Below, one piece after another: positions 1-64,000 of a stretch of 64,000 bases of DNA. A program made the position numbers and the translations under genes. The notes below the pieces were generated by a model. It was not told where the DNA came from. It ran no database searches and saw only the letters and a list, made by a program, of their open reading frames with translations. Positions within the stretch are counted from its first letter, which is position 1. Every line of letters begins with the position of its first letter. This DNA comes from Candidatus Brocadia sinica JPN1 (GTDB lineage Bacteria; Planctomycetota; Brocadiia; Brocadiales; Brocadiaceae). Location of the stretch: the NCBI RefSeq assembly GCF_000949635.1, contig NZ_BAFN01000001.1, positions 248,001-312,000 on the forward strand, given 5' to 3'.

Positions 1-320
1 GTAATTATGCCTTATGGCCGGCGTATCTGTCAGAGTGGCAGCAATAAGAATTTATTTACCTCAAAAGTGTCATAATGACAACGATAAAATCGTGTTGCCA
101 AGGAAAAAAAAATTTGTACAATTAAAATTAAGTCAAAAATTAAGTGAGTCATAACTAATTACTCTATAAATTAATAGAGATTTTTTGTATTGAACGCAAT
201 CATCTGATTACCCGAGTGAAAACAGGATGTACATCTTTTGAAAATGTGAGAAGATTTTGTTGGTATATTATTTGCTCTGTCAGAGTTTATGTTTTCTCAA
301 AATTGAGTGAGGATTCAATT
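1..320. other. Upstream region without recognised gene
   Basis: I see no gene here. The stretch is AT-rich, with short runs such as TATAAATTAATAGAG near 165-180 that could hold a promoter for the response regulator downstream, but no convincing -35/-10 pair can be named. An in-frame upstream extension of the response regulator exists from 216, but it has no receiver-domain character and no ribosome binding site. Confidence 0.4.
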
Positions 321-725
321 ATGATGGCATTGTTAGATCCACGCGCGGGGCATTATTCAGTTCTTATAACGGATGACGATGAATCATGCCGTGATAGTAT
401 AAAAGACGTATTTAAACCGAAGGGTTACACAACATATCTTGCCAGTTGTGGACGAGAGGCGGTTAAGATAGCCAAGACGGAAGAGGTACATCTTCTCATT
501 TTGGATGTACACCTTCCTGATTATAGCGGACTTGAAACATTTAAGATTATAAAAAAGGAGATTAGTCTTGCCATTCCTTGCATTTTTATGTCGGGCGAAA
601 TAACAAAGGAGCTTCAAATTGATCTTATAAGCGAGGATGTGTATACCCTGATACCAAAACCGATTAACATCAATATATTACGGGATTCCGTAGAGCAGGT
701 TATTGCGAAATACTATTGGAAATAA
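321..725 (+). CDS. Receiver-domain-only response regulator
   Basis: This is a 134-residue single-domain response regulator of the CheY/receiver fold. It should be phosphorylated by a histidine kinase and signal through protein contacts, since no output domain follows. The N-terminal acidic cluster ITDDDES (about residues 13-19), the phospho-acceptor in LLILDVHLPDYSG (about 57-69), the Ser in FMSGE and the Lys in LIPKP are all in receiver order. I chose ATG 321 because a GTGAGGA purine stretch lies 8 bases upstream; the open frame runs back to 216 without homology. No kinase is adjacent, so its partner is encoded elsewhere. It sits alone, about 190 bases before groES, and is not obviously co-transcribed with it. 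Confidence 0.88.
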   Translation: MMALLDPRAGHYSVLITDDDESCRDSIKDVFKPKGYTTYLASCGREAVKIAKTEEVHLLILDVHLPDYSGLETFKIIKKEISLAIPCIFMSGEITKELQIDLISEDVYTLIPKPININILRDSVEQVIAKYYWK

Positions 726-791
726 TTCATCAGGTCCGCATTTATTCGAGGGTAAAGGCTAAAAGAAAAGTTGTCATTGCCAAGAGGAACG

Positions 792-823
792 GCGAAGCAA
801 TCACAGTCTTGAGATTGCTTCGC
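792..823. repeat. Palindromic GCGAAGCAATC repeat element
   Basis: Two perfect 11-base arms, GCGAAGCAATC (792-802) and GATTGCTTCGC (813-823), enclose a 10-base spacer. The surrounding sequence (TTGTCATTGC...) resembles the dispersed non-coding palindromes seen in many environmental bacteria. A 64-codon open frame across it (716-910) is probably fortuitous. It could act as a terminator-like hairpin before groES, but no T-run follows. Confidence 0.6.
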
Positions 824-913
824 GGAGTTTATACTGAGCAAAGCGGATGTCCTCTCAATGACGGATTCATGTCAGCGTATTTAGGACGTTTAAAGAAAGG
901 AGTGATTTGAGAT

Positions 914-2838
<1,925 letters not shown>

Positions 2839-2940
2839 TTTTCATGCGGATACGGGTTTCTCAGGTAAATGCAGATAATATTTTATCGTTATAAATTTTC
2901 ATAGCCTGTTATCTGTGCCTGAGAACAGAAATTTCTATAA

Positions 2941-2980
2941 AAAGGCGTTGCACTTAAACGGTCAACGCCTTTTTTATTTT
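2941..2980 (+). terminator. Intrinsic terminator of groESL
   Basis: A stem with arms AAAGGCGTTG and CAACGCCTTT encloses a 12-base loop and runs directly into TTTTTATTTT. This is a classical rho-independent terminator about 100 bases after the groEL stop. Confidence 0.88.
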
Positions 2981-3044
2981 AGATTGATTTTCATACGTTT
3001 ATGATTAAAATACGGACAAATTACTAAAGGATTCTTTTTAAATT

Positions 3045-4499
3045 ATGCCTTCAATCAATCATTACAACAAATATCAATCGCCACTTTCTGAACGATATGC
3101 CAGTAAAGAGATGTGCTTTATCTTTTCTGATCAACATAAATTTAGCACTTGGCGGAAACTCTGGATTGCGCTTGCTGAGGCGCAGCAAGAACTTGGGTTA
3201 CGAACTATTACCAGCGACCAGATTGATGAAATGCGACGCTTTCAGGACACGATCAACTTTGATACTGCAAAAGTGTATGAGAGGAAACTCAGACACGATG
3301 TTATGTCACATATCCACGCCTATGGCGAACAGTGTCCGAAGGCAAGGCCAATTATCCATCTCGGAGCGACCAGCGCTTACGTGCAGGATAATACCGACCT
3401 CATACAGATGAAGGAAGGATTACATATGGTACTTGCAAAGCTGGTAAACATTGTAAGCGTCCTTTCAAATCAAGCTGTCAAATACAAAGACCTTGCAACC
3501 TTGAGTTTTACTCATTTCCAGCCGGCCCAGCCAACAACGTTAGGAAAACGTATTTGTTTATGGACACAGGATTACATTTTCGATATCGAAGAAATAGAAA
3601 CGAAGATCAGGGGTTTACGGTTTCATGGGGTAAAGGGCACCACGGGTACACAAGCCAGCTTTCTGTCGCTCTTTCATAATGATGCTGAAAAGGTTAAAAG
3701 ACTGGACGAACTCGTCACAAAGAAAATGGGATTTGATAGTTATTATCCTGTAACAGGACAAACGTACAGCCGGAAAATTGACAGCCAGATAGCTTTTGGC
3801 TTAACAGGTATAGCACAATCTTCCCATAAGTTTTCGAATGATATGAGATTACTTCAGCATCTGAAAGAGGTAGAAGAGCCATTTGGGGAAGAGCAGATTG
3901 GTTCATCGGCCATGGCTTATAAGAGGAACCCTATGCGTTGTGAACGGATTGCCGCCCTTGCACGTTACGTGCTTTGCAACTGTTTAAATCCGGCATTTAC
4001 TGCTGCATCACAGTGGTTTGAAAGGACGCTGGATGATTCTGCCAACAAAAGAATTTCTGTTCCTGAGGCATTTCTTGCTATTGATGGCATATTGAATATT
4101 GTGTTGAACGTTGCATCCGGATTCAGCGTCTACCCCGCCGTTATCAACCGCCATCTTGCGGATGAATTGCCTTTTATGGTAACGGAAAATATCCTCATGG
4201 AGGCTGTAAATGCAGGCGGGGACCGCCAGGAACTGCACGAAAGGATCCGCAAGCATGCAATGGAGGCCACCCGCAGGATAAAAGAAGCGGGAGATAAAAA
4301 CGACCTTTTGGAACGAGTCGCACAGGACCCTTCATTTTCTCGGATTAAATCGAAGTTGAAAGAAATATCCGATCCGATTAAACTCATTGGCAGGGCGCCG
4401 CAGCAGGTGGAAGAATTTATAAATGAGATTGCAGACCCTCTTCTCAAACGGAATAATCATCTTCTGAATAAAAAATTAATACCGGCATTGCACGTATAA
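3045..4499 (+). CDS. purB: Adenylosuccinate lyase
   Basis: A 484-residue cytosolic enzyme that cleaves adenylosuccinate to AMP plus fumarate and SAICAR to AICAR in purine synthesis. The fumarase/aspartase-superfamily signature reads GSSAMAYKRNPMRCER (about residues 286-301), and the catalytic-region blocks GATSAYVQDNTD and HFQPAQPTTLGKR are present. Length and sequence resemble the long eukaryote-type PurB more than the roughly 430-residue form of Bacillus. The start ATG 3045 has AAAGGA about 13 bases upstream. It stands as a single transcription unit after the groESL terminator. Confidence 0.96.
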   Translation: MPSINHYNKYQSPLSERYASKEMCFIFSDQHKFSTWRKLWIALAEAQQELGLRTITSDQIDEMRRFQDTINFDTAKVYERKLRHDVMSHIHAYGEQCPKARPIIHLGATSAYVQDNTDLIQMKEGLHMVLAKLVNIVSVLSNQAVKYKDLATLSFTHFQPAQPTTLGKRICLWTQDYIFDIEEIETKIRGLRFHGVKGTTGTQASFLSLFHNDAEKVKRLDELVTKKMGFDSYYPVTGQTYSRKIDSQIAFGLTGIAQSSHKFSNDMRLLQHLKEVEEPFGEEQIGSSAMAYKRNPMRCERIAALARYVLCNCLNPAFTAASQWFERTLDDSANKRISVPEAFLAIDGILNIVLNVASGFSVYPAVINRHLADELPFMVTENILMEAVNAGGDRQELHERIRKHAMEATRRIKEAGDKNDLLERVAQDPSFSRIKSKLKEISDPIKLIGRAPQQVEEFINEIADPLLKRNNHLLNKKLIPALHV

Positions 4500-4659
4500 T
4501 TGATTTGTTCCTTTTTATCCTGGGTGTATTTGTGACTTAGGGTAAAGGAAAATAGCCAAAGTCATAATTTACCATGGAAGTATTGCCTCCCATGCATGGT
4601 TAAATCTTTCGGGTCATTGTGGAAACGAGTGGGTAAAATTTGCATTTTTATATCTAAGG

Positions 4660-4907
4660 TATACTTGTGCCCTTTGATAAACGAACGATTCTTCTCCTCC
4701 AACCGAACATACTCCTGCTGAGAGATATTAAAAGGATTGAAAAGACACGGATGACGGAACGGAAGAGACCGGGGTAAGATGGTCTGGATAAAAGGGGACA
4801 GAAAAAATGCGCTGAAGGCAGGCTGTGTTGGATATATTCCAAAACCGGTAGATATAAGGGAGTTTCCGGGAGAAATTAAAAATTTCCTGCAAAAAAATAA
4901 ACCTTGA
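4660..4907 (+). pseudogene. Response-regulator receiver remnant
   Basis: A 42-codon frame at 4779-4907 translates as a receiver-domain C-terminal end, with GDRKNALKAGCVGYIPKPVD containing the conserved Lys-Pro, then REFPGEIKNFL. This is the pattern of DivK/CheY-like receivers. Upstream, in other frames, pieces like ILLLRDIKRIEK suggest the middle of the same domain with frameshifts. No intact start or phospho-acceptor block is readable, so I call it a decayed gene. It is different in sequence from the regulator at 321-725. It lies in the 529-base gap between purB and the Uma2 gene; the rest of that gap shows nothing recognisable. Confidence 0.6.
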
Positions 4908-5028
4908 ATTTACCTACATCCTGTATTAATATCAGTAAGCAGGTTATGCAGGAAGCTTGATATCCGGTTTCTTGCCTCTTCCTTAACCTCAAATACTCAC
5001 ATCCATAGCCAGTTTAATCGGTGAAATT

Positions 5029-5586
5029 ATGACAAAAACTGATGGAAAAGTTAAATTTACTTATCGGGATTATCTTCACATGCCCGAAGATAGACGGTAC
5101 GAGCTTGTCGAAGGAGAATTCTTTATGATGCCTTCACCAAATGAGCCCCATCAGCGCATATCGGCAGAGATTGAGTACCTTTTGCAAAGTTATGTCAAAA
5201 AACATAAAACGGGTTTTGTGTATGATGCCCCATTTGATGTGGTACTCTCCGATGAGGATATTGTACAGCCTGATATTATCTATGTATCAAAAGAACGAAG
5301 AAATATAATTACCCATAACAATATACAGGGTGCGCCTGATTTAGTGGTGGAAATTTTTTCCCCAAAGATAAGCTACCGCGACCGTGAGATTAAACGTAAA
5401 CTCTATTATAAGTATGGTGTAAAAGAGTACTGGATTGTAGACCCCATAAAGCAGACCGTAGAGGTGTTAAGTCGTGACGTGGCCGGTTATAAAAAAACCG
5501 GCATGTATGATGTCGATACCCCCTTGTCCTCGCCCCTCCTCCCAGACCTGTCGATGAATTTGAAGTCCGTGTTTTATGAGACGTAA
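5029..5586 (+). CDS. Uma2-family endonuclease-like protein
   Basis: A 185-residue member of the Uma2 (DUF820) family, a PD-(D/E)XK nuclease fold greatly expanded in cyanobacteria and planctomycetes and of unproven role. The hallmarks are an N-terminal YELVEGEFFMMPSP, the acidic VQPDIIYV (about residues 82-89), PDLVVEIFSP (about 105-114) with the catalytic-type Glu, and YKYGVKEYWIVDP (about 125-137). Length is typical. It overlaps thiE by 11 bases, so the two are probably translated together although no functional link is known. It has no signal peptide or membrane segment. Confidence 0.88.
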   Translation: MTKTDGKVKFTYRDYLHMPEDRRYELVEGEFFMMPSPNEPHQRISAEIEYLLQSYVKKHKTGFVYDAPFDVVLSDEDIVQPDIIYVSKERRNIITHNNIQGAPDLVVEIFSPKISYRDREIKRKLYYKYGVKEYWIVDPIKQTVEVLSRDVAGYKKTGMYDVDTPLSSPLLPDLSMNLKSVFYET

Positions 5587-6256
5587 GCAACCACCCGGCA
5601 ATCTTTCCCTGATACTGATTACGGATAGAAATCTCTGCAAACACCCATTTTTGGATACAATAAAACTGGCGCTGAAAGGCGGTGTTAATACCATACAATT
5701 AAGGGAAAAAGGCCTTACGACCAGGGAACTGTATTTATTAGCGCATGAACTCAGAAAGATAACCTTAGATTTCGGAGCTAATTTAATCATCAATGACAGG
5801 GTCGACGTTGCCCTTGCAGTGGAGGCGGACGGTGTGCATTTGGGATGGCAGTCCCTTCCCTTTCATATCGCAAGAAAATTACTGGGTCTCGAAAAACTTA
5901 TCGGAATATCCACCCATAGTCGTCAAGAAGCATTGCATGCCCGGGATTACGGGGCAGATTACATAACCTTTGGGCCGGTCTTTGATACACCTTCTAAGGC
6001 AGGACTTCTTAAGCCCACCGGGGCCGAAGAGATTCAAAGTCTGAAAAGTAATGTTACGATGCCAATCATCGCGGTGGGTGGAATCAATGAAAAAAATGTA
6101 GAAACTGTTTTAGCAAGGGGAGCGGATGGTATCGCTGTCATTTCGAGCATTATGTATGCCGGTAATCCTGAAGATGCAGCCAGAAGTTTATGCAAGAAAA
6201 TTGTAACGTCCAGGCCGGAGAAACCCCCGGTTAATAATTTCCAGATCACAACATAA
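5576..6256 (+). CDS. thiE: Thiamine-phosphate synthase
   Basis: A 226-residue TIM-barrel enzyme joining HMP pyrophosphate and thiazole phosphate to make thiamine monophosphate. Family motifs run in order: LILITDRN, TIQLREKGL (about residues 41-49), LIINDRVDVALAVEADGVHL (about 73-92), TFGPVFDTPSKAG (about 132-144) and IIAVGGINEKNV (about 165-176). The ATG at 5576 sits inside the end of the Uma2 gene, implying coupled translation. No TPP riboswitch is recognisable upstream. A distant relative of thiamine salvage, yjbQ, is also in the window (33732-34130) but not linked. Confidence 0.95.
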   Translation: MRRKQPPGNLSLILITDRNLCKHPFLDTIKLALKGGVNTIQLREKGLTTRELYLLAHELRKITLDFGANLIINDRVDVALAVEADGVHLGWQSLPFHIARKLLGLEKLIGISTHSRQEALHARDYGADYITFGPVFDTPSKAGLLKPTGAEEIQSLKSNVTMPIIAVGGINEKNVETVLARGADGIAVISSIMYAGNPEDAARSLCKKIVTSRPEKPPVNNFQITT

Positions 6257-6285
6257 ATTCTGAATCCGGATGTCGAAATCGTTCG

Positions 6286-6310
6286 GCAAAGCGCTCACGA
6301 CGAAGTCCGA
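6286..6310. repeat. Dispersed GCGCTCACGACGAAGTC repeat
   Basis: The 17-base core GCGCTCACGACGAAGTC (6291-6307) recurs exactly at 35071-35087 inside the cas6 reading frame. Here it is non-coding, between thiE and hisI. Confidence 0.65.
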
Positions 6311-6381
6311 AACAAATACAAAATATTACAGTCCTCATTCACAAAGCACTTTAAAACAGACAATTAACAAGGAGATACCTT

Positions 6382-6765
6382 ATGCAACTGCTGGAAAAAT
6401 TACAGTTTAATGAAAAGGGGCTTATTCCCTCGGTAATAGTAGATGAGCTGGGTGGAAAGGTGCTTACCTTATGTTATATGAACAAAGACGCCATTGAAAA
6501 GACGATTGAAACAGGCAAGGTGCATGTCTTTCGTCGTTCTCAAAACCGTCTGATGATTAAAGGGGAGACTTCGGGTCATATTCAGCTTGTAAAAAGGGTG
6601 TTTTTCGATTGTGAAGGAAATTCACTCGTTTTTGTTGTGGAACAGCATGTTGCTGCGTGTCATGCAGGTTACAGAACATGCTTTTATCGGGAGTATATCC
6701 CAAAGACAGATAGTTTTCAGATCGCAGAAAATAAGGTTTTCGACCCTGATAAGGTTTACAAATAA
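6382..6765 (+). CDS. hisI: Phosphoribosyl-AMP cyclohydrolase
   Basis: A 127-residue enzyme of histidine synthesis that opens the adenine ring of phosphoribosyl-AMP. The order of motifs is that of HisI: VLTLCYMNKDAIEKTIETG, a KGETSGHIQLVK block (about residues 61-72), and the zinc ligands in VEQHVAACHAGYRTCFYR (about 95-112). The magnesium-binding segment usually written DCDxD reads DCEGN here (about 79-83), so two of the usual aspartates are Glu and Asn. There is no HisE domain. AAGGAG lies 6 bases before ATG 6382. It may be a functional variant or a HisI-like enzyme with another role. Confidence 0.88.
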   Translation: MQLLEKLQFNEKGLIPSVIVDELGGKVLTLCYMNKDAIEKTIETGKVHVFRRSQNRLMIKGETSGHIQLVKRVFFDCEGNSLVFVVEQHVAACHAGYRTCFYREYIPKTDSFQIAENKVFDPDKVYK

Positions 6766-6933
6766 CCAGATATTCAAAATAATTACAATGTCATTACAAA
6801 AAATAAAATTCATTGAAAAAACGCTTGAAAACGGACAAACCAAATGGTATAGTTTGATTTCACTATTGATATTTCAGGCTGTTTCGTGACGTTATTAAAA
6901 TTTTATTCCGCCTCACCAACTGGAGGAAAAAAC

Positions 6934-7686
6934 ATGTCTCAATATAGGAAATACGTGAAGTTTTTCCTTTTGTTAGCCTTTGTGGGAATGTCAGGTTGCG
7001 CCGAGTTGAGCGAGCTGAGAAATTTAAACAGAAGACAGGCAATTACAATTAGGGACCAATCTGACGAGATCGCCAGGCTTAATGGACAGCTTTCTTCTCT
7101 ATCGGATAGGCTTAAAGCAAGCGAAGAAGAGATGAATAAACTCAGAAAGCTTGCAAAATCAATTGGTGAAGGTGTAACTGTCAGAGATACCGTTGAAGGG
7201 CCAGTGCTCCTTTTCCCGGAGAAAGTACTCTATGATTCAGGCAGTGCAACAATAAAGCCCAGCGGAGAAAAGGCCTTGAAAAAAATGGCAGATTTCCTTA
7301 AAGAGAATCCACGTATTGCCATCAGAATCGATGGTCATACTGACACAGACCCTATTTTAAGAACAAAACACCTGTGGGATTCAAACCATCATTTATCTGC
7401 TGCGCGAGCGTTAAGCGTGTTTCATTTTCTGACAAAGAGTGAAGCTATTTCCGAAGGAAGGATTCATGTTGCCGGGTTTGGTCCAAATCGCCCCATCGCA
7501 TCCAATAGCACGCCTTCCGGAAAGAAAGAAAACAGGAGAGTGGAATTTTTAATATTAACGGCAGTTGCTTCGTTGCCTCCGAAGGAAACTTCATTAATGA
7601 CCGGGCAAGAACCGGTGTTGAAGGAGCAGCCGGAAGAGATACCGGTAGAAACATCCGAAGAAACGGAAGAGAGTGAAGAAAAATAA
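6934..7686 (+). CDS. OmpA/Pal-type outer-membrane lipoprotein
   Basis: A 250-residue predicted lipoprotein that anchors the envelope to peptidoglycan. It has a short lipoprotein signal with lipobox MSGC (Cys about residue 22), a heptad-rich coiled coil (about 30-75), and an OmpA C-terminal domain with IRIDGHTDTDP (about 129-139), LSAARALSVFHFL and NRRVEFLIL. The tail of about 35 residues is rich in Glu and Thr. ATG 6934 is preceded by TGGAGG at 8 bases, so the longer frame from 6886 is not used. The combination resembles Pal/MotB-like proteins. It stands alone, with a hairpin downstream. Confidence 0.9.
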   Translation: MSQYRKYVKFFLLLAFVGMSGCAELSELRNLNRRQAITIRDQSDEIARLNGQLSSLSDRLKASEEEMNKLRKLAKSIGEGVTVRDTVEGPVLLFPEKVLYDSGSATIKPSGEKALKKMADFLKENPRIAIRIDGHTDTDPILRTKHLWDSNHHLSAARALSVFHFLTKSEAISEGRIHVAGFGPNRPIASNSTPSGKKENRRVEFLILTAVASLPPKETSLMTGQEPVLKEQPEEIPVETSEETEESEEK

Positions 7687-7702
7687 GTTGTTTGAGGAAA
7701 TG

Positions 7703-7737
7703 GTTTCTTCCAATAGCCTGCAGCTATTGGAAGAAAC
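7703..7737. terminator. Hairpin after the OmpA-like gene
   Basis: A perfect 15-base inverted repeat (GTTTCTTCCAATAGC and its complement) with a 5-base loop begins 16 bases after the stop codon. It lacks a clear T-run, so it may be a terminator or a transcript-stabilising hairpin. Confidence 0.6.
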
Positions 7738-7972
7738 GTTGGTTTAGTAATTGTAGTAATGTAAATAGCCAGATACATCAAGCCTGCGTTATCCACAATT
7801 CGCAAACCAAGTTTCAAAACAACCCCAGTCTGAAAAGAGTCTGTCACTTCCAGGGTTCTAAAGCTTGAATCGAAAGTATTTACGATCTGTTCAATCTTTC
7901 ATAGCGATGTATTGATATTATTTATAGTTTATTGTAAACGTATTTTTAAGGCATTTACAGTTTGATAATTTT

Positions 7973-9850
7973 ATGAAAAATGGAAAACAGAATCAACCTC
8001 GCACAATAATGGAAACAAAAGATGCTTCTCAACAAATCATCCAGAAACGGGCAAACCGATACGGGCAAAAGGATACCAACAAAGTTTGGGATTTTTTTTG
8101 TTCAGTAAAACTTGCAGTAGTAATTATTTTGATTATGGTTGTGGCGTGTATTCTTGGTACGGTGATCTTGCAGGAAAAAACCCTTGATGAATATACTGCA
8201 AGATATGGGTACGGACTGGCAACTTTTTTCAGAATAACACAATTGTCGAATGTCTTTTACTCCTACTGGTTTTCATTCCTGCTGGTATTACTTTGTGCCA
8301 ACCTCATTTGCTGTACTATCAAACGGTGGAGAAATACCTTCCTGCAGACCGGCTTTATACTTACCCATCTCAGCCTTGTTTTAATATTGATCGGCGGAGT
8401 TGTAAAATTTCAACTTGGTGTAAAGGGCGGCGTAAATGTTTACGAGGGGAAATCGGTGGATTATTTTCTTACACAAATGATTAATCGGCAAGGGAAATTG
8501 GATTACGTAAAGAAAGATTTACCATTTTCTATTGCTTTAGATGATTTCATCCTGGAAAAAAATGAACCAAAATTTCAGCTTGTGTCCTATGTGAAGAGCA
8601 AAGACCGTCAAAAAGTGTTGGACGTTAAACTTGGGAAAAGACAACGAGTTCCTGGGTCGGAGTATGGGGTGACCATCAAGGACTATATTCCAGATGCAGA
8701 ATTACAACAGGAACCGATAAATACGTCAGACAAACCCGAGAACCCTGCTATTTTTGTAAGACTGATGGGGTCAGAAAATGTTGCCGCAGAGGGGTGGTTG
8801 TTGGCTCATGACCGTAACTATTATGAGGATAGAAAACAAAATTTACGAATAGAATATATCTGGCTGCCTTCCCAGACGGAGTTAGATAAAGCCATTAGTT
8901 CTCTTGAGACCGGGCATGCAAAGTTATCTGTAGCGATAGCTGGTCAGGGATTGTCTCAGGACTATTCTCTGGAGTTAAATAAAGTTTTTAAATTTGAAGG
9001 AACTGAATACTCGATAAGAATGTTACAATATGTGCTTAATTACGGAGATAAAAGGCCTTTAAATGAACAGCCGTCGGATAATCCAGCTGTTCAAGTAGAA
9101 ATCAATGGCCCGGAAGGCGCCGAAACCCGTTGGGTATTTGAGAAATTTCCCGACTGGGATAAAATGCATCCTGCGAAATATAAAAATGTAAAACTGACCT
9201 GTAGCGGAATTGCCAGTATCTATACGGCAAAAAATACCATAAGAATTTTTCAGTCACCCGAAGGAAAACAGGTAATTGTATATATAAAGGATAACCGAGT
9301 TGTAGAAACCATGCCATGGGAATTGGGAAAAAAGTACACTATTGCTGGTACGGGTAATCAGATTACCATAGCTAATTATTTCCCATCCTTCGATTTCAAA
9401 AAAGAAGTTATAAAAAAATCTGATACGGTTGGAACACCAGCGATCTATGTTGAGGTTGATGGCCCTAGCGGGAAAGCCGATGATTGGTTGTTCTCCAATA
9501 ATCAATACGCCACCTGGTATACCGATAATAATCTTGCGCTCGTTTATGAATCCACGGGTGAGTCAATCAAGCACTTCACGAGTAAGTTGCGAATCGTGGA
9601 AAACGGTCAAACCGTAGCGGAAAAAATCATCAGGGTGAACGATCCTTTGAAGCATAGAGGATATGTCATTTATCAATCAAGTTATGATCCTGAAGCCGGA
9701 AATTTTTCCGGTTTGCAAATTGTTAAGGATCCTGGCATTCCGGTAGTCTATTCAGGTTTTGGTGCATTGTGTTTTGGAGTTATATTTATATTTTACATAA
9801 AGCCATTTCTGCGAAAAAACAAAAAAAGAGGCGGAGGGACAATAAAATGA
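7973..9850 (+). CDS. resB: Cytochrome c biogenesis protein ResB (Ccs1)
   Basis: A 625-residue membrane protein of System II cytochrome c maturation, which holds apocytochrome and, with CcsA, delivers heme outside the membrane. Hydrophobic segments lie near residues 44-64, 95-115 and 125-146, and a last one near 597-616, with a large soluble domain between, the usual ResB layout. The final codons overlap ccsA by 4 bases (ATGA), so the pair is translationally coupled. The N-terminal 35 residues are polar and the start could instead be the ATG at 8009. Anammox bacteria depend on many c-type cytochromes, which fits. Confidence 0.93.
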   Translation: MKNGKQNQPRTIMETKDASQQIIQKRANRYGQKDTNKVWDFFCSVKLAVVIILIMVVACILGTVILQEKTLDEYTARYGYGLATFFRITQLSNVFYSYWFSFLLVLLCANLICCTIKRWRNTFLQTGFILTHLSLVLILIGGVVKFQLGVKGGVNVYEGKSVDYFLTQMINRQGKLDYVKKDLPFSIALDDFILEKNEPKFQLVSYVKSKDRQKVLDVKLGKRQRVPGSEYGVTIKDYIPDAELQQEPINTSDKPENPAIFVRLMGSENVAAEGWLLAHDRNYYEDRKQNLRIEYIWLPSQTELDKAISSLETGHAKLSVAIAGQGLSQDYSLELNKVFKFEGTEYSIRMLQYVLNYGDKRPLNEQPSDNPAVQVEINGPEGAETRWVFEKFPDWDKMHPAKYKNVKLTCSGIASIYTAKNTIRIFQSPEGKQVIVYIKDNRVVETMPWELGKKYTIAGTGNQITIANYFPSFDFKKEVIKKSDTVGTPAIYVEVDGPSGKADDWLFSNNQYATWYTDNNLALVYESTGESIKHFTSKLRIVENGQTVAEKIIRVNDPLKHRGYVIYQSSYDPEAGNFSGLQIVKDPGIPVVYSGFGALCFGVIFIFYIKPFLRKNKKRGGGTIK

Positions 9851-10698
9851 GTTTAATCAATATCACTTTGATTGTATATGTAATAGCGTCCGTTAGCTAC
9901 ATAGTAAGAGAGATTTGGGGATCCAAAGCCACAAGATGGACTTCTCTTGGATTACTCATTCTGGCATTTTGTCTGAATCTGGCGATGGTGGCAAAACGTT
10001 CTATAGAAGCGGGTCATCCACCCTTTTCTAACTTATATGAATCGCTCATTTTTTATGCCTGCTGCACGGCCTTTGTCTATATTATATTCGAATTTGTTTA
10101 TAACTTTAGGGTCGTTGGCGCCCTGGCATCCGTCCTGACGATGTTAATATTGCTCTATGCAACACTTCAGGATGATACCATAAGACCTATTATGCCGGCA
10201 TTGAAGAGTAACTGGATGTTGGTACATGTTGTTACCTATATGCTTGGATATGCTGCTTTTGGCATTTCGTTCGTAACAAGTATAATATTTTTGGTTGTTA
10301 AACCTTTTGCCAGAAAAGGTAAAGAAAACAAGGAAAATGAGGAAGGAAAGGAAATATTACCAAGAAATTTCGATAAGTTAAGCTATAAAATAGTTGCTTT
10401 TGGATTTCCTTTTCTTACCTTGGGTATGGTTACTGGTGCGGTTTGGGCAAAAAAGGCGTGGGGCGATTACTGGTCGTGGGATCCTAAAGAGACGTGGTCT
10501 TTGATTACATGGCTTGCATACTTAGTTTATCTACACACCCCCCTTGTTTTACCGAAAATGAACATTAATAAATCGAAGGCCTCTGTTATTTTATCGTTCT
10601 GGTTACTCTTCGCTTTTGGAATAGTAAACTTTACTTTTGTGGGTTTAAACTATTTACCTTCCGCAGCCGATAGTGAACACATTTACGGGTCCAAATAG
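9847..10698 (+). CDS. ccsA: Cytochrome c biogenesis protein CcsA (ResC)
   Basis: A 283-residue polytopic membrane protein, the heme-handling half of System II. The tryptophan-rich signature WGDYWSWDPKETWSLITW (about residues 207-224) is intact, and conserved His residues flank it, in HPPFSNLYES and YLHTP. ATG 9847 overlaps the resB stop as ATGA, with GGAGGG 8 bases upstream; the frame open from 9769 lies within resB and is not used. Sequence and length match CcsA/CcsC. It works with ResB to attach heme to CXXCH motifs on the positive side of the membrane. Confidence 0.95.
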   Translation: MSLINITLIVYVIASVSYIVREIWGSKATRWTSLGLLILAFCLNLAMVAKRSIEAGHPPFSNLYESLIFYACCTAFVYIIFEFVYNFRVVGALASVLTMLILLYATLQDDTIRPIMPALKSNWMLVHVVTYMLGYAAFGISFVTSIIFLVVKPFARKGKENKENEEGKEILPRNFDKLSYKIVAFGFPFLTLGMVTGAVWAKKAWGDYWSWDPKETWSLITWLAYLVYLHTPLVLPKMNINKSKASVILSFWLLFAFGIVNFTFVGLNYLPSAADSEHIYGSK

Positions 10699-10716
10699 TC
10701 TTTGAAGAGTAAGCAT

Positions 10717-10995
10717 ATGCCTATGACAAGGGCACATGTTTATGTACACGGCAGGGTTCAAGGAGTATTCTTTCGTGCTTCTACAAGGGACATGGCTAGA
10801 GTCTTTGGCGTTAAAGGATGGGTAAAGAATTGTGTAGATGGTGGTGTTGAAGCTGTCTTTGAAGGTAAAAAAGATGCCGTTGATAAGATGGTAACCTGGT
10901 GCAGAAAAGGCCCTGTTGTCGCTTTTGTTGAAAATATCGATGTATGCTGGGAAGAATACTCCGATGAATTCGATGAATTCTCGGTAGTTTATTAA
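10717..10995 (+). CDS. acyP: Acylphosphatase
   Basis: A 92-residue enzyme hydrolysing carboxyl-phosphate bonds. The active-site block GRVQGVFFRASTRDMAR carries the phosphate-binding loop and catalytic Arg, and KGWVKNCVDGGVEAVFEG carries the catalytic Asn. It is close to the usual 90-98 residues. ATG 10717 or 10723 could start it; the former has GAAGAG about 7 bases upstream. It lies 18 bases after ccsA and is probably in the same transcript, closed by the hairpin at 10997. Confidence 0.92.
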   Translation: MPMTRAHVYVHGRVQGVFFRASTRDMARVFGVKGWVKNCVDGGVEAVFEGKKDAVDKMVTWCRKGPVVAFVENIDVCWEEYSDEFDEFSVVY

Positions 10996-10996
10996 T

Positions 10997-11045
10997 AACT
11001 GCTCAATATCAGGTGGTATTTATAATCACCTGATATTGAGCAGTT
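10997..11045. terminator. Long perfect hairpin after acyP
   Basis: Two perfect 19-base arms (10997-11015 and 11027-11045, beginning AACTGCTCAATATC) with an 11-base AT-rich loop occupy nearly all of the gap between acyP and the next gene. There is no T-run. It may terminate in either direction or pause transcription. Confidence 0.65.
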
Positions 11046-11054
11046 GCATTTAAT

Positions 11055-11348
11055 ATGCTTGATATTGTTACTACAAACTCAGGCGTTATTCTATCCGTCA
11101 GAACCCAACCCGGTTCAAGCAAAAACCGCATTATAGGTGAGTACGGGGGACGTTTAAAATTAGCCGTTACTGCAGCCCCGGAAAAAGGGAAGGCAAACAA
11201 GGCCGTAATTGAACTGCTGGCAGATACACTTCATATTAATGAATCGTCTATTCATATTATTTCAGGAGAATCTTCGAGAGATAAGAAATTAATGATCGAG
11301 GGATTAGCCCCTGAAGATTTAAAATCCCTGCTGAATCTTCGATCTTAA
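11055..11348 (+). CDS. YggU/DUF167 family protein
   Basis: A 97-residue small protein of the YggU (DUF167, UPF0235) family, of unknown function. The characteristic core is present: VRTQPGSSKNRIIGEYGGRLKLAVTAAPEKGKANKAVIELLA, followed by VHIISGESSRDKKLMIEG-like strands (read as IHIISGESSRDKKLMIEG, about residues 71-88). The start at ATG 11055 comes just after the 19-base hairpin and has no obvious ribosome binding site. ileS begins 17 bases after its stop, suggesting a two-gene unit. Confidence 0.9.
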   Translation: MLDIVTTNSGVILSVRTQPGSSKNRIIGEYGGRLKLAVTAAPEKGKANKAVIELLADTLHINESSIHIISGESSRDKKLMIEGLAPEDLKSLLNLRS

Positions 11349-11365
11349 GGAAATTATTCACCCCT

Positions 11366-14182
11366 ATGGATTATAAAAATACACTCAACCTGCCTACTAC
11401 TCAATTCCCCATGAAGGCAGATTTGCTGAGAAAAGAACCCGAAATCCAGAAAAAATGGGAAAAGGAGCAACTCTACGAACAAGTTCGCAAGGCACGTGCA
11501 GGCAGAGAAAAATATATCCTACACGATGGCCCCCCTTACCCGACCGGCGAATTACACATCGGTACCGGCTTGAATAAAATATTAAAAGATTTCATTGTGC
11601 GCTTTCACACAATGAAGGGTTATGATGCGCCTTATATCCCTGGCTGGGATTGTCACGGCCTGCCGATTGAACACCGCGTAATGCAGGATGTTGGTGAAGA
11701 AAGGAAAAATTTAACCAAACCAGAAATTCGGAAAAAATGCAAAAAATATGCAGAGAAATTTGTAAAACTCCAAAGAACTCAATTTAAGACGCTGGGGGTA
11801 CTGGGAGACTGGGAACATCCGTACCTGACCTTTGATCCTCAATATGAAGCAGGTATCATTGAGGTATTTGGAAAACTGGTTGAAAAGGGATATGTGTATC
11901 GAAGCAAAAAACCCGTCCACTGGTGTCCCAATGAACTTGGACAAACGACCCTTGCCGAAGCAGAACTTGACTATAGAGAAGAAACTCCCAGTCCATCCAT
12001 TTATGTAAACTTTAAACTCACCGACGGTATCGACAATTTATTCAAAGGTGCAGACAGCAATAATTCGTATATCATGATATGGACAACTACCCCCTGGACA
12101 CTTCCGGCAAACGTTGCAGTCGCCATCCACCCTGAATATGAATATATAGCCATTCGTTATTTGAATCCCAAAACGCAAAAGAAAGAAATTACAATCCTTG
12201 CCGATAAGAGGGCTGAATTAATCATGTCTGCGTTAGGAATCAAGGATTACGAATGCCTCGGCAAGGTACAAGGGCGTTTATTGGAGGGTATAAGATACCG
12301 GCATCCTTTTATAGACAGAATAGGTTCTGTAGTATTGGCAGACTATGTAACCTTATCTGATGGGACGGGCTGTGTTCACACAGCGCCAGGACATGGCCAG
12401 GAAGATTATCTTACCGGCATTAAATATCATTTACCCCTGTTAAGTCCCGTTGATGAAAAGGGTAATTTTACCAAAGAGGCAGGTGAATTTGCCGGGCTCA
12501 ATATCTTAAAAGAAGGAAACGACGCGATAATTAAAAAACTGGAGATGTTAGGGGCGTTGCTTGATAAAAAAGACATTGCTCACTCCTATCCCCATTGTTG
12601 GCGATGTGATGATCCGGTTATTTTCAGGGCAACGGAGCAGTGGTTTGTCAGTCTTGATTATAACAACCTGCGTCAAAGGGTATTGGATGAGATAAAGCGG
12701 ACGAAATGGATACCTTCCTGGGGCGAGAATCGTATGGCAAAGATGATTTCGGAACGCCCTGATTGGTGTATCTCCCGGCAGCGCTCATGGGGTGTGCCAA
12801 TTCCCGCCTTTCATTGTAAAGATTGCCGTCAGGCACATATAAATACAAACACAATCAATTATGTGAGAGACAGATTTGAGAAGGAAGGGGCCGATATCTG
12901 GTTTTATAAGGATGTATCTTATTTTTTACCGTCTGATACGAAATGCTCTCAATGTGGGGGTGACCGGTTCGAAAAAGAAATGGATATCTTCGATGTCTGG
13001 TTCGAGTCTGGATCGAGCCACCATGCTGTTTTACACAAGCGTGCCGAATTATCGTATCCAGCCGACCTTTACCTGGAAGGGACGGACCAACACCGCGGAT
13101 GGTTTCAGCTTTCATTACTTCCATCGGTTGGTGCATGGGATAAGGCGCCTTTCCAATCTGTTTTAACACACGGATTTGTTGTTGATGAACAGGGAAAAAA
13201 GATGTCCAAATCCCGTGGAAATTTCATCTCGGTTGAAGACGCCTTGAAGGAATTTGGCGCTGACGTACTCAGGTTATGGACTTCTTCTCTGGACTATCAA
13301 AATGATATGAGCGTGTCTCGTAATTTAATCATCAGGTGTTCAGATGCTTACAGACGGGTTCGTAACACGTTCAGATATCTGCTCAGCAACCTTTACGATT
13401 TTGATCCAAGGATAAATATCATAGCCTATGAAGGATTACTGGAGATAGACCGCTGGGCATTGCATAAGACACAAGAATTAATTAAGAACGTTACGTCGGC
13501 CTATGAGTCGTTACAGTTTCACCGTGTTTTTCATAATATCTACAATTTTTGTTCGGTGGAAATGAGCGCCTTTTATCTGGATATTTTGAAGGACAGGTCT
13601 TATACCTTTCCAAAAAATTCAAGAGAGCGACGCGCTGCACAGACGGTGATGTATTACATCCTGTTAAACCTTGTTAAATTATCCGCACCGATTATTGTTC
13701 ACACTGCGGAAGAAGTATGGTCAGCAATTATCCATAAGGGTGAGGACGTCTCCAGTATTCATTTGACGACATTTCCAAAAGAAATTCCTGTCTGGACAGA
13801 CAACTCTCTCAACGAAAGATGGGAGAAGCTAATCAACATGAGAACCGATGTGGCAAGGGAACTGGAAAAGATGCGTGCTGCCAAGTTGATAGGCAACTCA
13901 TTGGAGGCATCTGTCAATCTTTATACAGAAAACGAAGACCTCTGGCAATTTCTCAAAAGCTACGAAAAAGACCTTCCGATGATACTTATTGTGTCTGAGG
14001 TAAAACTGGACAGGAATATCACATCCGGAGCGGTGAAGGGGGAATTAACCGGAAATCTCTGGATAGAATGCAGTGTGTCCCAACACAAAAAATGTGAAAG
14101 GTGCTGGAACTTGAGAGAGAGTGTGGGAACCGTTAAGGAACATCCTACCATATGTGCCCGGTGTGTTACCGCACTTCAATAA
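11366..14182 (+). CDS. ileS: Isoleucyl-tRNA synthetase
   Basis: A 938-residue class I aminoacyl-tRNA synthetase charging tRNA-Ile. The HIGH-type motif is in PPYPTGELHIGTGLNKILKD (about residues 56-75) and KMSKS is in GKKMSKSRGN (about 610-619). The editing domain block TTTPWTLPANVAV is present, and a C-terminal zinc finger CERCWN...CARC (about 911-935) identifies the bacterial IleRS type that retains it. Length is standard. It is the last gene of the housekeeping block before the secreted-protein region. Confidence 0.98.
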   Translation: MDYKNTLNLPTTQFPMKADLLRKEPEIQKKWEKEQLYEQVRKARAGREKYILHDGPPYPTGELHIGTGLNKILKDFIVRFHTMKGYDAPYIPGWDCHGLPIEHRVMQDVGEERKNLTKPEIRKKCKKYAEKFVKLQRTQFKTLGVLGDWEHPYLTFDPQYEAGIIEVFGKLVEKGYVYRSKKPVHWCPNELGQTTLAEAELDYREETPSPSIYVNFKLTDGIDNLFKGADSNNSYIMIWTTTPWTLPANVAVAIHPEYEYIAIRYLNPKTQKKEITILADKRAELIMSALGIKDYECLGKVQGRLLEGIRYRHPFIDRIGSVVLADYVTLSDGTGCVHTAPGHGQEDYLTGIKYHLPLLSPVDEKGNFTKEAGEFAGLNILKEGNDAIIKKLEMLGALLDKKDIAHSYPHCWRCDDPVIFRATEQWFVSLDYNNLRQRVLDEIKRTKWIPSWGENRMAKMISERPDWCISRQRSWGVPIPAFHCKDCRQAHINTNTINYVRDRFEKEGADIWFYKDVSYFLPSDTKCSQCGGDRFEKEMDIFDVWFESGSSHHAVLHKRAELSYPADLYLEGTDQHRGWFQLSLLPSVGAWDKAPFQSVLTHGFVVDEQGKKMSKSRGNFISVEDALKEFGADVLRLWTSSLDYQNDMSVSRNLIIRCSDAYRRVRNTFRYLLSNLYDFDPRINIIAYEGLLEIDRWALHKTQELIKNVTSAYESLQFHRVFHNIYNFCSVEMSAFYLDILKDRSYTFPKNSRERRAAQTVMYYILLNLVKLSAPIIVHTAEEVWSAIIHKGEDVSSIHLTTFPKEIPVWTDNSLNERWEKLINMRTDVARELEKMRAAKLIGNSLEASVNLYTENEDLWQFLKSYEKDLPMILIVSEVKLDRNITSGAVKGELTGNLWIECSVSQHKKCERCWNLRESVGTVKEHPTICARCVTALQ

Positions 14183-14692
14183 TTTTCAAAGATTAAGCTT
14201 CAGCCTTCGTTTTCTCTAAAAAATCTTACCTGAGTATTATCATGATTCTTATACGCCATCTAATAAGAATTAGCCTAACAGTGTTGTAAAAACAACCTTT
14301 TTGTGTCATATTACCATAGACCGAAACAACATCTCTCTGTAATAATTTAGTTTCTTTGTAACATTTTCCCGTTTGAAAATTATCTTTAAATAAACTGCCA
14401 CCGCTTGTTCCCAAACTCCTGTTTGGGAACACAATTACAGAGAAACTGAGTTTCTCATCCAGTACGCTCCCAAACAGAAGTTTGGGAGCGGGCAGCTAAA
14501 AAATTAGGTTTTACCGCTTGTGTGCGTGAACTTCAGTTCGCAGGACATCGACATAAATGTCGTGCTACATGTCCCGACTTGCTCGAATCAGGATGTTTTT
14601 CAAAAAACTAAATGTTTCCATTTCTTTTTGTCACCTCGCTTACCGGGTTGAATCATGTAATATTTTGAAAATGTAAGAAAGGTGGTAAAACT
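14183..14692. other. Gap with short palindromic repeats
   Basis: No gene is seen in these 510 bases. There are two related hairpins: GTTCCCAAAC/GTTTGGGAAC (14407-14430) and CGCTCCCAAAC/GTTTGGGAGCG (14465-14490). A GTGAACTTCAGTTCGC palindrome-like unit follows near 14525, a variant of which recurs near 21269. Part of the region (CTAACAGTGTTG...TGTGTCAT near 14275) matches the region before the paralogous gene at 17577, so it is the remains of a shared upstream region. Confidence 0.55.
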
Positions 14693-16048
14693 ATGAAAAA
14701 CACCTCTTTTATCCCTGTCTATTGTTTGATAATTATTTGCAGCATTTTCGGTTTATGGATAAATTTGGCATTTGCCACGCCATTACCGGTGGTTGCGACG
14801 ACGTGTGAAGCAACGGATGTAACATCAAACTCGGCAACCTTGCATGGGAAAGTTGGTAATTATACCGGAGATCCCGTCCAACTAACAATATGGTTTATGT
14901 ATGGGACGGCTCGTGACAATTACAGTGATACATCTACATCTGCAACACAAATTGTGAGCGGAGGTACCACAATACCGGTGGGCATTGGCATAAGTGGGTT
15001 GTCTCCTAACACAACTTATTATTATAGGATTGTAGAACAGTCTAATGAGTTTGGCGAGTCCATGGGAAGGGAAAAATCTTTTACTACATTATCAGCGACA
15101 CCCACAGTAACAGTTACACCAACACCATTTCCAACCTCTAATTGTACTATACCTGGCAGGGTGATAAATGCAATAACGAAAAAAGGTATTAAAAATGCAT
15201 GGATTAGTGGTACTAGTTCCTATGTAGCTACCACTGATGCGGATGGTTATTATAGTTGGTACGATGACAATGAGTCACGTCTTGAATTATGTTGTGGAGG
15301 TGCTTATACTCTTACTGCATCAGCAGATGGTTACAAATCGTTATCGCAACTTATTGACATAGAGCCTTGTAGTCCTCGAACATTAGATTTTGAGTTACAA
15401 CCCATTACAACACCTACTCCAATAGTAACACCAACACCATGGCTGATAACAGAGGATGCAACAAATATAACATCAAACTCGGCAACCCTTAATGCAACAG
15501 TCCCTTTGGTAGTAGGATATATATATTTTGAATACGGTACTGTAAGCGGTTCGTATGCCAGTTCTGTAGATGCTGTAAGGGAAGATATATCAGATAAGGT
15601 GAATGCAAACATAATCGGATTATCACCAGCAACGACTTATTACAATAGAGTAGTTGTATTCGAGAAGCCACCGGGTGGTTACACATATGGAAATGAAAAA
15701 TCCTTTACTACGTTAGCTGCAACGCCTACAGTAACACCTACGCCTGTATGCGAAGCTGAAACTATAGAGGCATTTCCCAAAACACTGAAACTCAGGAAGG
15801 AAGAGAGTGGTAACATGACGGTAACGGTGACGAGCAGCGAAGGTTGCCCGGTTGCGGGTGAAACGGTAACGTCGAAGATTAAGTCTGGTAAGAAGCGTAT
15901 ATCGATCTCACCGCAAAGTACGGATACGAACGTTAACGGCCAGGCCATATTTACGATTACGGCTACGAAGAAGACCGGTAACGCAAAGGTCAAATTCGAG
16001 ACCACCAGTGGATTGAAGACAACGGTAACTGTGAAGGTGAGAAGATAA
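14693..16048 (+). CDS. Secreted Fn3/Ig-like multidomain protein
   Basis: A 451-residue exported protein with an N-terminal signal peptide (hydrophobic about residues 8-28, ending AFA). Two fibronectin-III-like modules with SNSATL and LSPATTYY-type strands lie at about 38-135 and 245-340. Between them is a carboxypeptidase-regulatory-like module (PGRVINAITKKGIKNAWISG), and a bacterial Ig-like group 1 domain (about 360-451) contains TDTNVNGQAIFTITA. Modules are joined by Thr-Pro linkers. AGAAAGGTGG precedes the start. No catalytic motif is visible; an adhesive or cell-surface role is inference. A shorter paralog follows at 17577 and a third remnant at 20952. Confidence 0.75.
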   Translation: MKNTSFIPVYCLIIICSIFGLWINLAFATPLPVVATTCEATDVTSNSATLHGKVGNYTGDPVQLTIWFMYGTARDNYSDTSTSATQIVSGGTTIPVGIGISGLSPNTTYYYRIVEQSNEFGESMGREKSFTTLSATPTVTVTPTPFPTSNCTIPGRVINAITKKGIKNAWISGTSSYVATTDADGYYSWYDDNESRLELCCGGAYTLTASADGYKSLSQLIDIEPCSPRTLDFELQPITTPTPIVTPTPWLITEDATNITSNSATLNATVPLVVGYIYFEYGTVSGSYASSVDAVREDISDKVNANIIGLSPATTYYNRVVVFEKPPGGYTYGNEKSFTTLAATPTVTPTPVCEAETIEAFPKTLKLRKEESGNMTVTVTSSEGCPVAGETVTSKIKSGKKRISISPQSTDTNVNGQAIFTITATKKTGNAKVKFETTSGLKTTVTVKVRR

Positions 16049-16148
16049 CAACACGTGACATTTCAAAAAATAACGACGAAAATAACTAAAAGAAAATCTG
16101 AGTTTGAAGAATTAACAAAATCCATTTAAGTTATCTGATGAAAAGCTA

Positions 16149-17293
16149 GTGCTTAATTGCATAAATTCCTTATAGTATTTCTTAATTGCGAACCCTTGAC
16201 TTCCCTCTTACGCCATACGAAAGGTTTGGCATTGGGCTGATAAGCTTCAATGAATGCCTCGATTGCAGACCTCAACTGCTCAATACTTTTGAAGCCGGCG
16301 TTCTTCAAAGCTTTTCTCGAAAGAATGCCAAACCATATTTCCACCTGATTGAGCCAACTTGCAGAAGTCGGAGTAAAATGGAATTTAACATTCGGGTGTA
16401 CTGCCAACCATTTCTCATTTCGCTTGTGAATACAGTAGTTGTCGAGAATGACATGGATTTCTTTCTTATCGCTATCCGGCAAATCCAAAAGCAGTTGATC
16501 CATGAATGCCAGAAATTCCACTCGTCTTTTTAATTCCGTTGTTTGCGCATGAATAGTTCCTGTTGCCACATTGAGAGCTGCAAACAGATTCAGTATCCCA
16601 TGACGCTTATAGGCGCTTTTGAGGCCACGCACGATTTTTCTGTTACTTGTACATACATAGCCTGTGGCCCGCTCCAAAGCTTGAATGCTTGGCTTTTCGT
16701 CGACAGAAATCACTATGGCATTCTCCGGTGGGGACAGGTATAGGCCTACTATATTAGCTGCTTTGGGTGCAAATTCTGGGTCAGTACTCACACACCAGCT
16801 TCTTTGCCGTGCAAGGCAAATGCCTTCCTTTCGGAGAACACGCCAGACGGCATCGTCTGATGCTCCCAAATGCTTTGCAAGAGAGGGACCGTCCCAACTT
16901 GCCTGTCCTTTTGGCGACACAAGCTCCAATGTCTTCAAAACCTGATTGCGAAACTCCTTATCATATTTCGGGGGTTTGCCGGAACGAGGCAGATCATACA
17001 AGCCTTTAATCCCGTTTGCGATAAATCGGTCACGCCATTCAATAACAGTATTTTGGGATATCCCAAGAGCAGTGGCCACCTTATTCACCTGCTCTCCGTC
17101 AAGTAACATGTTAATGATTTTAGCTCGTTCAACAAGCCGCCACTCTATACTCCGACTGTTGGCCCATTCGGCAAGAGTCTGCCGGTCTTTCTCAGAATAG
17201 CAAGGTATTGGTGCTTTTCTTGGCATTGTAGACCCCTTCACAAAGAAACAAATCGGAGTCTACTATATTTAAATTATTTTTGCAAGTAAGCAC
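16149..17293 (-). mobile_element. IS630-family insertion sequence with TA duplication
   Basis: An 1145-base element carrying one transposase gene. Its ends are inverted repeats, GTGCTTAATTGCA at the left and TGCAAGTAAGCAC at the right (one mismatch). Both ends abut a TA dinucleotide (16147-16148 and 17294-17295), the target duplication expected for IS630/Tc1-mariner elements. Removing it restores AAAAGCTAGCTTAAC. It separates two paralogous secreted-protein genes. Confidence 0.85.
16153..17226 (-). CDS. IS630-family transposase
   Basis: A 357-residue DDE transposase with an N-terminal helix-turn-helix region (VATALGISQNTVIEWRDRF, about residues 51-69) and a winged-helix part. Catalytic residues are in VISVDEKPSIQA (first Asp), HVILDNYCIHK (second Asp) and ASWLNQVEIWFG (Glu), the typical IS630 set. 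The start is ATG 17226 because GAAGGGG lies 6 bases upstream; a slightly longer frame begins 15 bases earlier. The gene appears intact and could still be active. Its 3' end lies 4 bases inside the element boundary. Confidence 0.93.
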   Translation of the reverse strand: MPRKAPIPCYSEKDRQTLAEWANSRSIEWRLVERAKIINMLLDGEQVNKVATALGISQNTVIEWRDRFIANGIKGLYDLPRSGKPPKYDKEFRNQVLKTLELVSPKGQASWDGPSLAKHLGASDDAVWRVLRKEGICLARQRSWCVSTDPEFAPKAANIVGLYLSPPENAIVISVDEKPSIQALERATGYVCTSNRKIVRGLKSAYKRHGILNLFAALNVATGTIHAQTTELKRRVEFLAFMDQLLLDLPDSDKKEIHVILDNYCIHKRNEKWLAVHPNVKFHFTPTSASWLNQVEIWFGILSRKALKNAGFKSIEQLRSAIEAFIEAYQPNAKPFVWRKREVKGSQLRNTIRNLCN

Positions 17294-17576
17294 TAGCTTA
17301 ACAGTGTTGACAAAATGGCTTCTCTGTGTCATTAATGCAAAATAAGCTATTAATATTTATTTTGCAATGACTAATAATGCGTAATACGCCTTTAGGGAAA
17401 AATTAAAAATAGTTTTTTTGCATACATTTTGAAATCAAATTGTGGTAAGATGCGATCTATTCCTGACATATTCAAGAACAAGAGTCTGAAGTTTTATTAA
17501 GCATATTTTCAAGCTATTTCTAAAGCTTCTTGAGCATTGCAAGAAATTTTGAAAATTTAAAGGAGGCTGTAAAATT

Positions 17577-18317
17577 ATGAAAAACACATCTTTTGTTATT
17601 GCCTATTGTTTGTTAATTACTTGCAGCATTTTCATTTTATATTCAAATTTAACATTTGCAGAAGCAACACCTATGGTTACAGCTACACCAGTAACAACAC
17701 CAACACCGCAAAGTGTAATAACACGTGAAGCAACGAATATAACTTCGAATTCGGCAACTTTGAATGCTACTGTCTATTTTGGTGCAATCCAAAGCATGTT
17801 TTTTGAATATGGTACTGCGAGCGGGTCGTACACCAACTCTGTGGGTGCTGTAAGAGAAGATACCTCAGAGAAGGTGAGTGCAGACATAAGCGGATTATTG
17901 CCCGCAACTACTTACTATGATAGAATAGTTGTAGTGACCAAGCCTCCTCCAGATACAGGATACACGTATGGAAATGAAGAATCCTTTACTACGTTAGCAG
18001 CAACACCTACGCCTGAATGTGAAGCTGAGTCTATAGAAGCATTTCCGAAAACGCTGAAACTCCAGAAGGATGAGAGCGGTGATGTAACGGTAACGGTAAC
18101 ATGTGCAGACAGTTCACCGGTTGTGGGTGAAACCGTAACGGCTAAGATTAAATCAGGTAAGAAGCGTATATTAATCTCACCGCAAAGTACGGATACGAAC
18201 GTTAACGGCCAGGCCATATTTACTATTACAGCCACGAAGAAGACCGGTAACGCAAAGGTCAAATTCGAAACCGCCAGTGGCTTGAAGGCGACAGTAACCG
18301 TGAAGGTGAGAAAATAA
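17577..18317 (+). CDS. Secreted Fn3/Ig-like protein, short paralog
   Basis: A 246-residue exported protein with a signal peptide nearly identical to that of the gene at 14693 (MKNTSF start, cleavage after FAEA). It contains one fibronectin-III-like module (about residues 48-140, ITSNSATLNATV to SFTTLAA) and the same C-terminal Ig-like group 1 domain (about 150-246, with TDTNVNGQAIFTITATKK). It lacks the first Fn3 and the regulatory-like module of the longer paralog. A good AAAGGAGG site precedes ATG 17577. The upstream 280 bases are partly homologous to those before 14693, so the pair arose by duplication. Confidence 0.75.
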   Translation: MKNTSFVIAYCLLITCSIFILYSNLTFAEATPMVTATPVTTPTPQSVITREATNITSNSATLNATVYFGAIQSMFFEYGTASGSYTNSVGAVREDTSEKVSADISGLLPATTYYDRIVVVTKPPPDTGYTYGNEESFTTLAATPTPECEAESIEAFPKTLKLQKDESGDVTVTVTCADSSPVVGETVTAKIKSGKKRILISPQSTDTNVNGQAIFTITATKKTGNAKVKFETASGLKATVTVKVRK

Positions 18318-18436
18318 TGATGCAAGCCATACCGAAAACAGCGAAAAGGATTTTAGGAAGAAAATCCTTTTGAAACATTAAAGAAACTTGGGGTTATGGA
18401 TAAGGATTTTGTAGCAAAATTATGTGTCTTTCGTAT

Positions 18437-19666
18437 TTAAGTTGAAAGCTTAGGGTCAAGAAGTCCGCAATGTTGATGAATCTTGAGTAAGAAGTATTTG
18501 ACGTCTCGATAACCGTATGCCATGCGCTTGAACCTCTTTATTTTGTTATTGATTCCTTCTGATATAGCAGACGTTATTTTGCAAACAAAATAGTTCAGAA
18601 CATAATGCCTCTTCCGGAAAAATTTGTATCCTAGCTCTACAAATGATGCTATCCCAGACCTTATTGCTGTCCCTATCCACGCCCTCAGATTTGCATATGC
18701 TACCCTTCGATTACTTGCTACATAAAGAGAAAGAAACTGCTCCTTTAAAAGCATTGCCTTATATACCTTCTCATTGAGCGTTGAGAGTTTATCTAAAATG
18801 TCCTTCTGCTTATTTGTAACCTTATTTTGCATCAATATAAACCTCTTGTTGCAATGAAGAATTCGACTCAAGTCTTCCTGGTTTTGTTGCCTGGCTTTTC
18901 TGAGTTCTTCCTTCCTTACCGCATCTACTGCCTCATTGAGATACTTCTTTACATGAAAATGATCCAATACTATCAAGGCATTCTTCAAATGCTCTTTCGT
19001 AGACGTAAGAAAACCCTTTGCTCCATCACTTGCCATTGCCTTTATCCTCTTACAACCTTCCTTGCCTATCTTACGATAAAATTTATCCAGCGTTGTCTTG
19101 CCCCGTCCATCGTGATTCCAAATCACCTTGCGCTTTTCCACATCAACAACATTGGTAACATACTTGTGCCACTTCTGCCATGCAACCTCATCCACACTCA
19201 TATGACGCGGCGCCTTCACTTTCTCAATTCTCTCCAGTGATAACTCCTCTAACATCTCCTTATCTATCCGGTACACCGTCTCATCGTCTATTCCAAGAAA
19301 CCATCCTGCTTCCTTATTTGTCGTTATTGAGGTCAGTCGATACACCTGTTCCACAAAACGCTTCGTAAATCTCCCCCTTATCCACTCGTGCTCCTCTACC
19401 CGAATACTCCCATCTTCAAGGCACATCGATTTCCTCTTCGGTACGTGCAAATATACCCTCCTACTACTCATCGGTAGGTCTTCTACTGTTATTCTTCCCA
19501 CACTATGCACTGCCGTATTGTGCACTTTACCGCAACCTGAACATACACTCGTTCTTTCTTCCTCTTGCTCCAATAAAAACTCTATACTGCTTTCCGTGCT
19601 GGATATCATATGCGTTACTTTAAATCCTGGAATTCGTAATAATTCTGTGATAGTATCTAACCGCAT
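18437..19666 (-). CDS. ISL3-family transposase
   Basis: A 409-residue transposase. It has an N-terminal zinc ribbon (CSGCGKVHN, about residues 42-50), a helix-turn-helix region with KEAGWFLGIDDETVYRI, and a DDE core with MSVDEVAWQKW (first Asp), ASDGAKGFL (second Asp) and SEGINNKIKRFKRMAYGYRD (Glu). This is the ISL3 pattern. The reading frame is intact. I could not fix the element's terminal repeats; the ends probably lie near 18390 and 19770. The insertion separates the paralog at 17577 from the truncated gene at 19861. Confidence 0.9.
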   Translation of the reverse strand: MRLDTITELLRIPGFKVTHMISSTESSIEFLLEQEEERTSVCSGCGKVHNTAVHSVGRITVEDLPMSSRRVYLHVPKRKSMCLEDGSIRVEEHEWIRGRFTKRFVEQVYRLTSITTNKEAGWFLGIDDETVYRIDKEMLEELSLERIEKVKAPRHMSVDEVAWQKWHKYVTNVVDVEKRKVIWNHDGRGKTTLDKFYRKIGKEGCKRIKAMASDGAKGFLTSTKEHLKNALIVLDHFHVKKYLNEAVDAVRKEELRKARQQNQEDLSRILHCNKRFILMQNKVTNKQKDILDKLSTLNEKVYKAMLLKEQFLSLYVASNRRVAYANLRAWIGTAIRSGIASFVELGYKFFRKRHYVLNYFVCKITSAISEGINNKIKRFKRMAYGYRDVKYFLLKIHQHCGLLDPKLST

Positions 19667-19860
19667 CGAATTTCTCCTCGTGTAGTATGATCTTATCTCT
19701 CATAAAACCATATTACATACGGATGAAATTCGATGCTATCCTTTTACTCTCATCTTTTACCCTATCTTCCCTACTTATATTTTCCTGTCTTCAACTTTTT
19801 TACGAATGAACCAAATTTTATAGGATAGTAGATAAAAGAGCAGAGACGCAAAAGGAGGCA

Positions 19861-20742
19861 TTGGAAGCTGGGGAATCAGGCGATGTAAAAATAGATAGGA
19901 ATGAAATAAATAGCTATGAAATAGTACCCATGCCAGATTGCAGTGATAATTCACATCGCACTCAAGGGATATGGTATTATGTAACTGATATAAAAAATGA
20001 TGTAAATAATCCTTATGGTCAGTATTATCCCAGAAGTGAGAATAGATTTGCTATTGATTGTATGATGAATGTTCATACTTCTGGTTTGTTTACAGGAAGT
20101 GCAAACCAATGGATATATACACCATGTCATGGTCCATTTAGTTTAAGTCTTGAGGTGGTTGGGGTTTACGGAGACTGTGTATCTTGGGGAGATAAAAAGA
20201 TTTATGTTTATGATTGGGCACGAAATGCTAATTGTGACAGCCCAGGATTTAAACTAATTGGAAGTTTATCCACCATGGGAGATTATAAAACCTCTATAGA
20301 TGATGGATTTGGAAATACACAAACATATATTCATGTCATAAATTCTACTAGGTATCTTCCTTCCACGCAAAAATGGATTAATGAGGTTTATTTTTTTAAT
20401 TATGCTACTCCAGCGGGAAGCTGGGATTTAAAATATTCGTATGAATATCCCGATTATGATCTGCTTGGTTATACGTGGTGTGACGGCAATTATCATTCTT
20501 GGGGTAATTCCAGTTGGGCGGGAGTCATGGAGTGGTCTCATTCTACTGAAAACCCACTTCCACTAAAAGAAGTCGCTTTTAAAGATCTTAAACGTATATT
20601 TAACAATTATATTCAGAGCTTAAATAGTTCAATAAGAGCCTTCAAACAAGATTTAATTCCTCAGGGAAATGTAAATAGGAATTATATTGCGTGGACATCG
20701 TATTACACATGGCGTTGCGATTCATCACTTAATCAAGATTGA
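19861..20742 (+). pseudogene. 5'-truncated gene for an unknown exported-type protein
   Basis: The open frame runs back to about 19810, next to the ISL3 element, and offers only a TTG start at 19861. It has no signal peptide although the content looks extracellular: Tyr/Trp/Asn-rich strands, several Cys, and many aromatic repeats such as YEYPDYDLLGYTW. I therefore take it as the 3' 293 codons of a larger gene cut by the insertion. I do not recognise a family. The C-terminal part (about 235-270) is helical. A terminator follows at 20823. It could still be expressed from a promoter within the IS. Confidence 0.5.
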
Positions 20743-20822
20743 AAAAATATGTGAGATACAAAGACCGCTATAAAGTGAGGTGTATGTAAATACACAAGAA
20801 TGAAATTGTGCCTGATGTTGAG

Positions 20823-20862
20823 AGAGCCTTCTGTATCGGCGGAAGGCTCTTTTATTTTATTA
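20823..20862 (+). terminator. Intrinsic terminator
   Basis: Arms AGAGCCTTC and GAAGGCTCT (20823-20831, 20842-20850) with a 10-base loop are followed by TTTATTTTATT. A classical terminator about 80 bases after the truncated gene. Confidence 0.85.
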
Positions 20863-20951
20863 GAAAGAAGTTATAAGCCAAACTTAATTTCTAGTGGTTC
20901 TGTAAACAAACTAAATGAGCAATAAAAAATATAAACATTATAATCAAATCG

Positions 20952-21095
20952 ATCTTACCGCAAATTGCAGATACGGACGTTAACGGCCAGGCAGTGTTTA
21001 CGATTACAGTTACGAAGAAGAGCGGTAACGCAAAGGTCAAATTCAAAACCGCCGGTGGATTGAAGACGACAGTAATCGTGAAGGTAAGAAGATAA
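20952..21095 (+). pseudogene. Remnant of a third Fn3/Ig-like paralog
   Basis: A frame ending TAA at 21095 translates to about 47 residues, with TDVNGQAVFTITVTKKSGNA and a terminal VKVRR, clearly the last Ig-like strand set of the genes at 14693 and 17577. It has no start codon context and its 5' side is AT-rich junk. The sequence after the stop (AATGCAATCCACGCC...) also matches that after the paralog at 17577. It shows that at least three tandem copies once existed. Confidence 0.8.
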
Positions 21096-21144
21096 TAATG
21101 CAATCCACGCCAAGAGGCAGCAAAAGGATAACTGCAAGTTGAGT

Positions 21145-21231
21145 AAGGGTGGATTAAGCAAAGCGAATTCACCATTGAGGAAAACATGGAAGGTGGATTC
21201 GGCGCAAAAAACTGCGCCTTAATCCACCCTT
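21145..21231. repeat. Inverted repeat AAGGGTGGATTAAG
   Basis: Perfect 14-base arms (21145-21158 and 21218-21231) enclose about 59 bases that include a second small hairpin, GGCGCA/TGCGCC (21201-21218). It looks like a small miniature element or dispersed palindromic repeat. It lies just after the Fn3/Ig remnant. Confidence 0.55.
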
Positions 21232-21345
21232 TTCGCTGGTTCAATCGTCCCCGATTGATAATCTCTGGCGAACTGAAGTTCACGCTACAACCGCAACTTT
21301 GAAATGTTATTGACATAGGTAGCTACTAAGAATTACAATGTAGCC

Positions 21346-21615
21346 ATGATTACCGTTGGCATTAAAGAATTAAAAAATAGATTGAGTTATTATCTTCGCG
21401 AGATAAAAAAGGGTGAAAAGATTGCAATTACCGAAAGGGAGAAGGTGATCGCTACCATTATTCCGGTAGAGAGGGTAGATGTGGACTCCAAACTTCTTTC
21501 ACTTGTGAAAGAGGGTTTTGCCGTATGGAAAGGTGGTAAACCTGTGGGAAGCAGACACCCTGTAAAAATCAAAGGAAAGACTGTCTCTGAGATAGTCATT
21601 GAAGACAGAAGATGA
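21346..21615 (+). CDS. Phd/YefM-type antitoxin
   Basis: An 89-residue antitoxin. The N-terminal ITVGIKELKNRLSYYLREIKKGEKIAITEREKVIATI is the typical DNA-binding half of Phd/YefM proteins. The C-terminal half (about 50-89) is the toxin-binding part. It overlaps the PIN toxin gene by 4 bases (ATGA), the standard arrangement for antitoxin-toxin pairs, and would repress its own promoter together with the toxin. Confidence 0.88.
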   Translation: MITVGIKELKNRLSYYLREIKKGEKIAITEREKVIATIIPVERVDVDSKLLSLVKEGFAVWKGGKPVGSRHPVKIKGKTVSEIVIEDRR

Positions 21616-22034
21616 TTGTCTACATTGATACGAGCGACCTGGTTAAATTATATGTGGAGGAGACTGGTTCTGAGAGGATAAAAGATATAATTCAGAATGC
21701 AACAGTTATTTCCACTTCAATAGTAGCTTATGCAGAAGCGAGGTCTGCCTTCGCAAGGAAACAAAAAGAAGATGGTTTTTCAATTACCATGCTACAAAAA
21801 ATTGTAGCAGATTTTAATAGAGACTGGGAAAGCTATTTTGTAATTGAGGTTACCGATGGATTAATACGGCTTGCAGGTGATATTGCCGAAAAGCATCTGC
21901 TCAGAGGATTTGATTCCATTCATTTAGCGTCAGCAGCTAATTTAAAAAACAAAATCAGGTCAGATGTGTGCTTTTCAAGTAATGACCTCAAACTGAATCG
22001 GGCCGCAAAGAAAGAGGGAATTATTGTTCTATAA
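21612..22034 (+). CDS. vapC: PIN-domain toxin (VapC type)
   Basis: A 140-residue PIN-domain ribonuclease toxin. Acidic catalytic residues are visible in the N-terminal IVYIDTSDLVKLYVEE (Asp about residue 6), in AYAEARSAF (Glu about 42), and in RGFDSIHLASA (Asp about 97). A fourth acidic position is present in CFSSNDLKLNRAA. Length and order match VapC proteins that cut tRNA or rRNA. It is inhibited by the antitoxin encoded just upstream. It lies back to back with the holB-like gene, which ends 8 bases away on the other strand. Confidence 0.9.
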   Translation: MIVYIDTSDLVKLYVEETGSERIKDIIQNATVISTSIVAYAEARSAFARKQKEDGFSITMLQKIVADFNRDWESYFVIEVTDGLIRLAGDIAEKHLLRGFDSIHLASAANLKNKIRSDVCFSSNDLKLNRAAKKEGIIVL

Positions 22035-22041
22035 GAATTAT

Positions 22042-23100
22042 TCACCTGAGAGAAAAATGTTCTTGTAAAGACGGTATTCTGCAATTAAATTGAAGGTGAA
22101 GTATCTTTGTTATCATATTCTCAAGCAACAAAGTAATATTGGCATTATGGTCAAGATGTCCAAGTGATGTCTTGATCACATTGATAATACGGAACAACAC
22201 ATCTTCAGATAATGAGTTGCTTTTCGATATTAATGCATCTTTCCAATCAATATAATGAATAGGTAACTTGCTCCCCCCTGTCTTACAAATAAGCAAGTCC
22301 CTGTAATACAAAAGAAATGAAAGTATCAGTTCTTTTACGTACGTTCGTTTTTCTTCTAATACTTCCAGATCCTGGATATGCCATTCTTCGAATAATTCCT
22401 TTGAAAAAGTTAAATTATCATTCATTTCTAACTTCAAAATCCGATCAACAAGCCAGTTCTTCTTTTCAAGGGCATGTGTACCGGAAAGTAATGTAGCCCT
22501 CTCAATACTGCCATTGGATACGACTGCTAATCGTTCTGCTTTTTTATTATCCAGTTGAAACCGATTTATGAGGATATCTTTTACCACGGTCGATGATAAC
22601 GGAGAAAACCGTACTATTTGACACCTCGACCGAATCGTTTCCCTGACTGATTCTAAAGAGGTAACAATTAATATAATAATAGCATAGGAAGGCGGTTCTT
22701 CCAGTGTCTTCAATAAACAGTTAGATGCCTCTTCGTTCATCTTGTCTGCTGATTGTATAATTACTATTTTATACTTTGATTCCAGCGGTTTGACGTTCAG
22801 GACATCCTGGAGATATTTTAATTGTTCTATTTTAATCACCCGACTGTTTTTCTCGGGGAGTATGAAAAACAGGTCAGAAAAATTGTCACTGGTGATTCTT
22901 TTGCAAGAATTGCAGGTATCACACGCATCTGTACCACGATGTTGGCAAAAAATCGTCTTTGCTAATTCTCTGGAAAATAATGTTTTACCGATACCTTCCT
23001 GACCGGCGAAAATATAAGCGTGTGCCAGACGGTCATTGAGAATAGCATTTTGAAACAACTTTATGGCACGATCTTGGCAAGAGATGGTTTTAAAAGACAT
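22042..23100 (-). CDS. holB: DNA polymerase III delta-prime subunit
   Basis: A 352-residue clamp-loader subunit. Walker A is GQEGIGKT (about residues 33-40). The clamp-loader zinc module carries CQHRG...CDTCNSCKRI (about 52-68), and the sensor-type block CLLKTLEEPPSYAIIILIV (about 127-145) and RSRCQIVRFSPLS follow. This is the usual layout of delta-prime, which helps load the beta clamp at replication forks. The C-terminal third is poorly conserved, as expected. It is transcribed alone on the minus strand. Confidence 0.92.
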   Translation of the reverse strand: MSFKTISCQDRAIKLFQNAILNDRLAHAYIFAGQEGIGKTLFSRELAKTIFCQHRGTDACDTCNSCKRITSDNFSDLFFILPEKNSRVIKIEQLKYLQDVLNVKPLESKYKIVIIQSADKMNEEASNCLLKTLEEPPSYAIIILIVTSLESVRETIRSRCQIVRFSPLSSTVVKDILINRFQLDNKKAERLAVVSNGSIERATLLSGTHALEKKNWLVDRILKLEMNDNLTFSKELFEEWHIQDLEVLEEKRTYVKELILSFLLYYRDLLICKTGGSKLPIHYIDWKDALISKSNSLSEDVLFRIINVIKTSLGHLDHNANITLLLENMITKILHLQFNCRIPSLQEHFSLR

Positions 23101-23292
23101 GTAAATGACCGTCTAAAATAGATGCGTAATAATATTGTATGTCCTGGGATCTTTTGGGAAAAAGTCTTTTACCCCCTTTCAACCACCTGTGGGAGGTAGA
23201 TGAAGGGGGGTAACTGGTTGTATTATGTTGTGCTACAGATAGGCACAACAGGGAATGATATTTCGCACTGGTACTGCCCGATATTTGAAAGA

Positions 23293-23619
23293 CTAATCTT
23301 CCTCCTCCTCCTCCTCCTCCTCCTCCTCCTCCTCTCCATCATCATCATCATCATCATCTTCTTCTTCTTCTTCTTCCTCTTCGGTCTCAAGGATTGCCAT
23401 AATGTCACCTATTTTCACTACGTCACCTTCCTGTGCAAGTATCTCTAACAATCTCCCAGATACCGGGGCTGTAACATTAAAAGTGGTTTTTTCGGTGATC
23501 ATTTCAACAAGGTCTTCACCCTCTTCAACCTCTTCATCTTCTTCAACATACCAAAAAGAGACTGTCGCTTCGTCTCCGTTATTTCCTTCCACTTCGGGTA
23601 ATTCTACTTCGACTCTCAT
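23293..23619 (-). CDS. Stand-alone lipoyl/biotinyl-domain protein with acidic repeat tail
   Basis: A 108-residue protein that is a single lipoyl-type domain (about residues 1-78) with no catalytic E2 domain attached. It has PEVEG near the start, the probable attachment Lys in MITEKTTFNVTAPVSG (about 40-55), and GDVVKIGDIMAILE. The last 30 residues are almost pure Glu/Asp, encoded by trinucleotide runs (GAG/GAA, then GAT) at 23301-23372. A good AAGGAG site lies before ATG 23619. Its partner enzyme is not in the window. The repeat tract may vary in length between strains. Confidence 0.85.
   Translation of the reverse strand: MRVEVELPEVEGNNGDEATVSFWYVEEDEEVEEGEDLVEMITEKTTFNVTAPVSGRLLEILAQEGDVVKIGDIMAILETEEEEEEEEDDDDDDDGEEEEEEEEEEEED
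23301..23372 (-). repeat. Trinucleotide microsatellite in coding sequence
   Basis: On the plus strand this reads as runs of CTC, then ATC, then TTC triplets, about 70 bases in total. On the minus strand it encodes the Glu/Asp tail of the lipoyl-domain protein. Slippage in units of three would change tail length without breaking the frame. Confidence 0.9.
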
Positions 23620-24486
23620 ATAGATTCTCCTTAATTATCAAAGCAATGGTTTTGCCGAAAAATATCCAGTCTTTCATTGAAAAAACTGTAGTAAAATCAA
23701 AGTAAAAGATTATACTTAGCGATATTTTTCTTGTCAAGCATCAAGGTAATAAATAGAAAATCAAAAACGGTTATTTAGGATGCATAATTTCTTAACCCTT
23801 TTCATAATACGGATATAAAATCGCTTGACTTGGTTTAAAAGATTGTTTAAAATTCGACATAAATGGCAAACTACTGACAAAAGTGTTCCAGAAGGGATAC
23901 GTTATGCTTCTAGAAACATCTTTAAAGTTTTGAGGTATGTATTGTCAGTATGAGGTATTTTTGGCATAGGCTTAAAGAGAGGTTCGGGAAGCGCTGATCT
24001 AAGGAATGTCCCTGATATTATAAATCTTTATATTAGAAATAGATGGAGAAATGAACAAAAACAGTATATCAATACTTATAAAGTAACTGTTGTTTTTGAT
24101 ATTACGGTTTTGTTTCTTAATGATTGTCATTTAACGATAATCATTCATGGATCTTAAAGAAAAAATATTTAACAAGCCCAATCTGATCTGTCCAAGAGGT
24201 ATTTTAAAGAGGCGGCGCTATTGCTACAATCGATGCGACATTTTACATAATCACAATTATGCCAATGTCGTATTTCAAAGTAAGACATGTAATTTTTGAG
24301 AAATATTTCTAAAAGATCCTATCCTTCATTTTCTATTCTGATTCTATTCAAACCGACGTTTCGCTCGGGTGGCATTCCTTCCAAAATTTTCATTTTTCCC
24401 GGCCTTCATTTCTTAGGATTTTATTGCATATAAGATCGTTTTTTATTTTTGGAGGATGAGCCCAATAAACTGGCTTATAACGTAAA
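23620..24486. other. 867-base gap with a nested palindrome
   Basis: No gene, tRNA or named riboswitch is recognised. A nested inverted repeat lies at 24236-24270: outer arms CGACATT/AATGTCG and inner arms CATAAT/ATTATG. It could be a regulator site or a small structured RNA. GGAGGATGAG just before 24487 serves ribonuclease Y. The gap is long for this otherwise compact region, so an unannotated small RNA is possible but not shown. Confidence 0.4.
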
Positions 24487-26043
24487 ATGCAACTATTTCA
24501 ACTACTGGCATACCTCCTTCTTCCTGTATGTCTTGCCCTCGGATACTTTATTTGTATACTTGTATACAAGAAGAAGCAAGCTGCCAGCGAAAAGAAGATA
24601 AAGCATCTTCTTGAAGAATCACAACAAGCGGCTGAAAAAATTAAGAAGGAAGCTGAACTGGCAGCAAAAGCGGAACTGTACCAACGCAGAGAGGCTTTTG
24701 AAAAAGAAACCCAGGAAACGAAGATGGAGTTAAGGTTACATGAAAAGAGGTTGAGCAAACGAGAAGATAACCTGGAACGCAAAATGGAATTATTAACAAA
24801 AAAAGAGCGGTATATTGACACGCTTTCCTCCAATTTTGCCTTAAAGGAAAAAAAAGTAGATGAAAAGAAATCAGAGCTTGAAAAGTTAATAGAAGAAGAA
24901 AACAAAGCCCTCCTGAAAATCTCCAATTTATCCAGAGAAGAGGCTGAAAAACTTTTATTAAATCGGTTAGAAAAAGAGCTTGACATTAAATGCTCCGAAC
25001 TGATTTCGAAAAAAATAGCGGAAGCAAAGGAAAATGCAGAACAAACTGCTGTGTCATTAATAAGCACTGCTATTCAACGATGCGCAGCGACTCATACGGC
25101 TGAAAATATCGTAAGTTCAATTGAACTCCCCAACAACGAAATGAAGGGGCGCATTATCGGACGCGAAGGAAGGAACATCCGCGCCTTTGAGAAGGCAACC
25201 GGAATTGACGTTATTGTGGATGATACCCCCGGAGTAATCGTCCTTTCCGGATTCGATAGCGTTCGTCGTGAAATAGCACGGCAATCGATGGAAAAATTGA
25301 TTCTTGATGGAAGGATTCATCCGGCGCACATCGAAGAAATTGTGAAAGAAACAGAAAAGGAAATAGAACAGGTTATTCAGGAAACCGGGAAGCAAACGTG
25401 TTTTGAACTTGGGATTCATAATATCCACCCGGAATTGATAAAGCTTGTTGGAAGACTTAAATATAGAACGAGTTATGGTCAAAATCAACTGCAACATTCT
25501 ATCGAAGTCGCAAACCTCATGGGTATTATTGCAGGCGAATTAAAACTGGATGTCCCACTGGCGAAAAGATGCGGCCTTTTGCATGACATTGGCAAGGCTA
25601 TCGGTCCGGAAATGGAGGGCACTCATGCCGTTGCAGGCGCAGACCTTGCAAAACGCTATGATGAAAGACCTGAAGTGGTAAATGCAATTGCCGGTCATCA
25701 TGAGGAAGCGCCGGTGGAATCTATTTATACCGTGTTGGCGAGCGCTACCGATGCAATTTCTGCCGGCAGACCAGGTGCAAGGAGAGAAACGTTAGAAAAG
25801 TATATTAAACGATTGGAGAAACTGGAAAGTATTGCAACTTCTTTCAGCGGTGTGGAAAGCGCCTATGCTATTCAGGCGGGAAGGGAAGTGCGTGTGATGG
25901 TATGTCCGGATAAGACCAATGATAAGGCTGCTGCCAAGATGTGTTATGATATTGCCAGGGAGATTGAAGGACAGTTGGAATACCCGGGGGAGGTTGTTGT
26001 TACTGTAATTCGGGAAACACGTTTTGTTGAACGTGCGAAGTAG
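24487..26043 (+). CDS. rny: Ribonuclease Y
   Basis: A 518-residue membrane-anchored endoribonuclease that initiates mRNA decay. It has one N-terminal membrane helix (about residues 5-26), a long charged coiled coil (about 30-190), a KH RNA-binding domain with GRIIGREGRNIRAFEKATG (about 220-238), and an HD domain with HSIEVANLMG (about 336-345) and the catalytic LLHDIGKAIG (about 364-373). Length is standard. It is followed directly by mnmG, whose upstream-extended frame would overlap it. Confidence 0.97.
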   Translation: MQLFQLLAYLLLPVCLALGYFICILVYKKKQAASEKKIKHLLEESQQAAEKIKKEAELAAKAELYQRREAFEKETQETKMELRLHEKRLSKREDNLERKMELLTKKERYIDTLSSNFALKEKKVDEKKSELEKLIEEENKALLKISNLSREEAEKLLLNRLEKELDIKCSELISKKIAEAKENAEQTAVSLISTAIQRCAATHTAENIVSSIELPNNEMKGRIIGREGRNIRAFEKATGIDVIVDDTPGVIVLSGFDSVRREIARQSMEKLILDGRIHPAHIEEIVKETEKEIEQVIQETGKQTCFELGIHNIHPELIKLVGRLKYRTSYGQNQLQHSIEVANLMGIIAGELKLDVPLAKRCGLLHDIGKAIGPEMEGTHAVAGADLAKRYDERPEVVNAIAGHHEEAPVESIYTVLASATDAISAGRPGARRETLEKYIKRLEKLESIATSFSGVESAYAIQAGREVRVMVCPDKTNDKAAAKMCYDIAREIEGQLEYPGEVVVTVIRETRFVERAK

Positions 26044-26050
26044 CATATAT

Positions 26051-27877
26051 ATGCATACAGAATTTGATGTAATCGTGGTCGGCGCCGGGCATGCAGGTTG
26101 CGAAGCGGCTCTTGCGTCTGCACGTATGGGTATGAGTACGGCATTGCTCACGATAAATCTGGACACGATTGCTCAAATGTCATGCAACCCTGCCATCGGC
26201 GGCCTCGCAAAAGGTCAATTGGTTCGGGAGATCGATGCCCTCGGTGGTGAAATGGCAAAGGTAACTGACGAAACGGGTATCCAATTCCGCATGCTCAATA
26301 CCAAAAAGGGCCCCGCCGTCCATTCCCCCCGTGCCCAGGCCGATAAAAAAGCCTACCAGGTATCTATGAAAAAGAGGGTGGAAAGCCAAAACAATCTTTT
26401 TTTGAGGCAAGAGATTGTCGACGATCTCATCATCGATAATAACAAGGTCGCCGGGATTATCGGTCAAAGTGGCTTAAAATATAAAGCAAGGGCTATCATC
26501 CTTACGACGGGGACGTTCTTAAAAGGTCTCATCCATATCGGAGAGTTTATAACCTCTGGTGGCCGGATTGGAGAACTATCATCAGAAAAGTTGTCAGATT
26601 CCTTACGAAGAATCGGGTTTGAGGTTGGACGTCTCAAGACAGGTACTCCTCCGCGTCTTAACGGACGCACTATTAACTATAAGATACTCACACCACAGTA
26701 TGGAGATGATTATCCCCAGCCTTTTTCATTTTCAACAGAGAAAATCGTTTGTACGCAAGTTCCATGTTATATTACGTATACGAACCCTGATACACACAAA
26801 ATCATCACGGCTAACTTGTCCCGCGCGCCACTCTATACGGGACAGATTAAGTCTGTGGGACCCAGGTACTGCCCGTCTTTGGAAGACAAGATCGTACGTT
26901 TTTCAGGAAAAGATCAGCACCAGGTATTTCTGGAGCCTGAAGGATTAGATACCCTCGAGGTTTATTGCAATGGGATCTCAACCAGTATGCCCCATGACGT
27001 TCAGGAGGCAATCGTTCATTCTATTGCCGGCCTGGAATCCGCCGAAATAGTGCGATACGGTTATGCCATCGAGTATGATTTTGTGCCACCGACCCAACTC
27101 CGGCCATCCCTGGAAACAAAACTGACAGAAAATCTTTTTCATGCGGGTCAAATTAATGGGACCTCCGGCTATGAAGAAGCTGCTGCCCAGGGAATCATGG
27201 CGGGCATCAATGCGGCATTGAAGATACAGGGAAAAGAGCCTTTTATCCTGGACCGCTCTGAGGCATATATCGGTGTGCTGATCGATGATCTTGTTACAAA
27301 AGGGACACAAGAACCCTATCGGATGTTTACCTCCCGTGCGGAATACCGGCTTCTCTTACGGCATGACAATGCCGACAGGAGATTAATGAAATATGGTTAC
27401 CGTTACGGACTCATTGCAGAACAGCAGTGGCATAAATTGCAGGAAAAAGAGAGATCTATTACCGAAATCTTGACCTATCTGGATAAAAAAATGGCGGGGC
27501 AGGACACCCTTACAAAAATATTGAGCCGTCCGGACACTACCTTTGATGACGTGCTTAATCTGGACACTGATCTGAGTCAAAGGCGCATATCAAAAGAAGT
27601 AAAGGAACAAGTAGAAATTGAGGTAAAGTATAAAGGGTACATAGAGCGTCAGCAAATCCAGATAGAGAAGTTCAAAAAGATGGAAGATTATAAAATCCCT
27701 CCATGGCTCGACTACCAGAATATTTCTGAACTCAGGAAAGAAGCCCGCCAAAAGCTCTTCCAGATACGCCCGGTTTCCCTGGCGCAGGCATCACGCATTT
27801 CTGGAGTCTCTCCTGCCGACATTTCCATTCTTATGATCTATCTTGCAGGGAAACTGAAAAAGCATCGTGAATCGTGA
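26051..27877 (+). CDS. mnmG: tRNA uridine-5-carboxymethylaminomethyl modification enzyme MnmG (GidA)
   Basis: A 608-residue FAD enzyme that, with MnmE, modifies wobble uridine of certain tRNAs. The dinucleotide-binding motif VVGAGHAGCEAALASARMG (about residues 10-28) is present, as are SCNPAIGGLAKGQLVREIDALGG (about 46-68), the PRLNGRTI block and the C-terminal helical domain ending SRISGVSPADISILMIYL. I prefer ATG 26051; the longer frame starts with TTG 26024 inside rny. It is probably co-transcribed with rny. Confidence 0.97.
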   Translation: MHTEFDVIVVGAGHAGCEAALASARMGMSTALLTINLDTIAQMSCNPAIGGLAKGQLVREIDALGGEMAKVTDETGIQFRMLNTKKGPAVHSPRAQADKKAYQVSMKKRVESQNNLFLRQEIVDDLIIDNNKVAGIIGQSGLKYKARAIILTTGTFLKGLIHIGEFITSGGRIGELSSEKLSDSLRRIGFEVGRLKTGTPPRLNGRTINYKILTPQYGDDYPQPFSFSTEKIVCTQVPCYITYTNPDTHKIITANLSRAPLYTGQIKSVGPRYCPSLEDKIVRFSGKDQHQVFLEPEGLDTLEVYCNGISTSMPHDVQEAIVHSIAGLESAEIVRYGYAIEYDFVPPTQLRPSLETKLTENLFHAGQINGTSGYEEAAAQGIMAGINAALKIQGKEPFILDRSEAYIGVLIDDLVTKGTQEPYRMFTSRAEYRLLLRHDNADRRLMKYGYRYGLIAEQQWHKLQEKERSITEILTYLDKKMAGQDTLTKILSRPDTTFDDVLNLDTDLSQRRISKEVKEQVEIEVKYKGYIERQQIQIEKFKKMEDYKIPPWLDYQNISELRKEARQKLFQIRPVSLAQASRISGVSPADISILMIYLAGKLKKHRES

Positions 27878-28070
27878 CCCTATTTTGATTTAGTGTTTTT
27901 CACAGTAACGGACACGAATCGCAATTCTCACATCCTTCCTACATCAGGTCGTACTCAGGTGCCAGTTGTCAGTGTCCAGATTTCAACAAATCAACTATTA
28001 ACTCCTCAAGGACGAAAAACCGTTGTTTTGTTGACGAAGGAATTTATTGATAAATTTCCATGATGGAAGG

Positions 28071-30725
28071 TCAAATATTCAGCGCCATAGCTGACAATTC
28101 TCTTTTTAAACATTCCACCCTTTCTTTAGCCTGTTCTATTCGGACCGAAACCAGCCCGCGGATGTAACCAAATAATTTTTCCGATTGCTGCTCATCGATA
28201 ATACGTATATAGGCATCTATCGCTTTTTTGCAATACTCCCCCTTCTCATTCTCATAGAGCAAAGATAATTCTTCGTAAAGATTGCCAATACGATATTGAG
28301 CATTAACCGGTGTTAACCCCTGAAACTTCTCTATGATCTCACGGAATTTTTCGAGCGCTTTTTCATAATATATCTTTACACCCTCGTCATCACCGACGTC
28401 AAAAAGCGCCAAACCAACGTAATGATATGCTTCTGCCATTGCATACGAATGTTCTTGTGCCTCTTTCCTATATCCATCCTTAAGTTCCTCCAGCATATTT
28501 TTATACCTTTTTTCCATTACCTCAACAAGGCTGATACTCAGCGGGATATCGGCATCTTCCAGTTCGTTTTGACTTTCTACTGTTGTCTGTGGGAGCAGTA
28601 ATTTCGACAGGCACTCCAGACCCAATCCTTTTACACGATAGAGTTCACAGACAGAATGAAATTTCTTATGTGCACTTTTATACCCGAGAATACAATCTAT
28701 TTCGTCTTCAGTCACACCGAATTCTCTCTTCAGGCAGAAAGAAAGAACATCGTCGCTTGCAGTGTTCAACGTATTGTATAATCTTAATAATTTGATAAGA
28801 ATGGCTAATTTGTAGGAAGGCCTTTTTCCATGTAATACAGTCCTCCTGAAAAAGATAAGCCATGGTTCTCTGCACGAAGACTTTAAATACCCCTCATTAC
28901 TATAGAAAACTTCCAATGCAACTCCAAGTTTGTATTTTTCCAGATCTCTCGATTCTTTGTAATTGAGTTCCTTATATATTTCGTCAATCAGATGAAAATA
29001 CTCTTCCAGCATATCCCTCATCTGAATAGAATTCACCTTGCGGTAGAGACTCAATTGGGGGCTGTATTGTAATGCCTCTCTATAACAAGCAAGAGCCGCC
29101 TCATAGTGTCGGTCATGATAATGCTTGTCACCGAGGTATTCGAAAAATCTTTTAATCATGAGCTTGGATTTCAACCAGATATCGTCTTTCCGCCCTAAAT
29201 GACATACCTTTTTAAAATGTTCTATTAAAGTTCCTGGTGTTTGGACACGCTCGTTGACAAGGACATCCAATCCCTCAATATATTCGTACAAAGCATCACA
29301 CTTCTGCAGGAAATCCTTATTGGCATTTTTCAGCGTCTTTGCTTTCCGTATACATCCTTTGGCCCTTTGGAACATGCCAAACTCTGCATACGCCTCCCCC
29401 GATTGAATGAGCAAATCTCCATCTGCTCTGGCATGAGATTCTGCCCGCTCTTTCTGTCGTCTTACGCATTCACTAATCGTTGTTGTATACATGACAGGGA
29501 CAATTTCCAGATTATTACCAGCAATACGAACTACATGTACGGTTACTTCTCCCGTTTCAGGTTCTAATTCTACTCCGGGAACCTCTTTTCCATCCGGAAA
29601 CCTTATCCATGGGGTTTTTTTGATGACACTGGCCGTAAAAACCATATCCATGCCCCTGGCCAAATCCCTTGAAGTCCAGACGGTATCCCAAGACCTCTCT
29701 CCTTCTTTTTCTGTACCGGGTCTTACAATTTTAAAATTCCGTAAAATATCTATTTCGTTCTTTTTGAAGAGGTTCCAATTACTTAATTTCCCCAATAACT
29801 TTTCATCCTGTGCTATATCAGCAGGTAATATTTTTAAGCTCATTTCGCCGCCTAATTTTTCAACAATAATTGCGCTTAATATCGCTTCGGGAACTCCACC
29901 TGCACCAGTGATCAGATCAACGTCGTTTCTGGTAACTGCAAGGGTAGGAGTAAGATCATCGTCCGTAACAAGAATTAATTTGGCGCCAAGCTCTCTGACT
30001 GTTTTAATGAGTTTTTCATGCCTTGGCCTGTCCAGAACAACAATTTTCATCTCCTTGATTTCATCATAAATTCTTTGTGGAGAGATATCCTTGCCGCTGG
30101 CTTTTAATGAACGTTCTGCCATAAGCCTGAGATTCTTTGTAATGCCATGGATCACACTAACACCAGCGCCTTTATACTTATTTCCAACAATCGTCTTGAC
30201 CCCATACATATCGGGAGAATTAAATAACCCCCCCCTTTCACTGTATCCGACGGCAAAAATTGCCCCTCCCCCACACTTCTGATTAACGATACACCGGTCG
30301 TTTTCAAATGCGCTTGGCACAATATCTGCTTCGCCTGCATTTCCTGTTGGAGTGCCGAATTTTTCCCCTATATAGAGCATGGGCATATATTTCCGTTCGC
30401 CTTCTGCATTTACCACGTAGGCAGTCCACCAGTTGAAACTGTTATAAATATGCCTGAGCCGCCAGACAACCATATCCCGTACACGAAAGATATTAAAACC
30501 TTCGCTATTGGTACTGAAATACCGCAAAGACCGCGCAGCAACAACCCCAACAGGATGTCGTAATTCATTTCTGTTTGCCAATTGCAGACCTTCTCCCGAA
30601 ACCTTCAAGTTGTATTCTTCTGGAATATATGCCTCGACGATACAGGGATCATCCATCTTTTTGGGATCGAAACTCGCATCTTTTACAAACGTAGTAGTAT
30701 CTTTAATTCTTCTATATTCGCTCAT
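28071..30725 (-). CDS. GlpX-type class II fructose-1,6-bisphosphatase domain fused to a helical-repeat tail
   Basis: An 884-residue two-part protein. The first 400 residues match class II fructose bisphosphatases: VLDRPRHEKLIKTVRELGAK (about residues 232-251), LITGAGGVPEAILSAI (about 272-287), KLGGEMS and a metal-site-like GEADIV region. From about residue 440 the protein is helical with TPR-like repeats (for example YHDRHYEAALACYREALQYSP, about 556-576, and AYHYVGLALFDVGDDEG). The family is normally about 320-340 residues without such a tail. ATG 30725 is chosen; an upstream GTG at 30776 has its only purine tract too close. No partner gene is adjacent, so the role of the tail is unknown. Confidence 0.75.
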   Translation of the reverse strand: MSEYRRIKDTTTFVKDASFDPKKMDDPCIVEAYIPEEYNLKVSGEGLQLANRNELRHPVGVVAARSLRYFSTNSEGFNIFRVRDMVVWRLRHIYNSFNWWTAYVVNAEGERKYMPMLYIGEKFGTPTGNAGEADIVPSAFENDRCIVNQKCGGGAIFAVGYSERGGLFNSPDMYGVKTIVGNKYKGAGVSVIHGITKNLRLMAERSLKASGKDISPQRIYDEIKEMKIVVLDRPRHEKLIKTVRELGAKLILVTDDDLTPTLAVTRNDVDLITGAGGVPEAILSAIIVEKLGGEMSLKILPADIAQDEKLLGKLSNWNLFKKNEIDILRNFKIVRPGTEKEGERSWDTVWTSRDLARGMDMVFTASVIKKTPWIRFPDGKEVPGVELEPETGEVTVHVVRIAGNNLEIVPVMYTTTISECVRRQKERAESHARADGDLLIQSGEAYAEFGMFQRAKGCIRKAKTLKNANKDFLQKCDALYEYIEGLDVLVNERVQTPGTLIEHFKKVCHLGRKDDIWLKSKLMIKRFFEYLGDKHYHDRHYEAALACYREALQYSPQLSLYRKVNSIQMRDMLEEYFHLIDEIYKELNYKESRDLEKYKLGVALEVFYSNEGYLKSSCREPWLIFFRRTVLHGKRPSYKLAILIKLLRLYNTLNTASDDVLSFCLKREFGVTEDEIDCILGYKSAHKKFHSVCELYRVKGLGLECLSKLLLPQTTVESQNELEDADIPLSISLVEVMEKRYKNMLEELKDGYRKEAQEHSYAMAEAYHYVGLALFDVGDDEGVKIYYEKALEKFREIIEKFQGLTPVNAQYRIGNLYEELSLLYENEKGEYCKKAIDAYIRIIDEQQSEKLFGYIRGLVSVRIEQAKERVECLKRELSAMALNI

Positions 30726-30858
30726 TTTATGATCGCAGTTGATCGTTCTATTTCTCTTGAAAAGGGAAAAATACACAACCTCAGATTTTCACTCTATATC
30801 AGGAGATTACGGGGTGGTTTTTCTCTGAAAAACTTCATTTGTTGAAATACTTACAGAA

Positions 30859-31503
30859 CTACAGAATCAAAATATGGGGCGCATGATGACTAAGGTCTTC
30901 CTGCGTGTCTATGTCCGCTAATGTCTTTAATATCATGTAAGACAAATGATTTCTCTGTATCTTTCTCATTGTCTGGTCAAACACACAATCCGTGCTCCAG
31001 TCTATGCCTGAAAACAAATCGGGAAATAATCCTGACATACCCAACAGGTAATAACCGCCATCCATGCACGGTCCGATAACGATGTCTTTTTTCTTCAATA
31101 CTTCAAAGGCATCTTCAATCAATGCAGCGTCTATTCCAGGACAGTCTGTTCCTATGATTATGCTTCTTTCATAACTTTTTTTTTGTAACGCCTGCTGGAA
31201 GGCATCGGACATTCTTTCGCCTAATTCAGCGCCTTCTTGAGGTATATAATGGATACCAGTTTCAGTGTCGTTACCAATAAGTGGCTTTAGCCATGTCACG
31301 ATTTCATTTTTTTTATCAATAGGAGTAAAAAAGATATGTACATCATATTTTCTTTCATTTTTCAAGAAGATATTCCTGATCACACTTTCAGCCAGTAATT
31401 GATAGATTCGGCATGCCTTTTCATTCCCAAGAGCCTTTGCCAGGCGGGTCTTTACTTTCCCTGGTTCGGGGTATTTGAGGAAGACGATTAATACGTTGTT
31501 CAT
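30859..31503 (-). CDS. DUF2064 glycosyltransferase-A-like protein
   Basis: A 214-residue protein of the DUF2064/TIGR04282 group, a GT-A (nucleotide-diphospho-sugar transferase) fold. It begins VLIVFLKYPEPGKVKTRLAKALG, the typical nucleotide-binding start. It has SIIIGTDCPGIDAALIEDAFE (about residues 93-113) and IGPCMDGGYYLLGM (about 121-134). Members have been linked to arsenosugar and other sugar-nucleotide chemistry, but the substrate here is not deducible. It stands between the FBPase-like gene and tyrS, all on the minus strand. Confidence 0.85.
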   Translation of the reverse strand: MNNVLIVFLKYPEPGKVKTRLAKALGNEKACRIYQLLAESVIRNIFLKNERKYDVHIFFTPIDKKNEIVTWLKPLIGNDTETGIHYIPQEGAELGERMSDAFQQALQKKSYERSIIIGTDCPGIDAALIEDAFEVLKKKDIVIGPCMDGGYYLLGMSGLFPDLFSGIDWSTDCVFDQTMRKIQRNHLSYMILKTLADIDTQEDLSHHAPHILIL

Positions 31504-31639
31504 TCGTAAGCGTTCAGCTTCTCAATAAACGATATGAATATCCGTTTTCCCCAAGAAATTTTCATTCTCAATCGCCATCAACAACTATCAACATCCCATC
31601 TTTGCCAGCCTCCAATTGCTAAAGGCTGATCGCTGAATG

Positions 31640-32857
31640 TTAATTTTTCATTACTATCCGTGCAAACCTGCGTTTTCCTACCTTAAGAATCATATCGGGT
31701 TTTATCTCAATATTCAAAGTGGGATCATGAATGGAGTCGTTATTTATGCTCACCCCGCCTTGCTGAACCAATCGTCGCGCCTCACTGTTGGTAGCCGAAA
31801 AGCCACAGAAAACGATAAGTTTGGCAATCCATATCTTGCCATCCGTCAGTTCGCTCCCGGATATTTCGACATCAGGAATTTTATCTGGGAGTTCGCGCTC
31901 TTTAAAGACACGATCAAACTCAGCAGCGGCTGCCTCTGCATCCTTCCTATCATGATAACGCCGAACAATTGCCTTGGCCAAAGCTACTTTTGCAGCGCGT
32001 GGATGGGTATGGACATCAAGGAGTTGGTTTATCTCATCTCTACTCAGATCTGTTGCAAGTTCAAAATACTTCTGCATCAGGTTATCCGGAATAGACATTG
32101 CCTTGCCAAACATTTCGCCGGGAGATTCGGTTACTCCGATATAATTTCCCAGACTCTTGCTCATTTTTTTATTCCCATCGATTCCTTCAAGGAGAGGAGT
32201 GGTCAAAGCAACCTGAGGTTCCACACCCGCGTCCCTTTGCAGGTCTCTTCCCACAAGCAGGCTGAATAACTGGTCTGTGCCTCCCAATTCTACGTCACTT
32301 TTTACCATAATGGAATCGTAGCCCTGCATGAGTGGGTAAATGAACTCATGCACGCTGATGGGAATGCCGGCATGGTAACGCCTGGTAAAATCGTCACGTT
32401 CCATCATTCTGGCAACGGTCATCTTTGCAGCGAGTTGGATGACCTCATGGAAGGTCATTTTCTTAAACCACTCACTGTTGTAAATCACCTCCGTCTTTTT
32501 CATATCAAGGATCCTACCTGCTTGCGAAAGATAGGTCCTGGCATTTTCCAACACCTTTTCGTAGCTAATCATGGGACGCGTTTTGTTGACCCCTGAAGGA
32601 TCACCCACTGTCGCTGTATAATCCCCAATGATAAGAATGGCCGTATGCCCGAGCGACTGGAATGCGCTCAATTTGTGGATGGGTATGGCATTCCCGATAT
32701 GGATGTCAGGGGCTGTGGGATCGAGTCCCAATTTTATACGAAGTGGTTTATTTTCTTTGTGTGATCTCTTCAGTTTCTTTATCAATTCTTCTTTTGTAAC
32801 AATATCTACCGTTCCACGCAGTATGACCTCTAATTGTTCTTCGACATCTCTAAACAT
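31640..32857 (-). CDS. tyrS: Tyrosyl-tRNA synthetase
   Basis: A 405-residue class I synthetase charging tRNA-Tyr. The HIGH-type block is LGLDPTAPDIHIGNAIPIHK (about residues 43-62), KMSKS is in NKKMSKSLGNYIG (about 230-242), and an S4 RNA-binding domain forms the C-terminus (SEARRLVQQGGVSINN, about 359-374). TGGAGGTG lies just before ATG 32857. The sequence belongs to the longer bacterial TyrRS subtype. No T-box leader is recognisable upstream. Confidence 0.96.
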   Translation of the reverse strand: MFRDVEEQLEVILRGTVDIVTKEELIKKLKRSHKENKPLRIKLGLDPTAPDIHIGNAIPIHKLSAFQSLGHTAILIIGDYTATVGDPSGVNKTRPMISYEKVLENARTYLSQAGRILDMKKTEVIYNSEWFKKMTFHEVIQLAAKMTVARMMERDDFTRRYHAGIPISVHEFIYPLMQGYDSIMVKSDVELGGTDQLFSLLVGRDLQRDAGVEPQVALTTPLLEGIDGNKKMSKSLGNYIGVTESPGEMFGKAMSIPDNLMQKYFELATDLSRDEINQLLDVHTHPRAAKVALAKAIVRRYHDRKDAEAAAAEFDRVFKERELPDKIPDVEISGSELTDGKIWIAKLIVFCGFSATNSEARRLVQQGGVSINNDSIHDPTLNIEIKPDMILKVGKRRFARIVMKN

Positions 32858-32962
32858 AGCACCTCCAGGAGTTCATGTACCATAATAATTCATCACGGAT
32901 ACACACGGTATACCACTGAATGAAGACCTGTGTCTCCATGGAGAATTGTTACCATTTTCCGG

Positions 32963-33739
32963 TTAGAATACTGGAACCTTTCCCTTTAAAAAGTATTTAA
33001 AATACAGTAAAAAAACCAAGGTTAATGAATTGTGTAAAACATGCACGATGATAGATGCAACGAGAGTTTGAGTCTTTTCATATAAATATCCCAGGAGCAT
33101 TCCCAGAATAAATATCTGAAAAAAGGCAAAGATATCCATGTGCACACCTGCAAAAAGTGACGCGCTTAGTACAATGGCATATCGTCCGCCGAAGAAATTT
33201 TTCAACGCCGGCTGCAGAAATCCGCGAAACATAATCTCCTCGATAACGGGGGCAATAACAATCCCGAAAAATATCAAACTGACCAGGACGAAGAGTGACT
33301 TTTCTTCCAGCACCCATCGAACTACATCCTGCATTTCCGGATTTTGCCCGAAATAGCCGGAAATCAGGTTGATAATGAAACCCGCAAGCATGATGAGGGG
33401 CAACGTAATGAGATATCGTTTAATACCCTGTTTTATATTGACAAATAAATTTGCGGCAGACAGGCCCAGGGAGGTAATTGATTGACGATATTGGATGCAG
33501 ACAATGTACAATACGCAGGCACAGATCAATACGTTAACAAAAAGGGAAATAAAAAGAATCAGGCTCCGCTGTGCGATGTTGTTCAGAACGTTAAAACCAA
33601 ATAATGTGTTAATAAACCGCACAATGAGAGGCATCCCGACAAACATAAGGATCACGTAAGCCAGAAAAACCTTTATGGCATCTTTTAGATTCCAGCGACA
33701 ATTGAGTGTGACTCTGTGTTTACTTTGGACGCTATTCAC
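32963..33739 (-). CDS. CPBP-family intramembrane metalloprotease
   Basis: A 258-residue polytopic membrane protein of the CPBP (Abi/CAAX-protease-like) family. The glutamate motif EEIMFRGFLQPAL (about residues 167-179) and the His-bearing blocks FAGVHMDIFAF (about 196-206) and IIVHVLHNSL (about 234-243) form the expected metal site. About seven hydrophobic segments are visible. It starts with GTG 33739, overlapping the end of yjbQ by 8 bases, so the two are co-expressed. The substrate is unknown. Confidence 0.88.
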   Translation of the reverse strand: MNSVQSKHRVTLNCRWNLKDAIKVFLAYVILMFVGMPLIVRFINTLFGFNVLNNIAQRSLILFISLFVNVLICACVLYIVCIQYRQSITSLGLSAANLFVNIKQGIKRYLITLPLIMLAGFIINLISGYFGQNPEMQDVVRWVLEEKSLFVLVSLIFFGIVIAPVIEEIMFRGFLQPALKNFFGGRYAIVLSASLFAGVHMDIFAFFQIFILGMLLGYLYEKTQTLVASIIVHVLHNSLTLVFLLYFKYFLKGKVPVF

Positions 33740-34130
33740 GTTTCATAATTTGCACAAAAACTTCTCTGCGCCGGGGCCCGTCAAATTCACAAAAATAGAT
33801 GCCTTGCCATGTTCCAAGCGCCAATTTCCCGTCAGATATGGGCACCGATATTGATGAACCGACCAGAGTGGCTTTGATATGAGCAGCGGCATTCCCTTCC
33901 CCATGGGTATAGTGACCATTCCCTGGCACCAGCCTGTCAAGTTCATTTACTATGTCTTTCCGAACTGAGGGATCGGCGTTTTCATTAATCGTGACGGCTG
34001 CTGTAGTATGGGGTACATATACATAACATACCCCTTCTTTAATCTCTCGCTTTTCCAAGATTTCATTCACTTCCTGTGTGATATCAATAAACTCTGCATG
34101 GGAACGCGTTGTTACCTGAAGTTTGTCCAT
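33732..34130 (-). CDS. yjbQ: YjbQ/UPF0047 family protein
   Basis: A 132-residue small conserved protein of the YjbQ family, some members of which show thiamine-phosphate synthase side activity. Signature segments are present: VPHTTAAVTINENADPSV (about residues 42-59), NGHYTHGEGNAAAHIKATL and ALGTWQGIYFCEFDGPR. The conserved His residues probably bind metal. I chose ATG 34130; a TTG start at 34175 would add 15 residues with no homology. It overlaps the CPBP gene downstream. Confidence 0.88.
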   Translation of the reverse strand: MDKLQVTTRSHAEFIDITQEVNEILEKREIKEGVCYVYVPHTTAAVTINENADPSVRKDIVNELDRLVPGNGHYTHGEGNAAAHIKATLVGSSISVPISDGKLALGTWQGIYFCEFDGPRRREVFVQIMKRE

Positions 34131-34441
34131 TGTAGCGGGTAAATCTAAGAGTATTAATGGTAATACATCATTCAAATAAAAATCAAAGTAGTATCGTAAT
34201 GCTTGAGAAATATTTTGTCAAATCTATCAGGGCATTTCTATTGTTTTTTCCCTGTATTTATACTTCTGTAAATTTCTTTATTTTACCAGTAATAGTAAGG
34301 TATTCAAGGAAATTTGTTTCTTAATTGTTTCAGTTATATTTTCTCATTGATTTTCTCATTGGATATACAATATATTGGAGGCGAACAGATCTTTAAAACA
34401 CTGGTTTCGCTGGAATTAATCTAATTTTTGTTAGGTTTTCT

Positions 34442-35545
34442 ATGCTCAAAATATTCAGGATGGCGAAGTTCAGATTCACCATCTGCGCCAAAGATCACAT
34501 ACGCTTTCCTGCCTATAAAGGCTCTGCCTTTCGCGGTGGTTTCGGATATGCCTTTAAACGGGTCGTCTGTGTGATAAAAGGCAAGGCATGTGATGAGTGC
34601 CTTCTGAAACAGAAATGCATTTATTCGTACATCTTTGAGACGCCGCCTCCGGAAGACACCGAAATGCTCCGGCTTTACCCCAAGGTGCCACACCCCTTTG
34701 TTATTGAGCCACCTAATACGGAAAAACAGTCCTTTGAACCCGGCGAAGAATTTGCCTTTCATGTAATCCTTATCGGCCAGGCCATAGATTACCTGCCCTA
34801 TTTTATTTATACCTTTACTGAATTGGGAAAACAGGGGATCGGGCAGGGTCGGGGAAAATACGATCTGATACAGGTGGAGGGTATCGGTTTAGGAAACGAG
34901 GCAGTCCCGATTTACCAGAATACCACCCAAACCCTCACAAACCACTATCCCATAATACACGCCCATCAAATGGGCATAAATTCACAAGATACACATAACG
35001 AAGTAATATCTCAGTCGAATCCCCCTTATCAAGGGGGACACCAATTCAATTCCCCCTATCGCTCGACTGAGCGCTCACGACGAAGTCAAGAGGAGACAAA
35101 GGGAGGTGTAAACGCACCACAACAGGATTGCTCTCAGGAAAATAACCATAATAACACAATAACCATCTCGCTATTAACCCCCCTACGCCTGCGTTTTGAT
35201 GGTCATATAACCGACAAGATCGAATTCCACGTCCTCATCAGGAACCTCCTGCGCCGTATCTCTTCTCTATCCTATTTTCATTGTGGAGAAAAGGTGGAGA
35301 TAGATTTTAAAGGTCTTATTGAAAAAGCAAGGGCAGTCAGGCAGGGTGCATCGGATATTCATTGGTTTGACTGGAAACGCTATTCTACACGGCAGGAAGA
35401 ATGGATGTCGCTGGGTGGTGTCACGGGCACCGTTTCATACGAAGGTGATTTATCAGAATTCATGCTATTTCTAAGACTGGGTGAATATGTGCATGTGGGG
35501 AAAGGGACGTCATTTGGGTTGGGGAGGTATAGTATTACCGTATAA
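34442..35545 (+). CDS. cas6: CRISPR pre-crRNA endoribonuclease Cas6
   Basis: A 367-residue RAMP-fold protein of the Cas6 type that cuts pre-crRNA within the repeat. The N-terminal half carries RFPAYKGSAFRGGFGYAFKR (about residues 21-40) and a four-Cys cluster CDECLLKQKC (about 50-59). The C-terminal half has LRFDGHITDKIEFHVLIRNLLRR (about 244-266) and the glycine-rich VGKGTSFGLGRYSI. Residues about 190-225 are unlike Cas6 and come from inserted repeat DNA (35014-35100). The start may be ATG 34442 or 34460. It is the first gene of the type III CRISPR region and is separated from cmr1 by about 2 kb. Confidence 0.88.
   Translation: MLKIFRMAKFRFTICAKDHIRFPAYKGSAFRGGFGYAFKRVVCVIKGKACDECLLKQKCIYSYIFETPPPEDTEMLRLYPKVPHPFVIEPPNTEKQSFEPGEEFAFHVILIGQAIDYLPYFIYTFTELGKQGIGQGRGKYDLIQVEGIGLGNEAVPIYQNTTQTLTNHYPIIHAHQMGINSQDTHNEVISQSNPPYQGGHQFNSPYRSTERSRRSQEETKGGVNAPQQDCSQENNHNNTITISLLTPLRLRFDGHITDKIEFHVLIRNLLRRISSLSYFHCGEKVEIDFKGLIEKARAVRQGASDIHWFDWKRYSTRQEEWMSLGGVTGTVSYEGDLSEFMLFLRLGEYVHVGKGTSFGLGRYSITV
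35014..35100. repeat. Dispersed repeat inserted in frame within cas6
   Basis: The stretch contains CCCCCTTATCAAGGGGG, a short palindrome, and GCGCTCACGACGAAGTC (35071-35087), which is identical to a non-coding copy at 6291-6307. It is read in frame as Ser/Arg-rich sequence (TERSRRSQ). It lies in a poorly conserved linker of Cas6, so the protein may tolerate it. Confidence 0.7.
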
Positions 35546-35918
35546 AATCTTTCTTTTTTTGCAAGTTTTTTTAACAACCCCCTTCACCCCCTTTACTAAG
35601 GCGGATTTGGGTGTGGCGCAGCTGCGCTAGGAGATATTGGAAATTGTGTAAAAGATATTTACCACAGAGACACAGAGGGCACGGAGGAAAAAATATAAGA
35701 GAAAAACAAAAGAGTGCGGGTGGTACGGACAAACCATATCCCCGTATGCACTTGTCCTCGAATGTATTGATCGAGGGTTGGATGGGGATTGTTTGTCCGT
35801 GTTCGTTTTTCATAACTGTGTAGCGTGGCAGATTCCCCTTTAGAAAGAGGGGTAAGGAATGTGTCTTACGTATATTGTAACCAGGATTTCTGGTATTTGT
35901 TTTTGAAGGGATGTTACA
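35546..35918. other. Gap with CACAGAG-type repeat
   Basis: No gene is seen. Repetitive pieces are present: C-rich CCCCCTTCACCCCC near 35578, a GCGCAGCTGCGC palindrome near 35616, and ACCACAGAGACACAGAGGGC (35661-35680), a member of the CACAGAG repeat family found near several other junctions in this window. Confidence 0.5.
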
Positions 35919-36422
35919 TTGATCAAGTTTGAAAGCCTATTTTCTGCATTAAATAAAGCAAAGGTTCACTATTTAGTTGTTGGTGGAATTGCAGTTAACC
36001 TCTATGGTATCGAAAGGGCCACAGCAGATATTGACCTTGTTGTGGATTTGGAAGAAAATAACCTTAACAGATTTATTACAGTGATGAAAGAACTCAATTT
36101 CAAGCCGAAAATTCCCGTAAGACTTGCAGACTTTATGAAAAAAGAAATAAGAGAGGGCTGGATTAAAGAGAAGGGGATGCTGGTGTTTAGTCTTTTTGAC
36201 CCTAAGAATCCCTTTTTTATTCTTGATATTTTTGTAGCAATACCCTTCAATTTCGATGTCGTCTACGAAGAGAGGGAGGAAATCCACGCCGGAAAAACAA
36301 TTATTCCGGTAGTGCCGATACACTATCTCATCGAAATGAAAGAAAAGACTGGCAGACCTCAGGATATTGCGGATGTATTTTACCTGAGGAAAATACAGGA
36401 GGAATGGAATAATGAAAACTGA
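35919..36422 (+). CDS. Nucleotidyltransferase-fold protein (AbiEii/MNT-like)
   Basis: A 167-residue nucleotidyltransferase-fold protein. The diagnostic VVGGIAVNLYGIERATADIDLVVDL (in two parts: GGIAVNLYG about residues 21-29, ATADIDLVVD about 33-42) gives the GG and DxD motif of the polymerase-beta superfamily. Such proteins often act as toxins or antitoxins paired with a small neighbour. It starts with TTG after GAAGGG. The stop overlaps a 55-codon gene (36412-36579), suggesting a functional pair. Its place between cas6 and the effector genes suggests a defence-island context. Confidence 0.75.
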   Translation: MIKFESLFSALNKAKVHYLVVGGIAVNLYGIERATADIDLVVDLEENNLNRFITVMKELNFKPKIPVRLADFMKKEIREGWIKEKGMLVFSLFDPKNPFFILDIFVAIPFNFDVVYEEREEIHAGKTIIPVVPIHYLIEMKEKTGRPQDIADVFYLRKIQEEWNNEN

Positions 36423-36579
36423 TCAGCCGTTGCTTTACTATAAAACAAAAGAGCAAATAGAGGAATATCGAAAAAAGCTTGTCCTTGAAAAACTCATGTG
36501 GCTGGAGGCGCAGATGGAATTCTTTTACAACGCCATGCCGGAGAAGGCAAAGAGGATAAAAGAAAGGTTTTTTTCGTAA
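36412..36579 (+). CDS. Small helical protein coupled to nucleotidyltransferase gene
   Basis: A 55-residue charged, helical protein (KTKEQIEEYRKKLVLEK... MWLEAQMEFFYNAMPEKAKR). The ATG lies inside the end of the nucleotidyltransferase gene (11-base overlap) with AGGAGGAATGG just upstream, so the start is well supported. No family is recognised. The overlap and size suggest a partner, perhaps an antitoxin or adaptor, for the nucleotidyltransferase. Confidence 0.6.
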   Translation: MKTDQPLLYYKTKEQIEEYRKKLVLEKLMWLEAQMEFFYNAMPEKAKRIKERFFS

Positions 36580-36612
36580 AATGTAGCCGTTGGCATGTCC
36601 GATTTTCTCCTT

Positions 36613-36640
36613 GTAGAGACGCATAGCAATGCGTCTCTAC
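36613..36640. repeat. Palindromic GTAGAGACGCA repeat
   Basis: Perfect 11-base arms (GTAGAGACGCA and TGCGTCTCTAC) around a 6-base loop. This is a widespread dispersed palindrome type; no T-run follows. It lies about 35 bases after the small gene. Confidence 0.55.
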
Positions 36641-36793
36641 CATTGAACGATGGTTGTGTTTCATGAACACGGAGTACGGTCACGAACAATGAACAAATTA
36701 CCGGAAGAAGAAATGAATGGGTGGCACGGACAAACAAGTTTGTCCGTGTTATATCTGACTTGTGTGTGAAATGCAGCAACTAACACTGACCGT

Positions 36794-37204
36794 ATGGAGA
36801 AAGAAATGGACGAAGACCGAAAAAAAGGAGTTCAATACTGGCTTGAATCTTCAGAAGATGACTGGAAGGTTGCAAACCACCTTTTTGAAAAAGGGGATTA
36901 TTCATATTCGTTATTCTTTGGACATTTGACTATAGAAAAGGTTTTGAAAGCTATCTATGCGAGTAAACTTAAAGAAACCCCTCCCTATACTCATATGCTT
37001 GTTTATCTGGCAGAGAAGGTATCACTCAGGATGACAGGAGAACAATTAGAACTTCTTGAAACAGTTACCGATTTTAACATAGAAGCAAGATACCCCGATG
37101 AAAAGTTCTCCTTTAAGAAAAAATGCACAAGGAATTTTACCGAAGGGTATCTAATCAAGATCAAGGAGATGAAGGAATGGCTATTGCGACAGATTCAGTC
37201 ATAG
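36794..37204 (+). CDS. HEPN-domain protein (toxin of a HEPN/MNT pair)
   Basis: A 136-residue HEPN-fold protein. It starts with the typical YWLESSEDDWKVANHLFEKGDYSYSLFFGHLTIEKVLKA pattern (about residues 16-55), and the C-terminal helix includes YLIKIKEMKEWL. HEPN toxins of this kind cleave RNA and are silenced by the paired MNT nucleotidyltransferase, which is encoded next and overlaps by 28 bases. The usual RX4-6H motif is not clearly visible in this copy, so activity is uncertain. Confidence 0.85.
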   Translation: MEKEMDEDRKKGVQYWLESSEDDWKVANHLFEKGDYSYSLFFGHLTIEKVLKAIYASKLKETPPYTHMLVYLAEKVSLRMTGEQLELLETVTDFNIEARYPDEKFSFKKKCTRNFTEGYLIKIKEMKEWLLRQIQS

Positions 37205-37509
37205 AAATAGCAAAAAGGTATATTGAGGTACTTGAGAAAAACGGGATCAAGATACGGGAGGCAATCCTCTTCGGCTCTTTTGTAAAGGGAACGGCGAAAG
37301 AATGGAGCGATATTGACGTTGCGCTGGTTTCGCCTGATTTTACAGGAGACAGATTTGAAGATCGGAGGAGGATTGTACCGCTGAGAAGAAAAATAGATAG
37401 CAGGATAGAGCCGATTCCTTTTAGACCAGAAGATTTTTATGATGGAGGGATGCTGGCGGAGGAAATAAAGAGGACAGGATTAAGAATACCAATAAAAGGT
37501 TTAAAGTAA
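37177..37509 (+). CDS. MNT nucleotidyltransferase (antitoxin of HEPN/MNT pair)
   Basis: A 110-residue minimal nucleotidyltransferase. AILFGSFVKGTAKEWSDIDV (about residues 29-48) carries the GSxxxGxxxxxSDIDV signature, and a further acidic strand, RIEPIPF, follows. MNT antitoxins AMPylate their HEPN partner. I chose ATG 37177 because GGAGATGAAGGA lies before it; the frame extends to 37123 inside the HEPN gene. A truncated relative lies at 52502. The cmr genes begin 36 bases after its stop, so it may be transcribed with them. Confidence 0.88.
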   Translation: MAIATDSVIEIAKRYIEVLEKNGIKIREAILFGSFVKGTAKEWSDIDVALVSPDFTGDRFEDRRRIVPLRRKIDSRIEPIPFRPEDFYDGGMLAEEIKRTGLRIPIKGLK

Positions 37510-37545
37510 CAACAAACATCCATTAGTATTCATGGAGGAGGATGC

Positions 37546-38607
37546 ATGGAATTTAAATTAAAGGCATTGACACCAATGTGGACGGGTGGGGTGGAAAGAA
37601 ATGACAACAGTATTTTGCATTTAACAGGTATCAAGGGTTCAATAAGGTGGTGGTATGAAGTGTTGATACGGGGGCTTGCTGGTTATGCATGCGATCCATC
37701 CGAAGATAACAAGAGATGCACTCTCGAACTTAAAAAATTGAAAGAATTAAAGAAAGAAGGAAAAACAGAAGAAGAGGCTTTGAATTCATTAATTTGCCCA
37801 GCCTGTCAAATGTTTGGATGCACAAACTGGGGCAGCAAGTTTATTCTGCGGATAGACGATAATTCCGGGTCTGTTATTACAAGCATGGTTAAGCGGGTTG
37901 ATCCTTGTACGCTTAAATTCATAGAAAAGAAAGTCTTTACACCTTACGAGAAGAAGCTACTCCATGCGACAATTAAACTTATCGTGGAATATGGTGCTAT
38001 TGGTGGAAAAACCGGATTGAAACCTTCCGAAGTTCCTTACAAAAATTGTGAAAGTTATCGAAAACACAATCATGTTGATTACGGGTTATTGGATTATCAA
38101 AACGAACCGATTGCATCAAGTAAACCAAATAAATTTATTTTTAAGTTAAAAATAAATGAAACCGATTGGCCAAATTTAAGCAATTTCTGGTTTGTGAAAG
38201 GTGCGTATGTAAGTCGGATAGAACATAATAATTTGGCAAACAGAAATACTAAATTCTATGATAACAACGCTTCAGAATTTCAGGTTTTTCTGGGTGGTTA
38301 TATCAAAGACAAAAAAGATAATAATGGGAAAGCGACAAGAAACATCCCCGATAGTTTACAAACAGTGGTCGAAAAGCGAAACCTCCGGAGTGATGGCGAA
38401 AGCAAAAAGATTTTCTCTTTTCATGGGCTCACTCATTGCGATAAGACTCCGAACTGCGTAAAACAGGATTTCCCACCTCGATGTTTTGGATATGGGAGAA
38501 ATGCAAAAGAGCGGGATAATAGTAAGAATGCAATAGAAAGAATTTTAAACGGAAAGAGTATCAGATATGAGACGAAAACAGGACAGGAGGTGTTGGATGA
38601 GCTTTGA
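37546..38607 (+). CDS. cmr1: Type III CRISPR RAMP protein Cmr1
   Basis: A 353-residue RAMP (Cas7-like) subunit of a Cmr effector complex that binds crRNA near its 3' end. It shows FKLKALTPMWTGG at the N-terminus, the Cmr1-type GIKGSIRWWYEVLIRGLAG (about residues 28-46), and a Cys-rich ICPACQMFGCTNWGSKF (about 84-100). A good GGAGGATGC context precedes ATG 37546. It overlaps the next RAMP gene by 11 bases, so the cluster from here to the reverse transcriptase reads as one operon. Confidence 0.9.
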   Translation: MEFKLKALTPMWTGGVERNDNSILHLTGIKGSIRWWYEVLIRGLAGYACDPSEDNKRCTLELKKLKELKKEGKTEEEALNSLICPACQMFGCTNWGSKFILRIDDNSGSVITSMVKRVDPCTLKFIEKKVFTPYEKKLLHATIKLIVEYGAIGGKTGLKPSEVPYKNCESYRKHNHVDYGLLDYQNEPIASSKPNKFIFKLKINETDWPNLSNFWFVKGAYVSRIEHNNLANRNTKFYDNNASEFQVFLGGYIKDKKDNNGKATRNIPDSLQTVVEKRNLRSDGESKKIFSFHGLTHCDKTPNCVKQDFPPRCFGYGRNAKERDNSKNAIERILNGKSIRYETKTGQEVLDEL

Positions 38608-39874
38608 TTGGTATATAAAGAGTAATGAGCAGATTAGATTATTGATAAACATTGCAAGTCTAAACAAACAAATTGCAACAAAGATGCATGAAATAAAAGA
38701 CGCAGCGCAGGATAAGAAAACTCAGTTAAACAAAGAGAAGAAAGATCTTGAAAAAAACGCGGAAAACAAATGGAATGAAGCTTATAAACTAACTCCCTAT
38801 TTTAGCGCCTACTGGAAATCCTTATCTTCTTATTATTTAGCAGAAGACCAACCATTAGCCGATCTTGTAAGAGACAGATACACTAACTTGCAAAGTGGTG
38901 AAGGGAGAGTAAGGATAAAACAGGATATTGAAAGCCAAAGGCTTCTTGATATATTCAATTTTTTTAAGATACCAACGGTAGATATTTCCTTGCTTCTCCC
39001 GTTCTCCTTCTTCCTCCAATTCACCTTCACTCTTGTAAAACCCTATCTTTCCAAAGACGAAGAAGGGTTTTATATCTGCGAAAACCCTGTTAAAAAAGAC
39101 AAAGTCTTCAAGGTTCCAACAGTACCCGGAAGTACCTGGAAGGGGAATATGCGATGGACAGCAGGCAGGTTATTAGAGATGGATGGAAATGTAAACATGA
39201 GATTTAAGAAAAGAATACATATATCAAATTTGTTTGGCAATGAGAACGAAGCAGAAAAGCGATACTTTGATGCGCTTATGCCAGAAAAAAAAGAGGCCTT
39301 TGAGCAAGTGACGAGAACCTTGTTTAACAAAGAAGGACTCAGAAAGGGACGTCTTAATTTTTATCCTACCTTTTTTGACCAGATAAGTCTTGAGGTTATT
39401 AATCCTCATGACCGAAAGACAAAGGCGGGCACAGTGCCCATATATATCGAAAGTGTGCCAGCAGGAGCATCTGGCACTTTTAGTCTGCTTTACGTACCTT
39501 TTGACTTAATGGGCAAGCGCTCAGAAGAAGTTAAGCAACAAGTGTCTGAAGATATAAACTTAGTCTATAATTCTTTAAAAGAAATGATGCTTACTTATGG
39601 TTTTTCTGCCAAAAAAAGCTGCGGTTTTGGGGTAACCGAGAAGGACATTAATGGTATATTTGAAATGTCAGGAAACAAAGATAAGAAACCAACAAATCCG
39701 GAACCAGGACAACCAACACAGACCAAGAAGAAAAAAACGTATTCTAGTTTTAGTGAGCTTCCTGGTTATATACAACCAACCAAACAAGCCAATAGTTTAA
39801 CATTTTCTTCCTTTGAAAAATTGAAAGATATTATAAATCAGGTGAAAGCAGAGGTGATGAAAAATGCTGGGTAA
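38597..39874 (+). CDS. Type III CRISPR RAMP protein (Cmr6/Csm3-like)
   Basis: A 425-residue RAMP-superfamily subunit. The N-terminal 100 residues include a charged coiled coil (IKDAAQDKKTQLNKEKKDLE). The RAMP body has VPGSTWKGNMRWTAGRLLE (about residues 177-195), the VPIYIESVPAGASGTFSLLYV strand region, and a glycine-rich YGFSAKKSCGFGVTEKD near 332-348. A flexible Pro/Lys-rich linker and a small C-terminal segment follow. AGGAGG lies 6 bases before ATG 38597. I cannot assign it firmly to a named Cmr subunit; Cmr6-like is likeliest. Confidence 0.78.
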   Translation: MSFDWYIKSNEQIRLLINIASLNKQIATKMHEIKDAAQDKKTQLNKEKKDLEKNAENKWNEAYKLTPYFSAYWKSLSSYYLAEDQPLADLVRDRYTNLQSGEGRVRIKQDIESQRLLDIFNFFKIPTVDISLLLPFSFFLQFTFTLVKPYLSKDEEGFYICENPVKKDKVFKVPTVPGSTWKGNMRWTAGRLLEMDGNVNMRFKKRIHISNLFGNENEAEKRYFDALMPEKKEAFEQVTRTLFNKEGLRKGRLNFYPTFFDQISLEVINPHDRKTKAGTVPIYIESVPAGASGTFSLLYVPFDLMGKRSEEVKQQVSEDINLVYNSLKEMMLTYGFSAKKSCGFGVTEKDINGIFEMSGNKDKKPTNPEPGQPTQTKKKKTYSSFSELPGYIQPTKQANSLTFSSFEKLKDIINQVKAEVMKNAG

Positions 39875-42800
39875 GCTCAGGACGTATCGCAATCAAATCC
39901 TTTTCATTGAACTTGCAGGCTTATTGCACGATATTGGAAAACTCAGTAAGGTATTTCTTGAATACCGGCAGACATGGCAAGATGATCCTCATGGTTATGA
40001 CAATGACCCTCATGACCACTCATACCTTGAAAGGTATGAGGTATTCAAAGATTTGATACCTTCCGAATTTAAAAAAAAGCCTGATGAAATTCCATCGTTA
40101 GGCAAAGGCGGATGTATGTGTTGGGAACCGGACTTTACCATAGAAAAAGCCGTTCATTTTCATACGAAACCCGGTGATATGGCAATTAATAAAATGCTCA
40201 ACGCTGCTGATGGAATTGATGCTGCTATTGACCGCAATAATCCTCTTTTTAGCGCAGAACAAAAGGACACCGTATTCAGGTCAAATGTCTTTGGCTATGA
40301 AAAGGAACGGATAGTTACTTTCGAAAGCCAGGAGGATGCCAGACAAAAATTGTACAGTTTATTACATTCTAAACTTTCTACGTATTTCAAAGATTTTGAT
40401 GATGAAGGCAGGTTGGGTATTATCAAAGACATAAAGGATGCCTTTCAAAAAGGGATTGCTGATACCACGAGACCTTCAAACGATACGACACTCTGGGAAC
40501 ACTCTTATGCCGTAGCTTCTATTTTGAAGGTATTGGCTGTTCACAACCTCCTTAATGACGATGAAAAAAGCAAAATAGACAATTTTAAAAAGGTAAAATT
40601 CGGGATTCTCGGCATAGGATGGGATGGAATGCGCTTTATATCTTATGGTCAGAAGATTGGAGATATTGTAGGTAGGAAAGAAGTTATTGAAAATATCAAG
40701 CATGAAATAAAAAAGATTGTTGAAGATAAGTATCCAATTGGTAACGAGATTTATGCGGATGATAACGGGATATATTTCATCGTGCCGGTTAACCTTAAAA
40801 ACAATCTCAATAGTATTTGGAACGAGATTGAGAAAGATATATACAAAGCTACTGCTGAGAATTCAGAGGGTGAGATCCAACCATACCTGGTATATATTGA
40901 CCGTTTAAAAGGAAAAGAAAAGACCGAAACTGAATTATCAGAAAACAAGTCTGTATATATGAATACCTTAACACAGTTATGCAGGGTTATAAAGGAGATG
41001 ATTGAGAAGATATCCCATCGTTATGATAGCAATGCTGAAGGATTTAAGGAAAGTAAGGATTTTTTGAAATATGCGAACGGCAAAACCATCTGCCCCATTT
41101 GCCGTCAAAGGCCAGTTGATGATGAGGCAAAGAAAGGTGCGGCAAAGAAAACTAAAGTAAAGAAAAAGTTGTGTAAAATCTGTATCAAGAGAAGAAATAA
41201 CAAAGGAAGGAAGATAGCTGGAGAGACCATTTTTATTGACGAAATTGTTGATGAAAACAGACGGGCCGCCCTGATAGTGGCGAGATTTGTCCTGGATGAT
41301 TGGCTCAGCGGTAACATGGTCAGGAGCCTGTTTATAACTGAGGCCAATGGCTTATGTAAGGAAGTCAGTAATCTTGGAAACGTGAAGCAATTTGAGAATG
41401 ATGAAAATAAAATTAAAAAATTCCTTGAAGAGAAGAAACTATTAAAATTCAACTATGAGAGGATCAGGGCTGATATTGACTCCTTATTTGAAGAAAAAGA
41501 CAAGGAAAGGGCAGAACACACCGTATTTTTGTATGATCAAAGGGCAAAAAAAGGCTCTCTTTTTAGAAATATACACGAGACAAAGGAAAACTGGAGAAGC
41601 CTCCTTGAACAGGCAAAAAATGAAAATGATGCTATTGATATTTATAACCTGCTCAATGCCAAGACTCCAACACCTTCAACAATTTTTGATGTCTGGGAAA
41701 CTACGTTAGAGTTTGTCCAGGATATACCGAAAGATATCTTACGATCTCTGCTGCCCGAAAATAAAAGACTCGAACTCACTGTTGAACTAAAAGAAGGGGA
41801 AAATATTGATAGCTGGGACAAAGGAACAGTTGAAGCAGAGGTAGTATCAACAAAAGAAATTATCGAAATTTTGTATAAAGGACAAGATACTTTCGAGGTT
41901 GTTGGAGAAATGTATTTACATGAATTCTCAGAAAATAAATGGTCCAATAAGCAGAAACCAATTTGCATTAAGATTATTGATAAAGAAAGTGATTCCTTTG
42001 GGAATCTATACGAAATAAAATATTGTAATGCAGGAGATACAACCGTTCCGTATCGTACGATAACTGAGTCTCCCAACCTCTTCATGGCTATTGTCCCTGC
42101 GAAAAGAGCTATTGAGATCTCAGACCTGATTTACCAAAAATACAGAGAACACTTCGGAAAGGTAATGGGAAGACTTCCCTTTAGTATAGGAAATATTTTC
42201 TTTGGAAGCAAAATGCCTATGTTTGTTGTACTTGATGCAGGGAAACGGATGATTGCTAATTTCGATAATCTTGCGGATGACAAAAATAAGAAGGCATTTT
42301 ATGTTAACCAAACACCAGAATATACTGAATCTAATATTAGTTTTGATTTGACATCCTCTCTTGGAAAATTTTGTAAAACTTTAACATGGCAATTGCCTTA
42401 TAAACTTGGCAATTGTGATAAAGACTACCATCATCCGTATTTTATCGTTGGTTCCGGCGGCAAAGACTTGTCCACAGAACGCTTTACGTTCTTTAAAACC
42501 ATTGCGGGAGATGTTATTCACTTCACAGAAATAAAAGAAGGGGACAAACTCTGTGTGCATCCCAATTATTATGATTTTGAGTTTCTCGACTCAAACACGC
42601 GAAGACATGATATTCATCTAAAAGATGGCAGACGAAAATCAAACGTCGCAGCTTTCAAGTCGAAACCGTTCCTTCTTGATGAATTGAATCAGAAGATAAT
42701 GCGCTTATGGAAAGAATTTATGCAGGGCAAACAGCTTAAGGGGATTACGGACACAAAGCTCAGAAACCTGCAATCCCTCTGGTTAACAAAATATCAGGAA

Positions 42801-42992
42801 TGGAATGTGGATATCGGAAATAAACGGTATGAACAATGGGTAAACCTTGTTACATCATCCATTCAAAAGGAATTTAATGAACTTGATAATGAACAGTACA
42901 ACTTACTTCGGGAAACCATTGGTAATGGCTTATTCTTCGATATGCTTGAGCTTTATCTCGGCATATTAAAAGAAAGAATCCAAACGAAATAA
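39864..42992 (+). CDS. cas10: Cas10 large subunit, Csx11-like, GGDD motif missing
   Basis: A 1042-residue Cas10 protein, the large subunit of the type III effector. The HD nuclease motif is intact in ELAGLLHDIGKLSKVF (about residues 13-28), with a further HDHSYLERYE. A zinc ribbon with CPICRQRP and CKICIKRR lies at about 410 and 437. No GGDD cyclase motif is found anywhere: the first palm-like region reads NEIYADDNGIYFIVP (about 292-306) and the second NLFMAIVPAKRAIEI (about 737-751), followed by VVLDAGKRM. This fits the Csx11-type Cas10 of III-B/III-C-like systems. It overlaps the upstream RAMP gene by 11 bases. Confidence 0.88.
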   Translation: MLGKLRTYRNQILFIELAGLLHDIGKLSKVFLEYRQTWQDDPHGYDNDPHDHSYLERYEVFKDLIPSEFKKKPDEIPSLGKGGCMCWEPDFTIEKAVHFHTKPGDMAINKMLNAADGIDAAIDRNNPLFSAEQKDTVFRSNVFGYEKERIVTFESQEDARQKLYSLLHSKLSTYFKDFDDEGRLGIIKDIKDAFQKGIADTTRPSNDTTLWEHSYAVASILKVLAVHNLLNDDEKSKIDNFKKVKFGILGIGWDGMRFISYGQKIGDIVGRKEVIENIKHEIKKIVEDKYPIGNEIYADDNGIYFIVPVNLKNNLNSIWNEIEKDIYKATAENSEGEIQPYLVYIDRLKGKEKTETELSENKSVYMNTLTQLCRVIKEMIEKISHRYDSNAEGFKESKDFLKYANGKTICPICRQRPVDDEAKKGAAKKTKVKKKLCKICIKRRNNKGRKIAGETIFIDEIVDENRRAALIVARFVLDDWLSGNMVRSLFITEANGLCKEVSNLGNVKQFENDENKIKKFLEEKKLLKFNYERIRADIDSLFEEKDKERAEHTVFLYDQRAKKGSLFRNIHETKENWRSLLEQAKNENDAIDIYNLLNAKTPTPSTIFDVWETTLEFVQDIPKDILRSLLPENKRLELTVELKEGENIDSWDKGTVEAEVVSTKEIIEILYKGQDTFEVVGEMYLHEFSENKWSNKQKPICIKIIDKESDSFGNLYEIKYCNAGDTTVPYRTITESPNLFMAIVPAKRAIEISDLIYQKYREHFGKVMGRLPFSIGNIFFGSKMPMFVVLDAGKRMIANFDNLADDKNKKAFYVNQTPEYTESNISFDLTSSLGKFCKTLTWQLPYKLGNCDKDYHHPYFIVGSGGKDLSTERFTFFKTIAGDVIHFTEIKEGDKLCVHPNYYDFEFLDSNTRRHDIHLKDGRRKSNVAAFKSKPFLLDELNQKIMRLWKEFMQGKQLKGITDTKLRNLQSLWLTKYQEWNVDIGNKRYEQWVNLVTSSIQKEFNELDNEQYNLLRETIGNGLFFDMLELYLGILKERIQTK

Positions 42993-43006
42993 AGGAGGAA
43001 TTTAAA

Positions 43007-44142
43007 ATGGCTGACCCTTTTGTAAAAAAGACATACTATGCAATAACCCTCGACCCTGTACACATAGGTACCGGCGGCTATAGACTGGGAAGGGTGGATA
43101 ATACGATAACCAGAGAGCCGGGGACAAATATCCCTAAAATACCTGGCTCAAGCATTTCAGGGGCAACAAGGGCATACACGGCAATGGCAATACAGAGCGC
43201 GAATCAAACAGAAATAAACAAAGATTATGAGATCGATTACAAGAAGTATCTCAAGTGGAAATATCAAAGACTACGGTACAAAATGTCAATAAAAGGAAAC
43301 GGCAATGCCATAATAGAAGTTGATGCTGATAAGAAACCTTTATATGAAGGTGATAATCCTAACGAACCAAAATATTATAGTTGTGCAGGCAAAGGAGCAG
43401 ATGATGGAGAAGGACACTGCGGTGCACCTGATTGTGAGGTTTGTGTCCCTTTTGGCTTTTCAAAGGGCAAAAGTGGTTCAAGCTTTCAGGGGCTCGCACA
43501 GTTTTATGATGCCCGAATTCTGTTCTTTCCTGTACACTCCATGATTGGCCCTGTGTGGGTAACATGCCCATCGGTTTTATCCGAATTTGGAGTTACGTCC
43601 AGCGTGAAAGATCGGAAGTTTAGTGCAATAAACGGAGAACGCAATCAGAAGCTCAATTTCGGATGGATTATGCTGGAGCATGATGCATCAACCAAGATTG
43701 ATTTCTCTGCATTTCCTGATAATAAAAAGTTCTGTGACGTATGCAATGTCATAATGAACAGGGATATCTCGTATCAGATAAACTGTTTTCCCGCATTGTC
43801 AATGACAACCTTGAAGTCCGCACGTCGGTGGCTATTGATCCCGCCACAGGCGCTGCGGAGGAAGGCGCATTATATACCTATGAGGCAATACCACGGGCAA
43901 CGGTTATGTGGTTTGATGTGGTTTACAACAGGCCAGAATATTTTCGAGTCAGGCAAAATGGAATTGACCAGATTATTCAGCATGGTAAAAACACAGAGGG
44001 AGAAGGTTGGAAATGGATTCAGGAAAATGTAGAAAAAGGGCTTCCCCTTATGGAACACATGGGAGTTGGTGCTATGAACACACGAGGAATGGGACGGTTT
44101 AGGATACTTAATATCGGAGGAACAGTTCATGGAAATACTTGA
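43007..44142 (+). pseudogene. cmr4: cmr4 with a -1 frameshift
   Basis: The backbone RAMP subunit Cmr4, split over two frames. The first frame (43007 to about 43765) holds LDPVHIGTGGYRLGRVDNTITREP, IPGSSISGATRAY, and the metal/RNA region CAGKGADDGEGHCGAPDCEVC. The C-terminal Cmr4 half reads in the -1 frame (about 43741-44142): LVSDKLFSRIVNDNLEVRTSV, EEGALYTYEAIPRATVMWF and MGVGAMNTRGMGRFRIL. A stop in the second frame near 43734 limits the shift to about 43738-43770. Either a real mutation, an assembly error or recoding explains it. GGAGGAATTTAAA precedes ATG 43007. The 3' frame overlaps cmr5 by 14 bases. Confidence 0.85.
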
Positions 44143-44539
44143 TATGAAATGCGCTGAGTATGGAAATAAGATCGTGGAAGAAATTGGCAACGCCAGCGAA
44201 AAAAACAAAATAGAATCCATGATTACAAAGGCTTTAGGGGTTCTACAAGAGGATGGAGTCTATGCCTTCGCTCTTTATACGAAATCTAAAAGTGGAGATG
44301 GAGGGGTTGAAAAAATAACAGCCAGGGTTGTTCATGATAAAGCTTGCAAACTGCTAAAAGACGACAAAATCGAGTTATTGCCTGGAAGCTGCAATAGCTT
44401 TCTCGATGATCTTCGTTCCCATTTAGCCAATGATGTTGATAAACTCTTTTTGGCCAAAGAACTCCTTGAGCGAACCCTTGTCTACGCCCGTTACCATGCA
44501 AAGGCATTGAACAGCGTTTCACACAGCGGAGGTGTATGA
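44129..44539 (+). CDS. cmr5: Type III CRISPR small subunit Cmr5 (Cas11)
   Basis: A 136-residue, mostly helical protein with the Cmr5 pattern: about 120-140 residues, EILDMKCAEYGNKIVEEIG at the N-terminus and ALGVLQEDGVYAFALYTKSK (about residues 36-55). Small subunits line the inner face of the effector filament. GGAGG lies 8 bases before ATG 44129. Overlaps both neighbours by a few bases, consistent with stoichiometric co-translation. Confidence 0.8.
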   Translation: MEILDMKCAEYGNKIVEEIGNASEKNKIESMITKALGVLQEDGVYAFALYTKSKSGDGGVEKITARVVHDKACKLLKDDKIELLPGSCNSFLDDLRSHLANDVDKLFLAKELLERTLVYARYHAKALNSVSHSGGV

Positions 44540-45438
44540 TGGGATGGAAGGCATACAGGCTTGTCTATAAGGCAAAAAGCCCTATTCATATTGGCTGGCA
44601 TACCCTCGGCTATATTAAGCTTACTCGATATTATATTACGGGTAGAAATATATGGGGAGCTTTGACCGCAAATATCGTGCGAACCATTTATGGACATGAT
44701 GACTATCACGGTGTGGGAGAATTGTTAAAAAAAGATATACTTGTCAGTTATTTTTATCCCGCAATTGACTATCAAAAGCCCTTTCTTCCAAATTTCCAAA
44801 AAGATGGGCTGTACTACGGCAATTATCCTGTGTCAGATTTTGAGCGGCTCTTTATTCAATCTTATGGGCAGACAGCCGTTCTCCCGGAAAGCAACACCGC
44901 TGAAGACCAATCGCTTCATGAGTCTGATTTTATTTCACATTATATTGAAGAGGAATACACCGAAAGGCGCCAAAATGTATATTTTGTTGGATATGTTTTT
45001 ATTCACAATAACGCGCACTACAAGGGACAAGTGTTAACGCTGGAAACTATAGAAAGATCTCTTATGGAAATATTTATTGGTGGGGATAGAAAATACGGAT
45101 GGGGAAGGTTGATGTTAGAGACAGGGAAAACAGATGAGGTTAAAAACAACACCATCTTTGGCAATCAACTGGATACACAGAATGACTGCTTACAAATTAC
45201 CGTATCAGTAAATAACTGTATTCCGGCACACTTGGAACTAAAAACCGAGGATACTATAAAAGTAAAAGGCGATATTGAACCCCTCCTTGGCTTGGAATGG
45301 TGCACAACTACAAATGATGAGGGGGAAACCGGAACGGGGAAAAAAATAAGTAAAGCGAAGATTTGTTGGGTGCCTGGTTCTATAATGCAAGAAATAAGAC
45401 CATTGAAAATCGGCGAATTTGGTATATTAACCTCATGA
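44536..45438 (+). CDS. Type III CRISPR RAMP protein (Cmr3/Cas5-like or Cmr6-like)
   Basis: A 300-residue RAMP protein. It starts RLVYKAKSPIHIGWHTLGYI (about residues 8-27), followed by RYYITGRNIWGALTANIVR (about 31-49), and ends its first domain with FIGGDRKYGWGRLMLE (about 179-194), a glycine-rich loop. The C-terminal third carries LLGLEWCTTTNDEG. With Cmr1, Cas10, Cmr4, Cmr5 and another RAMP present, this should fill the missing Cas5/Cmr3 or Cmr6 role; I cannot tell which. The ATG overlaps cmr5 (ATGA). Confidence 0.7.
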   Translation: MMGWKAYRLVYKAKSPIHIGWHTLGYIKLTRYYITGRNIWGALTANIVRTIYGHDDYHGVGELLKKDILVSYFYPAIDYQKPFLPNFQKDGLYYGNYPVSDFERLFIQSYGQTAVLPESNTAEDQSLHESDFISHYIEEEYTERRQNVYFVGYVFIHNNAHYKGQVLTLETIERSLMEIFIGGDRKYGWGRLMLETGKTDEVKNNTIFGNQLDTQNDCLQITVSVNNCIPAHLELKTEDTIKVKGDIEPLLGLEWCTTTNDEGETGTGKKISKAKICWVPGSIMQEIRPLKIGEFGILTS

Positions 45439-45449
45439 GGGGGTGTTAG

Positions 45450-46229
45450 ATGGCCAAAAATTTCCAGAGTATCAAAAGTCTTCCCAAAGACATTATCATC
45501 AATCTTGTCACGTCAATTCTTGGTTCCCTCCTTATATCATCAATTCCCTGGTTTTTGGCGGGTAAAGTAAGGTTAAGCATTTTACTTTTTGGATTGTTAA
45601 TGATTGCAATACCCTATCTGCTATTTACCAAGTATAAGAGACTATTCAAACTTATAAAGGCAGGAATGGATGGCTATTATTATTCTTTCGATCTCTCTGA
45701 AAATAGGAAGATATTTCATGAAACGCAAAGTTCTTTCTGCTATCTGGGGATAAGTTCAAACTCTATTCTTGAAGACTTTAGAAAATGGACAGACGAAAGC
45801 ACTTCGATAAACAAATATTTGTTTTTACTTATGGACCCAGAATCACCAGCATTAAAGAAGCAAATTGCATATGAAAAAGGTATTAGCCTCGATACCAATA
45901 TATCTTCACTAAACACCCAATTATTCCAGATTATAGAACATGAGGTTGAGGTGGAAAAAAAACGTATCTACAGTGCGATAGAAGTGCTCAAAAACTTGCT
46001 TCCTTTTAGGAACGGAAAACTCAGTATCCGTCTCCATAAAGAATTTATTCCATGGTGGATGTACCTTCTCGATGATAAAAAAATTTATCTCGGCATCCTG
46101 GAAAAAGGGAAAAGGGGACAGGATTCCCCGGCGATGGTTATTTCAAAAAATCCTGATTACCCTTCGCCTTTTGATCCGTTCAAAAATACCTGGGATAGAA
46201 TGTGGGCAGATGCGGGAAAAGATATTTAA
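45450..46229 (+). CDS. Membrane-anchored PLD-like protein of the CRISPR operon
   Basis: A 259-residue protein not recognised as a known CRISPR ancillary family. Two membrane helices lie near residues 14-38 and 41-61. The cytosolic part shows FCYLGISSNSILEDFRKW and KYLFLLMDPESPALKKQIA (about 122-140), then a strand block SIRLHKEFIPWWMYLLDDKKIYLGIL (in two parts) and FDPFKNTWDRMWADA at the end. This is the pattern of degenerate phospholipase D-like domains: a His in the LH position and an Asp-Asp turn, but no full HxKxxxxD. It lies 11 bases after the RAMP gene, and its stop overlaps the reverse transcriptase start (TAATG). Confidence 0.6.
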   Translation: MAKNFQSIKSLPKDIIINLVTSILGSLLISSIPWFLAGKVRLSILLFGLLMIAIPYLLFTKYKRLFKLIKAGMDGYYYSFDLSENRKIFHETQSSFCYLGISSNSILEDFRKWTDESTSINKYLFLLMDPESPALKKQIAYEKGISLDTNISSLNTQLFQIIEHEVEVEKKRIYSAIEVLKNLLPFRNGKLSIRLHKEFIPWWMYLLDDKKIYLGILEKGKRGQDSPAMVISKNPDYPSPFDPFKNTWDRMWADAGKDI

Positions 46230-47173
46230 TGTGGGATTTTGATTCTCTTTACGAAAGTTTTCATCGTGTCAAGGAAAACCACGGCTGTGCCGGTGTCGAC
46301 GGGGTTACCATTGAACACTACGAAGGCATTCTGGATTTAAACCTCAGAATCATGCAAAGGGAACTGGTCGGGCAAACATACTCACCCCTCCCGCTGCTGA
46401 AAATTCTCGTCGACAAGGGGAATGGCGAGGCAAGGACTCTCTGCATTCCGGCCGTACGGGACAGGATTGTTCAAACTGCTGTATTACACCGGGTAGCGCC
46501 GGCGCTTGAGAAAGAATTCGAAGAATGCAGTTTTGCCTATCGCAAAGGCCGTTCGGTAAAACAAGCGGTTTTTCAGGTAAAAGAATATTACGAACAAGGC
46601 TATCAATGGGTGGTGGATGCCGATATCGATGCCTTTTTTGACAGCGTAGATCACACCCTGCTTATGACAAAAGTGAAACAATATGTCTCTATTCCCTATA
46701 TTCAAAAACTCATAGAACTCTGGTTGAAGGCTGAAATATGGGACGGTGAGTCCCTGTCGACATTACAAAAAGGCATTCCCCAGGGTTCACCCATTTCACC
46801 CGTCCTAGCCAATTTGTTTCTCGATGAGCTTGATGAAGAGTTGCTCAGGAAAGGATATAAGTACGTCCGATATGCAGATGATTTTGTTATTCTGTGCAAA
46901 AGGCCTGAAGATGCAAGGCATGCGCTTCACGTGTCGAAAGAGGCCCTGGAAAAGCTCCTTTTGAAGCTGGACGAAGAACAGATCCTCAGCTTTGAAGACG
47001 GATTCAAATTTCTCGGCGTTACCTTCGTGCGAAGCATGATTATGGTGCCTTTCGACCGCCCAAAAAAGGAGAAAAAAGTCCTGTTTTATCCAAAACCATT
47101 AAATCTTGAAGAATATCTTTATAGAAAAACCGGGTTTGCCACAGAGGACACAGAGACCACAGAGAATAAATAA
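46229..47173 (+). CDS. CRISPR-associated reverse transcriptase
   Basis: A 314-residue reverse transcriptase with retron/group-II-like blocks: GVDGVTIEHYEGI, TLCIPAVRDRIVQTAV (about residues 71-86), FAYRKGRSVKQAV, catalytic DADIDAFFDSVDH (about 130-142), KGIPQGSPISPVLANLFLDE (about 181-200) and YADDFVIL (about 215-222). No maturase or endonuclease domain is present. Its place between the Cmr genes and cas1 fits spacer acquisition from RNA. ATG 46229 overlaps the upstream stop as TAATG; the last 12 residues are encoded by CACAGAG repeat DNA, so the original C-terminus was replaced. The gene that originally followed was probably cas1. Confidence 0.92.
   Translation: MWDFDSLYESFHRVKENHGCAGVDGVTIEHYEGILDLNLRIMQRELVGQTYSPLPLLKILVDKGNGEARTLCIPAVRDRIVQTAVLHRVAPALEKEFEECSFAYRKGRSVKQAVFQVKEYYEQGYQWVVDADIDAFFDSVDHTLLMTKVKQYVSIPYIQKLIELWLKAEIWDGESLSTLQKGIPQGSPISPVLANLFLDELDEELLRKGYKYVRYADDFVILCKRPEDARHALHVSKEALEKLLLKLDEEQILSFEDGFKFLGVTFVRSMIMVPFDRPKKEKKVLFYPKPLNLEEYLYRKTGFATEDTETTENK
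47138..47170 (+). repeat. CACAGAG repeat at the reverse transcriptase end
   Basis: GCCACAGAGGACACAGAGAC and the following CACAGAGAATAAA form the 5' border of the GxxExxY cassette. It also encodes the last residues of the reverse transcriptase. A matching border lies at 47547-47578. Confidence 0.75.
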
Positions 47174-47535
47174 TGGATTCTTTAACGGAACAGATTATAG
47201 CGGCGGCAATAGAGGTTCACCGCACTTTGGGGCCGGGGCTGCTGGAATCTATTTATGAAGAAGCCCTCTGCCACGAATTATCATTGAGACGTATTCCCTT
47301 TGAACGGCAGAAGGAATCGGATGTGATTTACAAGGATAAGATAATAAAGGGACAGAGACTTGATCTGCTTGTGTTTGGAGAGGTGGTGGTTGAGATTAAA
47401 TCCGTACGTAAGATAGAAGATGTATTTACTGCTCAAGTACTCTCCTATCTGAAAAGTACAAAGTTGAAACGGGCATTGTTAATAAATTTTGGTGAGTCAA
47501 GACTCGTTGATGGAATCAAACGAATTTCGTTATAA
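47173..47535 (+). CDS. GxxExxY-family protein
   Basis: A 120-residue member of the GxxExxY family, a small PD-(D/E)XK-like fold of unknown role, common in planctomycetes and cyanobacteria. The name motif is GLLESIY (about residues 22-28). A nuclease-like core RLDLLVFGEVVVEIKSV (about 62-78) shows the Asp and the Glu-x-Lys. Its ATG overlaps the reverse transcriptase stop (TAATG). It is bordered on both sides by CACAGAG repeats and a second, damaged copy is at 52755, so it behaves like a small mobile cassette rather than a native CRISPR gene. Confidence 0.88.
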   Translation: MDSLTEQIIAAAIEVHRTLGPGLLESIYEEALCHELSLRRIPFERQKESDVIYKDKIIKGQRLDLLVFGEVVVEIKSVRKIEDVFTAQVLSYLKSTKLKRALLINFGESRLVDGIKRISL

Positions 47536-47546
47536 CTTTAATTTTA

Positions 47547-47578
47547 GCCACAGAGGTCACAGAGGTCACAGAGAATAG
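47547..47578 (+). repeat. CACAGAG repeat after GxxExxY
   Basis: Three tandem units (AGCCACAGAGGTCACAGAGG and continuing) form the 3' border of the GxxExxY cassette, ending GAGAATAGATAATTCC. The same ending precedes the cas1 pseudogene near 57440 on the minus strand. Confidence 0.75.
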
Positions 47579-47626
47579 ATAATTCCTGAAAATACTTATT
47601 TTGTAACACTTTAGTTCTTTGAAAAA

Positions 47627-48997
47627 TTAACAAGCGATTTTATAGGCCAACCCAGAAGGCGTTTTTACCGTCAGGGCGTTTTTGGCAATTGCCAGAAGGT
47701 TTTCAACGGGATTAGCACCTTGTAATTCCGCAGAGCGAAGCAATGTCATAAGGATAGCCTGGGTATTCGCACCTTGAGCAGAACGATTTTGTTGTGAGAT
47801 CTTTCGAGTCAATACCGGCTTTCGCATCTGTTGCTCAGCATGGTTATTATAGGGACTCACGCCCTCATGTTCCAGGAACGTAAAGAGTTCCTCTTTATGG
47901 CGATTCAGACGTTTGATCAGTCTTTGTGCGTCTTTATCCTGATAGGGTGTTATCAAAAACTGTTCAAGCCGATAATGTAATCTCTTTTTCAACCGAAGAA
48001 AGCATTCTGGACTCAAATGGTTCTTTTCCTCCGATAACCGCAATGCGTCTTTGAGCACACGAGAGAGTTTTTTCCGGAAAGCTTTCCATGGAATTGACCG
48101 ATTGTATGTGTCGACTTTTACCAGTTCCGTGAACAGATGATAGAAACACCGCTGCTTTGCCAGTGCGTTTATCTTGTTATAAGCGCCCCAGAAGTCACAA
48201 ATCAGGATGCCCTTGAATAGTCTGCCTAAGAACTTTTTTATGACAGGCGATCCCCGATTGCGTGTTATGAGGTAGTAGCAGAGGGTTTTGGTGGTAAAAC
48301 ACCACAACCAATGGGTTTTCCCGTTCAACCGCCACCCTGTTTCATCTGCGTGTAAAACGGCACTTGCGGAGACTTTTTGTCCAATATCGTTATACCGTGA
48401 TTCCAGGAGTGTTGCAAGGGACTTCCAAGCCTGGGTTAAACCACCGGCGCTTATGTGAAAGTTGAAAAATACGGAAACCATCTTTACGATATTGTTTATA
48501 CTTATGCCGACTAAGTAATGAAGCCAGGCGGTAAAGACAACGAGGCGCAATCCGAGTCGGGCATTTGGCAACGCGTCTGTGACCGTAGGCTGGACAATCT
48601 TTCTACAACAAGAACACCAGGAACCATGAACCGTATGTTCAGTCACGACCGGATCAATCTGTGGGATATCTTCGATGTATCGCTTATACGTTCTTACCGG
48701 ATTTTGCAGTGGCTGGTGGCAATCAGGACAACTCTTGAGGGTATGTGTCTGATAGGCTGTTACTGTTTCCGGCCGTTTCCGGGAAATCCCCTTATGTCCG
48801 TGTTTCCTGCCACAAGGCCGTTTTTTCCTTTTGCCTGCGGGCTTGAGATAAGGGGGTGTCATGCCGGACGGGGTGGTTGGACTCGGTTTATCGCAGAGTC
48901 TGTCATAGTTCTCTGCTTTCTCGGCCAGTATCAGGATGGCTTGAATCGCATCCTCTCTGTCCATCTCTAAAATGGCTATGGCTTCATCCCTGGTCAT
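47627..48997 (-). CDS. tnpC: IS66-family transposase (TnpC type)
   Basis: A 456-residue transposase with an N-terminal helix, a zinc-finger region (CPDCHQPL and SWCSCCRKI) and a DDE core: VLHADETGWRLNG (first Asp), ILICDFWGAYNK (second Asp) and NNHAEQQMRKPVLTRKIS (Glu). This is the IS66 set. I chose ATG 48997 since the upstream frame overlaps the DUF4338 gene without homology; this leaves a 14-base overlap. The last 15 codons lie inside the terminal inverted repeat. The gene looks intact. Confidence 0.93.
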   Translation of the reverse strand: MTRDEAIAILEMDREDAIQAILILAEKAENYDRLCDKPSPTTPSGMTPPYLKPAGKRKKRPCGRKHGHKGISRKRPETVTAYQTHTLKSCPDCHQPLQNPVRTYKRYIEDIPQIDPVVTEHTVHGSWCSCCRKIVQPTVTDALPNARLGLRLVVFTAWLHYLVGISINNIVKMVSVFFNFHISAGGLTQAWKSLATLLESRYNDIGQKVSASAVLHADETGWRLNGKTHWLWCFTTKTLCYYLITRNRGSPVIKKFLGRLFKGILICDFWGAYNKINALAKQRCFYHLFTELVKVDTYNRSIPWKAFRKKLSRVLKDALRLSEEKNHLSPECFLRLKKRLHYRLEQFLITPYQDKDAQRLIKRLNRHKEELFTFLEHEGVSPYNNHAEQQMRKPVLTRKISQQNRSAQGANTQAILMTLLRSAELQGANPVENLLAIAKNALTVKTPSGLAYKIAC

Positions 48998-49865
48998 GAA
49001 CAAGAAACCTCTGGAAATTTCTCTGAAGAGGATACAGGTAGAGTTCCTTAGGCTGTCCATGATACTGATAAGTATTGCCCCGTTTTGCACTCCCTTGGGT
49101 TTTTCCAACACGAATCCAATTGGCTGCCTGATAGCAGGTGCCTTGAAACCGTGCGGTATCAACAAAGGTTTCAGCCAAATACACGGGATGGCCATAGACG
49201 GATTTCCAGTCATGTGACAAACGCCTCAGGGCGATGGATAATACCTTGGATGCAAGGTGTTTGATCATAACCCAGGATGGAATGAGAAATCGCACGTTAC
49301 TTGCAATCAAATGCAAGTGTGTCCGTTTGGTAGACTCATCCCATCCGATGAAACGATCACGGTCTTTGACCTTCCATGCGGCACTTGCCCATCCAAGACA
49401 GGCAACGACCTGATTACCGATACGTACGATGTGCCTGATGTGTTCGCCAACAAGCCGGGGACATCCGAGGTAGTGGTAGTGATAAAGGAGATAACCCCAG
49501 AGGTACCTCTCTTGATGATCTCTTACCACCTGGATCGTCGGGGTTTCATACTCGGTGATGGCACCTTCCAGTGTTCTTTTGACAAAAAGGGGTATCTGAT
49601 CAAAGACCTTAGGTTTGAGATTGTTTTTTGGCCGTATGCGTGGCGGAAGCAAAACCAATCCCTGCTCTTCCAATCTCAGAAGGAGGTCTCGTGCTGCGTA
49701 TTCTTTCAACTTGCCATTGGGCTGCATCCAGTTCCAGCTCTTGCAGAGTTCTCGGGAAATATAACTTCGCCCTCTGAGAAAATGACGCTCAGTGAGAGCC
49801 TTGATAAAGGCTATATCGTCTGCATGCAGTTCTCGTGAACGGTAGTGGAATAGGATAGGCTTCAT
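48984..49865 (-). CDS. DUF4338/DruA-family protein inside IS66-like element
   Basis: A 293-residue member of the DUF4338 family, the family of DruA from Druantia defence systems and of many transposon-borne proteins. The signature parts are visible: LGCPRLVGEHIRHIV (about residues 133-147), LGWASAAWKVKDRDRFIGW (about 158-176), NVRFLIPSWV and ETFVDTARFQGTCYQAANW. It is the upstream gene of the IS66-like element and overlaps tnpC, taking the place normally held by tnpA/tnpB. A role in transposition is more likely than an independent defence function, but this is inference. Confidence 0.88.
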   Translation of the reverse strand: MKPILFHYRSRELHADDIAFIKALTERHFLRGRSYISRELCKSWNWMQPNGKLKEYAARDLLLRLEEQGLVLLPPRIRPKNNLKPKVFDQIPLFVKRTLEGAITEYETPTIQVVRDHQERYLWGYLLYHYHYLGCPRLVGEHIRHIVRIGNQVVACLGWASAAWKVKDRDRFIGWDESTKRTHLHLIASNVRFLIPSWVMIKHLASKVLSIALRRLSHDWKSVYGHPVYLAETFVDTARFQGTCYQAANWIRVGKTQGSAKRGNTYQYHGQPKELYLYPLQRNFQRFLVHDQG

Positions 49866-50084
49866 AATCAGATTCCTTTTCTCTGAAGCCCTTTATACCA
49901 CAAATGACAAACTGACGCCAGCGTTTTTTTGCGTTTTAACGCTCTTACGGTAAAAACGCCTTCTGGGTTGGCCTATAAAATCGCTTGTTAATTTTTCAAA
50001 GAACTAAAGTGTTACCTTATTTTTAATTTGATCCGATAGTTTTACTCATTGTGTTAGCGCTTGTATTATAAAATTTCTTTATAA

Positions 50085-50112
50085 CTCTGTGTCCTCTGTG
50101 CCCTCTGTGGCA
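50085..50112 (-). repeat. Inverted CACAGAG repeat before cas1
   Basis: The plus strand reads CTCTGTGTCCTCTGTGCCCT and on to CTGTGGCA, the reverse orientation of the repeats at 47138 and 47547. A matching copy lies before the cas1 pseudogene (57338-57364). Confidence 0.7.
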
Positions 50113-50124
50113 GAAGAGTTAACC

Positions 50125-51123
50125 ATGGCGAATCTTTATCTGACCGAACAAAATTCCATTTTACGCAAGAGCGGCGACCGGCTTATTGTTCAGAAGGACG
50201 ACGAAACCCTCCTTGAGGTACAGTGCCATAAGATCGATGCCGTGCTCATCTTCGGAAACGTCCAGTTTACCACGCAGGCCGTGCACGAACTCTTTGAACA
50301 CGGTATAGAGATGGCCATTCTCACACGAACGGGAAAACTTATCGGACAAATAACCTCCCCTACGCCCAAAAACATTACCCTGCGTCTCCACCAGTTCAGG
50401 AAATACGGGGATAATGACTTCCGGCTCATGCTCTCAAAGGCGATTGTGGCGGGAAAGATCATGAATTGCTATAATGTCGTCCGCCTGTTTTCGTATAATC
50501 ATCCGGAGATTAACCTTGAAACGGAGATCGCGGCGCTGAAGGCAAAGCCCGGGGATGTGGCATTGGCTACCCAAATTAATCAACTATTTGGCCTGGAAGG
50601 AAGTGCGGCAAAGGTCTATTTTGATGCCTTTGGTAAAATGCTTCTGGGCGGATTCACGTTTCCGGGAAGAAAGAAGCATCCGTCCACCGACCCCGTCAAT
50701 GCGCTCCTTTCCCTGAGTTACACCATGATTTTCAGCGAAATATCATCGCTCCTCGATGGACTGGGATTTGATCCGTACCTTGCTTACTATCACAGCATCG
50801 ACTATGGGCGGGCATCCCTTGCCTCTGATCTCATGGAGGAATTTCGGGCGCCGGTGGCTGACCGGCTGACCCTGAATCTCATGAATAACAGGGTTTTCGG
50901 GCAGGAGGACTTTTACTCAAATCCCAACGAAGGGGTTTATCTCAGACGCGATGCATTGAAACGCTACTTTGTGGAATACGAGGGCATGCTCAACCGTGAG
51001 TTTGTCCGGCAGGAAACCGGAGAGACTACCACGCTGCGAAAGTGCTTTCGTTACCAGGCGGAAAAACTGGCTGCCACTATTCAAAATATTACACCGTATA
51101 TTCCTTTTTTGCAGGAGGTATGA
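50125..51123 (+). CDS. cas1: CRISPR integrase Cas1
   Basis: A 332-residue spacer-acquisition integrase. The N-terminal beta domain begins NLYLTEQNSILRKSGDRLIV. The catalytic Glu is in LEGSAAKVYFDAFGKML (about residues 158-174), the His in YYHSIDYGRASLASDLMEEF (about 221-240) with the last acidic residue in the same block. A frame from 50089 reads repeat DNA, so ATG 50125 is the start. It was probably next to the reverse transcriptase before the cassette and IS insertions. cas2 follows after 1 base. A damaged paralog is at 54568-57324. Confidence 0.96.
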   Translation: MANLYLTEQNSILRKSGDRLIVQKDDETLLEVQCHKIDAVLIFGNVQFTTQAVHELFEHGIEMAILTRTGKLIGQITSPTPKNITLRLHQFRKYGDNDFRLMLSKAIVAGKIMNCYNVVRLFSYNHPEINLETEIAALKAKPGDVALATQINQLFGLEGSAAKVYFDAFGKMLLGGFTFPGRKKHPSTDPVNALLSLSYTMIFSEISSLLDGLGFDPYLAYYHSIDYGRASLASDLMEEFRAPVADRLTLNLMNNRVFGQEDFYSNPNEGVYLRRDALKRYFVEYEGMLNREFVRQETGETTTLRKCFRYQAEKLAATIQNITPYIPFLQEV

Positions 51124-51124
51124 T

Positions 51125-51400
51125 ATGCTGTATGTCGTATCTTATGATATACCGGACACCGGCAGGAGGACAAAATTGGCAAAGGCGCTTAAGGATTTTG
51201 GGGATCGGGTACACTATAGCGTCTTTGAGTGTATGCTGGACAGCATTCTCTTGAATAAAATGGTGGCTAGGGTAAAGAAGATTGTCTTGCCCAATGACGA
51301 CAGCGTGAGGATATATGCCATCTGCGCCAATTGCGAACGGGCTATTCAAGTGATCGGGCAGGGGAAGGTAACCAAAATGGAGGACATTTACATAGTGTGA
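51125..51400 (+). CDS. cas2: CRISPR adaptation protein Cas2
   Basis: A 91-residue Cas2, the dimer that holds two Cas1 dimers in the integration complex. MLYVVSYDIPDTGRRTKLAKALKDFGDRVHYSVFEC has the conserved N-terminal strand with the Asp of SYDIPD and the FE pair. VRIYAICANCERAIQVIGQG closes the ferredoxin fold. AGGAGG overlaps the cas1 end, 7 bases before ATG 51125. The CRISPR leader begins right after it. Confidence 0.95.
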   Translation: MLYVVSYDIPDTGRRTKLAKALKDFGDRVHYSVFECMLDSILLNKMVARVKKIVLPNDDSVRIYAICANCERAIQVIGQGKVTKMEDIYIV

Positions 51401-51609
51401 AGTACCCCAATGGGTTAACGAAACTCAAAAATCTTCTAAAAAGAGGGGGTGGTTACAGAAAAAATTGTAAAGAATGTACTTATTGATAGTTAGAATAAAT
51501 TTTTTACCAACTTTTAAGGAGGTAATAGGAAAAAAATGACGCTCAAAAAAGGAGGTTACAGAAAATGCCCTTGTAAGTATTTGTGTTTATTATGGTTGGA
51601 ATGGGCGGT
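51401..51609 (+). promoter_or_regulatory. CRISPR leader
   Basis: A 209-base AT-rich stretch between cas2 and the first repeat. It holds two direct copies of GGTTACAGAAAA (51451-51462 and 51554-51565), possible anchoring motifs for Cas1-Cas2, and AAGGAGGT near 51519. Array decay occurs at the opposite end, which supports this side as the leader. Confidence 0.7.
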
Positions 51610-52031
51610 GTGTGAATCATTGACCTGATGAATAAGGGATTGCGACCCAATAATAATTTAGATAATCTCTGTTTAATGGATATGTGTGAATCATTGACCT
51701 GATGAATAAGGGATTGCGACAACATAACCCTGAATTTACTATGATGGAGTTGTATCGTGTGAATCATTGACCTGATGAATAAGGGATTGCGACGCGGTAC
51801 AATTTTCTCGCACATAAAGCCCCGCTCGGTGAGTTGTGTGAATCATTGACCTGATGAATAAGGGATTGCGACCAAGCTGATTCGGGTCAACTCGGGAGAT
51901 AGCGGTTTTTTTGTTAAGTGTGAATCATTGACCTGATGAATAAGGGATTGCGACTTCTACTGCGGCGCCAACGGTAATTGCTAATGCTGCTGCAACACGT
52001 GTGAATCATTGACCTGATGAATAAGGGATTG
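51610..52031 (+). CRISPR. CRISPR array, 6 repeats and 5 spacers
   Basis: Five identical 37-base repeats (GTGTGAATCATTGACCTGAT, then GAATAAGGGATTGCGAC) start at 51610, 51684, 51757, 51836 and 51918. A sixth starts at 51999 and keeps only its first 33 bases. Spacers are 37, 36, 42, 45 and 44 bases, the variable range common in type III. The last 8 repeat bases, ATTGCGAC, would form the crRNA 5' tag. It lies directly downstream of cas2. No spacer matches anything I noticed in this window. Confidence 0.97.
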
Positions 52032-52501
52032 ATCACAGGGAGCAGTGACCAGTGACCAGATGACAGGGAAAAAAAGCTAATCTACTAGCTGATATCTGGC
52101 AACTGGAAACTGGTTACCGAGAACGGCTTGATGAATAAGGGATTGATCACAGTGGCCAGTGGTCAGAGGCCAGATGATAGTTGGAATTTAGATAATTGGT
52201 TTTCTGAAATCTGGAACCTGGCAACTGGCACCTGCGAATGGCCTGATGAGACAGTGACCAGGGGCCAGAGACCAGTGGCCAGATGTCAGGGGAATGATAA
52301 GGGATTGAAACGAGACGGGAAGAAGGATGAGGGAACGCGGGCAGAGAGACGAAGGGACGAGGGAGGTAAAATCGTGAGAGACGTGTCCGTGAAAAGATAC
52401 AAAATTATCTCGTACACGGACAACAATCACGATTCAAAATAAACCTGCAGGACATCGTGGTTATGAAGCATAGCATTGGAAAGACAAAAGGAGTTGTATC
52501 A
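52032..52501 (+). repeat. Decayed distal part of the CRISPR array
   Basis: Repeat fragments recur beyond the array: TTGATGAATAAGGGATTG (52128-52145), CCTGATGA (52242-52249) and GATAAGGGATTGAAAC (52296-52311). The last keeps the common type III ATTGAAAC ending. Between them lie low-complexity pieces such as CAGTGACCAGTGACCAGATG and CTGGCAACTGG. No intact gene is seen before 52502. It looks like eroded array mixed with a different dispersed repeat. Confidence 0.6.
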
Positions 52502-52731
52502 ATGGTTGTTGTCTCAGATGAAGTACTAGAAATAATTAAAAGGTTTATCGACATGGTCTCCGCCAGTGGACTGCATCTGGAGAGGGCTCTATTGTTTGGT
52601 TCCCACGCAAAGGGAACTGCGAACACATGGAGTGATATTGACGTTACCCTGGTATCGAAAGATTTTACCGGTATCGGGTTTTATAACAGGAAACGAGTGA
52701 ATCCTTTTATCATGAAAACAATGATTTTGCC
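52502..52731 (+). pseudogene. Truncated MNT nucleotidyltransferase
   Basis: The first roughly 75 codons of an MNT-type nucleotidyltransferase, with RALLFGSHAKGTANTWSDID (about residues 28-47) and LVSKDFTG, related to the gene at 37177. AAAGGAG lies before ATG 52502. After about 52729 the frame runs into CACAGAG repeat DNA and the GxxExxY cassette, so the rest is lost. No HEPN partner precedes it. Confidence 0.8.
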
Positions 52732-52754
52732 ACAGAGGCCACAGAGAATAAATT

Positions 52755-52996
52755 ATGGATTCTTTAACGGAACAGATTATAGCGGCGGCAATAGAGGTTC
52801 ATCGTATCCTGGGACCAGGCTTATTGGAATCTATTTACGAAGAAGCCCTTTGTCATGAATTTTCGCTCAGAGAAATTCCCTTTGAACGGCAGAAGGAATT
52901 GGATGTGATCTACAAGGATAAAGTCATCAAAGGGCATTGTTAATAAATTTTGGTGAGTCAAGACTCGTGGATGGAATCAAACGTATTTCGTTATAA
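52755..52996 (+). pseudogene. GxxExxY copy with 121-base internal deletion
   Basis: Begins as a close copy of the gene at 47173 ([20 protein letters not shown]). After the codons for DKVIKG it jumps to the region encoding [20 protein letters not shown] in another frame. It is 121 bases shorter than the intact copy. The junction AAAGGGCATTG lies at a shared GGG, pointing to a simple deletion. The nuclease-like DLLVFGEVVVEIKS core is gone. It is preceded by GCCACAGAGGCCACAGAGAA and followed by AGCCATAGAGGTCA. Confidence 0.88.
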
Positions 52997-53127
52997 CTTT
53001 AATTTTAGCCATAGAGGTCATATCGCAGCAAAGCCGCAACCAAAAGGAAATTAGCCACAAAGACACCAAGACACGAAAAAAAACTTACAAAAAAAAGAAG
53101 TTTTTACAGAGTAATACTATAGAGAAT

Positions 53128-54443
53128 CAGCATTGTCCGGTTAGAAATTTGCGTAAAACAAAAGACAATAAATTTTTTTAGAAAGAGGTATTTTTTGCTT
53201 GACTTTTTGAAATAGTCAATGATGGCAAAATTTTTATAACACTTTAACTATAAAGGAGTTATAAAAATGCCATATACCATTGATCCGTTTTGCAAACAGC
53301 AAAAAATTCCCACGTTTCATGAACTGTTTAGTCCTGTACAGAATATTTTTCATTCGGTGCCACCTCTTGAATCAAAAGGAAACAGGCCGTTGCAGATGAA
53401 TTTCGAACAACAACTCAAAGCACTTATTTATTACCATCTCGAAGAACATTCCTCAGGCAGAGATCTCCTTCAGGAACTCCAAGAGGATGATTTTGCCAGA
53501 ACCGAAATAGCGCCTCCCGACGGTATCAAAAAGAGCAGCTTTTTCGAGGCCATCAACCACAGAGGCATCGAGCAACTCCTCTTTATTTTCACGAAACTTC
53601 AAGCCGATGCCACAAAGGTGCTCCCCCAGGAATATGAACATCTGGGGGAACTCGTCAGTATTGATGGTTCATTCATTGACGCAGTCCTTTCCATGCATTG
53701 GGCAGATTACCGAAAGGGGGCAAAAAAAGCAAAAGCCCACCTTGGTTTTAATCTTAACCATTCTATTCCATCAAAAATTTACCTTACCGATGGTAAAGGT
53801 GACGAACGCCCTTTCGTAAACAAAATACTCTCCCCTGGTCAGACGGGAATCATGGACCGTTATTATCAGTGCCATAAAGACTTTGACCTATGGCAGACAG
53901 AAGGAAAGCATTTTGTCTGCCGTATCAAAGAGAATACAAATAAATCCGTTATAAAAACCAATCCTCTCAAGCCAGGGAGCATAGTCTTTTATGATGCCCT
54001 TGTCCTGCTTGGAACACCCCAGGTGAATCAGACAGAAAAACCTGTTCGCCTTATCGGGTATTGGATAGACGCTAAAGAGTATTGGGTTGCAACTGACCGC
54101 CATGACCTTACTGCTGAAGATATCGCTTCTCTTTACAAGCTTCGCTGGAATATTGAAATATTCTTTGGTTGGTGGAAGCGCCACCTCAAGGTCTATCATC
54201 TTATCGCACGATCACAGCACGGATTAATGGTTCAAATACTTGCAGGGTTAATTACCTATCTTCTACTTGCTATTTACTGTCACAATAATTTCAAAGAAAA
54301 AGTTTCTATCAAAAGAGTCAGAGAGTTGAGAATCAAAATAAATAATGAAGCCAGAAACTTAAACTTTTCTCCTTTTGGTAACTACAATTTTAAAGAACAT
54401 GCTAAAAATTATAACCACGCAAAAACTTAACCGGACAATGCTG
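53128..54443 (+). mobile_element. IS4-family element, copy 1
   Basis: A 1316-base element with terminal repeats CAGCATTGTCCGGTTA and TAACCGGACAATGCTG. It is nearly identical to the inverted copy at 57463-58778. Its outer left flank is ATAGAGAAT (53119-53127); the reverse complement of that sequence abuts the left end of copy 2. Confidence 0.92.
53267..54430 (+). CDS. IS4-family transposase, copy 1
   Basis: A 387-residue DDE transposase. The first Asp is in ELVSIDGSFIDAVLSMHW (about residues 128-145), the second near GIMDRYYQCHKDF, and the IS4 YREK signature is in YKLRWNIEIFFGWWKRHLK (about 290-308). A GGAGTT site precedes ATG 53267. The frame is complete. It differs from copy 2 by only a couple of residues (Gln versus Lys in VLPxEYEHL, Asn versus Asp near the C-terminus), so the two copies are recent. 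Confidence 0.94.
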   Translation: MPYTIDPFCKQQKIPTFHELFSPVQNIFHSVPPLESKGNRPLQMNFEQQLKALIYYHLEEHSSGRDLLQELQEDDFARTEIAPPDGIKKSSFFEAINHRGIEQLLFIFTKLQADATKVLPQEYEHLGELVSIDGSFIDAVLSMHWADYRKGAKKAKAHLGFNLNHSIPSKIYLTDGKGDERPFVNKILSPGQTGIMDRYYQCHKDFDLWQTEGKHFVCRIKENTNKSVIKTNPLKPGSIVFYDALVLLGTPQVNQTEKPVRLIGYWIDAKEYWVATDRHDLTAEDIASLYKLRWNIEIFFGWWKRHLKVYHLIARSQHGLMVQILAGLITYLLLAIYCHNNFKEKVSIKRVRELRIKINNEARNLNFSPFGNYNFKEHAKNYNHAKT

Positions 54444-54567
54444 ACAATTTGTCTGATTTTACCATATTTTATCGGTCTTTTCACCGATATTTATTACCTC
54501 TTCCCCTTAATTCAATGACATTGCCTCGCGAAGGAGGAAGACGGGTGGTTAATTATTTGTAACCGGG

Positions 54568-55044
54568 CTATATTCCAAACTCAAATGGAATATACGGTAT
54601 AGTATTTTGAATACTGGAAGCCAGTCTTTCCGCCTGAAGACGAAAACACTTCCTGAACGTCGTATTTTCCCTGGTTTCCTGCCGGACAAACTCACGATTG
54701 AGCATGGCCTCGTATTCCACGAAATACCGCTTCAATGTCTCACGCCTGAGGTATACTCCTTCATTGGGATTTGAGTAAAAGTCCTCTTGTCCGAAAACCC
54801 TGTTATTCATGAGATTCAGGGTCAGCCGGTCGGCCACCGGCGCCCGGAATTTTTCCATGAGGTCAGAGGCAAGGGATGCCCTTCCATAGTCAATACTATG
54901 ATAATAAGCAAGGTATGGATCGAAACCCAATCCATAGAGGAGCGATGATAGTTCACTAAAAATCATGGTATAGCTCAGGGAAAGGGGTGCATTGACGGGA
55001 TCGGGAGAAGGATGTTTCTGTCTTCCCGGGAAACTGAGTTCAGT
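54568..55044 (-). pseudogene. cas1: cas1 pseudogene, C-terminal part
   Basis: The 3' half of a second cas1, closely similar to the intact gene: YYHSIDYGRASLASDLMEKF, RLTLNLMNNRVFGQEDFYSN and YFVEYEAMLNREFVRQET, ending IPYIPFEFGI. Its upstream part continues at 57055 on the far side of an IS1634-family insertion. No cas2 follows. The open frame that extends to 55134 includes IS sequence and is not a real start. Confidence 0.92.
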
Positions 55045-57057
55045 TAGCCCGACTTTCGCAATTCGCACCCCAAAAAGGTCATTTTTGGGTATTTGTCTCC
55101 TGGAAACCATTGATTTTACTGGGGTCGATTTCAAAAACGGCTTGTAGTGCCGACCTACCCTCTTGACGACTTCACGGTGGCGTGAGAAAATGTCCGCATG
55201 TTTTTACGAGAAAAGACACGGACAAAAGACGGGAAAACCCACCGGTATTGGAGCGTAGTAGAGAACCGTCGGATCAGCGGAGGCAGAGTGATACAGCGAC
55301 AAGTGCTCTACCTGGGAGAACTCAATGACAACCAACGAGCGGGGTGGGTTCGGACGATAGAGGCAGTCGCGGGTGAAAAGCCCACAGCAAGACAAGTGGC
55401 ATTATTTCCGGACGACCGGGAAGCCTTGCCCATACCGGATTGTGAGACCGTCCAGGTGAGGTTGGACAAAATAGAATTGCGCTGTCCCCGGCAATGGGGA
55501 GCAAGTTGGTTGGGATTATATTTGTGGGATATGTTGGAACTGGACATCTTTTGGAGGAGTCGTCTGCCATCAAGCCGGAAGGGGACAAGCTGGCTGAATA
55601 TGCTCAAGGCGCTTGTCTGTTACCGGCTGATCGATCCGGGAAGCGAATTTCGTTTTCACCGTGAGTGGTATGTGCGTAGCGCAATGGGAGATTTGTTGGG
55701 GGAAGATGATTCGCTGGCACAGAAGGATAAGCTGTATCGTTGTTTGGATTTGCTGCTTGAGCACCGCGACGAGCTGTTTGGTTTTTTAAAAGGGCAATGG
55801 GGCAAGCTGTTTGGCGCGAAGTATGATGTGCTGCTGTATGATTTGACGAGTACGTATTTCGAGAGTGAACCGCCGGCGGCGGATGCTGTGAGTAAAAAAC
55901 GTTTTGGGTACAGCCGTGACAAACGTTCGGATTGTGTGCAGGTGGTAGTGGCGTTGGTATTGACGCCGGAAGGGTTTCCCGTCGCCTACGAAGTATATCC
56001 CGGTAATACAAGAGACACTGCGACATTAGAGGAGTTTCTGGATCGGATAGAAAAGCGGTATGGGAAATTTCGGCGCACCTGGCTCATGGATAGAGGTATT
56101 CCAACGGAGGAGGTGTTGGAAAAGATGCGTGAGCGGGGGATTGATTATTTGGTTGGTACTCCGAAGGGGCATTTGACGCGGGTAGAAAAACCGTTACTTG
56201 AACAGACGTGGATGCAGGCGCGGGAAAGCGTCCGTGTGAAAATTCTTCAGCAAGAGTCGGAGTTTTACGTTTACGTGGAAAGCCAGGACCGGGTGGCCAA
56301 GGAACGTTCCATGCGTTGGCGCAGACTCAGACGTTTGTGGGCGGGTTTGCGCGAACTTCGCAATCGAAAGGTCCTCACGCGCGATGATCTGCTCATGCAT
56401 ATTGGCGCGTTAAAGAAAGAAGCCGGACGAGACTTCAGATTGGTCAATATTTCCATTCCCAAACCGCAGGAGCCGGTCAATGAAAATACGTTCCGGTTCA
56501 GTTTGGATCGGGAACGCCTGAGGCAGGCGTATCGGCGCGAGGGGCGTTATTTGCTTCGTTCCAACATGCAAGCCACCGCACCAGAAACCGTGTGGGAAAA
56601 TTATTTGCTGTTGACGCGGATTGAACAGGCATTCAAGGATTTAAAGGGATCGCTTTCCATCCGCCCCATATGGCACCAATTGGAAAGGAGGATTGAAGCC
56701 CATATTTTTGTCTCCTTTTTGGCATTCTGTCTCCACACGACGCTGCGAAATCTTGCGCGGGGACGAGCCGCAGGGTTGACGTCTGAAGCAATTTTGGAAA
56801 AACTATCGAGCATTCAAATGATTGACGTTCATTTACCGACAACGGATGGTCGCCACATTGTCATGAGCCGCTATACACAGCCGGAAAAGGATGTTGTTCT
56901 CCTTTTGGCACAATTGGGATTGACGCTTCCTGAACAACCTCCGCCCAAGATTTATGCATCAGGATAGGTCGGTCTGTAGTGCCGACCTTTTTACATGACC
57001 CCTTGATTTTCATGGCTTAGCGGTTTGCCTACCCCTCGAATTGCGAAGGTCGGGCTA
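55045..57057 (+). mobile_element. IS1634-family element interrupting the cas1 pseudogene
   Basis: About 2.0 kb, ending in inverted repeats TAGCCCGACTTTCGCAATTC at the left and GAATTGCGAAGGTCGGGCTA at the right (one mismatch). It lies within the codons of Cas1 that follow the DAFGKMLL-type block. A second inner palindrome, TGTAGTGCCGACCT, occurs near both ends. No clear target duplication is visible. Confidence 0.82.
55198..56967 (+). CDS. IS1634-family transposase
   Basis: A 589-residue IS4-superfamily transposase of the IS1634 type. It has an N-terminal segment with RQVLYLGELNDNQRAGWV, a first Asp in VLLYDLTSTYFES (about residues 214-226), a second in RRTWLMDRGIPTEEVLEKM (about 293-311), and a YREK-like LLLTRIEQAFKDLKGSLSIR (about 478-497). 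The gene is GC-richer than its surroundings, which suggests recent arrival. The frame is intact, starting at ATG 55198. Confidence 0.9.
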   Translation: MFLREKTRTKDGKTHRYWSVVENRRISGGRVIQRQVLYLGELNDNQRAGWVRTIEAVAGEKPTARQVALFPDDREALPIPDCETVQVRLDKIELRCPRQWGASWLGLYLWDMLELDIFWRSRLPSSRKGTSWLNMLKALVCYRLIDPGSEFRFHREWYVRSAMGDLLGEDDSLAQKDKLYRCLDLLLEHRDELFGFLKGQWGKLFGAKYDVLLYDLTSTYFESEPPAADAVSKKRFGYSRDKRSDCVQVVVALVLTPEGFPVAYEVYPGNTRDTATLEEFLDRIEKRYGKFRRTWLMDRGIPTEEVLEKMRERGIDYLVGTPKGHLTRVEKPLLEQTWMQARESVRVKILQQESEFYVYVESQDRVAKERSMRWRRLRRLWAGLRELRNRKVLTRDDLLMHIGALKKEAGRDFRLVNISIPKPQEPVNENTFRFSLDRERLRQAYRREGRYLLRSNMQATAPETVWENYLLLTRIEQAFKDLKGSLSIRPIWHQLERRIEAHIFVSFLAFCLHTTLRNLARGRAAGLTSEAILEKLSSIQMIDVHLPTTDGRHIVMSRYTQPEKDVVLLLAQLGLTLPEQPPPKIYASG

Positions 57058-57324
57058 GGAGCATCCTGCCGAAGGCATCAAAATAAACCTTTGCCGCGCT
57101 CCCTTCCAGGCCAAACAACTAATTGAGATGGGTAGCCGATGCCACATCATCGGACTTTGCCTTCAGCGCAGCGATCTCCGTTTCAAGGTTAATTTCCGGA
57201 TGATTATATGAAAACAGGCGGACGACATTATAGCAATTCATGATCTTTCCAGCTTCTGGACAATGAGCCGGTCACCGCTCTTGCGTAAAACGGAATTTTG
57301 TTCGGTCAGATAAAGATTCGCCAT
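57055..57324 (-). pseudogene. cas1: cas1 pseudogene, N-terminal part
   Basis: Reading from ATG 57324 on the minus strand gives NLYLTEQNSVLRKSGDRLIV, as in the intact Cas1. It then jumps at CCAGAAG directly to the region encoding GKIMNCYNVVRLFSYNHPEI, an internal deletion of about 230 bases. A TAG stop interrupts the segment matching the intact TQINQLFGLEGSAAKVYFDA. It is followed by the IS1634-family element. The gene cannot be functional. Confidence 0.9.
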
Positions 57325-57337
57325 AGGTAACTCTTCT

Positions 57338-57462
57338 GCCACAGAGTTCACAGAGAACACGGAGTGTTATAAAGAAATTTTATAATACAAGCGCTAACAC
57401 AATGAGTAAAACTATCGGATCGAATTAAAAATAAGTATTTTTAGGAATTATCTATTCTCTAT
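57338..57462 (-). other. Upstream region of the cas1 pseudogene with IS66 empty site
   Basis: On the minus strand this matches the sequence before the intact cas1 (GTGTTAGCGCTTGTATTATA and the CACAGAG repeat) and reads through AAAAATACTTATTTTTAATT without the IS66-like element. It therefore shows the unoccupied target of that element, one copy of CTTATTTT. It ends in AGAATAGATAATTCC as after the GxxExxY gene. Confidence 0.88.
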
Positions 57463-58778
57463 CAGCATTGTCCGGTTAAGTTTTTGCGTGGTCATAATTT
57501 TTAGCATGTTCTTTGAAATTGTAGTTGCCAAAAGGAGAAAAGTTTAAGTTTCTGGCTTCATTATTTATTTTGATTCTCAACTCTCTGACTCTTTTGATAG
57601 AAACTTTTTCTTTGAAATTATTGTGACAGTAAATAGCAAGTAGAAGATAGGTAATTAACCCTGCAAGTATTTGAACCATTAATCCGTGCTGTGATCGTGC
57701 GATAAGATGATAGACCTTGAGGTGGCGCTTCCACCAACCAAAGAATATTTCAATATTCCAGCGAAGCTTGTAAAGAGAAGCGATATCTTCAGCAGTAAGG
57801 TCATGGCGGTCAGTTGCAACCCAATACTCTTTAGCGTCTATCCAATACCCGATAAGGCGAACAGGTTTTTCTGTCTGATTCACCTGGGGTGTTCCAAGCA
57901 GGACAAGGGCATCATAAAAGACTATGCTCCCTGGCTTGAGAGGATTGGTTTTTATAACGGATTTATTTGTATTCTCTTTGATACGGCAGACAAAATGCTT
58001 TCCTTCTGTCTGCCATAGGTCAAAGTCTTTATGGCACTGATAATAACGGTCCATGATTCCCGTCTGACCAGGGGAGAGTATTTTGTTTACGAAAGGGCGT
58101 TCGTCACCTTTACCATCGGTAAGGTAAATTTTTGATGGAATAGAATGGTTAAGATTAAAACCAAGGTGGGCTTTTGCTTTTTTTGCCCCCTTTCGGTAAT
58201 CTGCCCAATGCATGGAAAGGACTGCGTCAATGAATGAACCATCAATACTGACGAGTTCCCCCAGATGTTCATATTCCTTGGGGAGCACCTTTGTGGCATC
58301 GGCTTGAAGTTTCGTGAAAATAAAGAGGAGTTGCTCGATGCCTCTGTGGTTGATGGCCTCGAAAAAGCTGCTCTTTTTGATACCGTCGGGAGGCGCTATT
58401 TCGGTTCTGGCAAAATCATCCTCTTGGAGTTCCTGAAGGAGATCTCTGCCTGAGGAATGTTCTTCGAGATGGTAATAAATAAGTGCTTTGAGTTGTTGTT
58501 CGAAATTCATCTGCAACGGCCTGTTTCCTTTTGATTCAAGAGGTGGCACCGAATGAAAAATATTCTGTACAGGACTAAACAGTTCATGAAACGTGGGAAT
58601 TTTTTGCTGTTTGCAAAACGGATCAATGGTATATGGCATTTTTATAACTCCTTTATAGTTAAAGTGTTATAAAAATTTTGCCATCGTTGACTATTTCAAA
58701 AAGTCAAGCAAAAAATACCTCTTTCTAAAAAAATTTATTGTCTTTTGTTTTACGCAAATTTCTAACCGGACAATGCTG
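57463..58778 (-). mobile_element. IS4-family element, copy 2
   Basis: A 1316-base element in the opposite orientation to copy 1, with the same CAGCATTGTCCGGTTA ends. Together the two copies form a composite-transposon-like bracket around the cas1 pseudogene. Confidence 0.92.
57476..58639 (-). CDS. IS4-family transposase, copy 2
   Basis: A 387-residue intact transposase, almost identical to that at 53267-54430, with the same DDE and YREK motifs (YKLRWNIEIFFGWWKRHLK). Differences are Lys in VLPKEYEHL and Asp in the final NYDHAKT. The near-identity over 1.3 kb in inverted orientation provides the homology for inversion of the intervening DNA. Confidence 0.94.
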   Translation of the reverse strand: MPYTIDPFCKQQKIPTFHELFSPVQNIFHSVPPLESKGNRPLQMNFEQQLKALIYYHLEEHSSGRDLLQELQEDDFARTEIAPPDGIKKSSFFEAINHRGIEQLLFIFTKLQADATKVLPKEYEHLGELVSIDGSFIDAVLSMHWADYRKGAKKAKAHLGFNLNHSIPSKIYLTDGKGDERPFVNKILSPGQTGIMDRYYQCHKDFDLWQTEGKHFVCRIKENTNKSVIKTNPLKPGSIVFYDALVLLGTPQVNQTEKPVRLIGYWIDAKEYWVATDRHDLTAEDIASLYKLRWNIEIFFGWWKRHLKVYHLIARSQHGLMVQILAGLITYLLLAIYCHNNFKEKVSIKRVRELRIKINNEARNLNFSPFGNYNFKEHAKNYDHAKT

Positions 58779-58795
58779 CGTAATACTAAACGTTT

Positions 58796-59613
58796 TTAAT
58801 GAAAATTACAAAAAAGAGATTTTAAAGACACTTTATAGAGTAATACTATAAGCGCCTGTTTGTACTCATCCACCCTTTTTGACCATCCCGACTCGTTAAT
58901 ATAGCTCTCACTGGGATCGTCTTCATCGTAGTCGGGATCGTTGTTACCGTCATCATGTCTTGACTTTTCTTCCTCGGAATACTTCTCCTGGTTGTCGATC
59001 TGAGCCTGCCGTATTTTATCTTCGTAATCTTCCTGATCCTTCTGATCGCTCGTATATGGTCTATCGGTTGTATACTTATCGAGGTATTCGCTAATCCCCT
59101 GACAAAGCCTGCCTTGCATATCACCGCCTTGTTTTGTCCCGAACAGCCAGGCATAGAGATTAGTTTTCCCGCTTGGCCTGAATGAGAGGCTGTTAAACAT
59201 ATGGATAGCGTCTTTGGAAGTTTCCATTTGATCTCTGAAGCAATAGGACTGGCAGGATTTAACAAAACCAACACGTCAAAAGGATCAATAAGGGGATATT
59301 CGTTTAATCGTTTAGGTACTTCCTGGGAAAGCCAGTATAAATAAAATGTTTCTACAGACTTAGGGATGCTAAAATTAACGTTGTGAGTGAGACCATCAAG
59401 GATTTGTTTAGGCGAGAATCCCTTAATCATCGACCACAAGAGAATCCTTGCTTCTTGTTTTATATCATCGGTGTACCTTTTAAGCCCTCTTTTCTTTGCC
59501 ATCTTTACGGCTTCGGCAATACCTTGAAAAAGACTGCACAGTTTATCTATGGCTTTTTTATCTTGGTTTAACGCCCTCTTAATGGTATTCGTATATATCC
59601 GACTAGGTGACAA
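58796..59613 (-). pseudogene. Unknown gene split by a frameshift (or two overlapping genes)
   Basis: From ATG 59613 the first frame reads about 130 sensible residues: NTIKRALNQDKKAIDKLCSL, RYTDDIKQEARILLWSMIKG and YPLIDPFDVLVLLNPASPIA. Near 59227 the natural-looking sequence continues in another frame (METSKDAIHMFNSLSFRPSG, then an acidic, Asp/Glu-rich tail), while the first frame turns into a basic, unlikely sequence. The RYTDDIKQEARILLW stretch faintly resembles sigma factor region 2, but this is weak. I do not recognise the family. It overlaps the upstream gene by 11 bases. The extreme C-terminus reads through sequence near the IS4 junction. Confidence 0.5.
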
Positions 59614-59833
59614 GTATTCTATCTAGCAGGTCATTGCTTTTCATTTTCTCCGGGGTTAACGTTGGTAGCCAGCTTTCGTATATATCCGACACTGAGTAAT
59701 AGTCATAACGTGGGAGCGGGTCAAAATATGGTTCCAATTCTAGGGGAATTTCAATTTCTTGACCTTGAATCCTTTCTAGTTGTTTACAACACGGTATATA
59801 AATATTTTTGCCGGTTACACGCAAAAGTCCCAA
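59603..59833 (-). CDS. Small unknown protein
   Basis: A 76-residue protein (GLLRVTGKNIYIPCCKQLER, then an acidic/aromatic region with YFDPLPRYDYYSVSDIYESW). No family is recognised and no membrane segment or signal is seen. It begins 19 bases after the gene at 59853-60380 and overlaps the next gene by 11 bases, so it is part of a minus-strand operon. That tight packing is the main argument that it is real. Confidence 0.5.
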   Translation of the reverse strand: MGLLRVTGKNIYIPCCKQLERIQGQEIEIPLELEPYFDPLPRYDYYSVSDIYESWLPTLTPEKMKSNDLLDRILVT

Positions 59834-59852
59834 TTCTTTAAGTTCTGTGTCT

Positions 59853-60380
59853 TCAATAATAGAGTATTTGCTTGGGGCTGAAAATCAGGTTTTTTAAATC
59901 AAGCTCTTTTTCAGGGTCTATGTCTTCTGCTATGAATTTGCGGTTGGATTCATACCCAGGAGGGAATGTAATATCGCACAGGTTTATAAGCGGGGTAAGA
60001 AGTTTTTTAAGCTTTTCCTCGGTCGGGAGTTTTTTGTTCTTTGTTACTTCCTCTACTGCCTGGAGGTATTCTTGTATTAGCCTGGTTTGACTATCCCTAT
60101 CGGGTTGCTTATGCTGCCTTTCCTGGAATTCTAATGTAAAATCGGATGGTCGGAATCTGTAATTGTTTCCTTGCTGTCCTATTTGTGAGGAATTAGATTT
60201 TTCAGTCTCCTGCGTATTTCCTAATCTTTCCAGCGATCCGCTAGATAAAGCCCCCTTTTGCTCCGGTGATAATCTGTCCCAAAAATCAATACACTTTCCT
60301 TCGTCTGTTCTTTGTGGTTCCCCAGTCGTCTCTTTACTCAGAAAGCCATTCTGAACACACCTATCTAGAAAACCTCCCAT
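59853..60380 (-). CDS. Unknown hydrophilic protein
   Basis: A 175-residue charged protein starting GGFLDRCVQNGFLSKETTGE. It has a DFWDRLSPEQKGALSSGSLE segment and a helical region EYLQAVEEVTKNKKLPTEEK, then LINLCDITFPPGYESNRKFI. AGAGGGGC lies just before ATG 60380, so I reject the longer frame from 60446. No family is recognised. It heads the minus-strand set of small genes; the size, spacing and lack of homology resemble phage or plasmid genes. Confidence 0.5.
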   Translation of the reverse strand: MGGFLDRCVQNGFLSKETTGEPQRTDEGKCIDFWDRLSPEQKGALSSGSLERLGNTQETEKSNSSQIGQQGNNYRFRPSDFTLEFQERQHKQPDRDSQTRLIQEYLQAVEEVTKNKKLPTEEKLKKLLTPLINLCDITFPPGYESNRKFIAEDIDPEKELDLKNLIFSPKQILYY

Positions 60381-60719
60381 GTTTCGCCCCTCTAAAACGA
60401 TTTTTTCCTCTAAGATAAAATATAAGGGAAACCATGTAGAGGCCACGGCTTGTCGGGAGCTACCCTATCCCTTAGTTTTTAAGCCGATATTTTGGATATA
60501 CAAAATGCAGTACTGTTTTAAATTCTGAATACCACATATATCATATTATATACCACATTCACCCAAGGATGTCAAGAGGATTTAAAATATTTCAGGAAAT
60601 GGCCTGGTATTTGCTAATGACGTCAACAAACAAAAAAGCGGTATAACAAGAACAAGCTCATTACACCGCTTATACACACACTACCTAAAATTACCTTCCG
60701 TTCTATTGCGCTTTAATAG
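60381..60719. other. Gap between small minus-strand genes
   Basis: No gene is seen apart from a probable promoter region for the operon at 58796-60380. AT-rich sequence near 60490-60560 (TATATCATATTATATACC) could hold the promoter. The terminator at 60631-60672 closes the gene upstream. Confidence 0.45.
60631..60672 (-). terminator. Minus-strand terminator
   Basis: Reading on the minus strand, AAGCGGTGTAA and TTATACCGCTT pair (one bulge) and run into TTTTTTG. It lies 50 bases after the stop of the coiled-coil gene at 60720. Confidence 0.7.
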
Positions 60720-61046
60720 CTATTTCTGACCTTGCTGAATAGTCATTAACATCTGGATGATAGTGTCTATCCTCTGGTTAAGCTGGTCAATTTTCCCGTC
60801 CAAACGCTTTATATCATCCTTTACTTCAGTTCGCAGTTGTCCTAGCTCCCCCCTCAGACCGCCAATTTCACCTCTCAATTGCCCGGTCTCTGTATCCATT
60901 TTCTGAATCAGATACCTAAAATCATCATCCTGTTTCTTTTTGATTTCATCGACCTTCGTAATAATTTCTCCTGTTCGCTCATCTACTACCTGATAAACCA
61001 ATTCAAGCGTTACCTTTTTTAGGGTATGTTTTATAATTCCCTTCAT
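60720..61046 (-). CDS. Coiled-coil protein
   Basis: A 108-residue protein that is almost entirely heptad-patterned: EIITKVDEIKKKQDDDFRYL, then GQLRGEIGGLRGELGQLRTE and DDIKRLDGKIDQLNQRIDTI. Such short coiled coils are common in cyanobacterial and planctomycete accessory DNA and in phage-like regions. It has no membrane segment. AAGAGGGC precedes ATG 61046 and a terminator follows. Function unknown; self-association is the only safe inference. Confidence 0.7.
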   Translation of the reverse strand: MKGIIKHTLKKVTLELVYQVVDERTGEIITKVDEIKKKQDDDFRYLIQKMDTETGQLRGEIGGLRGELGQLRTEVKDDIKRLDGKIDQLNQRIDTIIQMLMTIQQGQK

Positions 61047-61947
61047 GCCCTCTTTTCCCCTTAGAGAGAAAAGGCTAACTACAGAAGGTCACGGCTCCCG
61101 CAATTAACCTTTTACAGATATTGCTATCCGGCATTATTGCCCTGCAATGCCGTGACTCATTACAGATTCAATTTTCAGAAAAATATCTTAACGGTTCCGG
61201 TTTCCCATGTCAAAACAAATGCCTTCGTATGAAGCGATTTCTAGAAAATTTTGGGCAACCAAACACCGGTCTCATATATTGCATCAGCACATACGCCTTA
61301 ATAGGGGGTGGGGGTATCAGAGGGTGTCCGCCTGGCAGATCGTCCCGATACAGTGACCATTGTTACCACCTAAAACCACTCCCGAATACCACCTGAAACC
61401 ACCTCAATACCACCTCGCTCTTTTGAGGTGGTCGCCCCGAATCCCTTGATTTTACTGGAAGAATACCACCTATATCACCTATTTTGACGTATTTCCATAT
61501 TGAATATTTTGAAGTATGTTGGCATCCGCCTGGTATCTAAAATTTAAACATCAAATAAAAAATTTCTCCCCCAATCCCTTTTGAATTTTATATAGACGTG
61601 GTACCGGTATTTCTCACCTAGGAGGAAAGCATTGGTGGATGTAGTGAAGGTAGTTTTTCAGAAGACCAAACACCTGGTGAGGAATTGTTGCTTGCCATTC
61701 GATGCGATCCACGCCCTTTAATCGAAGATTGTGGGGAATGCTCAGCGTTTCTCCGCCAATACGGTCAATGCCATATATGCCGTAATTGTAGTAACTGTCT
61801 ACACACAAAGGAGTAATGGCATAACACAACATAAGGTATATTATCGGACGTACGTCTTGAATCCCTTTAAAATCAAGGCATCTGAGACCTTCCCCACTTC
61901 CAAGTAATAACGAATATCAATTTTGCCCATCAAAACAACTCAAATCC
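61047..61947. other. 900-base gap with short direct repeats
   Basis: No convincing gene. Four copies of TACCACCT occur at 61364, 61387, 61408 and 61464, three of them preceded by AA, with related AAACCACC pieces between and an inverted GAGGTGG near 61424. The remaining part has a 72-codon minus-strand frame (61614-61832) with no family resemblance, which I leave unannotated. Confidence 0.45.
61364..61471. repeat. Iteron-like TACCACCT repeats
   Basis: Four direct copies within 108 bases, at spacings of 23, 21 and 56. Together with AAACCACC variants they form an array of short repeats that could be binding sites for a replication initiator or a repressor. No initiator gene is recognised nearby. 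Confidence 0.5.
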
Positions 61948-62411
61948 CTACCCTTTTTGCTGCGTAAATTCGGCATTTATGACTTGCTCAGGGTTTTCTT
62001 CCCCACCTTCATCAGGGTAATTACGGTATGCGCTGAGGTCAACAAGGTCGCTGTGTACGTCAAGGTTTACGTTCATGTTGCGGTTAATAACAGGAGATTC
62101 ACGCTTTTGCTGTTCGATATAGAGTTCATGCGCTTTCTTAAGGCAGATTTCCTCCTTGTCTGATAGCTTCTGTTTTTCTTTGTCCTTGAGCACCTTCTCA
62201 GCTATTTTTAAAGTTAACTTGCTACATTATGACCGATTTTCAAAAGTTCGGGATGATCCAAAGAAAAGGCTTTGATCCGTTTCTCTAGCTGATACGGCGC
62301 TGTTCCTCCCGCCTTTCCTTGATAGCCAGCTAGTTTATAAGCATCCTGGATAGACTTGCCATCCGCGCGAAGGATATCATATACCTCCGCTTTTTCAGTA
62401 AGTTTTTTCAT
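61948..62411 (-). pseudogene. Terminase-small-subunit-like gene with a frameshift
   Basis: The first frame (62411 to 62214) encodes a helix-turn-helix-like start: KAEVYDILRADGKSIQDAYK, LAGYQGKAGGTAPYQLEKRI and HPELLKIG. This resembles the DNA-binding end of small terminase subunits. It stops at TAA 62214, but shifting -1 at AAGTTAACTTT continues LTLKIAEKVLKDKEKQKLSD into the second frame (62193 to 61948), which ends in VINAEFTQQKG. I read it as one gene broken by a single-base change. No large terminase gene is visible, so this may be a remnant. Confidence 0.55.
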
Positions 62412-62773
62412 AGATTTATACCTCCGAATTGATAATTGTTAAAGTCTCATGTCGTACCTGAGTCGTACCTATACACAAAAACAGATAAAAACTCTGCCAT
62501 GTAAAGCAATGATGGAAATGCCTTGCTTGACTTATAAGTGCTGGCGGATCAAAGCTTAACAAAGCAGAACATAGCAGAAAGTGCAAAAAACAAAAAGCCA
62601 TAAGTGTTTTAGCATAAATATTTTAAGAATCAACAAGTATAAACGATAAATTATACTTGCAAATTCTACAATATGTAGAATATAATAAAACTATTGATGT
62701 ACTAGTTGTGTGTAATTATTTAAAAAAAATGAGAGTAAAAGGTATTACATATTTTTGATATTAAAGGGAAAAC
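62412..62773. other. Divergent intergenic region upstream of blaI
   Basis: No gene is seen. The right half holds the operator-like palindrome at 62663-62681 and an AT-rich promoter region for the BlaI gene. The left half holds the start region of the minus-strand terminase-like gene. Confidence 0.5.
62663..62681. promoter_or_regulatory. Probable BlaI/MecI-type operator
   Basis: ATTCTACAATATGTAGAAT is a near-perfect palindrome with TACA and TGTA half-sites 3 bases apart, the core of known BlaI/MecI operators. It lies about 90 bases before the blaI-type start, consistent with autoregulation of the repressor and the downstream protease gene. Confidence 0.65.
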
Positions 62774-63229
62774 ATGAGTAAAGAATTAAAATTCAATTTC
62801 AATCCTTTCAAAGAGGGATTGAATCATGTCTTAGGGACATTGGAGAAAGATATTATGGAAGTATTATGGAAACGGGGAGAGTCCTCCGTAAAGGACATTT
62901 TGGATACATTCCCTGCCGACAGAAACATTTCATATTCTGCAGTGATCACCGTTACCAATCGAATGACCAAGAAAGGGCTTCTCCAGAAAAGAAAGGTGGG
63001 AAAGGCTTATTTTTATAAACCTATCTACGATAGAGAGAAATTCTTTGAAATTGTATCAAAAAAAGTCGTAGAAGGAATTTCTGGATTTTCTCTCCAATCG
63101 GCAATGGTGCATTTTGTGGATTATATGTCGCAAATGGACCCGGAAAAAATTGAATACTTTTCCAAACTGATTGAATCCAAAAGGCAATCATTCTCTAAAA
63201 AATACGCCGGGAATACAAAGAAAACATGA
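62774..63229 (+). CDS. BlaI/MecI-family repressor
   Basis: A 151-residue winged-helix repressor. The DNA-binding domain covers LGTLEKDIMEVLWKRGESSV and the recognition part ISYSAVITVTNRMTKKGLLQ (about residues 57-76), followed by a KVGKAYFYKP wing. The C-terminal helices form the dimer interface cut by the sensor protease. It ends overlapping the next gene by 4 bases (ATGA), the standard blaI-blaR order. The regulated target may not be a beta-lactamase: many environmental BlaI-BlaR pairs control other genes. Confidence 0.92.
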   Translation: MSKELKFNFNPFKEGLNHVLGTLEKDIMEVLWKRGESSVKDILDTFPADRNISYSAVITVTNRMTKKGLLQKRKVGKAYFYKPIYDREKFFEIVSKKVVEGISGFSLQSAMVHFVDYMSQMDPEKIEYFSKLIESKRQSFSKKYAGNTKKT

Positions 63230-64000
63230 AACACGTAATCAAAGGTCAACAAGGAAAGGCGCAATTATATTTTCTGTTAATAGTGTTTATTAACCTTGTA
63301 ATATTTTCGGTAATCGTTACAGGCGTCGCTATTGGCATAAAAGGGTATATATCTGATACTAAATTCGCCTATAAAGCTGTTACCTGTTGTGGAAGTGTCT
63401 GTTCAAAATGTTTTTTTACTCTACGTACCCTTGCTGCGGCGCTTCCCTGGATCTGCATTGCAATACTTTTTACCGGAATATGTATGGCTATTCACAAGGT
63501 ATTCCTCATGCTATTGTGGAATTATCATTTTATTCGTTCCATCGCCCCCCTATCCATTGAGAATCGTTCTGAATTAAAAAAATTTCTGTTTCCTGCACAT
63601 CTTTATAACCAACTTGTACTTTTTGACAACGGCGAGCTATGGTATGCCTTTACGTCAGGCCTTTGGAAACCGAAAATATATTTATCCACTGGCATTTGTT
63701 CGTATTTAACTGCAAAAGAACTTCGAACTGTAATCCTTCATGAAATACATCATATAAGGAATAAAGCCCCCTTAAAGCTGTTTGTTTTACAAATATTTTG
63801 CGTACTCAATTTTTTTCTACCAATCAATCGTTGTTTGCTAAATCTGTATTCTTCGATATGTGAAAAAGCGGCAGATGATGCCGCAGCAAATATCTCCGGA
63901 GAGCCACTAGAGCTTGCAAGCGCACTCCTGAAATTATCCAGATCCCATACTTTGAATACTCTATACTCCATCGTGTCGTTTTCCAGCAGAGGGCAAAGGA
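63226..64000 (+). CDS. M56-family BlaR1-like membrane protease, partial
   Basis: The open frame runs to the window end (258 codons seen). Hydrophobic segments lie near residues 14-38 and 60-95, with a third near 183-205. The zinc-protease motif is VILHEIHHIRN (about 169-179), and a downstream acidic ligand is likely in CEKAADDAAA. This is the BlaR1/MecR1 membrane protease that cleaves the BlaI repressor upon a signal. ATG 63226 overlaps the blaI stop. The sensor part, if present, lies beyond the window. Confidence 0.88.
   Translation, partial: MKHVIKGQQGKAQLYFLLIVFINLVIFSVIVTGVAIGIKGYISDTKFAYKAVTCCGSVCSKCFFTLRTLAAALPWICIAILFTGICMAIHKVFLMLLWNYHFIRSIAPLSIENRSELKKFLFPAHLYNQLVLFDNGELWYAFTSGLWKPKIYLSTGICSYLTAKELRTVILHEIHHIRNKAPLKLFVLQIFCVLNFFLPINRCLLNLYSSICEKAADDAAANISGEPLELASALLKLSRSHTLNTLYSIVSFSSRGQR

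Follow-up and report, generated by a model that had tools for sequence, protein, structure and literature searches.

A predicted membrane-anchored pseudo-phospholipase D protein encoded between the type III-C effector and reverse transcriptase genes of a Brocadia CRISPR locus

Background

Type III CRISPR effectors of the TM-CARF and TM-SAVED kind, among them Cam1 and the proteins that PADLOC names CARF_2M and SAVED4--SAVED_TM, consist of a short membrane hairpin joined to a cytosolic domain. Type III-C systems have been reported to be devoid of cyclase sites and to have no known effectors (PMC11229360). CRISPR adaptation modules with a reverse transcriptase (RT) contain the RT gene, cas1, a cas2-like open reading frame (ORF) and an array, and the pairing of such a module with a III-C effector is regarded as a possible exception (PMC5513706). 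Among proteins with a phospholipase D (PLD) fold, Nuc (1byr) and Zucchini/MitoPLD (4ggj) carry the HxKx4D motif, and FAM83A (4urj), FAM83B (5lzk) and TrmB have no known PLD activity.

In this work we analysed a stretch of 64,000 nucleotides from Candidatus Brocadia sinica JPN1 (contig NZ_BAFN01000001.1, positions 248,001 to 312,000), hereafter the window, in which both kinds of module lie side by side with a gene of another type between them. We refer to the product of this gene as X. A search of open-licence papers yielded no account of a PLD-like membrane protein tied to type III-C.

Results

The genes of the locus lie in the order cmr1, cmr6, csx11/cas10, cmr4, cmr5, cmr3, X, RT and GxxExxY, followed by an IS66 transposase on the opposite strand, cas1, the cas2-like ORF and a short CRISPR array (Table 1). 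The locus was assigned to type III-C on the basis of a TIGR02682 match above cut-off, the absence of GGDD and the presence of cmr1, cmr6, cmr4, cmr5 and cmr3. The HD motif of Csx11 reads LLHDIGK, and YADDNG looks, by sequence, to sit at the place equivalent to GGDD; an HD motif without GGDD agrees with an earlier sequence-only reading, in which this Cas10 seemed unable to signal by cyclic oligoadenylate (cOA). A gene pair encoding HEPN and nucleotidyltransferase (MNT-like) proteins lies upstream of cmr1 (window 36794-37509), and similar pairs are found in the related locus L075 (6410-7776).

Table 1. Features of the III-C/RT locus, in window coordinates
Feature	Position	Strand	Basis
cmr1	37546..38607	+	family scan
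cmr6	38567..39874	+	family scan
Csx11 / Cas10c; HD motif present, GGDD missing (YADDNG instead)	39864..42992	+	TIGR02682, E 3e-118
cmr4	43007..44032	+	family scan
cmr5	44129..44539	+	family scan
cmr3	44536..45438	+	family scan
Gene of protein X, 259 aa: predicted two-helix membrane hairpin and cytosolic pseudo-PLD domain	45450..46229	+	ORF list, hydropathy, models, Foldseek
Predicted membrane hairpin, about residues 13-61	45486..45632	+	hydropathy and predicted helices
Predicted pseudo-PLD domain, about residues 95-257	45732..46220	+	AlphaFold2 model and Foldseek
PWWMYLLDD, probably where the PLD motif HxKx4D would lie; no catalytic H or K	46050..46076	+	sequence; 23 family rows scanned for the motif
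TAATG, overlap of the X stop with the RT start	46227..46231	+	X stop TAA and RT ATG, one base in common
CRISPR-type reverse transcriptase, YADD intact	46229..47173	+	family scans, RT tree
GxxExxY / PDDEXK_3 gene with CCACAGAGG-type repeats on both sides	47173..47535	+	family scan
cas1	50089..51123	+	family scan
cas2-like ORF, 91 aa	51125..51400	+	translation; resembles 91-aa ORFs after cas1 in related RT loci
CRISPR array, six repeat copies, last degenerate	51597..52035	.	repeat search

The region between RT and cas1 also contains mobile sequences. The GxxExxY gene with its CCACAGAGG-type repeats, or parts of this unit, are seen at window positions 47173-47535, 47149-47354 and 52731-53020 and at 9913-10320 of L001, a contig of Brocadia sp. 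AMX1; the RT C-terminus runs into one such repeat. The unit also lies between RT and cas1 in L075 and L082. Parts of it recur beside the CRISPR array, and it is probably a mobile insertion in the RT-cas1 module. Between GxxExxY and cas1 the IS66 transposase (window 47627-49213) has been inserted.

With the last base of the cmr3 stop at 45438, X begins after a gap of 11 bases, and it overlaps RT by TAATG. The coordinates thus bear out the placement first proposed, and the motifs LLMDPESPAL and RLHKEF...LLDDKKIYLG, which had been singled out, both occur in the translation. L001 closely matches the window and has the same gene order, except that the IS66 element is missing. Its X is 80% and 92% identical to that of the window across the two parts of the protein, and the X/RT coordinates (8966/8969) imply the same TAATG-type overlap. 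At L001 8695-8703 the orthologue is split into two frames, a run of A being 7 instead of 8 long, which reflects either a genuine mutation or a fault in the assembly. Between the two orthologues, dN/dS was 0.17 for residues 1-168 and 0.05 for residues 171-259, within the range of RT, cas1 and cmr3 (the cmr6 value, an alignment artefact, was left out of the comparison). Such values, similar to those of the neighbouring cas genes, point to purifying selection and show that X is no chance ORF.

Hydropathy analysis delineated two hydrophobic segments in X, at residues 11-29 and 32-50, and a first full-length structure model placed helices at residues 13-36 and 42-61; this model, with a pLDDT of 52.7, was kept out of the fold search. 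A positively charged stretch follows the two segments, which by prediction places the C-terminal domain in the cytosol. Hydropathy, model helices and charge are therefore all in line with the two membrane helices and cytosolic domain originally suggested.

Comparison of X with Pfam, NCBIfam, PADLOC, PHROGs and PDB sequences gave nothing reliable, and no named CRISPR or defence family was matched, as had been anticipated. The domain was modelled by AlphaFold2 from a 23-row family alignment, a plasmid-derived row being left out of the structure-prediction input, with a pLDDT of 82.4 and a pTM of 0.81. Its top Foldseek matches in the PDB were PLD superfamily or PLD-like structures (4urj, E 2.4e-6; 1byr, E 7.5e-5). 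The PLD-like matches comprised FAM83A, Nuc, Zucchini, FAM83B, TrmB and phosphatidylserine synthase, with moderate TM-scores of about 0.4-0.5, and a viral fold library gave marginal PLD-like matches only. A motif scan found HxKx4D neither in X nor in any of the 23 family rows; with a PLD fold and no such motif, X is by sequence a pseudo-PLD. Judged by its modelled fold, the domain belongs to the PLD superfamily without the catalytic motif, in accordance with the degenerate PLD-like domain suspected from the sequence.

A wider family came to light through a weak match in a single related genome; in it, L016 and an Azospirillum protein have the C-terminal half of X in common. Iterated profile searches, covering one genome-collection scan and one phylum, reached about 20 relatives, nearly all from Planctomycetota; many weak matches of an early search were discarded as chance (response regulators, wrong frames). 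In most relatives at least two hydrophobic segments at the N-terminus precede this domain. Two members have a tandem domain, and one (L097) is without a membrane segment. In the viral contigs, phages and plasmids searched, no close relative was found except one Azospirillum plasmid protein.

Outside the two Brocadia loci, none of the ten settings of X relatives examined was a CRISPR context. One relative belongs to a prophage, where it is flanked by the terminase and portal genes (L035, 1257-2135), and another in a prophage-like region (L036, 5605-6564), which suggests an accessory gene carried by phages. Others have chromosomal settings (L048-L051) or adjoin ammonium-transporter-like and other housekeeping genes (L107-L110), and the window genome itself encodes a 530-aa paralogue of X elsewhere. 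The wider family is not CRISPR-specific; the link to CRISPR is limited to the two close Brocadia orthologues. Finding homologues mostly outside CRISPR loci had been named as what would refute the first reading, and this is what the family as a whole shows, but not the two close orthologues, which are CRISPR-linked. X after cmr3 was also missing from five other III-C loci (L012-L014, L033 and L034, from Planctomycetes and from cyanobacterial and Thermus plasmids). The ORF after cmr3 in one of these (L012, 15730-16446) is DarT-type (DUF4433)-like by eye.

X could be a captured member of a general family of two-helix pseudo-PLD proteins, with a job unrelated to CRISPR, for example in membrane-linked sensing or regulation, carried in the operon as cargo or found there by chance. 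The non-CRISPR settings, including ammonium-transporter-like neighbours and prophage-like regions, the paralogue in the same genome and the frameshift in L001 speak for such a capture. The X/RT overlap kept in two loci, a selection on X comparable to that on cas genes, and a position otherwise held by CRISPR membrane receptors (see below) argue against it, and we consider it unlikely, though a serious alternative.

The position of X was compared among related RT loci. Ten further genomes of the same class contain relatives of the RT at 59-86% identity, eight of them with upstream sequence. In all eight readable loci a TM-CARF or TM-SAVED protein is encoded directly before RT, in most cases together with Csx3; these assignments come from PADLOC and Pfam scans for L075, L076, L077, L079, L081, L084 and the second copy in L080, and from likeness to the scanned proteins for those of L083 and the first of L080. 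The same eight loci have a Cas10-like ORF with GGDD, a call made by scan for the L084 protein (Cas10a) and by motif, sequence and neighbours for the others. In the two X loci, both from Brocadia, no GGDD, CARF, SAVED or Csx3 was found, and X fills the slot. So clean a split between Cas10 type and slot content would be expected once in 45 by simple counting, but the loci are related and not phylogenetically independent. A second set of truncated TM-CARF and Csx3 genes lies in L080 (12667-16090), beyond the cas1-cas2 module and repeats.

The RT tree groups the X loci, at 99/99 support, with the TM-SAVED locus of a further Brocadia, and this group falls inside a fully supported CRISPR-RT clade, with deeper branches not resolved, where all other readable loci are of the TM-CARF type. 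Since the RTs of the X loci nest among TM-SAVED and TM-CARF loci, X is probably the newcomer in the slot. Homology of X to TM-CARF was rejected (hhalign probability 1.9%), and no CARF or SAVED domain was matched in X by PADLOC, Pfam or NCBIfam.

These sister loci bear on the two roles first envisaged for X, a direct effector or a membrane anchor for acquisition. The former gains positional support from the TM-CARF and TM-SAVED proteins in the same slot; it is not separable from the latter, in which X would hold the RT-Cas1 machinery at the membrane. X does overlap the RT gene and not that of an effector subunit, and a membrane protein precedes RT in the sister loci as well, both of which fit an anchor. 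The protein in question, however, is there a CARF or SAVED receptor of the interference-signalling type, often with Csx3 between it and RT, which makes an acquisition anchor improbable, though it too is a serious alternative.

A second type III locus of the window genome (L114, G000:C1:576000-595900) encodes CARF-like proteins together with a GGDD Cas10, and no RT-like ORF was noticed in its ORF listing. The cell may therefore contain cOA. X might then act in trans as a receptor, of a new sensor fold, for cOA made by L114. Pseudo-PLD folds such as the sugar-binding domain of TrmB, itself a fold match of X, do bind small ligands. Against this, X is unlike CARF, has no CARF or SAVED match and shows no link, positional or other, to L114, and we regard such a receptor as very improbable.

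Discussion

We tentatively favour, at somewhat less than an even chance, that X is a membrane-anchored pseudo-PLD accessory of the III-C/RT CRISPR system, acting independently of cOA in place of a cOA-activated receptor. Its slot is the one that encodes such a membrane receptor (TM-CARF or TM-SAVED) in sister loci, and the missing cyclase site of Csx11 makes action without cOA most likely. The cytosolic pseudo-PLD domain might sense activation of the Csx11 complex, either by touching the complex itself or by binding a product, be it nucleic acid or nucleotide; the two-helix hairpin could then perturb the membrane or tether the complex to it.

The operon position and overlap in two Brocadia loci, purifying selection, the modelled PLD fold without HKD and the equivalence of the slot argue for this accessory role. 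It is weakened by the broken frame in L001, by most relatives lying outside CRISPR and by the absence of X from five other III-C loci, and the agreement of Cas10 type with slot content comes from few, related cases, with only two X loci, both in Brocadia, in one genome-collection scan and one phylum; further loci that combine X, RT and Csx11 may be present in other phyla. That X would be the first membrane effector known for type III-C, with a pseudo-PLD sensor standing in for CARF or SAVED and triggered without cOA by a cyclase-less Cas10, is rather doubtful. Type III-C has no known effectors (PMC11229360), and X offers a direct, testable candidate for defence without cOA signalling. Its replacement of cOA receptors exactly where the cyclase has been lost suggests an RT module that changes its membrane partner according to the Cas10 with which it is joined. 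X may thus represent a novel type of membrane partner in CRISPR systems.

Compared with known systems, the locus has the gene content of other CRISPR RT adaptation modules, here joined to a III-C effector. The predicted fold of X resembles those of Nuc and Zucchini/MitoPLD, at only about 10-12% identity and without their HxKx4D motif, and those of FAM83A, FAM83B and TrmB, at similarly low identity (about 10-12%). Pfam DUF5919 (PF19319) did not match X itself and gave marginal matches in 7 of the 23 family rows (best E 0.0023), far below reliable membership. With the TM-CARF and TM-SAVED effectors X shares a predicted membrane hairpin, a cytosolic domain and the slot before RT; it differs from them in that its cytosolic domain is PLD-like and not CARF or SAVED, and in that the Cas10 of its locus has no cyclase site.
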